Of a stretch of 37,512 nt of DNA, positions 1 to 37,512 are shown one piece after another; positions within the stretch are counted from its first letter, which is position 1; every line of letters begins with the position of its first letter. The notes under the pieces are model-generated. The model was not told the DNA's origin. It worked only from the letters and a program-made list of their open reading frames with translations, and made no database searches. The stretch covers positions 1 to 37,512 of the forward strand of contig JAQWTH010000003.1 in the NCBI GenBank assembly GCA_029242795.1. The letters run 5' to 3'. Both the position numbers and the translations under genes were made by a program. This stretch comes from Candidatus Pelagibacterales bacterium (GTDB lineage: Bacteria > Pseudomonadota > Alphaproteobacteria > Pelagibacterales > AG-422-B15).

Positions 1-374
<374 letters not shown>

Positions 375-624
375 AAAAATGACGCACACAAATTATTGGC
401 GGTGTTACATAAAATTAATTACATAACCCAATAGACGTGTACGGTTATTCTGTACTGCGAAATTACCGCCCACGTTTCTCTTTCAATTTACTTTTCCAAC
501 AGCATAAAAGCGCACAAATTCCCTCATCTTTTTATCAAAAAAAGAAAAATAAGATTGCTATTATTTTAAAGCCAAAAACATGACTATGTGCCGCAAGTTC
601 AGAAGCATCACCGAACAAGGGTGA
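375..624 (-). other. 16S rRNA leader (5' external transcribed spacer)
   Basis: This stretch lies between the proposed rrn promoter and the mature 16S 5' end and contains no convincing ORF. On the minus strand it holds GAAAGAGAAACGTGGGCGG, which looks like the purine-rich leader segment often seen before alphaproteobacterial 16S genes (from memory, not checked). It also holds a pair of complementary hexamers, GGCGGT and ACCGCC (about 400-405 and 465-470), that could form part of a processing stem. An antitermination boxA is expected here, but I cannot point to one with certainty. Confidence 0.5.
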
Positions 625-629
625 GGTGC

Positions 630-657
630 TTTTTAACGGATAACCGCCATAAGTCAA
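630..657 (-). promoter_or_regulatory. Probable rRNA operon promoter
   Basis: On the minus strand a -35 box TTGACT (652-657) is followed by a 16-bp spacer and a -10 box TAAAAA (630-635). Immediately downstream comes GCACCTCACC, which resembles the GC-rich discriminator of strong, stringently controlled rRNA promoters (compare GCGCCACC of E. coli rrnB P1). Initiation near 622-624 would give a leader of about 250 nt. The call rests on motif match and position only. Confidence 0.5.
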
Positions 658-779
658 GCAACATACGCAAAAAATGGCTCTAATTTGGGATTAAATAGGG
701 ATAATAAAACCTATATTTTTCAATTACTTAATTAAATTTAAAATTAATAAATAATCTTTTTAGTATTTTATTTGAAATT

Positions 780-2078
780 ATGTATACCAAAAAATTAATT
801 ATGATGTTTTTTTTCAAAAAAAGAACGACTCTATTTATTGCCATTCTTCTTCTTGGTGTAATCGGTTGCGCATTTTTATTAAGTTACAATTTTTCCGAAA
901 ATATTAATTCAGACACAAGCAATATTAATGATGGAAACCAAACATTAATATTTGCTAATAGTAAAGAATCTCTTGAAATTTCTTACAAGTATCAAGAGGT
1001 CTATTTTATTAAAGACGGTCAGACATTCTCAAGTTTTCTTGATCAGTTTAATTTAAATATTAATGAAAAAGTAAAAGTAATAAATTTAGTATCAAAAGAA
1101 ATTGATTTAAAAAAAATTAGAATTGGAACTAAAATCGAAATTAATTCTAATAAAATAAATGATAAAAAAGATATTGATTATATAATCATTTACCCAAGTA
1201 AAGAACGCAGTATATACATCGATTTTGACTTAGATGAAATTAAGCTTAAGGTTAATAAACTTAAAATCTTTAAAAGCTCAAAATTCGTTGAAGTTGATGT
1301 TAACAATAGTATTTTTCAATCAATGACTGCGAAAAAGATTCCAGAAAATATTATAATGGAATTCATAAAACTCTTTAGTTTTGATATTGATTTCCAGAGG
1401 GATATTAGAAAAGAAAATATACTCACTTTATATTTTGATTATTACAAAGATGAAAAACAAAACTATGTTAAGTCAGATGTAATCAATTTTGCTAAAATAA
1501 AGCTCCATAATCAATCGTTTGAATTATATCGTTTTACCAATGATAAAGGAGAGCTTATAGATTATTTTGACTCAAATGGTAAAAGCGCAACTAAAGCTCT
1601 AATGAAGACACCAATTAATGGAGCCAGACTTTCTTCAGCCTATGGAATGCGAAAGCACCCAATTCTAGGATATAACCGATTACATCAAGGGGTAGATTTC
1701 GCTGCTCCGTCTGGAACACCTATTATGGCAGCTGGAACTGGTCGAATTGAAGTTATTGGAACTAATGGTGGTGCCGGAAAATACATAAGAATAAAACATT
1801 TAAATGGTTATAAAACTGCATACGCCCATCTAAATTCATATGCCTCAGGAATGAGTAAGGGTGTTAAAGTACGTCAAGGTCAAACAATTGGATTTGTTGG
1901 TTCAACTGGTTTATCTACTGGTCCTCATTTGCATTACGAAGTTTGGTTTAATAATAAGAAAATAAATCCTATGACTATGAGGCTTCCATCTGGAATAAAA
2001 TTGAATGATAGTCAGTTAGAGAAATTTATAGAAGTTAAGAAAAGAATAGACTTAGAAATAAATAATGAAACTAATTGA
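780..2078 (+). CDS. M23 family murein DD-endopeptidase (MepM/NlpD-like)
   Basis: Predicted envelope metallopeptidase of 432 residues. It has a basic N-terminus and one hydrophobic segment (about residues 16-35), suggesting a signal anchor or uncleaved signal. A poorly conserved region of about 240 residues follows, then a complete C-terminal peptidase_M23 (LytM) domain from about residue 280. The zinc ligands are visible as HxxxD (H302, D306) and HLH (H383, H385), with another conserved His at 350 in AYAHLNS. The family cleaves peptide cross-links in peptidoglycan during growth or division, and all expected catalytic residues are present. The start may instead be Met8 or Met9, because upstream DNA is very AT-rich and shows no clear ribosome binding site. 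The gene is single, reads away from the rRNA operon, and its stop overlaps the convergent DUF4167 gene by 8 bp. Confidence 0.9.
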   Translation: MYTKKLIMMFFFKKRTTLFIAILLLGVIGCAFLLSYNFSENINSDTSNINDGNQTLIFANSKESLEISYKYQEVYFIKDGQTFSSFLDQFNLNINEKVKVINLVSKEIDLKKIRIGTKIEINSNKINDKKDIDYIIIYPSKERSIYIDFDLDEIKLKVNKLKIFKSSKFVEVDVNNSIFQSMTAKKIPENIIMEFIKLFSFDIDFQRDIRKENILTLYFDYYKDEKQNYVKSDVINFAKIKLHNQSFELYRFTNDKGELIDYFDSNGKSATKALMKTPINGARLSSAYGMRKHPILGYNRLHQGVDFAAPSGTPIMAAGTGRIEVIGTNGGAGKYIRIKHLNGYKTAYAHLNSYASGMSKGVKVRQGQTIGFVGSTGLSTGPHLHYEVWFNNKKINPMTMRLPSGIKLNDSQLEKFIEVKKRIDLEINNETN

Positions 2079-2439
2079 TAGATTTAGACTCTTCTGTGTC
2101 TTCGCTTATTTCTTTTGATTTTTCTTTTGGAGACACTGCATTATTAGACACATCTATTTTATGAGATCCATTAGCTTTTCCATTTGAACTTTCGTTTGTA
2201 CGAGCATTTCTCTCGTTTATCATTCGACCATAGTGCTCAGCATGTTGGAGGTAATTTTCAGCTCCTACATAATCTCCTGAAGAAGTGGCGTCCTTAGCCA
2301 AGTTTTTATACTTCTCTAATACAGTAGACAAACTTCCGGTAACTCTTGAACTATTGTTCATGGAGCCATTACCAAAGCTCTCATTGCTATTTCTATGATT
2401 GTTTGCTCTTTTAAAAGGAGCTCTTTTTTTATATTTCAC
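2071..2439 (-). CDS. DUF4167 domain protein
   Basis: A small basic protein of about 122 residues with the DUF4167 signature of Alphaproteobacteria: an Arg/Asn-rich N-terminus (KRAPFKRANNHRN) followed by a helical segment, EKYKNLAKDA...GDYVGAENYLQHAEHYGRMI. The rest is a low-complexity, charged tail. Function is unknown; the Arg-rich N-terminus suggests nucleic-acid binding, which is inference. It lies downstream of prmC on the same strand, as in many alphaproteobacteria. No ATG is available upstream of the conserved part. GTG at 2439 gives a start typical of the family (MKYKKRAPFKR). A TTG at 2478 would add 13 hydrophobic residues that do not look like the family. The stop overlaps the convergent M23 gene by 8 bp. 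Confidence 0.8.
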   Translation of the reverse strand: MKYKKRAPFKRANNHRNSNESFGNGSMNNSSRVTGSLSTVLEKYKNLAKDATSSGDYVGAENYLQHAEHYGRMINERNARTNESSNGKANGSHKIDVSNNAVSPKEKSKEISEDTEESKSIN

Positions 2440-2536
2440 TTTAGAAAAAAAATCCTGTAATTTTGGAAAATAGAACAATTTAAAATTGTAAACAGCGTTA
2501 AAATAGTCTTAGACATAAAAATAATCAAGTATTTAA

Positions 2537-3379
2537 TTAATTCATCTTAGCAACAATGCAACGAGGTCTATTAGTTAAATCATTTTCAGCCGCTAATACT
2601 GAAAAGTCGTTATCTTTCAATATATTAGATACTAAGAAATGATCCCTATAATCAATTTCAAAAAATACATAACAATTCTTGTTATTAGTTAATTTAATAT
2701 TGCTAATAATTTTTCCATAACAATCTTTAGTACCTTTTTTTGGAAATAAAGCTAAATGTGGTTCAAAATTAATTACCTCTTTAGTGATTTCATTTAATTC
2801 ATTTTTGGGTACATATGGTGGATTACAAATGATTATATCAAATCCTTTTGTATTATAAGTAAAAAAATCATGGATAATAAATGAGAGATTCAAATCATTA
2901 TTAATATATTTTTTATTTTTATTAGCAATTGAAATTGCATTTTTAGAAATATCAATACCAGTACCTTGACTATTCTTAAACTCTTCTAAAATTGAAATTA
3001 TTAGACAGCCAGAACCTGTACCAAGATCAAGAAAATTTAAATTTTCATCTTGAGGTAAATATTTTAATACACTTTCTATCAAAGCTTCAGAGTCTGGTCT
3101 TGGTATAAGTGTATCTTTTGAAACAGAAAAAGTATTTTTCCAAAAATCTTTCTGTCCAGTGATATGGGCTATTGGCTCATGATTCATCCTCCTAAGAATT
3201 TTAAGCTTATAAGACTCAAAATCTTTTAGAGAAATATAGTGATTTAGTGATTTTATAAAATCTTCATCATTAAAATCTAATTGATTTTTTATTAATAATT
3301 TTGCATCTAACTTTGATTGACTTAAGCCAGAGGAAGATAGAGCCCTCGTCCCATAATTTAAAGCCTCGGAAATGATCAC
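2537..3379 (-). CDS. prmC: Peptide chain release factor N5-glutamine methyltransferase
   Basis: PrmC/HemK methylates the glutamine of the GGQ motif in release factors RF1 and RF2, using S-adenosylmethionine, and so speeds translation termination. The 280-residue protein has a helical N-terminal domain (about 1-90) and a Rossmann-type methyltransferase domain. The latter carries the SAM-binding loop DLGTGSGCL (about 118-126) and the catalytic NPPY tetrapeptide (in ICNPPYVPK). The start is GTG, whose last two bases form part of the prfA stop (GTGA, 4-bp overlap). This implies translational coupling with its own substrate's gene, a conserved prfA-prmC order. Confidence 0.95.
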
Positions 3380-4431
3380 GTTAAATCTCCCTGAGCTGCA
3401 ATATTTAAATTAGAAATGATTTCATCTAAACCATCAGCATTTAAAATTTGTTCTAATTTATATAGTGTTAAATTTATTCTATGGTCAGTTACTCTTCCTT
3501 GTGGAAAATTATATGTCCTAATTCGTTCTGATCTATCACCAGAACCAATCTGAGACTTGCGCTTGTCAGCTCTTTCGTCTGCTTGTTTTTTTCGCTCATA
3601 ATCATAAAGTCTCGTTTTTAGAACGATCATTGCTTTTGCTCTATTTTTGTGTTGTGATTTTTCATCTTGTTGTTGAACAACGATACCTGAAGGTAAATGA
3701 GTAATTCTAACAGCACTATCAGTGGTATTTACTGACTGTCCTCCAGGTCCACTGGACCTAAAAACATCTACTCTTAAATCTTTTTCTTCTATCTCAATAT
3801 CAACATCATCTGCTTCTGGTAAGACAACCACACTTGCTGCAGAAGTATGGATTCTCCCCTGAGATTCAGTTTCAGGCACTCTTTGAACTCGGTGAACTCC
3901 CGACTCATATTTTAAAAGAGAATAAACACTTTTTCCTGAAATCTTAATTGTGCTTTCTTTTATTCCCCCGTGGTCCGAGTCAGAAATAGATATGATTTCA
4001 AATTTCCATTTTAAGTTTTCAGAAAACTTTTGATACATCCTAAATAAGTCACCCGCAAACAGAGCAGCCTCATCCCCTCCTGTACCTGCCCTTATTTCAA
4101 GAATTACATTCTTTTCATCCAGAGGATCTTTTGGAATTAGGGCGGCCTTGAGATTTCTCTCACTTATTTCATATTTTTCTTGAGATTCTTGTAATTCTTT
4201 TTTTGCAATAGATGAGATTTCTTCATCATTTTCATTAATGAGTTCATTTAAATCTGAGATCTCATTTTGAATACTTTGATATTCTTTTATACTCTCAATA
4301 ATTGGCTTTAAATCTGAATATTCTTTTGAAATTTTGATATATTCTTCCTTATCACTTATTGAAGCATTTAATTGATCCTCAAGAATCTTATAACGATCAA
4401 TAAATTTATTTAATTCGTCAGTTTTTATCAT
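3376..4431 (-). CDS. prfA: Peptide chain release factor 1
   Basis: RF1 recognises UAA and UAG in the ribosomal A site and triggers peptide release. The protein is about 351 residues from the ATG at 4431, the usual RF1 size. It has an N-terminal coiled-coil domain, then the codon-recognition region with the PxT-type tripeptide ([15 protein letters not shown]), then [17 protein letters not shown]. The GGQ glutamine is residue 232. PET in place of the commoner PAT is conservative and still RF1 type (RF2 has SPF). An upstream in-frame TTG at 4452 would add seven residues, but ATG fits the family N-terminus ([18 protein letters not shown]) better. It overlaps ispG by 14 bp and prmC by 4 bp. Confidence 0.95.
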
Positions 4432-5512
4432 TTTTCGAAATCTTATCCTCAACTAATTGAACAATGTGATCGACAATATCTGAGTTATTAATTTTATGAT
4501 CCGCCACTCCGGAAAGATAAACCATATTTGTATCTTTGCCCCCACCGGTTAGACCAATCTCACTTTTTAATGCCTCACCTGGACCATTAACGACGCAGCC
4601 TATAATAGAAATTGTGAGCGGCTCTTTAATATGACTTAATTTTTGTTCTAAAATCTTAACAGTGTCTATAACAGGAAACCCCTGTCTTGCGCACGAAGGG
4701 CAAGATACAATCTTTACACCCCTGGTTCTTAAATCAAGACTTTTAAGTATTTCAAAACCTACTTTAACTTCTTCTACTGGATTGTCTGTAAGGGAGATTC
4801 TTATTGTGTCACCAATTCCGTCCATTAGTAATTGACCTAAGCTGATTGCAGACTTGATTGAACCACTCAGATATGTACCAGCCTCAGTTAACCCAAGGTG
4901 AAAAGGATAATCACATTTTTCCGATAATTTTTTATATGCTTTTACTGTTGTATGAATATTTGAAGCTTTAACACTAATCTTAAAATTATTGAAATTATTT
5001 TCTTCTAGAAGTTGAATATTTTCTAATGCGCTTTCAACCATTGCATCAGAACAAGGTTCTTTATATTTATTAAGAATTTTTTCAGATAATGATCCGGCGT
5101 TTACACCAATCCTCATACTTATATCATTTGACTTAGCTGCAGAAATGACTTCTTTTATTTTTTCAGGACCTATATTCCCTGGATTTATTCTTAAACATGA
5201 AGCACCTGAGTCTGCTGCTTCAAGCGCTCTCTTATAATGAAAATGTATATCTGCAACTATTGGAACAGAAACTTGATCAATAATTTCTTTAAGAGCTAAA
5301 GATGATTTTTCAGTTGGACATGATACTCTAACAATATCTACTCCTTCATTCTCAAGATCGATAATTTGTGCAACTGTTGCATCTATATCTTCTGTAATAG
5401 TATTAGTCATCGATTGAACAGAAATTGGTGAGTTTCCTCCAACTTCTAATTTTCCAATACGTACAATTTTTGTTTTTCTTCGTGAATAAGTATTATCAGT
5501 ATTGTATGTCAT
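4418..5512 (-). CDS. ispG: 4-hydroxy-3-methylbut-2-en-1-yl diphosphate synthase
   Basis: IspG catalyses the penultimate step of the methylerythritol phosphate (MEP) route: reductive dehydration of MEcPP to HMBPP with a [4Fe-4S] cluster. The protein is 364 residues: a TIM-barrel N-terminal part ([15 protein letters not shown], then DIVRVSCPT and VADIHFHYK) and a C-terminal cluster domain. That domain carries the ligands CPSC (in [11 protein letters not shown]) and GCVVNGPGE, with the conserved Glu after NGPG. It lacks the large insertion of plant and chlamydial forms. It overlaps prfA by 14 bp. Its presence indicates MEP-derived isoprenoids. Confidence 0.97.
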
Positions 5513-5550
5513 AAATTATTAATAATTTCCTCTTATGAGAAAATTGTTTC

Positions 5551-6789
5551 TTAAGGCTTATCTAATTCAAAAACATCATGTAGTGCATTGACTGCATCAT
5601 TGGTTTTTGACTTTTCAATAAGAACACTAACCTTAATTTCTGAAGTTGATATTACCTCTATATTAATGCCTTGTGCAGATAGACATTCAAACATTTTTGC
5701 TGCTATACCAGGCTGATTTCTCATTCCTGATCCTATAATTGAAACCTTAGACAAGTTATCTTCACTAAGAACTTGTAAAAAATTCATCTCACTTTTCAAT
5801 GACGAAATTACATCTAAAGATTTATTCAAGTCAGACATTGGAACTGTAAAAGTCATATTTGTTTTTTTTCTCTCAATGAAATTATTCTGCACGATCATAT
5901 CAACATTAATTGATTGATTTGATAGAGATCTAAATATTTTAGCGGCAATTCCAGGCTGATCAACCAAATCGATTATTGTTATCTTTGCCTCATCTTTTGA
6001 ATATGCAACTCCTGTTACTGCTTTTGCTTGATTTTCATCTACATCAAAAGATATTTGAGTCCCTTCTTGATCAGGAGAAAAAGTTGATCTTACTTGAACA
6101 TTGACGTTTTCAATCATTGCTGATTCAACTGAAGAGGTTTGTAATACTTTTGCCCCCTGAGAAGCCATTTCTATCATTTCTTCATATGAAATTTTATCTA
6201 ACTTTTTTACTTTATCTGTCATTTTTGGATCTGATGTATAAACGCCATCAACATCTGTATAAATATCACAACGATCCGCTTTTAATGATGAAGCTAAAAA
6301 AACAGCAGTATTATCTGATCCACCTCTTCCAATTGTAGTGATACGAGAATCAGATGATAAACCTTGAAATCCAGCTAAAACAGAAACCTTTCTTTCTTTA
6401 AAGCATTCATTAATTTTATCAGGAATAATTTTTCTTATATTAGCATTACGATGTGGTCCGTTTGTAATTATTGGAAGTTGCCACCCTAACCATGATGTTG
6501 CAGGTACACCAATCTCATTAAGAGCCAATGACATTAGACCTGAAGTTACTTGTTCACCAGAAGAAACAACGACATCATATTCAGCATTAAATTCTCCCGT
6601 GTCAGATTTAGAGCTATGAAAATCATTAACGTAATTAATTAAATTATTTGTAGTTCCTGCCATGGCTGAAACTACAACAGCAATACTATGACCATTATCA
6701 TACTCTTTTTTAACAATTTTAGCGGCTGACTTAATTAGTTCTGTCGAAGCAACTGAAGTACCCCCAAATTTTAATACTAGTGTGGACAT
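5551..6789 (-). CDS. lysC: Aspartate kinase
   Basis: Phosphorylates L-aspartate, the first step to lysine, threonine, methionine and diaminopimelate. The 412-residue protein opens with the kinase motif KFGGTSV (residues 7-13). It continues with the amino-acid kinase fold (VVVSAMAGTTN, GRGGSDNTAVFLA, CDIYTDVDGVYTSDP) and ends in two ACT domains, roughly 263-335 and 343-405, typical of monofunctional class II aspartokinases under allosteric amino-acid feedback. GEQVTSGLMS and the SQGAKVLQ segment are also present. It starts with ATG and is divergent from ubiG, with a 112-bp shared upstream region. In many alphaproteobacteria lysC and ubiG are likewise divergent neighbours. Confidence 0.97.
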   Translation of the reverse strand: MSTLVLKFGGTSVASTELIKSAAKIVKKEYDNGHSIAVVVSAMAGTTNNLINYVNDFHSSKSDTGEFNAEYDVVVSSGEQVTSGLMSLALNEIGVPATSWLGWQLPIITNGPHRNANIRKIIPDKINECFKERKVSVLAGFQGLSSDSRITTIGRGGSDNTAVFLASSLKADRCDIYTDVDGVYTSDPKMTDKVKKLDKISYEEMIEMASQGAKVLQTSSVESAMIENVNVQVRSTFSPDQEGTQISFDVDENQAKAVTGVAYSKDEAKITIIDLVDQPGIAAKIFRSLSNQSINVDMIVQNNFIERKKTNMTFTVPMSDLNKSLDVISSLKSEMNFLQVLSEDNLSKVSIIGSGMRNQPGIAAKMFECLSAQGINIEVISTSEIKVSVLIEKSKTNDAVNALHDVFELDKP

Positions 6790-6901
6790 TTTTTAGTTTA
6801 CGATTAAATAAGTTTATAATCTGATAAGCTTACAATAGTTTTTAGTTGCTTTAGGATTACTTTATATAGGTATTTTAATCAAGTATAAGTTTGGCTTTAA
6901 A

Positions 6902-7636
6902 ATGGAACACAGCAGCATAAATCCCCAAGAAGTAAAGAAATTTACTGAGCTTGCTAATGAATGGTGGAAGCCTAATGGTAAATTTAAAACTCTGCACAAA
7001 TTTAATCCATCAAGGCTAGATTTTATCATCAGAAATATAAAATTAAACTTTTCCATATCAAATAATATAAAACAAAGACCACTTGAGGGGCTATCAATTT
7101 TAGATATTGGATGTGGCGGTGGCTTATTATGTGAACCTTTGTCAAGACTCGGTGCAAATGTAACCGGAATTGACGCATCAAAACAAAATATCGAAGCCGC
7201 ATCAATACATGCAAAAAATAATAATCTAAATATTAATTATATCCATACCACAGTTGAGGAGTTAGACATTAAAGGAAGTTTTGACACCATACTAAACATG
7301 GAAGTTGTCGAACACGTAAATAATCAAAAAGTATTTATAAAAAGAAGTTGTGAACTATTGAATAAAAATGGACTTATATTTGTTGCTACATTAAATAAAA
7401 CTTTATTCTCACTTATTTTTGCAAAATATACTGCAGAATACATACTCAATTTCTTACCGAGAGGAACACATGACTGGAATAAATTTCTAACTCCTGAGGA
7501 AGTTTACTCATTTCTGATTCAAAATAATTGTGAAGTTATAGAATCTGCTGGTATAAATTTTAATCCACTCTTAAATAGTTGGAATGAGTCGAAAAGTATG
7601 AAAGCAAACTTTATTGTTACAGGTAAGAAAAATTAA
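6902..7636 (+). CDS. ubiG: Ubiquinone biosynthesis O-methyltransferase UbiG
   Basis: SAM-dependent enzyme that performs both O-methylations of the ubiquinone ring. The 244 residues show the UbiG-specific N-terminus (FTELANEWWKPNGKFKTLHKFNP, with RLDFI following). The SAM loop is DIGCGGGLLCEPLSRLGANVTGIDAS, of which DIGCGGG is the glycine-rich motif I. The later segments MEVVEHV and PRGTHDWNKFLTPEE are diagnostic for the family. The stop codon shares the palindrome TTAA (7633-7636) with the stop of the convergent DUF1178 gene. Confidence 0.96.
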   Translation: MEHSSINPQEVKKFTELANEWWKPNGKFKTLHKFNPSRLDFIIRNIKLNFSISNNIKQRPLEGLSILDIGCGGGLLCEPLSRLGANVTGIDASKQNIEAASIHAKNNNLNINYIHTTVEELDIKGSFDTILNMEVVEHVNNQKVFIKRSCELLNKNGLIFVATLNKTLFSLIFAKYTAEYILNFLPRGTHDWNKFLTPEEVYSFLIQNNCEVIESAGINFNPLLNSWNESKSMKANFIVTGKKN

Positions 7637-8052
7637 TTTTCTTTTTCTTCTATCCATGGAATTGTTGCAACATCAATTCCTTCATCTTGTAAATCTTTAA
7701 CATCTTCTTTCGAAGCAGTTCCATATATTGGTTTCTTTTTTAACTTGTCATAATGAATCCGTCTTGCTTCATAAGTAAAATTATCACCAACGTACTCAGC
7801 ATTTTTTTCAACAAAACTTTGAACATCTTTAATTTTTGATCTCAGCTCATTCATAACTTTATTTTTATTAATATCTGAGCTTTTATTTAATGAAACATTA
7901 GGAGCTGAAAGACCTTTTTTTACATTTGTGGAGCCGCACCGAGTGCACTCAACAAGACTTTTTTTAATTTGAGTTTGACAAGAAGAATGAGTATCAAACC
8001 AACCCTCAAACTCATTGGAACAGTCGTTACATAAAATATTTAGAACAATCAT
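7633..8052 (-). CDS. DUF1178 family protein (zinc-ribbon-like)
   Basis: A 139-residue protein with an N-terminal region of the DUF1178 family: two Cys pairs, CNDC (residues 8-11) and CTRC (36-39), resembling a zinc ribbon, with EGWFDTHSSCQTQ between them and a helical C-terminus ending in acidic residues. Biochemical function is unknown. The order grxC, nitrilase, DUF1178 is recurrent in Alphaproteobacteria, so a shared transcript with the two upstream genes is likely. The gap to the nitrilase gene is 31 bp. Confidence 0.85.
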   Translation of the reverse strand: MIVLNILCNDCSNEFEGWFDTHSSCQTQIKKSLVECTRCGSTNVKKGLSAPNVSLNKSSDINKNKVMNELRSKIKDVQSFVEKNAEYVGDNFTYEARRIHYDKLKKKPIYGTASKEDVKDLQDEGIDVATIPWIEEKEN

Positions 8053-8083
8053 TTTATTTATATGGGTATGAATTCATTATTTT

Positions 8084-8899
8084 TCAATATCTCTCATCAA
8101 TATTCCAACTAGGAATCATTTTTTTTGCTTGAGTACTTAAGCTCTCATCGACTCTTGCGTAAATTATTCCCGGTTTAGATTTTGCTGAAGCAATAATCTT
8201 TCCCAGTGGATCAATTATAAGACTATGGCCGTAAGTACTTCTGTTAATTGAATTTTGCCCACATTGTGCTGGAGCAAAGATATATACGCCATTTTCAATA
8301 GCTCTTGATCTTAATAAAATTTCCCAATGTCTTTGGCCAGTGTATTTTGTAAAAGCTGATGGAATAGAAATGAATTTTGATCCCGCTTGTGAGAGTTTTC
8401 TAAATAGATTAGGAAATCTTAAATCATAGCATATGCTCATACCAATTTTTCCCCATGGTAAATTAGCCACTTTAATCTCTTTTCCTGATTCAAAAATTTC
8501 AGACTCATTATAAAATTCTTGATTTGATATTTTTACATCAAACATATGAATTTTATCATAAAATGAAACAACATTTCCATATTTATTAATTAAATAAGAT
8601 CGATTTCGTATTTTATTTTTTTTATCTAAAATTACTAATGATCCAATTAAAATCCAAATCTTATTTTTTTTTGAAATCTTTTTAATTGATTTTAAAAAAA
8701 TATCTTCTTCTTCAGGTTTTATAACATCTAAAAGATTTCTTTTCTTTAAGGACATTATATTTGAAGTTTCTGGTGTAATTATAAGTTCAGCTCTTTTTTC
8801 GATAGCTTTATAAATATATTTTATAAGATGACTCAAATTTTGATTTAAACATTGCTTAGTGTTTAGTTGTATACAAGCAACTTTAAATTTTTTACTCAT
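8084..8899 (-). CDS. Carbon-nitrogen hydrolase (nitrilase family, Nit1-like)
   Basis: A 271-residue member of the nitrilase superfamily. The Glu-Lys-Cys catalytic triad is visible: E44 in LIITPETSN, the Lys in FYDKIHMFD, and the Cys in GMSICYDLRFPNLFR. The C-terminal part contains RHWEILLRSRAIENG and the oligomer-contact region. The closest described subgroup is Nit1, which acts as deaminated glutathione amidase (2-oxoglutaramate-type omega-amidase repair). The adjoining glutaredoxin gene is consistent with a glutathione-related role, but the exact substrate is inference. It overlaps grxC by 8 bp. Confidence 0.88.
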   Translation of the reverse strand: MSKKFKVACIQLNTKQCLNQNLSHLIKYIYKAIEKRAELIITPETSNIMSLKKRNLLDVIKPEEEDIFLKSIKKISKKNKIWILIGSLVILDKKNKIRNRSYLINKYGNVVSFYDKIHMFDVKISNQEFYNESEIFESGKEIKVANLPWGKIGMSICYDLRFPNLFRKLSQAGSKFISIPSAFTKYTGQRHWEILLRSRAIENGVYIFAPAQCGQNSINRSTYGHSLIIDPLGKIIASAKSKPGIIYARVDESLSTQAKKMIPSWNIDERY

Positions 8900-9155
8900 T
8901 CAATAAAAGTAAATCTAATTCGCCTTTTTGAACAAGTTTGTTTAATTCATCAAAACCACCGACATGATGATCGTTCACAAAGATTTGTGGAACAGTTCTT
9001 TTTCCATTTGATTTCGATAGCATTTCATCTCTTTTTTCAGGAAAATTTTGAATATTTATCTCATTATAACTTAGATTCAGTTTTTCAAGCAGTTTTTTGG
9101 CTTGAACGCAATAGTTACAAAAGTTTGAGGAATAAACAATTATGTTGTTTGACAT
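8892..9155 (-). CDS. grxC: Glutaredoxin 3 (dithiol)
   Basis: An 87-residue thioredoxin-fold protein that reduces disulfides with glutathione. The active site is CNYC (C13, C16) rather than the common CPYC. The cis-proline segment RTVPQIFVNDHHVGG matches glutaredoxins, with the glutathione-binding TVP and GG-D motifs. It is the first gene of the grxC-nitrilase-DUF1178 group and diverges from the NDUFAF5-like gene across a 42-bp spacer with an A10 run and TA repeats that could hold overlapping -10 boxes. The Asn in place of Pro in the active site may shift redox potential; this is inference. Confidence 0.93.
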   Translation of the reverse strand: MSNNIIVYSSNFCNYCVQAKKLLEKLNLSYNEINIQNFPEKRDEMLSKSNGKRTVPQIFVNDHHVGGFDELNKLVQKGELDLLLLNE

Positions 9156-9197
9156 AGCTTCTTATATAATAAAAAAAAAATATATATAAGCAATAAA

Positions 9198-9908
9198 ATG
9201 TTTAATCATCAAATAATAAAGAAAAAACTATCTAGATCATTATCAATTGTTTCTTCAAAAAATCATATTGATGAATTAATTTTTGAAATTTATCTATCAA
9301 TTATCAATGAACAACGCACTAAATTTAATGATCTATGTATTGTTTCAAATAATGAAAATATTATAAATCAATTATCATCAAAAAATGTGAAAGCATTGAC
9401 TTTTAAAAGTCTATTCTTAGAAGAAAATAATTCATTTGATCTAATAATCATATTATCTGAACTAAATTTTAGAGATAAAATTGAAATAGACTTAAAAAAT
9501 ATTAAACCAATTTTGAGAAAAAAAGGATTATTATTGTGTTCTTTTTTCTCAGAAAAAAATTTATTTAATTTCAAAAACCTTATGAATAGAATTGAAATTG
9601 GTTTTTTTAATGGGATATCTCAGAGATTTCATCCTATTATTGACATTAGAGACATAGGAAATTTATTTAATCAATTAGGCTATAATAATACTGTGATACA
9701 AAAAGAAAATTTTCAATATCAGTATGATTCTCTAGAGCAGTTTATAATCCATATGAGAAAAATGGCTTTTACTAATGCTTTACTAACGCGCTCAAATCGT
9801 CATCTAAATAAAAAATTTTATTTAGAACTTAAGAAAGAATTTATAAAAACCTTAAATGGAAAAATCAATTTTGAAATTTTAATTTCATGTTCTTGGAAAG
9901 ATAACTAG
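9198..9908 (+). CDS. NDUFAF5-like (BioC-related) methyltransferase-fold protein
   Basis: A 236-residue protein related to the alphaproteobacterial class I methyltransferase family that includes mitochondrial NDUFAF5, a complex I assembly factor. The match is clearest in the C-terminal half: IDIRDIGNLFNQLGYNNTVIQ, then a YDSLEQFIIHMRKM segment and FTNALLTRSNRHLNK, which fit the family's pattern of IRDLG, AGF, DLR-MG and TNAL--R. The middle (NIKPILRKKGLLLCSFF) corresponds to the strand after motif III. The usual glycine-rich SAM motif I (D-G-G-G) is not recognisable near residues 40-55, so SAM use is uncertain. Its position near grxC is common in the class. Very AT-rich codon use fits the neighbours. 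The stop shares CTAG with convergent mutT. Confidence 0.7.
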   Translation: MFNHQIIKKKLSRSLSIVSSKNHIDELIFEIYLSIINEQRTKFNDLCIVSNNENIINQLSSKNVKALTFKSLFLEENNSFDLIIILSELNFRDKIEIDLKNIKPILRKKGLLLCSFFSEKNLFNFKNLMNRIEIGFFNGISQRFHPIIDIRDIGNLFNQLGYNNTVIQKENFQYQYDSLEQFIIHMRKMAFTNALLTRSNRHLNKKFYLELKKEFIKTLNGKINFEILISCSWKDN

Positions 9909-10300
9909 AGATTTTCTATTGATTTTAAAAGACTTTTATTGCCCGGTAAAAGTTTTGCCTTTGATAATTTTTTTATATTTATCCATTTATAGTTCACGTT
10001 TTCCGAGCTTGATATATTACCATTCCATTTTCTAATAATAAACGAGTGCATAATTAAATTGAATCTGGAGTACCTATGTTGAACAAACTGGAATGGCTTA
10101 AGATTATTTTCTTGTACATTAATAGCAAGTTCCTCATACAACTCTCGAGATAAAGCAGAATAAAAGTTTTCGCTATTTTCAACTTTTCCACCCGGAAACT
10201 CATAGTATGACTTTAAAAACTCTTTATGTTTTCTACTAAGAATAAGAGTCTGATTTTTTTGATTTAGTAAAATACCACAAGAGCAAAATACATTTTTCAT
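9905..10300 (-). CDS. mutT: NUDIX hydrolase, MutT (8-oxo-dGTP diphosphatase) type
   Basis: A 131-residue protein with a complete NUDIX box: GGKVENSENFYSALSRELYEEL fits GX5EX7REUXEEXGU, including the metal-binding REXXEE core as RELYEEL. FPGG precedes the box, as in MutT. The usual role is removal of oxidised dGTP from the nucleotide pool. Its start overlaps the argJ stop by 4 bp (ATGA), and the argJ-mutT pair is common in Alphaproteobacteria. Substrate is inferred from size and context. Confidence 0.88.
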   Translation of the reverse strand: MKNVFCSCGILLNQKNQTLILSRKHKEFLKSYYEFPGGKVENSENFYSALSRELYEELAINVQENNLKPFQFVQHRYSRFNLIMHSFIIRKWNGNISSSENVNYKWINIKKLSKAKLLPGNKSLLKSIENL

Positions 10301-11535
10301 GTCTTGTATGATGCATTTATATCTATGTACTGTTTACTTAAATCACAGGTAAGTATTCTAGATGACTTAATTCCCAAACCTAAATCAACCGTAATTTTAA
10401 TATTGTCTTTTCCTAAATATTTAGAAATTATATTATCATTCACTCTAGAGTTAGCTGTGCCATTTTTTGTTACTAAATATTTACCAAAATAAATCTTGAG
10501 CTTTTTAGTGTTGATATTTATATAAGTTTTTCCTAAAGCCATTATAATTCTTCCCCAATTAGGATCTGAACCGTGTATAGCAGTTTTCACTAAAGGTGAA
10601 TTTGCAATTGACTTTGCAAATGTGTTTGCATCTTTTTCATTTCTAGCATTTAAAACATTAATTTCGATTAATTTAGTAGCACCTTCTCCATCTCTTACAA
10701 TGAGTTCTGATAGTTTCATAAATACTTTTTTTAATTTTTTCTTAAAATCAATAATTCTTTTATCGCTGACATTTTTTATTGGTTTCTTAAATTTAATTGC
10801 CCTAGTTGAAGCAAGAATAACTGTATCATTTGTCGACTCATCACCATCAACAGATATTGAATTAAAACTGTAAGATATATTTTCTTTTAAAAGTTTATTC
10901 AAAATTTCTGATCCTAAATCCGCATCGATAAAAATGAAACCTAACATTGTAGCCATATTGGGCTCAATCATGCCTGAACCTTTAGAAATGCCTGTGATTG
11001 TAACCTTCTTTCCTTCAATCATTGAAGTTACTGACATCCCTTTTGGAAAAGTATCTGTAGTCATAATTGCTCTAGCAGAATCCATCCATTCCTTAGTCAT
11101 CTTAGGTTTAGTAATTGTTTTTAAAACCTGTCCAACAGGAAACTTCTCGCCAATAACACCTGTTGAAGCTACAAAAATATTATTGTCATTGATCAGATAT
11201 GTTTTCTTAATTTGATTAACAATTGATCTTATTGATTGTTTCCCATGATTACCTGTAAATGTATTAGCGTTTCCAGAATTAACAAAAAGTGCATGAATCT
11301 TTTTATTTTTTAAAATTTTCTCATTCCAATCTAAAGTAAAAGATCTTATTGATGAGTTTGTAAATACTTCTGCAACAGATGAGTTTTTAGGAAATACAAA
11401 AATTGCAATATCATCTCTTTTTTTACTATAAAGACCCGCTGAAAATGTATAAAGATCTAAACCTTTCACCGGCATTAACTTAGGCTCACGAATAGGGGCA
11501 AGAGGTGATTTTTTTAAAGAGAAATTTCTAGGCAT
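10297..11535 (-). CDS. argJ: Bifunctional ornithine acetyltransferase / N-acetylglutamate synthase
   Basis: ArgJ recycles the acetyl group between N-acetylornithine and glutamate in arginine synthesis and may also make N-acetylglutamate from acetyl-CoA. The 412-residue precursor carries the autoproteolysis site in KGSGMIEPNMATMLGF: cleavage is expected between A195 and T196, with T196 as the new N-terminal nucleophile of the beta chain. Other family segments are VFVNSGNANTFTG-like (ALFVNSGNANTFTGNHG), STGVIGE, DGDESTNDT and HGSDPNWGRIIMALG. The start is ATG. It diverges from secA and is followed by mutT with a 4-bp overlap. Confidence 0.97.
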   Translation of the reverse strand: MPRNFSLKKSPLAPIREPKLMPVKGLDLYTFSAGLYSKKRDDIAIFVFPKNSSVAEVFTNSSIRSFTLDWNEKILKNKKIHALFVNSGNANTFTGNHGKQSIRSIVNQIKKTYLINDNNIFVASTGVIGEKFPVGQVLKTITKPKMTKEWMDSARAIMTTDTFPKGMSVTSMIEGKKVTITGISKGSGMIEPNMATMLGFIFIDADLGSEILNKLLKENISYSFNSISVDGDESTNDTVILASTRAIKFKKPIKNVSDKRIIDFKKKLKKVFMKLSELIVRDGEGATKLIEINVLNARNEKDANTFAKSIANSPLVKTAIHGSDPNWGRIIMALGKTYININTKKLKIYFGKYLVTKNGTANSRVNDNIISKYLGKDNIKITVDLGLGIKSSRILTCDLSKQYIDINASYKT

Positions 11536-11567
11536 AATTCAAATATTCTATTTATTTTTTAGTCTAA

Positions 11568-11593
11568 TTGACATTAGTATATCAAGGTATAAA
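11568..11593 (+). promoter_or_regulatory. Possible secA promoter elements
   Basis: In the 99-bp spacer between divergent argJ and secA, the plus strand has a perfect -35 box TTGACA (11568-11573) and a TATAAA box (11588-11593). The spacer is only 14 bp, shorter than the usual 16-18, so the two may not act together. TTGACA also sits in the middle of a small palindrome, CTAAT-TGAC-ATTAG. Confidence 0.25.
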
Positions 11594-11634
11594 AACTTAA
11601 TTAATCAATAAATAATATCAAAAAAATATTTAAT

Positions 11635-14235
11635 ATGTTTAATCTAGGCTCTTTTTTAAGCACAATTCTTGGACAAAACAATACAAAAAAATTGCGTGAG
11701 TTTACTCACCAAGTAGAGAAAATTAATAATATTGAACAAGAATTTGAAAATAAATCACATGATGAATTAAAATTGTATGCCTCTAAACTAAAAGAGCGAC
11801 ACTCTAATGGTGAGGAACTTGACTCCCTTCTAGTTGAATCATTTGCTCTTGTAAGAGAGGCAGCAAAAAGAGCTTTAGGTCAAAGACATTTTGATGTTCA
11901 ATTAATTGGTGGCATGATTCTTCATAACGGTGGTATTGCTGAAATGAAAACTGGTGAAGGGAAAACATTAGTATCAACTTTGCCTGCATTTTTGAACTCA
12001 TTATCTGGAAAAGGTGTTCATATTGTTACTGTTAATGATTATCTAGCAAGAAGAGATTCTAAGTGGATGGGAAAAATCTTTCATTATTTAGGCCTAACTG
12101 TTGGTTGTCTAACAAGTGATTCATCAGGAATAAAGCACAGACAAGAAATGTATAATTCAGATATTACATATGGAACTAATAATGAATTTGGCTTTGACTA
12201 CCTAAGAGATAATTTAAGGGTACAATCAAACAATTTAGTACAAAGACCTCATAACTTCTGCATTGTTGATGAGGTTGATAGCATACTCATTGATGAGTCT
12301 AGAACTCCACTAGTTATTTCTGGCGAAACTCAAGACAAGACAGCTCTCTATAATACTATTGATAAGATTATTCCTTTCCTAAATCAGGCCGATTATGAAA
12401 TTGATGAAAAATCAAAAACTGCAAATTTAACTGATCTAGGAAATGATAGAGCTGAAGAGATTTTGAAAAAACAAAATCTTATCAAAAATGGAGCTTTATA
12501 TGATTCTGAAAATGTAACAATAGTACATCATATAAATCAAGCTCTAAGAGCTCATAAGCTTTTTGAAATTGATAGAGATTATATCATTAAGGATGGGCAA
12601 GTAGTTATTGTTGATGAATTTACAGGCCGAACCATGGAAGGAAGAAGGTATGGAGATGGACTTCATCAAGCAATTGAAGCTAAAGAGAAAGTAAATGTTC
12701 AAAATGAAAGTCAAACAATTGCTTCAATAACATACCAAAACTACTTTAGACTTTATGATAAAATTTCAGGAATGACTGGTACTGCTCTTACCGAAGCAGA
12801 GGAATTTGGCGATATTTATGGCCTAGCTGTGTTTGAGGTTCCAACTAATACTAAAATTTCAAGGATAGATAATGAAGATGAAATTTATAGAACCGCAGAC
12901 GAAAAATATAATGCTATTATTGAACAAACCAAGGAATGTAACGAAAGATCTCAGCCCGTTTTAATTGGAACAACAAGCATTGAGAAATCAGAGACAATTT
13001 CAAAGAAATTAAAGAAAGCCCATATTAAGCACGTTGTATTAAATGCAAAGTTTCATGAACAGGAAGCGGATATTATTGCAAATGCTGGATCACCTTCCTC
13101 GGTTACTATTGCAACAAATATGGCAGGTAGAGGAACCGACATTCAACTTGGAGGAAATCTTGAATATAACCAGTCATTACAAAAAAAAGATTCAGTTTCA
13201 GCTGCTCTTGAGAATGAATTTATTGAAAAAAAAGATCAAGTTATCAATTCTGGTGGGCTCTATGTAATTGGTAGTGAACGCCATGAAAGTAGAAGAATTG
13301 ATAATCAATTAAGAGGAAGATCTGGGAGACAAGGTGATCCAGGTGAAACTAAATTTTTTCTTAGTCTTGAGGATGACCTTATGCGCATTTTTGGTTCAGA
13401 AAAAATGGATACTCTCCTAAAGTCATTAGGTCTTAAAGAGGGTGAGTCTATTCAACATGCCTGGATTTCTAAAGCTTTAGAGAGAGCTCAAAAAAAAGTC
13501 GAAGGAAGAAATTTTGACATTAGAAAAACATTACTGAAATTTGATGATGTGTTAAATGATCAGCGAAAGATAATTTTTGAACAAAGATTTGAGCTCATGA
13601 ACTCTAACGATATAACCACTATCACAAATGAAATGCAATATGATGTTGCAGATTCATTGGTTGATAGTTATGCGCCACCAAAAACTTTTATTGACCAATG
13701 GGATATTGTGTCTCTTGAAAATGAAATTAAAAGTCATTTCACAGCAAGCTTAGACATTCAAAATATTATAAGCGAAAGTAATGATGATCAGGAAAAAATA
13801 AAAGAAAAAATTTATACCGTTATTAATGAAAACTCAGAAAGGCGAGTAAATAATATACCACTTGATGCAATTAATAGCCTAGAAAAAATGGTACTTTTAA
13901 AAATAATAGATGATAAATGGAAGGATCATATTAACAACCTTGAACAATTAAGACAAACAATTGGACTTCGGGGTTATGGTCAAAGAGATCCTCTTAATGA
14001 ATATAAAAATGAGGCATTTGGCCTATTTGAAGAGCTTTTATCTAATTTGAAAGTTGATGTCGCCAAAGTCTTTTCAAGAATGGTTCTTCAACCAAATCCA
14101 AATACTAATGAAAACAACGAGACTAATAACGAATTGAGCCAAAATAATACTCCTATTACAAAAAAAATTCCTAGAAATTCACCTTGTCCGTGTGGATCAG
14201 GTAAGAAATACAAACATTGTTGCGGAAAAATCTAA
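11635..14235 (+). CDS. secA: Preprotein translocase ATPase SecA
   Basis: ATPase motor that pushes unfolded preproteins through SecYEG. It is full length (866 residues). Visible parts in order: N-terminal helix; nucleotide-binding domain 1 with Walker A in MKTGEGKTLVS (K110) and Walker B in CIVDEVDSILIDESRTPL; the preprotein cross-linking domain inserted after it; VVIVDEFTGRTMEGRRYGDGLHQA; nucleotide-binding domain 2 with ATNMAGRGTDIQLGG and SERHESRRIDNQLRGRSGRQGDPG; helical scaffold; and a C-terminal SEC-C zinc motif, CPCGSGKKYKHCCG (851-864), that binds SecB and lipids. It starts with ATG. The stop is 2 bp from that of the convergent downstream gene. Confidence 0.98.
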   Translation: MFNLGSFLSTILGQNNTKKLREFTHQVEKINNIEQEFENKSHDELKLYASKLKERHSNGEELDSLLVESFALVREAAKRALGQRHFDVQLIGGMILHNGGIAEMKTGEGKTLVSTLPAFLNSLSGKGVHIVTVNDYLARRDSKWMGKIFHYLGLTVGCLTSDSSGIKHRQEMYNSDITYGTNNEFGFDYLRDNLRVQSNNLVQRPHNFCIVDEVDSILIDESRTPLVISGETQDKTALYNTIDKIIPFLNQADYEIDEKSKTANLTDLGNDRAEEILKKQNLIKNGALYDSENVTIVHHINQALRAHKLFEIDRDYIIKDGQVVIVDEFTGRTMEGRRYGDGLHQAIEAKEKVNVQNESQTIASITYQNYFRLYDKISGMTGTALTEAEEFGDIYGLAVFEVPTNTKISRIDNEDEIYRTADEKYNAIIEQTKECNERSQPVLIGTTSIEKSETISKKLKKAHIKHVVLNAKFHEQEADIIANAGSPSSVTIATNMAGRGTDIQLGGNLEYNQSLQKKDSVSAALENEFIEKKDQVINSGGLYVIGSERHESRRIDNQLRGRSGRQGDPGETKFFLSLEDDLMRIFGSEKMDTLLKSLGLKEGESIQHAWISKALERAQKKVEGRNFDIRKTLLKFDDVLNDQRKIIFEQRFELMNSNDITTITNEMQYDVADSLVDSYAPPKTFIDQWDIVSLENEIKSHFTASLDIQNIISESNDDQEKIKEKIYTVINENSERRVNNIPLDAINSLEKMVLLKIIDDKWKDHINNLEQLRQTIGLRGYGQRDPLNEYKNEAFGLFEELLSNLKVDVAKVFSRMVLQPNPNTNENNETNNELSQNNTPITKKIPRNSPCPCGSGKKYKHCCGKI

Positions 14236-14237
14236 TT

Positions 14238-15080
14238 TTAATTAATGCTCTCTATTAGTTTCTTATATCCTTCAAAATAATTAGCATATTTAAGATCAAT
14301 GCCTAATTCTTTTTTTATTAAACTATTGTCTACTTTTTTGTTTTCAGAGAAAAGGTTTTTTTTATTCTCATTTTGATTATTTATTTTTAGTGGTACAGAA
14401 ATATTTAACTCAGAACATACGTGTTCAATTAGATCATTTAAACTTGATGGTAGATCATCAGCTACATTATAAATACTAAATGGATTAGGCTTTAACATTG
14501 AAGCTATAAGCATGCTTGTAAGATCATCTATATGGATACGTGAGAAAAATTGACTGGATGATCCCATATCTAAAATTTTCTTTTCAGAAATTCTTTTCAA
14601 TATATTTCTATTGGGTCCATAAATCCCAGCTATTCTAAATATGTGAATTGGAAAATTTAAATCTTTACAGTAAGAAAGCCATTGATTTTCTGCAAGCAAT
14701 CTATTTTTTCCTTTTTGAGTCGATGGAGAAGTTTTTGACTTTTCATCAACATACTCTCCTCTATGATTGCCATAAACATTAGTCGCCGATAAATAGCCTA
14801 TCCAGTAAAATTTACTTTTATTATTTAATAGATCTCGGTAATTAAGATAAAAAGAATCTCCTTTATCATCTGGAGGGACCGTAATTAAGAGATGTGTAAA
14901 ATCATTATTTAATAAAAAATTAGATATTTTGGAATGATCTATTAATTCAACATATTTATTACCATTTGTAATAACTTCTTTATTTCTTGTGTATCCAACA
15001 ATTTTGGAAAAATTATCATTAAATTGATCTACAAGGTACTTAGCAGTATAGCCAAACCCATATATAAATAATTTCTTCAT
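14238..15080 (-). CDS. NAD(P)-binding SDR / epimerase-like protein
   Basis: A 280-residue Rossmann-fold protein of the extended SDR (NAD-dependent epimerase) type, closest in layout to YeeZ-like proteins. The nucleotide-binding loop is IYGFGYTAKYL (residues 5-15, GxGxxA). IGYLSATNVYGNHRGEYVDE contains the SxTxVYG segment, and the region after it (NRLLAENQWL) has no YxxxK in the usual position: the expected Tyr is not obvious, as is common in YeeZ relatives. FRIAGIYGPNR and RIHIDDL are typical epimerase segments. Substrate is unknown. It is convergent with secA and divergent from the short ORF at 15157. Confidence 0.75.
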   Translation of the reverse strand: MKKLFIYGFGYTAKYLVDQFNDNFSKIVGYTRNKEVITNGNKYVELIDHSKISNFLLNNDFTHLLITVPPDDKGDSFYLNYRDLLNNKSKFYWIGYLSATNVYGNHRGEYVDEKSKTSPSTQKGKNRLLAENQWLSYCKDLNFPIHIFRIAGIYGPNRNILKRISEKKILDMGSSSQFFSRIHIDDLTSMLIASMLKPNPFSIYNVADDLPSSLNDLIEHVCSELNISVPLKINNQNENKKNLFSENKKVDNSLIKKELGIDLKYANYFEGYKKLIESIN

Positions 15081-15156
15081 ATTAATTAGATATAAATTTA
15101 ATTAGTGTTATTTATTAATATTTTTATTTTTCATTTCAATATTATAATTTAATTAT

Positions 15157-15300
15157 ATGGAAATTAATTTTATCTTATTGTTATTACTTGTCGTAATTTT
15201 ATTTTTTCTTTTTAAAATTTCAAAAGATATTAAAAAAGGTTTTAAGTCCATAAAATTAAGGCAAGACTATATTGAAAATAAAATAGATGATCTTAAATAA
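15157..15300 (+). CDS. Putative small single-pass membrane protein
   Basis: A 47-codon ORF, ATG to TAA. Its product has a hydrophobic N-terminal stretch (FILLLLLVVILFFLF, residues 5-19) followed by a charged, Lys-rich amphipathic tail (KISKDIKKGFKSIKLRQDYI and so on), the layout of a small inner-membrane protein. It fills an otherwise empty 212-bp gap. It ends with an 8-bp overlap with convergent queG, the same style of overlap seen elsewhere here. A perfect TATAAT lies at 15143-15148, only 8 bp before ATG, which would give a nearly leaderless mRNA, but no good -35 is visible. In such AT-rich DNA a short hydrophobic ORF can arise by chance. Confidence 0.45.
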   Translation: MEINFILLLLLVVILFFLFKISKDIKKGFKSIKLRQDYIENKIDDLK

Positions 15301-16480
15301 AATGCCATTCTTTAATCACACCTTTATCGCTTTCTAGATGAAGATAGCTCTTCTTTAGTTTTTCAAATTTTTTCTTTGTACATAATTGAGACAAAGACCA
15401 AACAGCCATAGCTCTTACAAGATGAGAATTATCACTTAAAAGAGGGGTAATATCATCAACAAAATTAACATCTCCTGAGTTACCAGCAGCAATAAGCACA
15501 TTTCTTAAAAATCTATTTCTTCCAATACGCTTTATGCTTGTAGTCGAAAATAATTTTCTAAAACCATCATCATCTAATTTTAAAAAACTTTTTAGTTTTG
15601 GATTATTGAATTCCTTGCGAGGAAAGAAATCTTCATTATTTGTTTTTTTTGCATATTTATTCCACGGACAAACTGCTAAGCAATCATCACATCCATAAAC
15701 TCTATTTCCAATTTTTTTTCGATATAATTCAGGAATATGAGATTTATGTTCTATTGTAAGATATGAGATGCATTTGCTAGCATTAATTTGATATGGACTT
15801 TCAATGGCATTAGTAGGGCAAATATCAATACACCTTTGACAAGATCCACAGTGATCAATCATCTCATTATCACCTTCAAGATCAATATCTAAAAAGATTG
15901 AAGATAGAAACAGCCAAGAGCCAAATTCTTTTGAAACAATATTGGTATGCTTGCCTTGCCAGCCAATTCCTGCTTTCATCGCAAGCGGCTTTTCCATAAT
16001 TGGAGCAGTATCAACAAAATATTTAACGTCGCATTTATAGTTATCAGTAATCCATCTTGACAGAGATTTTAATCTTTTTTTTATCGTTAGATGATAATCT
16101 CTTCCTCTGGCATAAACTGATACAATGCCAATATCTTTTTCATTTAATAAAGATAAAGAGTTTTCATGAAAATGATAATTACTTGCCAAGACCAGTATCG
16201 ATTTAGCTTCATTCCAAAGATTTTTTGGACTTGATCTAATCTCAGATCGATCTTCCATCCAACTCATTTCCCCATGGTAATTTTTCTTGAGAAAATTATG
16301 TAATTCTCTTTTTTGATTTTGAGTATTTTTTATATTTAAAATCTTTGCTTCATCAAATCCAAAACGGATAGCGTCTTCAATTAAATTTTTTTCTTTGGAT
16401 CTAGAACTTATTGAAGACTCTGCTTCTTTTGATCTTCGCTTAAAGAATGTTCCAGTGTATGAATTATCTCTTTTGGGCAT
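15293..16480 (-). CDS. queG: Epoxyqueuosine reductase
   Basis: Reduces epoxyqueuosine to queuosine in the wobble position of GUN-anticodon tRNAs, using cobalamin and two [4Fe-4S] clusters. The C-terminal half shows the ferredoxin-like cluster motifs CGSCQRCIDICP and CDDCLAVCPW, plus a trailing HEAT-like helical repeat (LLSDNSHLVRAMAVWSLSQL). Upstream are the family segments PKNLWNEAKSILVLASNYH, YARGRDYH and DTAPIMEKPLA. The only in-frame standard start before the conserved domain is the ATG at 16480, which puts the first 24 codons inside the end of gltB (73-bp overlap). The first about 28 residues are therefore non-conserved and Ser/Arg/Lys-rich. The clusters appear intact. Confidence 0.93.
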   Translation of the reverse strand: MPKRDNSYTGTFFKRRSKEAESSISSRSKEKNLIEDAIRFGFDEAKILNIKNTQNQKRELHNFLKKNYHGEMSWMEDRSEIRSSPKNLWNEAKSILVLASNYHFHENSLSLLNEKDIGIVSVYARGRDYHLTIKKRLKSLSRWITDNYKCDVKYFVDTAPIMEKPLAMKAGIGWQGKHTNIVSKEFGSWLFLSSIFLDIDLEGDNEMIDHCGSCQRCIDICPTNAIESPYQINASKCISYLTIEHKSHIPELYRKKIGNRVYGCDDCLAVCPWNKYAKKTNNEDFFPRKEFNNPKLKSFLKLDDDGFRKLFSTTSIKRIGRNRFLRNVLIAAGNSGDVNFVDDITPLLSDNSHLVRAMAVWSLSQLCTKKKFEKLKKSYLHLESDKGVIKEWHFI

Positions 16481-19400
16481 ATCTGTATAAATTTAAGCTT
16501 TTCAGTATCCCAATCATCTAGAATACGCCTTGCATGCTTACTTCCTGTTTCATTATAGTGTTTATTAATAAAATCCTTTAATACATTTTCCCAGTACTTA
16601 CTCTGTATTTTATCAAAAATAAGTGTCTCTTCATTTACTCTATGCTTAAAATTATCATCAATGTCATAAACGAAAGCCATTCCTCCTGTCATTCCCGCAC
16701 CAAAATTATCTCCTGTAGGTCCTAAAATTATTATATTACCTCCAGTCATGTACTCACATCCATTAGAACCACACCCTTCAACTACGGCTGTTGCACCTGA
16801 ATTTCTTACAGCAAATCTCTCTCCCGCTTGTCCGGAGGCGAATAAAGAACCACTTGTTGCCCCGTACATGCATGTATTTCCAATTATAGTATTTTCATTT
16901 GAATTAAGTCGACTATTTTTGTGTGGTCTAATAATAATCTTAGCGCCAGATAAACTTTTACCAACATAATCATTTGCATCACCTTCAACTTTAATGCTAA
17001 GACCTTTAACTGCAAATGCCCCCAAAGATTGACCAGCGGAGCCTTCTAAATTAAGTATCAATTGATCATCATTAATATCAGTATCTTTTAATTTCTGATA
17101 CATAACAGAAGATAATTTTGCACCGATTGTTCTATCGGTATTTTTTACTGAATAGTGAAGTTCTGTTTTTTGTCTAGTTTCAAAAAACTTTGTTGCATCA
17201 ACTATAATTTTTTCATCAAGAGTTGATCCTGCATCATTAATACTTTTATGATTAAAATATTCTATATTTGATTCCTTCTCGGCTTGAATTAAAAGTGAAT
17301 TTAAGTCTAAATCGTCTAGATGAGATGAGCCTCTTGAAATCTGATAAAGCAAATCTGTCCTTCCAATGATTTCATTCAGACTAACAAATCCAAGTTCAGC
17401 TAAAATTTCTCTTACTTCTTCAGCGATAAAACTAAATAAATTAACTACTTTCTCTGCTGTTCCTGAAAATCTTTTTCTTAAATCATCGTCTTGAGTACAA
17501 ACACCAACAGGACATGTATTACTATGACATTGACGTACAAGTATGCAGCCCATTGCAACAAGAGATGTTGTTCCCAAATTAAATTCTTCTGCACCCATAA
17601 GTGCTGCCATTACTACATCTCTACCTGTTTTAATGCCTCCATCTGTTCTCAAAGTTACATTCTGACGTAAACCATTTAGTGTCAAAACTTGATTTACTTC
17701 TGTAAGTCCCATTTCCCATGGTATGCCTGCATATTTGACACTCGTTTGTGGGCTAGCTCCCGTTCCACCATTGTGACCAGATATTAGAATCACATCAGCT
17801 TTTGCTTTTGCCACACCGGCCGCAATAGTTCCTATTCCTGATGAAGCAACGAGTTTTACACAAACTCTTGCATTGGGATTTATTTGTTTCAAATCAAAAA
17901 TCAGTTGAGCTAAATCTTCAATTGAGTAGATGTCATGATGAGGTGGTGGTGAAATAAGAGTCACGCCAAGCGTACTGTGTCTTAATTTAGCTATTTCAGC
18001 AGTAACCTTAAAACCTGGAAGTTGCCCTCCTTCACCAGGTTTTGCTCCCTGAGCAATTTTTATTTCTATTTCCTCACAATTATTAAGATACTCAGCTGTC
18101 ACCCCAAATCTTCCAGAGGCTACCTGTTTAACTCTTGAATTTGCGTTATCTCCATTTTTTCGAGTAATTGATCTTTCAATTGACTCTCCACCTTCTCCAC
18201 TGCACGACGACCCCCCTATTCTATTCATTGCAATCGCTAGAGTTTCATGAGCTTCTTTAGAAAGAGCTCCATGAGACATACTCCCACTTCCAAATCTCTT
18301 CCTAATTGATGTAATAGACTCTACGTCACTTACTAACTTTTTTTCTTTAACTGATTTAAATTCTAATAAATCCCTAATGTTAATTGGTGAAAAATTCTTA
18401 TGAGCTAAAGAGTATTTTTTATACAAATCGTATGAGTCATTTGAAACGGCTGTTTGCAGTAAATGTATTAATTTTCCATCATAAGCGTGAATTTCTTCTC
18501 CATATCTGTATCTGTATATACCTCCAATAGGTAATGTATCTACATCCCCGGAGTATGCGTAAGAATGAAGTTGATTAATCTTGAACTCAATTCCTTTTAA
18601 CCCAATGCCAGATATTCGACTTTGTACTCCAAGGAAATATTCATTTACCATTGAGCGACTTAACCCAACAGCCTCGAAATTAAATCCACCTCTGTACGCA
18701 GACAAGACAGAAATACCAAGTTTGGCCATTACTTTTAGGAGGCCTTGGTCAACAGCTTTTTTATATCTTTGAACACATTCTTCATAACTTAAATTCTTAA
18801 ACAGCCCTTTTTCATGCCTTTCTCTGATACACTCTTGAGCAAGATAGGGATTTACAGTTGTTGCACCTACCCCGATCAGCACAGCAAAGTAGTGTGTGTC
18901 TAAACACTCAGCTGATTGAGTATGAATCGATACAAAAGATCTTATCCCTTTTCTGGTTAAAAAAGTATGAACTGCAGCGGTTGCAAGAATTATTGGGGCT
19001 GAAACTTTATCGTGATCCGAATTAATATCTGTTAATACTACATGCTGCTTTCCACTTAACACAGCTGCCTCAGCCTCGCTCTGAATTCTTTTTATTGTTT
19101 CCTTTAATGAAGTTTTTTTTAAATCAAAAGAACAGTCTATTACTCTAGTTACATTCTGTCCAAACTTCATCATTTTCGAGAAGATACTATTAGTAATGAT
19201 AGGGCTATCCATCACAAAAACATTATCTTGATATGAATTAGAGTCCAAAACGTCTCTTAAATTTCCAAATCGCGTCTTCAAGCTCATTCTTGACTGCTCT
19301 CTTAAGCTATCGATAGGTGGGTTAGTAACTTGACTAAATTTTTGTCTGAAAAAATGAGATAGAGGTCTAAATTTATCTGATAACACTGCAATTGGTGTAT

Positions 19401-20925
19401 CATCACCCATTGACCCAGTAGCCTCTTTTGCCTCAGCAACCATTGGATGTAATATTAACTCTAATTCCTCCAATGTATAACCTGCGGCAATTTTACGCTG
19501 CCTTAATGATTTAAAATCGAAAAGGTTAATTTCTTTTTTTGATGTTATTCTTTTGTCAATTCTAATAATTTTCTTAACAAACTCATGATATGGATATTGA
19601 TTAGCAAGTTTGTCTTTTAATTCAAAATTCTCGTATAATTTTCCTTCTTTAAGATTGACACCCAACAAGTCACCCGGTCCTAATCTGCCCTTAAAAATTA
19701 TTTCATCTTCGTCGACTGGGACCATTCCAGTCTCAGATCCTGCAACAATTAAATTACTATTCGTAATGCAATATCGCATTGGCCTTAATCCGTTTCTATC
19801 CATGCCGCCGATTACCCATTCACCATCGTAAGCTGCAATTGCTGCTGGACCATCCCAAGGTTCGATAGTTCCATTTGCAAATTCATACATATTGGAATGA
19901 GAAGAAGGTATAAGCTTACTTCTTTTTGACCACGCTTCCGGCATTAATAACGTTTTTGTTAAAGGAGCAGATCTTCCTGCACGTACAAATAATTCAAAGG
20001 CTGAATCAAGTGCTGAAGAGTCTGAACTTCCTCTAATTATAATAGGTTTGACTTGCTCACTATTTTCTCCAAATAATTCAGATGCAATTCTATTTTCATG
20101 ATTACGCATCCAATTTGAATTACCAGATATAGTATTAATTTCTCCATTGTGAGCTAATGTTCTAAATGGCTGAGCAAGTGCCCAACTAGGAAAAGTATTT
20201 GTTGAATACCTCTGATGAAAAATCGCAAATGAAGAAATAAAATTTTCATTCTGCAAATCAGGATAAAATACTTCTAACTCTTCAGCTAAAAATAGACCCT
20301 TATAGATAACAGACTTAAAACTTAAAGAACATATGTAAAATTCACTAATTTGAAGATTTAATATTCTTTTTTCTATTCTCCTTCTTATTAAAAAAAGTTC
20401 TTTGTCCAAGTCCTCATCTTCAATTCTTTCTTTGTTATTTACAAACATAACTTGCTCAATATCAGGTCTGGTCATATTTGCTTTTTTACCAATAACGCTA
20501 GTGTCAACAGGTACCTGTCTCCATCCATAAATAAAGTATCCGTGATCAATCAACTCCGACTCTACAATTGTTCTGCATTTTTCTAGAGCAGAGTAATCAT
20601 TTCGAGGAAGAAACATCATGCCTATACCAAAATCTCCCTGCATCATTTCATGACCAGTTTTTTCTATCTCTTCTTCAAAAAAATCTTTTGGAATTTCTAA
20701 ATGTATACCGGCGCCATCACCTGTTTTACCATCAGCATCTATTGCGCCACGATGCCATACAGCCTTAAGTGCTTCAATTCCACTTATCACAACACGTCTG
20801 TTCGGCTTTCCATCAATTGCAGCAATAAAACCAACACCACAAGCATCGTGCTCTTGCATTGAATCATATAAATTTGCATCAACTAGCATTTGCTTATTTT
20901 TATTATATCGATCTAACCAACTCAT
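16408..20925 (-). CDS. gltB: Glutamate synthase (NADPH) large subunit
   Basis: GltB, with GltD, converts glutamine and 2-oxoglutarate to two glutamates, the assimilating half of the GS-GOGAT cycle. It is full length (1505 residues). After a propeptide of about 28 residues comes the amidotransferase nucleophile C29 in EHDACGVGFIA, then the class II glutaminase domain (with FHQRYSTNTFPSW and LAHNGEINT). A central domain follows, then the FMN/synthase barrel (GSMSHGALSKEAHE, GEGGESIERS, SGHNGGTGASP). The 3Fe-4S ligands lie in CILVRQCHSNTC (C-x5-C-x4-C). The C-terminal beta-helix has GGNIIILGPTGDNFGAGMTGG. It starts with ATG and overlaps the gltD stop by one base (TAATG). It has an unusual 73-bp overlap with queG. 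Confidence 0.98.
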   Translation of the reverse strand: MSWLDRYNKNKQMLVDANLYDSMQEHDACGVGFIAAIDGKPNRRVVISGIEALKAVWHRGAIDADGKTGDGAGIHLEIPKDFFEEEIEKTGHEMMQGDFGIGMMFLPRNDYSALEKCRTIVESELIDHGYFIYGWRQVPVDTSVIGKKANMTRPDIEQVMFVNNKERIEDEDLDKELFLIRRRIEKRILNLQISEFYICSLSFKSVIYKGLFLAEELEVFYPDLQNENFISSFAIFHQRYSTNTFPSWALAQPFRTLAHNGEINTISGNSNWMRNHENRIASELFGENSEQVKPIIIRGSSDSSALDSAFELFVRAGRSAPLTKTLLMPEAWSKRSKLIPSSHSNMYEFANGTIEPWDGPAAIAAYDGEWVIGGMDRNGLRPMRYCITNSNLIVAGSETGMVPVDEDEIIFKGRLGPGDLLGVNLKEGKLYENFELKDKLANQYPYHEFVKKIIRIDKRITSKKEINLFDFKSLRQRKIAAGYTLEELELILHPMVAEAKEATGSMGDDTPIAVLSDKFRPLSHFFRQKFSQVTNPPIDSLREQSRMSLKTRFGNLRDVLDSNSYQDNVFVMDSPIITNSIFSKMMKFGQNVTRVIDCSFDLKKTSLKETIKRIQSEAEAAVLSGKQHVVLTDINSDHDKVSAPIILATAAVHTFLTRKGIRSFVSIHTQSAECLDTHYFAVLIGVGATTVNPYLAQECIRERHEKGLFKNLSYEECVQRYKKAVDQGLLKVMAKLGISVLSAYRGGFNFEAVGLSRSMVNEYFLGVQSRISGIGLKGIEFKINQLHSYAYSGDVDTLPIGGIYRYRYGEEIHAYDGKLIHLLQTAVSNDSYDLYKKYSLAHKNFSPINIRDLLEFKSVKEKKLVSDVESITSIRKRFGSGSMSHGALSKEAHETLAIAMNRIGGSSCSGEGGESIERSITRKNGDNANSRVKQVASGRFGVTAEYLNNCEEIEIKIAQGAKPGEGGQLPGFKVTAEIAKLRHSTLGVTLISPPPHHDIYSIEDLAQLIFDLKQINPNARVCVKLVASSGIGTIAAGVAKAKADVILISGHNGGTGASPQTSVKYAGIPWEMGLTEVNQVLTLNGLRQNVTLRTDGGIKTGRDVVMAALMGAEEFNLGTTSLVAMGCILVRQCHSNTCPVGVCTQDDDLRKRFSGTAEKVVNLFSFIAEEVREILAELGFVSLNEIIGRTDLLYQISRGSSHLDDLDLNSLLIQAEKESNIEYFNHKSINDAGSTLDEKIIVDATKFFETRQKTELHYSVKNTDRTIGAKLSSVMYQKLKDTDINDDQLILNLEGSAGQSLGAFAVKGLSIKVEGDANDYVGKSLSGAKIIIRPHKNSRLNSNENTIIGNTCMYGATSGSLFASGQAGERFAVRNSGATAVVEGCGSNGCEYMTGGNIIILGPTGDNFGAGMTGGMAFVYDIDDNFKHRVNEETLIFDKIQSKYWENVLKDFINKHYNETGSKHARRILDDWDTEKLKFIQICPKEIIHTLEHSLSEDQKKQSLQ

Positions 20926-22355
20926 TACGAAGCCTTCACTATTTCCTGGTTTTTTGCTTCTACATAGCTATGAATTGACTCTGCAGCATCTCTACCGTCT
21001 CTAATGCCCCACACAACTAATGAAGCTCCTCTTGCAATATCGCCAGCAGCAAATACACCATCTAATTCAGTCATCAAAGTACTAAACGATGTTTTAACGG
21101 TGCCCCACTTTGTTATTGGGAGTTCTTTTTCATTAAACAGATTTGGCAAATCTTCTGGATCAAATCCTAATGCTTCAATAACGATATCAGCTTTTAAGCT
21201 AAATTCTGAATTTTCAATCTCAATAGGCACTTGTCTTCCTGAAGCATCGGGTTCACTCAATTTTGTTTTTGCACATATAACTTCTTTGATCCTACTATCT
21301 CCATGAAATGACTTAGGTATAGATTGCCATATGAACTCAACACCTTCTTCTTCAGCATTTAAGACTTCCCGAGTTGAACCAGGCATATTTTCTCTATCTC
21401 TTCGATATAGACATTTGACTGATTTTGCATTTTGACGAACACTTGTCCTTACACAGTCCATAGCGGTATCGCCACCGCCAATAACAATAACATCCTTACC
21501 CTCAGCATTTAAAGTGCCATCATCAAATAGCTCAACTTTATCACCGAGACCTTTTTTATTAGAAGCAGTTAGAAAATCTAAAGCTGGATGTATGTTGGGA
21601 TAATTAGTTTTAACATCAAGCTTTCGGGGTTTATAAACACCTGTAGCAATTAAAATAGCTTCGTGTTTTTTTCTTATTTCTTGAAAAGAAATATCTTTAC
21701 CAATATTTACATTTAAATAAAATTTAATACCTGAGTCTTCAAGATATTTTATTCTTCTTTCAACAATATTTTTTTCTAATTTGAAATTAGGAATACCATA
21801 AATAAGCAGGCCCCCTGCACGATCATAACGATCATATATTGTAATCTCATATCCTTTTTTTCTAAGTTCATCTGCCGCTGCAAGTCCAGCGGGCCCAGAA
21901 CCAATTATTCCTATACTTTCATTTCGAACTTGATTCTTCTCAAGTTGTATTGGCTTAATCCAATTATTTTCAAATGCGTTATCAGTTAAATACTTTTCAA
22001 TTGATCCAATCGTAACTGAACCATGGCCACTTTGCTCAATAACACAATTGCCTTCGCATAAACGATCTTGAGGACATATCCTTCCAGTAATCTCAGGCAA
22101 ATTATTTGTACTTGCTGATAATTGATATGCTTCCTCTAATCGATTCTCAGCAGTAAGTTTTAGCCAGTCAGGAATATGGTTATGAAGAGGACAATGAACT
22201 GTGCAGTATGGAACGCCGCACTGAGAACATCGACTTGATTGTTCCTCAGCCTTATCCTTTACATACCCCTTATATATTTCATTAAAGTTAGTCTTACGGT
22301 CTTTAGATTCAAATTTCTCAGGATAGTTTTGATGTAAGTCCGTAAATTTAAGCAT
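20925..22355 (-). CDS. gltD: Glutamate synthase (NADPH) small subunit
   Basis: NADPH-oxidising, FAD-containing beta subunit of glutamate synthase, 476 residues. The N-terminal region has the two Cys-rich cluster motifs, CSQCGVPYCTVHCP and CPQDRLCEGNC. Then come the FAD site IIGSGPAGLAAADEL, followed by YDRAGGLLIYGIPNFKL, and the NADPH site VIVIGGGDTAMDCVR. FAAGDIARGASLVVWGIRDGRDAA near the C-terminus closes the FAD site. It is the first gene of the gltD-gltB-queG transcription unit, the reverse of the gltB-gltD order in enteric bacteria. Its upstream region holds two copies of a conserved dyad (22369-22383 and 22443-22457) that may control it. Confidence 0.98.
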   Translation of the reverse strand: MLKFTDLHQNYPEKFESKDRKTNFNEIYKGYVKDKAEEQSSRCSQCGVPYCTVHCPLHNHIPDWLKLTAENRLEEAYQLSASTNNLPEITGRICPQDRLCEGNCVIEQSGHGSVTIGSIEKYLTDNAFENNWIKPIQLEKNQVRNESIGIIGSGPAGLAAADELRKKGYEITIYDRYDRAGGLLIYGIPNFKLEKNIVERRIKYLEDSGIKFYLNVNIGKDISFQEIRKKHEAILIATGVYKPRKLDVKTNYPNIHPALDFLTASNKKGLGDKVELFDDGTLNAEGKDVIVIGGGDTAMDCVRTSVRQNAKSVKCLYRRDRENMPGSTREVLNAEEEGVEFIWQSIPKSFHGDSRIKEVICAKTKLSEPDASGRQVPIEIENSEFSLKADIVIEALGFDPEDLPNLFNEKELPITKWGTVKTSFSTLMTELDGVFAAGDIARGASLVVWGIRDGRDAAESIHSYVEAKNQEIVKAS

Positions 22356-22368
22356 AGTATTTATTTAT

Positions 22369-22383
22369 GTCATATAGTATGAC
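22369..22383. promoter_or_regulatory. Dyad GTCATA-N3-TATGAC, proximal copy
   Basis: A perfect 15-bp inverted repeat with 6-bp arms and centre TAG, 14 bp upstream of the gltD start codon. A second copy with the same arms and spacing lies 74 bp away. Position and recurrence suggest a transcription-factor operator acting on gltDB, and perhaps uppP. The regulator is unknown. The odd 3-bp spacing would suit, for example, a GntR- or other wHTH-type dimer; this is inference. Confidence 0.55.
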
Positions 22384-22442
22384 TTTTTCTTATAATTAAT
22401 TAAAATTTCACTTTCTTATAGACTAATGAGTATACTAATAAA

Positions 22443-22457
22443 GTCATAACATATGAC
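22443..22457. promoter_or_regulatory. Dyad GTCATA-N3-TATGAC, distal copy
   Basis: The second perfect copy of the same inverted repeat, centre ACA, about 88 bp upstream of gltD and 68 bp upstream of uppP. Centre-to-centre distance to the proximal copy is 74 bp, about seven helical turns, so both sites could face the same side of the DNA. A further palindrome, AGTATACT, lies between them (about 22429-22437). Confidence 0.55.
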
Positions 22458-22485
22458 CTATATATGTATTTTAACCAACTTTTAT

Positions 22486-22514
22486 TTGGCAAAATGGCAA
22501 TAACATTCTATTTT
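22486..22514 (+). promoter_or_regulatory. Possible uppP promoter
   Basis: A -35 box TTGGCA (22486-22491, one mismatch to TTGACA) is separated by 17 bp from a -10-like TATTTT (22509-22514). The expected start site near 22521 leaves only a few bases before the uppP ATG at 22526. The -10 is weak, and the region is AT-rich. Confidence 0.35.
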
Positions 22515-22525
22515 TCATTAAATTT

Positions 22526-23317
22526 ATGTATTTTTTTCCAGTTATCCTATTAGCAATTATTCAAGGAATTACAGAGTTTTTACCAGTAAGCTCTTCAGCT
22601 CATTTAATAATTGCCTCAGATTTCATTGAATTTACATATGAAAATATTGCTCTCGATGTCAGCCTTCATTTAGGGACTCTACTTGCAGTTATAGTTTACT
22701 TTAGATCAGATATTTTATTAATAATGAATGGGATCATTGATCCTCAGAGTAATGGGAGGAATGCTGCTATTCAAATATTTGTTGCTACTGTTCCAATCGT
22801 AGTCTTTGGAGGTCTCGCTTTCATGACAGGGATAATTGACTATTTCAGAAATATTCAAGTTATTGCACTTTCAACTATTATTTTTGGAGTTGTTCTTTAT
22901 TACGCTGATATTCAAAATGATAAAAAAAATAAAACTATTAATGAGCTTAAAATTGAAGAAAGCTTTATCATCGGACTTTTTCAAGTTCTTGCAATAATTC
23001 CTGGAACATCAAGATCAGGAATTGTTTATAGTGGCGGCAGGTTCTTAAATATATCCCGAATTGAAGCCCTAAGATTTGCTATGCTACTTTCAATACCTAC
23101 TATTTTACTATCTGCATTCATTCCAACCTACAAATTTATAGAAAGTCCATCTTCTGAGTTTTTACTAATGGGCATTGTTGGTCTTATTGTTTCATTTGGA
23201 ACTGCTTATCTTTCTATCAGTCTGCTCATGAGTATGGTTAAAAAATTTTCGATGGTACCATTTGTAGTTTATAGGATTATTTTGGGAAGTGTTCTTTTAA
23301 TATATTCAATAGTCTAA
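22526..23317 (+). CDS. uppP: Undecaprenyl-diphosphatase (BacA family)
   Basis: Integral membrane enzyme that removes a phosphate from undecaprenyl pyrophosphate, renewing the lipid carrier for peptidoglycan and other envelope polymers. The 263-residue, strongly hydrophobic protein (seven or eight membrane spans) has the family motif EFLPVSSSAHLI at residues 16-27 and the second motif PGTSRSGIVYSGG, whose Arg and Ser belong to the active site. It starts with ATG. The next gene converges with a 4-bp gap. The uppP and NDUFA9-like pair is frequent in Alphaproteobacteria. Confidence 0.96.
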   Translation: MYFFPVILLAIIQGITEFLPVSSSAHLIIASDFIEFTYENIALDVSLHLGTLLAVIVYFRSDILLIMNGIIDPQSNGRNAAIQIFVATVPIVVFGGLAFMTGIIDYFRNIQVIALSTIIFGVVLYYADIQNDKKNKTINELKIEESFIIGLFQVLAIIPGTSRSGIVYSGGRFLNISRIEALRFAMLLSIPTILLSAFIPTYKFIESPSSEFLLMGIVGLIVSFGTAYLSISLLMSMVKKFSMVPFVVYRIILGSVLLIYSIV

Positions 23318-23321
23318 TCTT

Positions 23322-24227
23322 TTACTTCAAATAAGTTGGAACTATAACTTTGGATGATTTAGCGCTAATATTTAATGATGCCAATGTATATGATTTCTCG
23401 TTCACGACATTATCAAATTTTAATATCTTTACTAAATCTCTGGTGATTATTGGATCAGGTAATAACTGAGCAAATGTTGCTATAAGTTTTGCTGCCACAA
23501 TTGGCGCGGGGATTAAGAGTCTTTTTATCTCTAAGGTTTTTAATATTAGCTCATAAACTTCTTTCATTGTCATAATATCTGGCCCACCAAATTCATAAAT
23601 TTTACCCTGATCATCTTTAGAATTTAAAAGTCTAATTATTCCATCAATTAGATCTTTCACATATACAGGCTGAAACTTATTATTTCCTCCTCCAAACATT
23701 GGTACAATAGGAGATAATTTTACAATTTTTGATTGCACTGAAAAAAACCCATCTTCAGGCCCAAATACAATTGATGGTCTAACTATTTTTGCTTTTGGAA
23801 AATTTTCTAATAAAATTTTTTCTCCCCGCCCTTTAGTTGATTGATATTTTGAGTCACTGTTTATATCAGCTCCAATTGATGAAACATGCAGTAACTCATC
23901 AACCTCATACTTACTAGAAAGCTCAGCAATATTCTTTATACCAGTTACATGACTGTCAAAGTAAGACTCTCCTCCAGATTCATGGAGAACACCCACAAGA
24001 TTTATAATTATGTCAGAATTTTCTATATATTTCTCAATAGTTTGTGGCCTAACAATATTTCCATAACAAATATCAAGATTACTTGAGCTGCCCATAGGCC
24101 CTAATTTACCTTGTAAATAAGGATTTCTTGATACTGCACGAACAACATTGCCTGTTTCCAGCAATTGATAAATTAAGTTTTTACCTATAAAACCTGTCCC
24201 AAAGACTGTTATTACTTTATTTTTCAT
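23322..24227 (-). CDS. Complex I NDUFA9-like NAD(P)-binding protein
   Basis: A 301-residue atypical SDR. It starts with the Rossmann loop VFGTGFIGKNLIYQL (GxGxxG), followed by VRAVSRNP, IINLVGVLHE, LLHVSSIGAD and KIVRPSIVFGPEDGFF. This fits the NDUFA9 / complex I 39-kDa subunit family. The catalytic YxxxK is altered to YQSTKGRGE, as in that family. Mitochondrial NDUFA9 binds NADPH tightly and supports complex I structure; a bacterial role with NADH dehydrogenase or quinone metabolism is inferred. It is divergent from rnd and convergent with uppP. Confidence 0.88.
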   Translation of the reverse strand: MKNKVITVFGTGFIGKNLIYQLLETGNVVRAVSRNPYLQGKLGPMGSSSNLDICYGNIVRPQTIEKYIENSDIIINLVGVLHESGGESYFDSHVTGIKNIAELSSKYEVDELLHVSSIGADINSDSKYQSTKGRGEKILLENFPKAKIVRPSIVFGPEDGFFSVQSKIVKLSPIVPMFGGGNNKFQPVYVKDLIDGIIRLLNSKDDQGKIYEFGGPDIMTMKEVYELILKTLEIKRLLIPAPIVAAKLIATFAQLLPDPIITRDLVKILKFDNVVNEKSYTLASLNISAKSSKVIVPTYLK

Positions 24228-24290
24228 AATTAGTTAGTATGAATAAATATACATTTTTGTTTTAAATTTAAATAGGATATTTTCATTACA

Positions 24291-24905
24291 ATGCAAACAC
24301 ATTTATATAAAAATGATTTAGATGATGGAATTATTTTTAATGGAAATGTTGCAATAGATACTGAGGCAATGGGATTAGATCCAGCACGTGATCGTTTATG
24401 CCTAATACAAATCTTTGATGGTGAAACCGATTGTCATATGGTTCAATTTGAAAATTCAAATACTGAGTCTCCAAATCTAATTAAATTATTAAATGATGAA
24501 AATATTCAAAAAATTTTTCATTATGCACGATTTGATATGGCTGCTCTAAAGCATGCTCTAAAAATAGATGTTAAAAATGTATATTGTACTAAGATAGCAA
24601 GCAAGATTGCAAGGACCTACACCAATAACCATGGTTTAAAAGATTTATGCAAAGAATTGCTAGGCGTTGAAATCTCAAAAAAACAGCAGAGTAGTGACTG
24701 GGGGAATTCAAATTTATCCAAAGAGCAAATTGCTTATGCTGCAAATGATGTAATATATCTTCATAAGATTAAAAATAAATTAGATGAAATGCTGGTTCGA
24801 GAAGATAGGCAACTATTAGTTGATGCCTGTCTATCATTTTTACCAACAAGAGTAGATTTGGATCTTAGAGGATGGGAAAATGATATTTTCTCACATTCAT
24901 CATAA
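24291..24905 (+). CDS. rnd: Ribonuclease D-like 3'-5' exonuclease
   Basis: A 204-residue DEDD-type exonuclease lacking the HRDC domains of E. coli RNase D (375 residues). This is the usual short alphaproteobacterial form. Motif I is in AIDTEAMGL (D and E), motif II in FHYARFDMAAL, and motif III in YAANDVIYL (Tyr and Asp, DEDDy type). A likely role is tRNA or small RNA 3' processing. It starts the plus-strand run rnd-kpsF-lptCAB. The kpsF start follows 4 bp after its stop. Confidence 0.92.
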   Translation: MQTHLYKNDLDDGIIFNGNVAIDTEAMGLDPARDRLCLIQIFDGETDCHMVQFENSNTESPNLIKLLNDENIQKIFHYARFDMAALKHALKIDVKNVYCTKIASKIARTYTNNHGLKDLCKELLGVEISKKQQSSDWGNSNLSKEQIAYAANDVIYLHKIKNKLDEMLVREDRQLLVDACLSFLPTRVDLDLRGWENDIFSHSS

Positions 24906-24909
24906 AAAT

Positions 24910-25881
24910 ATGAAATCATCTTCCGCAATTATTAAATCTGCCCTCGATGTATTAAGCATAGAAATAAGTGGAGTAAAATTAGTCAAAAGAACTTTTGATA
25001 GTAATTTTGTTGCTGCAATAAAAGAGTTATCTAAAACTAAAGGTCGAGTGATAATTACTGGTATCGGAAAATCTGGTCATATAGCTAATAAAATAGCAAG
25101 CACAATGAGCTCTACTGGAACTGCAGCTCAATTCTGTCATTCTAACGAAATGTCTCATGGTGATTTAGGCATTCTATCCAGTAAAGATATATTAATTATA
25201 ATTTCTAATTCAGGAAATAGCTCAGAACTTAAGGATGCTATTTCATTTTCAAAAAAAAATAAGATTAAAACGATTGGAATTTCTTCAAACATCAAAAGTG
25301 AATTGATGCAGTCTGTTCATTACCCTCTCTTACTCCCTATAGCTAAGGAGGCTTGTGCCGTTGGTAAAGCGCCAACTACCTCAACAACAATGACACTTGT
25401 GCTGGGTGATGCAATTTGCGTAGCTCTAATGAAATTAAAAAAATTTAAAATTGAAGATTATAAAAAAATACATCCAGGTGGAGCACTCGGTCTGAGTCTT
25501 ATGAAGGTAAAAGATATCATGCATACTAAAAGCAAACTTCCACTTGTAAATGAAAATATAAAAATGAAAAATGTAATCATAGAAATGACCAAAAAATCGT
25601 TTGGGCATGTAGGAGTGATCGATAAAGATAAGAAAATTGTTGGCGTAATCACAGATGGTGATTTGAGAAGGGGTTTAAATGCTAGATTCCTTGATAAACA
25701 GGCAAAAGATATAATGACAAAAAATCCAAAAATAATCTTTGATGAAATGCCATTATTGGATGCTTTATCTATTATGACTAAAAATAAAATTACTTGTTTA
25801 TTTATATCAAACAATAAATCTACTAAAAAACCTATAGGTATAATTCATATCCATGACTGCTTAAGATTGATACAGAATTAA
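24910..25881 (+). CDS. kpsF: Arabinose-5-phosphate isomerase (KpsF/KdsD)
   Basis: Interconverts ribulose-5-phosphate and arabinose-5-phosphate, the first step to Kdo of lipopolysaccharide. The 323-residue protein has an N-terminal SIS domain (GIGKSGHIANKIASTMSSTGT, then the segment HGDLGIL, later SNSGNSSEL) and two CBS domains (from VKDIMHTKSKLPLV, and from AKDIMTKNPKIIF). IHPGGALG joins the parts, as in KdsD. The ATG at 24910 is preferred: it matches the family N-terminus and lies just after rnd. An upstream ATG at 24880 would overlap rnd by 26 bp. Its place before lptCAB points to LPS synthesis. Confidence 0.94.
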   Translation: MKSSSAIIKSALDVLSIEISGVKLVKRTFDSNFVAAIKELSKTKGRVIITGIGKSGHIANKIASTMSSTGTAAQFCHSNEMSHGDLGILSSKDILIIISNSGNSSELKDAISFSKKNKIKTIGISSNIKSELMQSVHYPLLLPIAKEACAVGKAPTTSTTMTLVLGDAICVALMKLKKFKIEDYKKIHPGGALGLSLMKVKDIMHTKSKLPLVNENIKMKNVIIEMTKKSFGHVGVIDKDKKIVGVITDGDLRRGLNARFLDKQAKDIMTKNPKIIFDEMPLLDALSIMTKNKITCLFISNNKSTKKPIGIIHIHDCLRLIQN

Positions 25882-25883
25882 TT

Positions 25884-26405
25884 ATGATTTTTAAGAAAAA
25901 AAAATTTCTTTTACATTTATTCATTATATTTTTACTTTTTTTTGGATTTAAATCTAATGGAGAAGAAGTTCAGAATACCATAGAAATTAAGAACCCTATT
26001 TTTACCACCAAAAGCATCGATGGAAGTCCTTATGAAATAAAAGCTGAAAAAGGGCTCCAAAGAGAAAATTTTTTAGATCTTTTTGTTATTGAGGCTAAAT
26101 TAAAAACTAATAGAAACATATGGATCTATTTAAATGCAGATAAGGGAATATTTAATCAATCTAGTGGTGAAATACTACTTGAGAGCAATATTAAAATGTA
26201 TACAGACACTGATGAAAAAATTTTTGCAGAACTAGCTACTGTAAATACAAATAGTAAAATAATTACTCTTAAGAAGAATGTAAAATATCAAGACTCTAAT
26301 ATCTTCATATCGGCGGATGAATCAATAATAAATGATGATTTTTCTAGTATCACATATTATGGAAATGTTAAGAGCAAGATTTTAAAAAATAAATCTTATG
26401 AATAA
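25884..26405 (+). CDS. lptC: LPS export system protein LptC
   Basis: A 173-residue protein with a basic N-terminus and one hydrophobic segment (about residues 8-23), followed by a periplasmic beta-jellyroll of OstA/LptC type: NPIFTTKSIDGSPYEIKAEKG, YLNADKGIF and GEILLESNIKMYT. LptC anchors the LptBFG transporter to the periplasmic LptA bridge that carries LPS to the outer membrane. Sequence conservation is low, as is normal for LptC, and the call is supported by the following lptA and lptB. It overlaps lptA by 8 bp and starts 2 bp after kpsF. Confidence 0.88.
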   Translation: MIFKKKKFLLHLFIIFLLFFGFKSNGEEVQNTIEIKNPIFTTKSIDGSPYEIKAEKGLQRENFLDLFVIEAKLKTNRNIWIYLNADKGIFNQSSGEILLESNIKMYTDTDEKIFAELATVNTNSKIITLKKNVKYQDSNIFISADESIINDDFSSITYYGNVKSKILKNKSYE

Positions 26406-26850
26406 ATTTATTCTATTTCTTTTTATCTTACTGATTTCAATTTTAAAAATTTCTAATGCGGATGAAATATTTATTGAATCTAAGGAATTACTTATTACTA
26501 ATGAGCCTTTGACTACAACGTTTATTGGAAATGTCTATGCTTTTGATGATGAAATAAAAATTTGGTCTGATAAAATATTAATCCTATATACAGAAACAGA
26601 AAATCAAATTGATCAAATTAAAAGTTTTGGTAACACCAAATTAGTCAGAAAAAATCAAGAAATTTTATCGGAAAACGTGACATATTTTGTAATAGATAAA
26701 AAAATTTACGCAAAAGGAAATATAATTTTAACTCAAGATGAAAATATTATGAAAGGCAATGAATTAAGTGTGGATTTAGTAAGGTCCACAAGTATAATGA
26801 AAAGCAATGAAAATAAAAAGGTGACGGTTAAAATTAATAACAATGAATGA
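26398..26850 (+). CDS. lptA: LPS transport periplasmic protein LptA
   Basis: A 150-residue protein with a clear signal peptide (MNKFILFLFILLISILKISNA, cleavage likely before DEIF) and an OstA-type beta-jellyroll: IESKELLITNEPLTTTFIGNVYAFDDEIKIWSDKILI and the repeated TxxGNV-like turns (KSFGNTKLV, KGNIILT). LptA polymerises between LptC and LptD to bridge the periplasm. It overlaps lptC and lptB by 8 bp each, so the three are probably translationally coupled. Confidence 0.88.
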   Translation: MNKFILFLFILLISILKISNADEIFIESKELLITNEPLTTTFIGNVYAFDDEIKIWSDKILILYTETENQIDQIKSFGNTKLVRKNQEILSENVTYFVIDKKIYAKGNIILTQDENIMKGNELSVDLVRSTSIMKSNENKKVTVKINNNE

Positions 26851-27604
26851 GCATATAAGTCAACCAGAACTTGCAACATCAAACACTGGTTTAAAAATAA
26901 AAAATATTAGAAAGTCTCTTTCAAAAAAACCTATTGTTCGCGATGTTTCAATTAATGTTGAACGTGGGAAGGCGATTGGTCTACTAGGGCAAAATGGTGC
27001 AGGTAAAACAACAACATTTTACATGACTATGGGATTGATTAACCCTGATGGTGGAGAAATATACTTAGATGATAACAATATTACTTCACTTCCAATGTAT
27101 AAGCGCGCTCGTCTCGGGCTTGGTTACTTACCTCAACAACCGAGTATTTTTAGAGGACTGTCTGTAGAAGACAATATTTTTTCAATACTTGAGACACAAA
27201 AAAGTAACTCAGACCAAATCAAGAATATTTTAGAAGAGCTTCTTACTGAGTTTTCTCTCACTCATCTGCGCAGAGCAATGCCTTATAATTTGAGTGGAGG
27301 AGAAAGAAGAAGAACTGAGATTGCAAGATGCCTAGCATCAAATCCAAAAATTATTTTAATGGATGAACCATTTGCAGGTGTCGATCCTATAGGGATTAAT
27401 GATATTAAAGAATTAATTAAACATCTAACTGATAGAAATATCGGTGTTCTTATAACAGACCACCAATCACGTGAAGTTTTAGATACTTGTGAGTATTCAT
27501 ACATAATGCATGCCGGTGAAATTATTTCAGAAGGAACTAGTGATCACATCATAGGTGATCAAGATGCCAGAAAATTCTATCTAGGTCAAAGCTTCAAAGT
27601 TTAA
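26843..27604 (+). CDS. lptB: LPS export ABC transporter ATP-binding protein LptB
   Basis: The cytoplasmic ATPase of the LPS exporter LptB2FG, 253 residues. Walker A is GQNGAGKTTT, the Q-loop lies in LGYLPQQPSIFRGL (typical LptB), the signature is LSGGERRRTEIAR, Walker B is IILMDEPFAGVDP, and the switch His is in LITDHQ. Partners LptF and LptG are not in this window. The stop TAA is directly followed by the 3' CCA of a tRNA gene on the other strand, leaving no spacer. The rpoN gene that often follows lptB in proteobacteria is not here. Confidence 0.97.
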   Translation: MNEHISQPELATSNTGLKIKNIRKSLSKKPIVRDVSINVERGKAIGLLGQNGAGKTTTFYMTMGLINPDGGEIYLDDNNITSLPMYKRARLGLGYLPQQPSIFRGLSVEDNIFSILETQKSNSDQIKNILEELLTEFSLTHLRRAMPYNLSGGERRRTEIARCLASNPKIILMDEPFAGVDPIGINDIKELIKHLTDRNIGVLITDHQSREVLDTCEYSYIMHAGEIISEGTSDHIIGDQDARKFYLGQSFKV

Positions 27605-27680
27605 TGGTGGAGCTAGTCGGGATCGAACCGACGACCTCATCACTGCCAGCGATGCGCTCTTCCAGCTGAGCTATAGCCCC
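27605..27680 (-). tRNA. tRNA-Ala (GGC)
   Basis: The minus strand folds into a standard 76-nt tRNA: acceptor GGGGCTA pairing with TAGCTCC (one G-U), D arm GCTC/GAGC, anticodon stem CATCG/TGATG around loop CTGGCAG with anticodon GGC, five-base variable region AGGTC, T arm GTCGG-TTCGATC-CCGAC, discriminator A, and an encoded CCA. Anticodon GGC reads GCC and GCU alanine codons. It sits 14 bp downstream of the TIGR02300 gene on the same strand and may be processed from that transcript. Confidence 0.97.
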
Positions 27681-27694
27681 AACTAAAAATTAAA

Positions 27695-28063
27695 TTATTT
27701 TTCTTCTAAAGATGCTTCGTCTTCATTACTTATATCAAGACCATCTAAATCAGGATCTATATCATTTACATCTGCATCATCTAAACTAATAGTATCTTCT
27801 TCGTCATCCATTGCAATTTCTGCATCCGCATCATCTTCAAGCATAGATTCTGAGGCATCACTTCCAATTAAGTTGTCATCAACAGTAGATTCTAAATCAT
27901 CTTCATAAACTTTTTTTGCCGCCGGACTGGTAACAGGAATAATTTCATTTTCAATGGAATGACCACAATTTGGACATGGAAGTGGATATTTTCTATTCAA
28001 GTCGTAAAATTTTGTTTCGCATTCTGGGCATACTATTTTTTTACCCCATTCAGGTTTAGACAT
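27695..28063 (-). CDS. TIGR02300 family protein (zinc ribbon with acidic tail)
   Basis: A 122-residue protein with an N-terminal zinc ribbon of four cysteines (C12, C15, C30, C33) around the diagnostic FYDLN segment, then a long Asp/Glu-rich, low-complexity tail. This matches the alphaproteobacterial TIGR02300 ('FYDLN acid') family, whose function is unknown. The start is the ATG at 28063 (MSKPEWGKK). An in-frame ORF extends 31 codons further upstream, but that part is not family-like and would cross the aroA promoter and start. The order tRNA-Ala, TIGR02300, divergent aroA is a common alphaproteobacterial arrangement. Confidence 0.9.
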   Translation of the reverse strand: MSKPEWGKKIVCPECETKFYDLNRKYPLPCPNCGHSIENEIIPVTSPAAKKVYEDDLESTVDDNLIGSDASESMLEDDADAEIAMDDEEDTISLDDADVNDIDPDLDGLDISNEDEASLEEK

Positions 28064-28085
28064 TTGATGACTTTCTATATAATAG

Positions 28086-28115
28086 TTGGTTATGAATATG
28101 GTGATATTGTATAAT
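28086..28115 (+). promoter_or_regulatory. Probable promoter of aroA-cmk-rpsA
   Basis: -35 TTGGTT (28086-28091), 18-bp spacer, perfect -10 TATAAT (28110-28115). Initiation near 28122 would leave a leader of about 23 nt before the aroA TTG start. It is in the 81-bp spacer shared with the divergent TIGR02300 gene. Confidence 0.5.
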
Positions 28116-28144
28116 ATAATTAAAACATACCTCAAGAAATAAAA

Positions 28145-29455
28145 TTGAAAAAACAAACAAAATATAAGCTAAAGGGCTCACTACAAATATCAGGCGATAA
28201 GTCAATATCACATAGATCACTTATTTTATCATCTATGGCTCTTGGAGAGGCAAAAATTAGTAACCTTTTAGAGTCAGAAGATACTCTCAGTACAATAAAA
28301 ATACTTAGAGCCCTGAGCATTCAGATAAAGAAAGTTAAAGAGGATTGGGTCGTGATTGGGAATGGTACAAACGGATACATTCAACCGTCTGAGGCACTCG
28401 ATTGTGGAAATTCAGGAACAACTGCAAGACTAATGCTTGGGGCCGTTAGTACAAATCCAATTTTCTGTACTTTTATTGGAGACAAATCTCTAAGTAAAAG
28501 ACCTATGACAAGAGTTACAAATTTTCTAAATACAATTGGCGCTGAAACTGTATTAACAAATAAAGATTATTTTCCGATGACAATTAATGGTGCGGAAGAC
28601 CCGTTGCCACTTCATCACAAAATTACAAAAGCGTCGGCACAAATCAAAACAGCATTAATACTTGCTGCTTTAAATATAATGGGTAGAACATCAATAATAG
28701 AAACTAGAAAAACTAGAGATCATACTGAAATCTTATTAAAGTATTTAAAAGTAAAGTTTAGAGTAATTAAGCAAAAAGATAGTACTACTAAACTAGTATT
28801 TAATGGACCGTATGAGATCGAGGCAAAAAATATTTTTGTTGCTGGAGATCCTTCCTCTGCAGCATTTTTCATTGTTGCTGCACTTATAGTTCCAAATTCA
28901 AACATTATTTTGAAAAATGTTTGCTTAAATAAAACAAGAATAGAGTACATCAGTATTCTAAAAAAAATGGGTGCTAAGATAAAAGTTACAAAAGGAAAAA
29001 CAAGAGCAGGAGAATTAATTGGTTCAATTCAAGTTGAGTATAGTAAATTGAAAGCTATCAATATTCCAAAAAAACTATCCCCATATTTAATCGATGAATA
29101 TCCAATACTTTCAATTGCTGCATCAGTTGCAAAAGGAACAACGAAAATGAATGGACTTGAAGAATTAAGATATAAAGAAAGTGATCGTATAAAAAGTATT
29201 CACGAAAATCTTAAAAAGCTAAAAATTAATTGTTCAGTAAAAAAAGATGATGTCTCTATAACTGGCTCTGCAATTGATCCAAATGGTGGAGTAAAGATAA
29301 AAACTTTTGGGGATCATCGCATTGCAATGTCTTTTAAAGTCATAGATTTAATATGTGATAAACAATTAAGCTTTGATGACCTTGAATGTATTAATATAAG
29401 TTACCCAGATTTCAATAAACATTTAGATTCTATAAAAGTAGAAAATGGTTTGTAG
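28145..29455 (+). CDS. aroA: 3-phosphoshikimate 1-carboxyvinyltransferase (EPSP synthase), class II-like
   Basis: Transfers enolpyruvyl from PEP to shikimate-3-phosphate, the sixth step to chorismate. The 436-residue protein has two-domain EPSPS motifs: GDKSISHR (17-24), CGNSGTTARLMLG, SKRPMTRV, YKESDRIKSI and GDHRIAMSF. It also carries the four patterns used to define glyphosate-insensitive class II enzymes: GDKS, S164-A-Q-I-K168, R191-D-H-T-E195 and N262-K-T-R265. The start is TTG; no ATG or GTG precedes the conserved N-terminus in frame. Its 3' end overlaps cmk by 11 bp. It is probably transcribed from the TATAAT promoter just upstream. Confidence 0.95.
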   Translation: MKKQTKYKLKGSLQISGDKSISHRSLILSSMALGEAKISNLLESEDTLSTIKILRALSIQIKKVKEDWVVIGNGTNGYIQPSEALDCGNSGTTARLMLGAVSTNPIFCTFIGDKSLSKRPMTRVTNFLNTIGAETVLTNKDYFPMTINGAEDPLPLHHKITKASAQIKTALILAALNIMGRTSIIETRKTRDHTEILLKYLKVKFRVIKQKDSTTKLVFNGPYEIEAKNIFVAGDPSSAAFFIVAALIVPNSNIILKNVCLNKTRIEYISILKKMGAKIKVTKGKTRAGELIGSIQVEYSKLKAINIPKKLSPYLIDEYPILSIAASVAKGTTKMNGLEELRYKESDRIKSIHENLKKLKINCSVKKDDVSITGSAIDPNGGVKIKTFGDHRIAMSFKVIDLICDKQLSFDDLECINISYPDFNKHLDSIKVENGL

Positions 29456-30086
29456 TATAATTGCAATAGATGGTCCTGCTGGCGTAGGCAAGACAACAAT
29501 TGCAAAAAAATTATCTAAAAAGATGAATGCCCCTGTTTTGTTTAGTGGTCAACTTTATCGAGCTGTAGCTTATGAAATGATTAAGAATAAAATAAACGCA
29601 TCCCAAGAAAATAAGATTATCCAGATTGCTAAAAAATTAGATATGAACATTTACAGTGAAAGAGTTCTTTACACATCAAAAATAGATTTAATATCATCAA
29701 AAATTTCATCAAATAAATTACTCAGAAAAGCTCTTATAAACTATCAAAGAAGATTTCCAAAAATTCAAAAAAAAAAAATTAAGCATGTAATTATTGAAGG
29801 AAGAGATATTGGAACTGTCATTTTTCCAAGGGCTAAAGTGAAGTTTTTTATGTGGGCATCATCAAAAATAAGGGCAAAAAGAAGATATGATCAGATCAAA
29901 AAAACAAGTAAAAAAGCCAAATTATTATCAATTCACAAAGAAATTGATAGACGTGATCTAAGAGATATGACTAGGAAGGTTGCTCCGATGATACCAGCTG
30001 CAGATTCCTACTTGATTGACAATACTAATTACGATATACCCCAGACGTTTAATGCAATACTTAAGATATTAAACGAAAAGAATTAA
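29445..30086 (+). CDS. cmk: Cytidylate kinase
   Basis: Phosphorylates CMP and dCMP to the diphosphates. The 213 residues begin with IAIDGPAGVGKTTIAKKL (Walker A) and FSGQLYRAVAYEM (the usual DTGALYRA variant). IEGRDIGTVIFPRAKVKFFMWAS and DRRDLRDMTRKVAPMIPAADSYLID follow, all typical of bacterial Cmk. The gene is unusually Lys-rich and contains a run of 12 A (29767-29778) inside codons for Gln-Lys-Lys-Lys-Ile. It overlaps aroA by 11 bp. rpsA follows after 8 bp, the conserved aroA-cmk-rpsA order. Confidence 0.95.
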   Translation: MVCSIIAIDGPAGVGKTTIAKKLSKKMNAPVLFSGQLYRAVAYEMIKNKINASQENKIIQIAKKLDMNIYSERVLYTSKIDLISSKISSNKLLRKALINYQRRFPKIQKKKIKHVIIEGRDIGTVIFPRAKVKFFMWASSKIRAKRRYDQIKKTSKKAKLLSIHKEIDRRDLRDMTRKVAPMIPAADSYLIDNTNYDIPQTFNAILKILNEKN

Positions 30087-30094
30087 AACTATTT

Positions 30095-31801
30095 ATGAAT
30101 CAAACTGCTGACACAAACCCTAGTTCATCCGAATTTGACCAGCTCCTATCTGAATCTCTCTCATCATCAAATCTTAAAGAAGGATCCATAATCAAGGGTA
30201 TCATCTCTGAAATTGAAGATGACGCAGTTGTGGTCGATGTAGGTGGAAAAACAGAAGGCCGTATTCCCAAAAGAGAATTTATTTTTTTAAAAGATAAAAA
30301 AGAACTTGAAGTTGGCGATGAGATCGATGTTTATTTAGATAAAATTGAAAATCATAATGGAGAATGTATTCTCTCTAGAAGTAAAGCTAAGAATAGAGAA
30401 ATTTGGGGTGAGATTGAAAAATCGTTTGAAGCAGGAGAACTCGTAGAAGGTGTTATTACAGGGAAAGTTAAAGGTGGATTATCATGTGAAATTGGTATTA
30501 CCGCATTCCTACCTGGCTCACAAATAGATACTCGACCAGTTAGAGATATTTCACACCTTCTAAACGTACCTCAAAAATTTAAAATCCTTAAAATGGATGC
30601 TAAGCGCAATAATATCGTAGTTAGCAGACGAAGCGTCCTAGAAGAACTACATAAAGAAACTCGTGAAGAACGTTTCTCTCAAATGGCTCTTGGAGATGTT
30701 GTCGATGGTATAGTAAAAGCTATAACTGATTACGGCGCATTCATCGACCTAGGTGGCTATGATTCACTATTGCATAGCTCTGATATTACATACAAAAGAA
30801 TTGGTCACCCAAGTGAAGTATTAAAAATTAGTCAGCAAGTTAAAGTGAAGATTATTAAAGTTGACCCTGAGAAAAACCGTGTATCAGTTGGTATGAAGCA
30901 ACTTGAGAGTGATCCTTGGGAAACAGTTAAAGACCAATTTAAAGTTGATGATCAAGTAACAGGAATTGTGACTAACGTAACAGATTATGGAATTTTCATT
31001 GAAATTCAGAATGGCGTTGAAGGTCTTTGCCATAAAGACATGTTAACATGGAGCCAAAAGCAAAATTCAAAGCCTGGAAACTTATTTGCTCGTTCTCAAT
31101 CAGTAGAATGTAAAATTCTTGAAATAGATTATGAGAAAAAGAGATTAAGTTTAGGAATTAAACAATTAACTAATAATCCATGGATTAAGTTTAATGAAGC
31201 TAATCCAATTGGTACGATTGTTGATACTGAAATCACAGCTATTAAAGATGGAATTATTTTCTGTGGCCTCGAAGATGAAATTGATGGAGCTATTTTTGCA
31301 AAGGATCTTTCTTGGGAACTATCTGGAAATGATGCAAAAGAAGAAGTTAAAAAATATAATGTTGGCGACAAAATAAAAGCTAAAATCATCTCAAATGAAA
31401 ATGAAAAAGTTGCATTATCAATACGTGAGCTTGATGGCAACCCATTTGACGAACTAAAAGATAAGAAAAAAGGTGACATTGTAACTTGTACTGTAACTGA
31501 TACGGACTCTTATGGAGTTAAAGTTGCTATTGGTGAAAATGGTCCGAAGGCAGTAATTAAAAAGAACGATCTTGCTATTCAAAAGGGCGATGCTCGTCCA
31601 GAGCGTTGGGCTAAAAATGATAAGCTTGATGCAATGATAACACAAATAGATGCATCAAGTTTGAAAATTGCTCTATCAATAAGGGCTCTAGAAGAACAAA
31701 ATGAAGCTGAAGCTATGGAAAAATATGGAAGTAAAGATTCAGGCGCATCTCTGGGAGATATTCTTGGAAAAGCGATCAGCGACAAGAAATCTGAAGAATA
31801 A
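30095..31801 (+). CDS. rpsA: 30S ribosomal protein S1
   Basis: RNA-binding ribosomal protein that helps unfold and load mRNA, especially those with weak Shine-Dalgarno sites. The 568 residues hold six S1 domains at about 26-90, 112-175, 198-265, 285-350, 370-440 and 460-530. The third ([32 protein letters not shown]) and fourth ([17 protein letters not shown]) are the best-conserved RNA-binding repeats. The short acidic C-terminus is normal for Alphaproteobacteria. Codon use is less AT-extreme than in its neighbours, as expected for a highly expressed gene. ihfB follows after a 53-bp spacer with its own promoter. Confidence 0.98.
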
Positions 31802-31819
31802 AATCAGTTAAATCATATA

Positions 31820-31848
31820 TTTACATTAAATTTTATTATGCCTATAAT
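31820..31848 (+). promoter_or_regulatory. Probable ihfB promoter
   Basis: -35 TTTACA (31820-31825), exact 17-bp spacer, perfect -10 TATAAT (31843-31848). A start 7 bp after the -10 falls at 31855, the A of the ihfB start codon, so the mRNA would be leaderless. The -10 lies inside the palindrome at 31838-31856. Confidence 0.65.
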
Positions 31849-31856
31849 TTAGGCAT
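31838..31856. promoter_or_regulatory. Palindrome over the -10 box and start codon of ihfB
   Basis: Inverted repeat ATGCCTA-N5-TAGGCAT, 7-bp perfect arms. It covers the -10 box TATAAT and ends on the first two bases of the ATG. If transcription starts at the ATG, the left arm is not transcribed, so this would act as a DNA operator rather than an RNA hairpin. If transcription comes from rpsA, the RNA hairpin would hide the start codon instead. The regulator is unknown. Confidence 0.5.
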
Positions 31857-32175
31857 GAGTTTAATAAAATCACAATTAATCCAAAACATTACAGAAGCAA
31901 ATCCTCATTTATTCGTGAGAGATGTCGAACGTATTGTAAATACAATATTTAATGAGATCACGAACTCATTAGCTGAAGGTAAACGAGTTGAGCTCAGGGG
32001 TTTTGGAGCTTTTAGTGTTCAACATAGAAAATCTAGAGTTGGCCGTAATCCAAGAACGGGGGCGGCAGTAGAAGTTGAGGAAAAATTTATTCCTCGATTT
32101 AAGACTGGAAAAGAATTGCGAGTAAAATTGAATTCTAAAAATAATGCATCACAACCTGAACAAAACGAAGAATAA
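31855..32175 (+). CDS. ihfB: Integration host factor subunit beta
   Basis: DNA-bending nucleoid protein that forms a heterodimer with IhfA. The 106 residues match the HU/IHF family: [19 protein letters not shown], then [25 protein letters not shown] (the beta-ribbon arm with the RNPRTG tip and intercalating Pro) and [13 protein letters not shown]. The arm sequence and the downstream-of-rpsA position identify beta rather than HU. It has a short acidic C-terminal tail. There is no room for a Shine-Dalgarno site if transcription begins at the predicted promoter. Confidence 0.96.
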
Positions 32176-32199
32176 CCAAGTCTTCTCACTAGATAAATT

Positions 32200-32889
32200 T
32201 TGACCAATAATCCTATTTTCTGTGCAATCGACACAAGCGATATCGATAAAGCTAAAGAGCTGGCAATCAATATTAAACCATATGTTGGTGGAATAAAGCT
32301 TGGCTTAGAATTTTTTACTTCATGTGGAATATCAGGCATTAAACAAATAGAGGATTTAGGCTTACCACTTTTTATTGATTTAAAATTCTATGATATTCCA
32401 AATACTGTAACCTCAGCTCTAAAAAATATTTTAGAAATTAATCCAATGTTCACAACGATACATTGTACTGGTGGAAGAAAAATGATGACTGAATGTATGA
32501 ACTTAAAAAAAGAGATGAACAGTACAACAAACATTATTGGTGTCACCATGTTAACGAGCTTTGACGATCAAGAAATTAATGAGATTGGATTTAGAGACTC
32601 TATCCCAGACTCAATAAACAAACTTGCGGGACTAGCTAATGATTGTGGTCTGGATGGATTAGTCTGTAGTCCACTTGAAGCAAAAAAGATTAAAAGTGAT
32701 TTTCCTCAGCTTAAATTAATTGTACCTGGAATCCGAAGATCTTCGGATGAAACCAATGATCAAAAAAGAACATTGTCCACAAATGAAGCAGTCATTAATG
32801 GCGCAGATATTTTAGTTATTGGTAGACCAATAACCGAGTCTACTGATCCAGTAAAAGCAGCTGAAGAATTATCAAATGAAATTCAATGA
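32200..32889 (+). CDS. pyrF: Orotidine 5'-phosphate decarboxylase
   Basis: Decarboxylates OMP to UMP, the last step of pyrimidine synthesis. The 229-residue TIM barrel starts MTNNPIFCAIDTSD, with the substrate-binding Asp in CAIDTS and the Lys in GGIKLGLEFF. The catalytic DxK is in FIDLKFYDIPNTV (D, K and following D). LIVPGIRRSSDETNDQ and GADILVIGRPITES form the phosphate-binding end. The start is TTG at 32200; no ATG or GTG lies before the conserved part. It overlaps trpF by 4 bp (ATGA). pyrF sitting at the head of trpFBA suggests cotranscription. Confidence 0.95.
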   Translation: MTNNPIFCAIDTSDIDKAKELAINIKPYVGGIKLGLEFFTSCGISGIKQIEDLGLPLFIDLKFYDIPNTVTSALKNILEINPMFTTIHCTGGRKMMTECMNLKKEMNSTTNIIGVTMLTSFDDQEINEIGFRDSIPDSINKLAGLANDCGLDGLVCSPLEAKKIKSDFPQLKLIVPGIRRSSDETNDQKRTLSTNEAVINGADILVIGRPITESTDPVKAAEELSNEIQ

Positions 32890-33521
32890 CAAATTCTTAT
32901 GTCAAGATTTGTGGCATAACCACTATTACCGATGCAAATTTTGCAATAAGTTATGGTGCTGATTACTTAGGGTTTATTTTCTATCCTAAATCCAAGCGTT
33001 ATATTTCTTATGATAACTGCAAAGAAATAATAGATGTTATAAAAGACAAGATTCAAACTGTTGCAGTGACCGTAGATCCTTCAGATAACGATATTTTAGA
33101 AATTAATAAATTGGGTGTTGATTATATTCAGCTCCATGGAAGTGAAACAGTTGAGCGCATCACTGAAATCAAAACTAGATGTACCTCTTCAATAATCAAG
33201 GCATTTGGAATAAATACTATTGATGATTTAGAGCAAACAACTAATTATCGTGACTTATCAGAATTTTTTTTGTTTGATTACAAACCCAGTTCATCTGAAA
33301 TGCCAGGAGGTAATGCTAAGCAATTTGATTGGTCAATCATTGATAAATCTCTAGTTAACAAGCAATTCTTCCTATCTGGTGGGTTAACTTTGGACAATAT
33401 TGAAAATGCTGTAAATACAGGAATTACTAATTTTTTTGACGTTTCAAGTGGAGTTGAATCAAATCCTGGAGTAAAAGATACTGAAAAATTAAAGAAATTT
33501 ATAAATTTAATTAAGCATTAG
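32886..33521 (+). CDS. trpF: Phosphoribosylanthranilate isomerase
   Basis: Amadori rearrangement of phosphoribosylanthranilate to CdRP in tryptophan synthesis. The 211-residue barrel has all key parts: the general base Cys in KICGIT (residue 9), PKSKRYI (phosphate Arg), IQLHG, the general acid Asp in LFDYKPS, PGGNAKQFDW, FLSGGLTLDN and FFDVSSGVESNPGVKD. These look canonical, in contrast to the two genes after it. It overlaps pyrF by 4 bp, and the trpB-like ATG follows its stop after 2 bp. Confidence 0.95.
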   Translation: MTNSYVKICGITTITDANFAISYGADYLGFIFYPKSKRYISYDNCKEIIDVIKDKIQTVAVTVDPSDNDILEINKLGVDYIQLHGSETVERITEIKTRCTSSIIKAFGINTIDDLEQTTNYRDLSEFFLFDYKPSSSEMPGGNAKQFDWSIIDKSLVNKQFFLSGGLTLDNIENAVNTGITNFFDVSSGVESNPGVKDTEKLKKFINLIKH

Positions 33522-33523
33522 AT

Positions 33524-34756
33524 ATGATTGAGTTACAAAAAGGCATACCTCTAATCGACCAGCATGATGAGCATGGCTATTGGGGAGGAAAATTTGGTGG
33601 AAGTCAAATAGCCGAGTCATTAAATTATCCTATAGAAGAACTGACACGAGAGTTTGAAAAATTAAGACATGATGAAAAATTTATCGCTGAAAGAGATCAT
33701 TATTTTAAAAACTTTGTAGGTGCTCCAACTCCATTTATTAAATTAAATAATTTAACAAAATATCTTGGAGGGGCTCAAATCTATTGCAAACTTGTTTCTA
33801 AAGCTACAGGTGGAGCACATAAGGCATACAATGCTGTTGTTCATGCGCTCATAGCTAAACACTTAGGAAAAACTTTTATCGGTGGTGATACGGGTGCAGG
33901 TTATGCTGGAAAAATGCTTAGTATGGTATCTGCGCACTTTGGATTGAAAGCGAAAATATTTATGGGTGCAAAGGATATTGAGCGACAACAAATCAATGTC
34001 TTTTCAATGAGATCTTATGGAGCAGAAGTTGTTCCAGTAACATCTGGCTCTCAGACATTAGTTAATGCAGTATCAGAGTGTATGCGCTGGTGGACTGCTG
34101 AAAATGAAACTGCACATATGTGTGTTGGTAGCACCGTTGGTCCTACAATTTTTGTAAAAATTTGTGCATGGTCAACAGCTCAAATATCTAGAGAAATGAA
34201 AAAACAAGTTATTGATGAGTTTGGTGAGATACCAAAAAATATGAAGCTTATCAATTGTGTTGGAGGAGGAAGTTCAGCTGCTGGGTTCTGGAATGAATGG
34301 ATGGATCATGATAATGTTGAACTCATAGGTGTAGAAGCGGGAGGACCAGAAGATTCAAAGAAACATGCGGCACCATTGACTAACAGTAGTAAGCTTGGAG
34401 TGCTTCATGGTTCTACTCAATATGTGATCCAAGATAGTGACGGAGAAATAGAAGAAACTGAATCAATTAGTGCAGGACTTGATTATCCAGGTGTTTCACC
34501 TCTTCATTGTTTCTTAAAAGAAACTGGAAGAGCTCGTTATACATCTGCGACTGATGAAGAGGCCATAGAAGCGTTCAAACTTGTTTCAAGACTTGAGGGT
34601 TTTGTGAGCCCATCATTGGAACCAGCTCATGCATTTGCAGAAGCAATAAAAATTGCACCAAATTTGAGTAAAGACACTATTATATGTGTTGATTCTTGTG
34701 GAGATTCTGCAAAAGATGCGCAGATAATCGCTCAACGTTTAGGTTATAAACTGTGA
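33524..34756 (+). CDS. trpB: Divergent tryptophan synthase beta-chain-like protein
   Basis: A 410-residue fold-type II PLP enzyme clearly homologous to TrpB. It keeps the Schiff-base Lys K100 in GGAHK, the TGAG carboxylate loop (123-126), GAKDIERQQINVFSMRSYGAEVVPV, most of the phosphate loop GGGS (247-250), and SISAGLDYPGVSP. Several near-invariant TrpB positions are changed, by my alignment to the Salmonella enzyme. The indole-site Glu of ETGAGQHG (E109) is D122 in DTGAGYAG. KRED is KLVS (89-92). GPHPYP is GPTIFV (206-211). GGGSN is GGGSS. The pyridine-N ligand motif SGRGDKD is CGDSAKD, with Cys392 for Ser. It may be tryptophan synthase of an unusual lineage or an enzyme using another nucleophile. 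The gene symbol reflects homology and position only. Coupled to trpA by GTGA. Confidence 0.8.
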   Translation: MIELQKGIPLIDQHDEHGYWGGKFGGSQIAESLNYPIEELTREFEKLRHDEKFIAERDHYFKNFVGAPTPFIKLNNLTKYLGGAQIYCKLVSKATGGAHKAYNAVVHALIAKHLGKTFIGGDTGAGYAGKMLSMVSAHFGLKAKIFMGAKDIERQQINVFSMRSYGAEVVPVTSGSQTLVNAVSECMRWWTAENETAHMCVGSTVGPTIFVKICAWSTAQISREMKKQVIDEFGEIPKNMKLINCVGGGSSAAGFWNEWMDHDNVELIGVEAGGPEDSKKHAAPLTNSSKLGVLHGSTQYVIQDSDGEIEETESISAGLDYPGVSPLHCFLKETGRARYTSATDEEAIEAFKLVSRLEGFVSPSLEPAHAFAEAIKIAPNLSKDTIICVDSCGDSAKDAQIIAQRLGYKL

Positions 34757-35571
34757 GTTCTGATACTTTAAAGCAAAAGTTTTCTGAATTAAAAAAAGAG
34801 GGTCTCCCTGCTCTATTAACTTATACTGTAGGCGGTGATCCATCAAAAGATATCTCTTTAGAAATATTTAAATCAATAGCAGAATCTGGTGCAGATATAA
34901 TTGAGTGTGGGCTTGGACATTCTGCAAATATAGGTGATGGAGCGGCAATTCAAGATAGTACTTATCGAGCATTGTCTAATGGAATTCAAACTGATGATGT
35001 ATTTTCAATTATAAAATCTTTTAAAAATGAATACTCACAAGATGTCATAATCATGACTTATCAAAATAAGATCATGTCTTATGGAGAGAAAAATTTTATT
35101 GAAAAATGTGTTGCTAGTAATGTTTCAGGGATCATATGTGTTGATTATCCGTGGCCAACAAATATGAGTTTTGCAGATGAATGCAAAAAAAATAATATTA
35201 CGTTTATACAACTATTATCTCCCACAACGTCTGAAGAACGCCTAAAGCTTATTTTAGATGATAGTCACGATGTCTGCTATTATATTTCACAACTATCAAC
35301 GACTGGATCAAAACTAAAAGTTTCATCAGAAGAAATACTTAACAAATTTAACTTAATGAAGTCTATTGCCCCTGAAAAAAATTTTATTATTGGTTTTGGA
35401 ATTACACTTGATACCATTCAATCCATTAAGGATGTTGATGCAATCGTCGTAGGATCTGCTCTTTGTAAAGAAATTTCACGCTCAGTTAATGAAAGTCAGA
35501 ATCCTGCCACAAATATTGGTAATATGGTGAAGCAATTAAAAGAAAAATTAACAGCATTAATTGGATTTTAA
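34753..35571 (+). CDS. trpA: Divergent tryptophan synthase alpha-chain-like protein
   Basis: A 272-residue TIM barrel homologous to TrpA. The catalytic pair is kept: E51 (E49 of Salmonella) and D62 (D60), exactly 11 residues apart. TTG at the loop-6 position and the phosphate-binding GFGI and VVVGSALC segments are also kept. The flexible loop 2, normally PFSDP-L-ADG, reads GHSAN-I-GDG (55-63). The usual YYNP/YAN segment is YQNK, and the DLPPEE region is DYPWPT. Loop 2 contacts the beta subunit and substrate in the classical complex, so its change alongside the altered TrpB-like partner suggests co-evolution. The start is GTG overlapping the preceding stop. The function is probably indole-glycerol phosphate cleavage or a related retro-aldol, but this is uncertain. 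Confidence 0.8.
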   Translation: MSSDTLKQKFSELKKEGLPALLTYTVGGDPSKDISLEIFKSIAESGADIIECGLGHSANIGDGAAIQDSTYRALSNGIQTDDVFSIIKSFKNEYSQDVIIMTYQNKIMSYGEKNFIEKCVASNVSGIICVDYPWPTNMSFADECKKNNITFIQLLSPTTSEERLKLILDDSHDVCYYISQLSTTGSKLKVSSEEILNKFNLMKSIAPEKNFIIGFGITLDTIQSIKDVDAIVVGSALCKEISRSVNESQNPATNIGNMVKQLKEKLTALIGF

Positions 35572-36410
35572 ATAAAATTAAAAAGATTCTTCCAGGTAAG
35601 AAAAAAAGCTTAGATGTGCCTGATAATGCTTGGCAAAAATGTAAAGTGTGCATGACGATGCTTTATGCTGATGAACTTGAAAAAACATCTTATGTATGTC
35701 CCAATTGTGATAATCACTTACAAATTCATCCAAGACTGAGACTGAAAAACTTATTTGATGACGGACAATTCGAAGAAATAAAATACCCTTCAAACTTCTC
35801 TGATCCGTTGAATTTTAAAGACTCAAAAACCTATAGAGAACGCTTTAATCAAGCTCAAGAAAAGACCGGTATGGATGACGCATTCCTCATAGGAATGGGG
35901 AAAATCAAGGGAATTCCAACTACTATTGCCGCAATGTCGTTCGGATTCATGGGTGGATCAGTTGGACCAGCTGGTGCTGAAGCCATGGTGAAAGCGGCGG
36001 AACATAGCGTAACATTTAATACTCCACTTGTTGTGTTCACATGCTCTGGTGGTATGAGAATGCAAACTAATCAATTTAGTCTTCAAGCAATCCCAAAAAC
36101 ATTAATTGCCGTTGATATGGTAAAAGATGCAAAGCTTCCGTACATCGTTGTTTTAACTGACCCAACTAGTGGTGGTGTTTCAGCGTCATTTGGTATGGTT
36201 GGCGATGTTACAATTGCTGAACCAAATGCATCTATCATGTTTGCGGGTGCATCTGTAACTAAGAATACAACAGGTGAAACAATGCCTGAAGATGTTCAAA
36301 AAGCAGAATATTTATTAGAACATGGATTTGTAGATCAAATTGTACATCGAAGAGATATACGAGATAGCTTGGCTCAGATCATGTCAATCCTACTTAAGCG
36401 AGCAGCATAA
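35556..36410 (+). CDS. accD: Acetyl-CoA carboxylase carboxyltransferase subunit beta, apparent ATT start
   Basis: AccD, with AccA, transfers the carboxyl group from biotin to acetyl-CoA to make malonyl-CoA. The body is canonical: a zinc ribbon (C29, C32, C48, C51 counting from ATT), then PTTIAAMSFGFMGGSVGPAGAEAMVKA and DPTSGGVSASFGMVGDVTIAEP. The nearest ordinary start is GTG at 35616, but in-frame sequence upstream of it reads NWILNKIKKILPGKKKSLD, matching the conserved AccD N-terminus (E. coli MSWIERIKSNI...). The codon just before NW is ATT (35556-35558). No ATG, GTG or TTG exists between the upstream stop (35520-35522) and 35616. From ATT the protein is 284 residues and overlaps trpA by 16 bp. 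If ATT is not used, the gene is 35616-36410. Confidence 0.9.
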   Translation: MNWILNKIKKILPGKKKSLDVPDNAWQKCKVCMTMLYADELEKTSYVCPNCDNHLQIHPRLRLKNLFDDGQFEEIKYPSNFSDPLNFKDSKTYRERFNQAQEKTGMDDAFLIGMGKIKGIPTTIAAMSFGFMGGSVGPAGAEAMVKAAEHSVTFNTPLVVFTCSGGMRMQTNQFSLQAIPKTLIAVDMVKDAKLPYIVVLTDPTSGGVSASFGMVGDVTIAEPNASIMFAGASVTKNTTGETMPEDVQKAEYLLEHGFVDQIVHRRDIRDSLAQIMSILLKRAA

Positions 36411-37512
36411 TTGACCATCAGTGATGACAGCGTTAATGCGCTCTTAGATTCTCTATTAGAGCTGCACCCTAAGAAGATAGATCTGTCTCTTGATCGATCA
36501 TTTGCCCTACTCAATAAACTTGGAAACCCTCAAGATAAAATTGAAAATATCATCCACTTCGCTGGAACCAATGGTAAGTTTTCAACTCTTAATTTTGTGA
36601 AAGAAATTTTAAAATATAATCAGAAATCAATTAATGCTTACATATCTCCTCACTTAGTAAAATTTAATGAACGTTTTGAAATACAAGATGAAATTATTTC
36701 AAATGAAACTCTTCATCAAACCCTATCAGATGTGAAGGATGCAAATAATTTGGACCCTATTACTTTCTTTGAAATTACATCTGCTGGGTTTTTTAAACTA
36801 GCAGCAGAACACTCATCTGATTACACACTTCTTGAAACGGGTCTGGGCGGACGGCTTGATTCAAGTAATGTGATGATACCTTTAATATCTGTCATAGCCT
36901 CAATCTCTCATGACCATCATGATTTTTTGGGTGACACTATTGAGAAAATAGCGGCTGAAAAAGCAGGGATTATTAAGAAAAATGTTCCCGTTGTTATTGG
37001 CTACCAACCATTTAATGAAGCAAGAAGAGTTTTACTTGAATACGCTGAATCAATCGAAGCACCAACATTTATGTATGATCAAGATTATACAATTAACAAA
37101 GATGGAGATAATTTAGTTTACGAGGATGAAAAGCATAAAATTAGATTTGAAAACTTAAGTCATCAGGGTGAATTTCAAATTAAGAATTTAGGTCTTGCCA
37201 TAGCAACCTGTTTTCAACTTGAAGATATTAATATTCATTCTTTTCTTGAAAATAACTTACACCAAAAAGTATATTTTCCAGGTCGCTTTGAAAAGTTAGA
37301 GAATAATACTTTAAATAACCTTATCTCTGAGCAAAATGAATTGTATCTTGATGGTTCTCATAACCCAGATGCTGCAGCCAACATTAATGAAGCTCTTCGC
37401 TCTTTAACTGAGAAAAAGCTTTGCATTATTATCGGAATGTTGAATACAAAAAATCCTGCAGAATATATTCAACAATTCTCTGATATCGAAAGTATTCATA
37501 CAATCAGCATAC
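36411..37512 (+). CDS. folC: Dihydrofolate / folylpolyglutamate synthase, 3' end beyond window
   Basis: Adds glutamate to dihydropteroate and/or folates (Mur-ligase family). The 367 codons present have no stop before the right edge. The N-terminus fits the family (LLELHPKKIDLSLDRSFALLNKLG). The P-loop region reads AGTNGKFST (residues 51-59). ETGLGGRLDSSNV, SHDHHDFLGDTIEKIAAEKAGI, FPGRFEK and the C-terminal-domain motif LDGSHNPDAA are all recognisable. One oddity: the P-loop residue after Lys56 is Phe57, where FolC normally has Gly (GTNGKG). The start is TTG at 36411, directly after the accD TAA with no gap. accD-folC is a conserved alphaproteobacterial pair, and coupling is likely. Confidence 0.93.
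   Translation, partial: MTISDDSVNALLDSLLELHPKKIDLSLDRSFALLNKLGNPQDKIENIIHFAGTNGKFSTLNFVKEILKYNQKSINAYISPHLVKFNERFEIQDEIISNETLHQTLSDVKDANNLDPITFFEITSAGFFKLAAEHSSDYTLLETGLGGRLDSSNVMIPLISVIASISHDHHDFLGDTIEKIAAEKAGIIKKNVPVVIGYQPFNEARRVLLEYAESIEAPTFMYDQDYTINKDGDNLVYEDEKHKIRFENLSHQGEFQIKNLGLAIATCFQLEDINIHSFLENNLHQKVYFPGRFEKLENNTLNNLISEQNELYLDGSHNPDAAANINEALRSLTEKKLCIIIGMLNTKNPAEYIQQFSDIESIHTISI

Follow-up and report, generated by a model that had tools for sequence, protein, structure and literature searches.

The window, the whole stretch of 37,512 nucleotides analysed here (contig JAQWTH010000003.1 of the Candidatus Pelagibacterales assembly GCA_029242795.1), carries the genes for both subunits of glutamate synthase and, divergent from them, the gene for undecaprenyl-diphosphate phosphatase (Table 1). 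The gltD gene is the first of the operon under control (gltDB). Two exact copies of the dyad GTCATA-N3-TATGAC, 74 bp apart centre to centre, lie in the spacer between gltD and uppP where an earlier note had placed them, and the note's view that chance is very unlikely to produce such a pair agrees with a control in which the window was shuffled 100 times with its dinucleotide composition preserved and no exact match appeared. The arms, GTCATA and TATGAC, do not have the letters of a TGCACC-N5-GGTGCA-like element, in keeping with the same note's statement that no NtrC-type site is present. Relative to the inferred gltDB transcription start, the upstream dyad is centred at about -42 and the downstream dyad at about +33, within the inferred gltD leader.

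The divergent uppP gene is probably not the target of the dyads. The site goes with gltD, since 6 of the 16 genomes of other Alphaproteobacteria that have the exact dyad core showed no recognisable uppP next to gltD, a neighbour call that was made by text pattern and may miss some. Between the upstream dyad and uppP, a second conserved element is seen at positions 22479-22501 of the window (CTTTTATTTGGCAAAATGGCAA), with a counterpart at related loci (L012-L026) that resembles TTTTACGCCAAATAGGCAAG when read in the sense of gltD; it is possibly part of the uppP promoter.

Table 1. Features of the gltD/uppP spacer and its flanking genes (positions in the window)
Feature	Position	Strand	Sequence or length	Basis or remark
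gltB, glutamate synthase large subunit	16408-20925	minus		NF008730 above cut-off
gltD, glutamate synthase small subunit	20925-22355	minus		TIGR01318 above cut-off
gltD/uppP spacer	22356-22525		170 bp	
Downstream dyad	22369-22383	minus	GTCATATAGTATGAC	exact match
Downstream dyad, 21-mer	22366-22386	minus	AAAGTCATACTATATGACATA	
Inferred gltDB -10 box	22415-22420	minus	TATAAG	22 bp past the upstream dyad; sequence and f1 consensus
Upstream dyad	22443-22457	minus	GTCATAACATATGAC	exact match
Upstream dyad, 21-mer	22440-22460	minus	TAGGTCATATGTTATGACTTT	
uppP, undecaprenyl-diphosphate phosphatase	22526-23317	plus		NCBIfam UppP models, E 2.9e-76, below cut-offs

Conservation of the dyad in SAR11

The SAR11 relatives searched fall into two families, f1, to which the window belongs, and f2, with four genomes (G002, G004, G007 and G009) having no full GltD in this search. 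The conserved core is GTCA-N7-TGAC and the full form TAnGTCA-N7-TGACnTA. Across 110 SAR11 gltD loci, which include several with identical upstream DNA, the exact core is found within 180 bp upstream of the gene in 83, seven of its eight bases in a further 19, and no site in 8, one of which ends at 54 bp. Among the 21 loci of the f1 set (L006-L026), the upstream dyad has the exact core in 20 and seven of eight bases in the other, the downstream dyad has the exact core in 17 and seven of eight bases in the other four, and the distance between the two is 73-75 bp at every locus while the intervening bases vary. Most f2 loci have a single dyad, 73-87 bp upstream of gltD. The earlier note had made its proposal depend on conservation in the same spacer of related genomes, and that conservation is found; the dyads are real, old control sites. 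Its suggestion of a glutamate control site stands insofar as glutamate synthase has a genuine pair of operators here, but the pair is not the basic unit, given the single dyad of f2, and two dyads in phase are a trait of the window's own family. Two further elements were observed at f2 loci: a different dyad-like sequence (L027-L035), close to uppP and about 130 bp upstream of gltD, that reads GCATA-N5-TATGC or nearly so, and, at one locus (L029), the inverted repeat CGATCGCTTAT...ATAAGAGCGATCG, downstream of the dyad and just ahead of gltD.

Conservation across Alphaproteobacteria

Of 142 genomes sampled over the class, 92 have a GltD match (E <= 1e-80), two of which (G000 and G025) are SAR11. 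Upstream DNA was read for 59 non-SAR11 genomes, all with different family labels and, except for G144 (44%), with GltD identity of at least 50%. Most of the remaining 31 have a GltD match of less than 41% identity; also outside the set read are G042 and G110, matched solely at a contig start, G116, G123 and G138 (44 bases). The exact core is present within 650 bp upstream of gltD in 16 of the 59 class genomes, and a site is present in 23 when one mismatch is allowed together with both TA flanks, compared with a mean of 0.34 and a maximum of 2 in shuffles of the same DNA; by this criterion 36 of the 59 are without a gltD site. Four control palindromes of the same layout occur in 0-1 class genomes each. 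An AT-rich background is not the cause of the class sites, as many of these genomes are G+C-rich. The fullest form of the operator reads TAGGTCA-N7-TGACCTA, for example in G079 and G175, and two near-matching dyads worth noting are present in only 3 of the 59 genomes, as two exact cores in G100 and G113 and as one exact core plus one with seven of eight bases in G177. At many class loci (e.g., L179, L181, L189, L204 and L256), a short T-run, often after CG, lies about 8-13 bp past the gltD dyad and may be part of a -35 region or of the binding site.

Occurrence of the dyad elsewhere in the genomes

A scan of the window's own genome (1.19 Mb in 47 contigs, 92.8% complete) for GTCATA-N3-TATGAC with up to one mismatch, as proposed in the earlier note, finds the exact pattern only at the two places in the gltD spacer and one-mismatch copies at three further places, of which one (L005) overlaps the petP start codon (petP being the name used here for a gene of the MarR family) and two (L003 and L004) are within open reading frames. 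The looser core GTCA-N7-TGAC has 12 exact matches in this genome and the reversed control pattern 17, showing no genome-wide enrichment; nine of the 12 are within open reading frames, two are at gltD and one is at petP, with no intergenic exact core besides these. In the window, one-mismatch forms of the core number 9 against 8.5 expected. A regulon defined by the core pattern alone was rejected on the grounds of its missing genome-wide enrichment and the nine coding places. The extended pattern AGGTCA-N7-TGACCT occurs at 18 places in 15 of 52 class genomes, compared with 2 for the reversed control. Six of the 18 places precede genes, namely gltD (G067, G079 and G175), petP (G053) and a gene of the indolepyruvate ferredoxin oxidoreductase family (G061 and G072), and five of these six have both the outer T and the outer A, G067 matching on the A side only. 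The other 12 are within open reading frames and lack the T/A flanks, so that the outer letters distinguish promoter places from coding ones in this class search. The places in G053 and G067 also overlap long mechanical open reading frames, which are taken as spurious in G+C-rich DNA.

A MarR-family gene with the same dyad

The first clue to a regulator was that, apart from the gltD pair, a single core match is not enclosed within a gene and this one overlaps the petP start codon, and the class-wide search with AGGTCA-N7-TGACCT reached the same junction between a MarR gene and ilvE in the distant genome G053. The PetP protein of the window's genome has a MarR domain by both PF12802 (35 bits, cut-off 27) and PF01047 (31 bits, cut-off 24.6) and scores above the cut-off of no named NCBIfam equivalog. 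The name was given from the order of petP and its OmpR-type neighbour, a likeness to Rhodobacter petP-petR in gene order; a gene for an OmpR-type response regulator follows petP in G000, G025 and G026. Of 34 genomes searched with this protein, 33 have a relative, and the exception (G069) is also without a gltD dyad. By text pattern, 28 of 30 loci have ilvE divergent from petP; the two exceptions, G080 and G065, are counted as PetP with tentative orthology.

With a scoring matrix built solely from 34 SAR11 gltD 21-mers, 30 of the 33 petP regions carry a site, at scores equalled in 0-6 of 200 shuffles. The three regions without one by this matrix are those of G150 and of the same two genomes that lack the ilvE neighbour. 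The core is exact at petP in all nine f1 genomes, in three of eight f2 genomes and in 11 of 16 class genomes, with two more of the latter at seven of eight bases, and in the other five f2 genomes (G026, G030, G032, G034 and G035) the site reads GTCA-N7-TTAC. Within the MarR domain, at least 90% of 27 relatives keep the segment KQSL.RVL, a conservation that matches the constancy of the operator. The association between the two sites is incomplete in both directions, with G025 and G028 having the self-site and no gltD dyad, and G080 and G150 having the gltD dyad and no petP site. As the same dyad marks petP, the regulator is probably the little-studied PetP rather than a protein of the NtrC/NtrX type, and PetP likely controls both itself and gltDB. 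By eye, the petP dyad overlaps the start codon or sits just upstream of it, beside a -10-like sequence. At several loci (L223-L233, L240, L247 and L251) the start codon is often within the 7-base centre of the dyad with the -10-like sequence just before it, as if petP were read from a leaderless transcript.

Promoter geometry and proposed mechanism

In 30 class sequences, a -10 hexamer peaks 41 bp past the dyad, a peak unmatched in 1000 shuffles and 1000 rotations; the test was run without the offsets adjoining the dyad, whose outer TA looks like a -10 box (the mean is highest, 1.32, at offset 1). With the hexamer taken as -12 to -7, the class dyad is centred at about -61. In f2, the consensus has a conserved TATA box about 31 bp past the dyad, giving a centre near -51, and in f1 the box at the distance given in Table 1 has the consensus TataAa in 21 sequences, although an offset scan in this AT-rich SAR11 DNA ranked the f1 and f2 distances only sixth and seventh, respectively. 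Centres near -61, -51 and -42 suggest activation of gltDB, as an activator that contacts RNA polymerase would have to move by such steps of 9-10 bp. The petP dyad, on the likely transcription start, suggests autorepression.

From the sites, their conservation and spacing, the fixed -10 distance in the class and the presence of the same dyad at petP, we infer that both dyads are quite probably operators of PetP, with activation of gltDB and repression of its own gene, the signal being assumed. PetP, encoded elsewhere in the genome between the divergent ilvE and the gene for an OmpR-type response regulator, would bind TAnGTCA-N7-TGACnTA as a dimer. With the upstream dyad just before the promoter and shifted by roughly one helical turn from lineage to lineage, PetP would most likely touch RNA polymerase and activate gltDB. 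In f1, the second in-phase dyad, seven turns away within the leader, would add a brake or a loop, and looping between the two dyads is possible. PetP would likely repress its own gene and perhaps also influence ilvE, in response to what is assumed to be an amino acid or a keto acid.

Alternative modes of control and alternative binders

Binding by PetP could instead repress gltDB, with the f1 upstream dyad abutting the -35 region and the downstream dyad blocking elongation, which is considered unlikely, if a good deal less so than the other alternatives. MarR proteins are mostly repressors, a fact that counts against activation; the f1 dyads flank the inferred promoter and the layout at petP itself looks repressive. 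However, in the 30 class sequences the 41 bp from dyad to -10 box leave the dyad outside the core promoter, and the lineage shifts of 9-10 bp resemble helical phasing. A role of the dyads as RNA hairpins of the gltD leader, or an origin by chance, is barely credible: a 6-bp stem could form at the downstream dyad, but folding of the leader is no better than that of shuffles (z -0.92, equalled or bettered by 37 of 200 shuffles) and the upstream dyad lies ahead of the inferred -10 box, while chance is excluded by the shuffles of the window and by the class shuffles and control palindromes.

Binders other than PetP were sought among genes of the LysR, HTH_8 (NtrX and RegA-like), AsnC, GntR and MerR families in seven genomes. 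Upstream regions were scored for 34 of the 35 regulator loci (L162, which was not placeable, was left out), and the best match reaches 9.1 bits and the next 7.4, compared with 10.3-25.7 on the same scale at 27 of 30 petP loci. The best match belongs to NtrX, an NtrC-family response regulator associated with nitrogen limitation in SAR11 that would bind GTCA-N7-TGAC if the dyads were its sites, and comes close to the 10.3 of the petP site in the same genome (G032); the core there is exact and sits within the open reading frame preceding ntrX, about 200 bp from that gene (L148, near 3017), and it is the only such core among the seven NtrX regions. The arm length and spacing of the dyad equal those of the NtrC core GCAC-N7-GTGC, the gene is present in all seven genomes, and NtrX is described as a regulator of the responses to nitrogen limitation (PMC13198564). 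Against this, the other six NtrX regions, where a site would be expected under autoregulation, score at most 1.4, the dyad marks petP instead, and no shared site was seen at further nitrogen genes of the window's genome, where no other intergenic exact core occurs; NtrX is thus an improbable binder. Equally improbable is the OmpR-type response regulator, a PetR-like protein for which the petP site would serve as control of its own operon. Its gene follows petP in the three genomes named above, but OmpR-type regulators mostly use direct repeats whereas the operator here is a symmetric dyad, and G054 keeps the dyad although the open reading frame after petP reads as no response regulator. Less probable still, and by some way, is a MerR-family protein. 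Each of the seven genomes has one such gene, and the TGTCA-N7-TGACA form of the dyad fits the TnrA/GlnR box TGTNA-N7-TNACA, which controls glutamate synthase in Bacillus; however, the MerR gene appears to follow an integration-host-factor-like gene at three loci (L169, L171 and L173), its seven upstream regions score at most 7.4, and the DNA-binding part of the protein differs strongly between f1 and f2, which the operator does not. LysR operators are T-N11-A dyads, typically in a 4-N7-4 arrangement, and GTCA-N7-TGAC contains this geometry; a LysR binder was rejected, the gene being present in all four f2 genomes and in none of the three f1 genomes. A GntR gene was found in one of the seven genomes and AsnC in six, and a RegA-like gene in all seven, represented in G003 by just a short, stop-containing match. 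Over whole 3-kb loci, stronger chance-like matches of 14.8 (AsnC locus) and 14.5 bits (RegA locus) lie about 1 kb beyond the regulator gene.

Relation to known systems and significance

The operator is real and old, and PetP is a strong candidate for its regulator. SAR11 bacteria are reported to be without PII and NtrBC, and how they control nitrogen assimilation without these was reportedly named an open question by Smith et al. in 2013, who are also said to have seen gltBD rise in nitrogen-limited SAR11 and to have implicated NtrX. As SAR11 are among the most abundant bacteria of the ocean, nitrogen control there matters. A wider reading, which is possible and is held here only tentatively, is that PetP is an ancient, class-wide MarR regulator sensing amino or keto acids and, as a functional equivalent of Lrp, activating glutamate synthase and controlling its own gene together with amino-acid genes (the ilvE junction and indolepyruvate oxidoreductase). 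If this is true, PetP has persisted in SAR11 and may be the chief means of controlling glutamate synthesis at the level of transcription there, one family of SAR11 having doubled the site and added a brake. The outcome is a specific operator, a purifiable candidate regulator and a short list of targets, testable in cultured alphaproteobacteria with the same dyad.

In kind, an autoregulated MarR-type dyad is ordinary. The features shared with the operators of these winged-helix dimers are the symmetric dyad, the presence of the same dyad at the start of the MarR gene itself, and the divergence of petP from a metabolic gene; unlike them, the main conserved target of PetP is the unlinked glutamate synthase, and the class position suggests activation. 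As a regulon, it is absent from the results of a literature search made by title, from which subscription papers are largely absent, and which returned nothing on the operator or on PetP with glutamate synthase, leaving its unpublished status unproven. The gene order of petP followed by petR in Rhodobacter is shared in the form of a MarR-like gene and then an OmpR-type response regulator gene. In Rhodobacter capsulatus, petP-petR is described as needed for photosynthetic and respiratory growth (PMC3616918), in passages that mention neither an operator nor a link to glutamate synthase, the likeness being one of gene order. The resemblance to NtrC and NtrX sites consists of two 4-base arms around a 7-base spacer, as in the NtrC core, and of the control of nitrogen assimilation, whereas the arm letters differ and six of the seven NtrX regions are without a site. 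Control of gltBD by Lrp in Escherichia coli is comparable in that the targets gltDB, the petP-ilvE junction and indolepyruvate oxidoreductase are linked to amino acids, but no AsnC/Lrp match was found in G026, which has the exact gltD dyad. The TnrA/GlnR box of Bacillus has in common with the dyad the TGTCA-N7-TGACA form and the glutamate synthase target, whereas the sole MerR protein found here is of another kind and without a site at its own gene. Many of the f1 downstream dyads and of the petP sites conform to TGTNA-N7-TNACA, and the GGTCA-N7-TGACC form does not.
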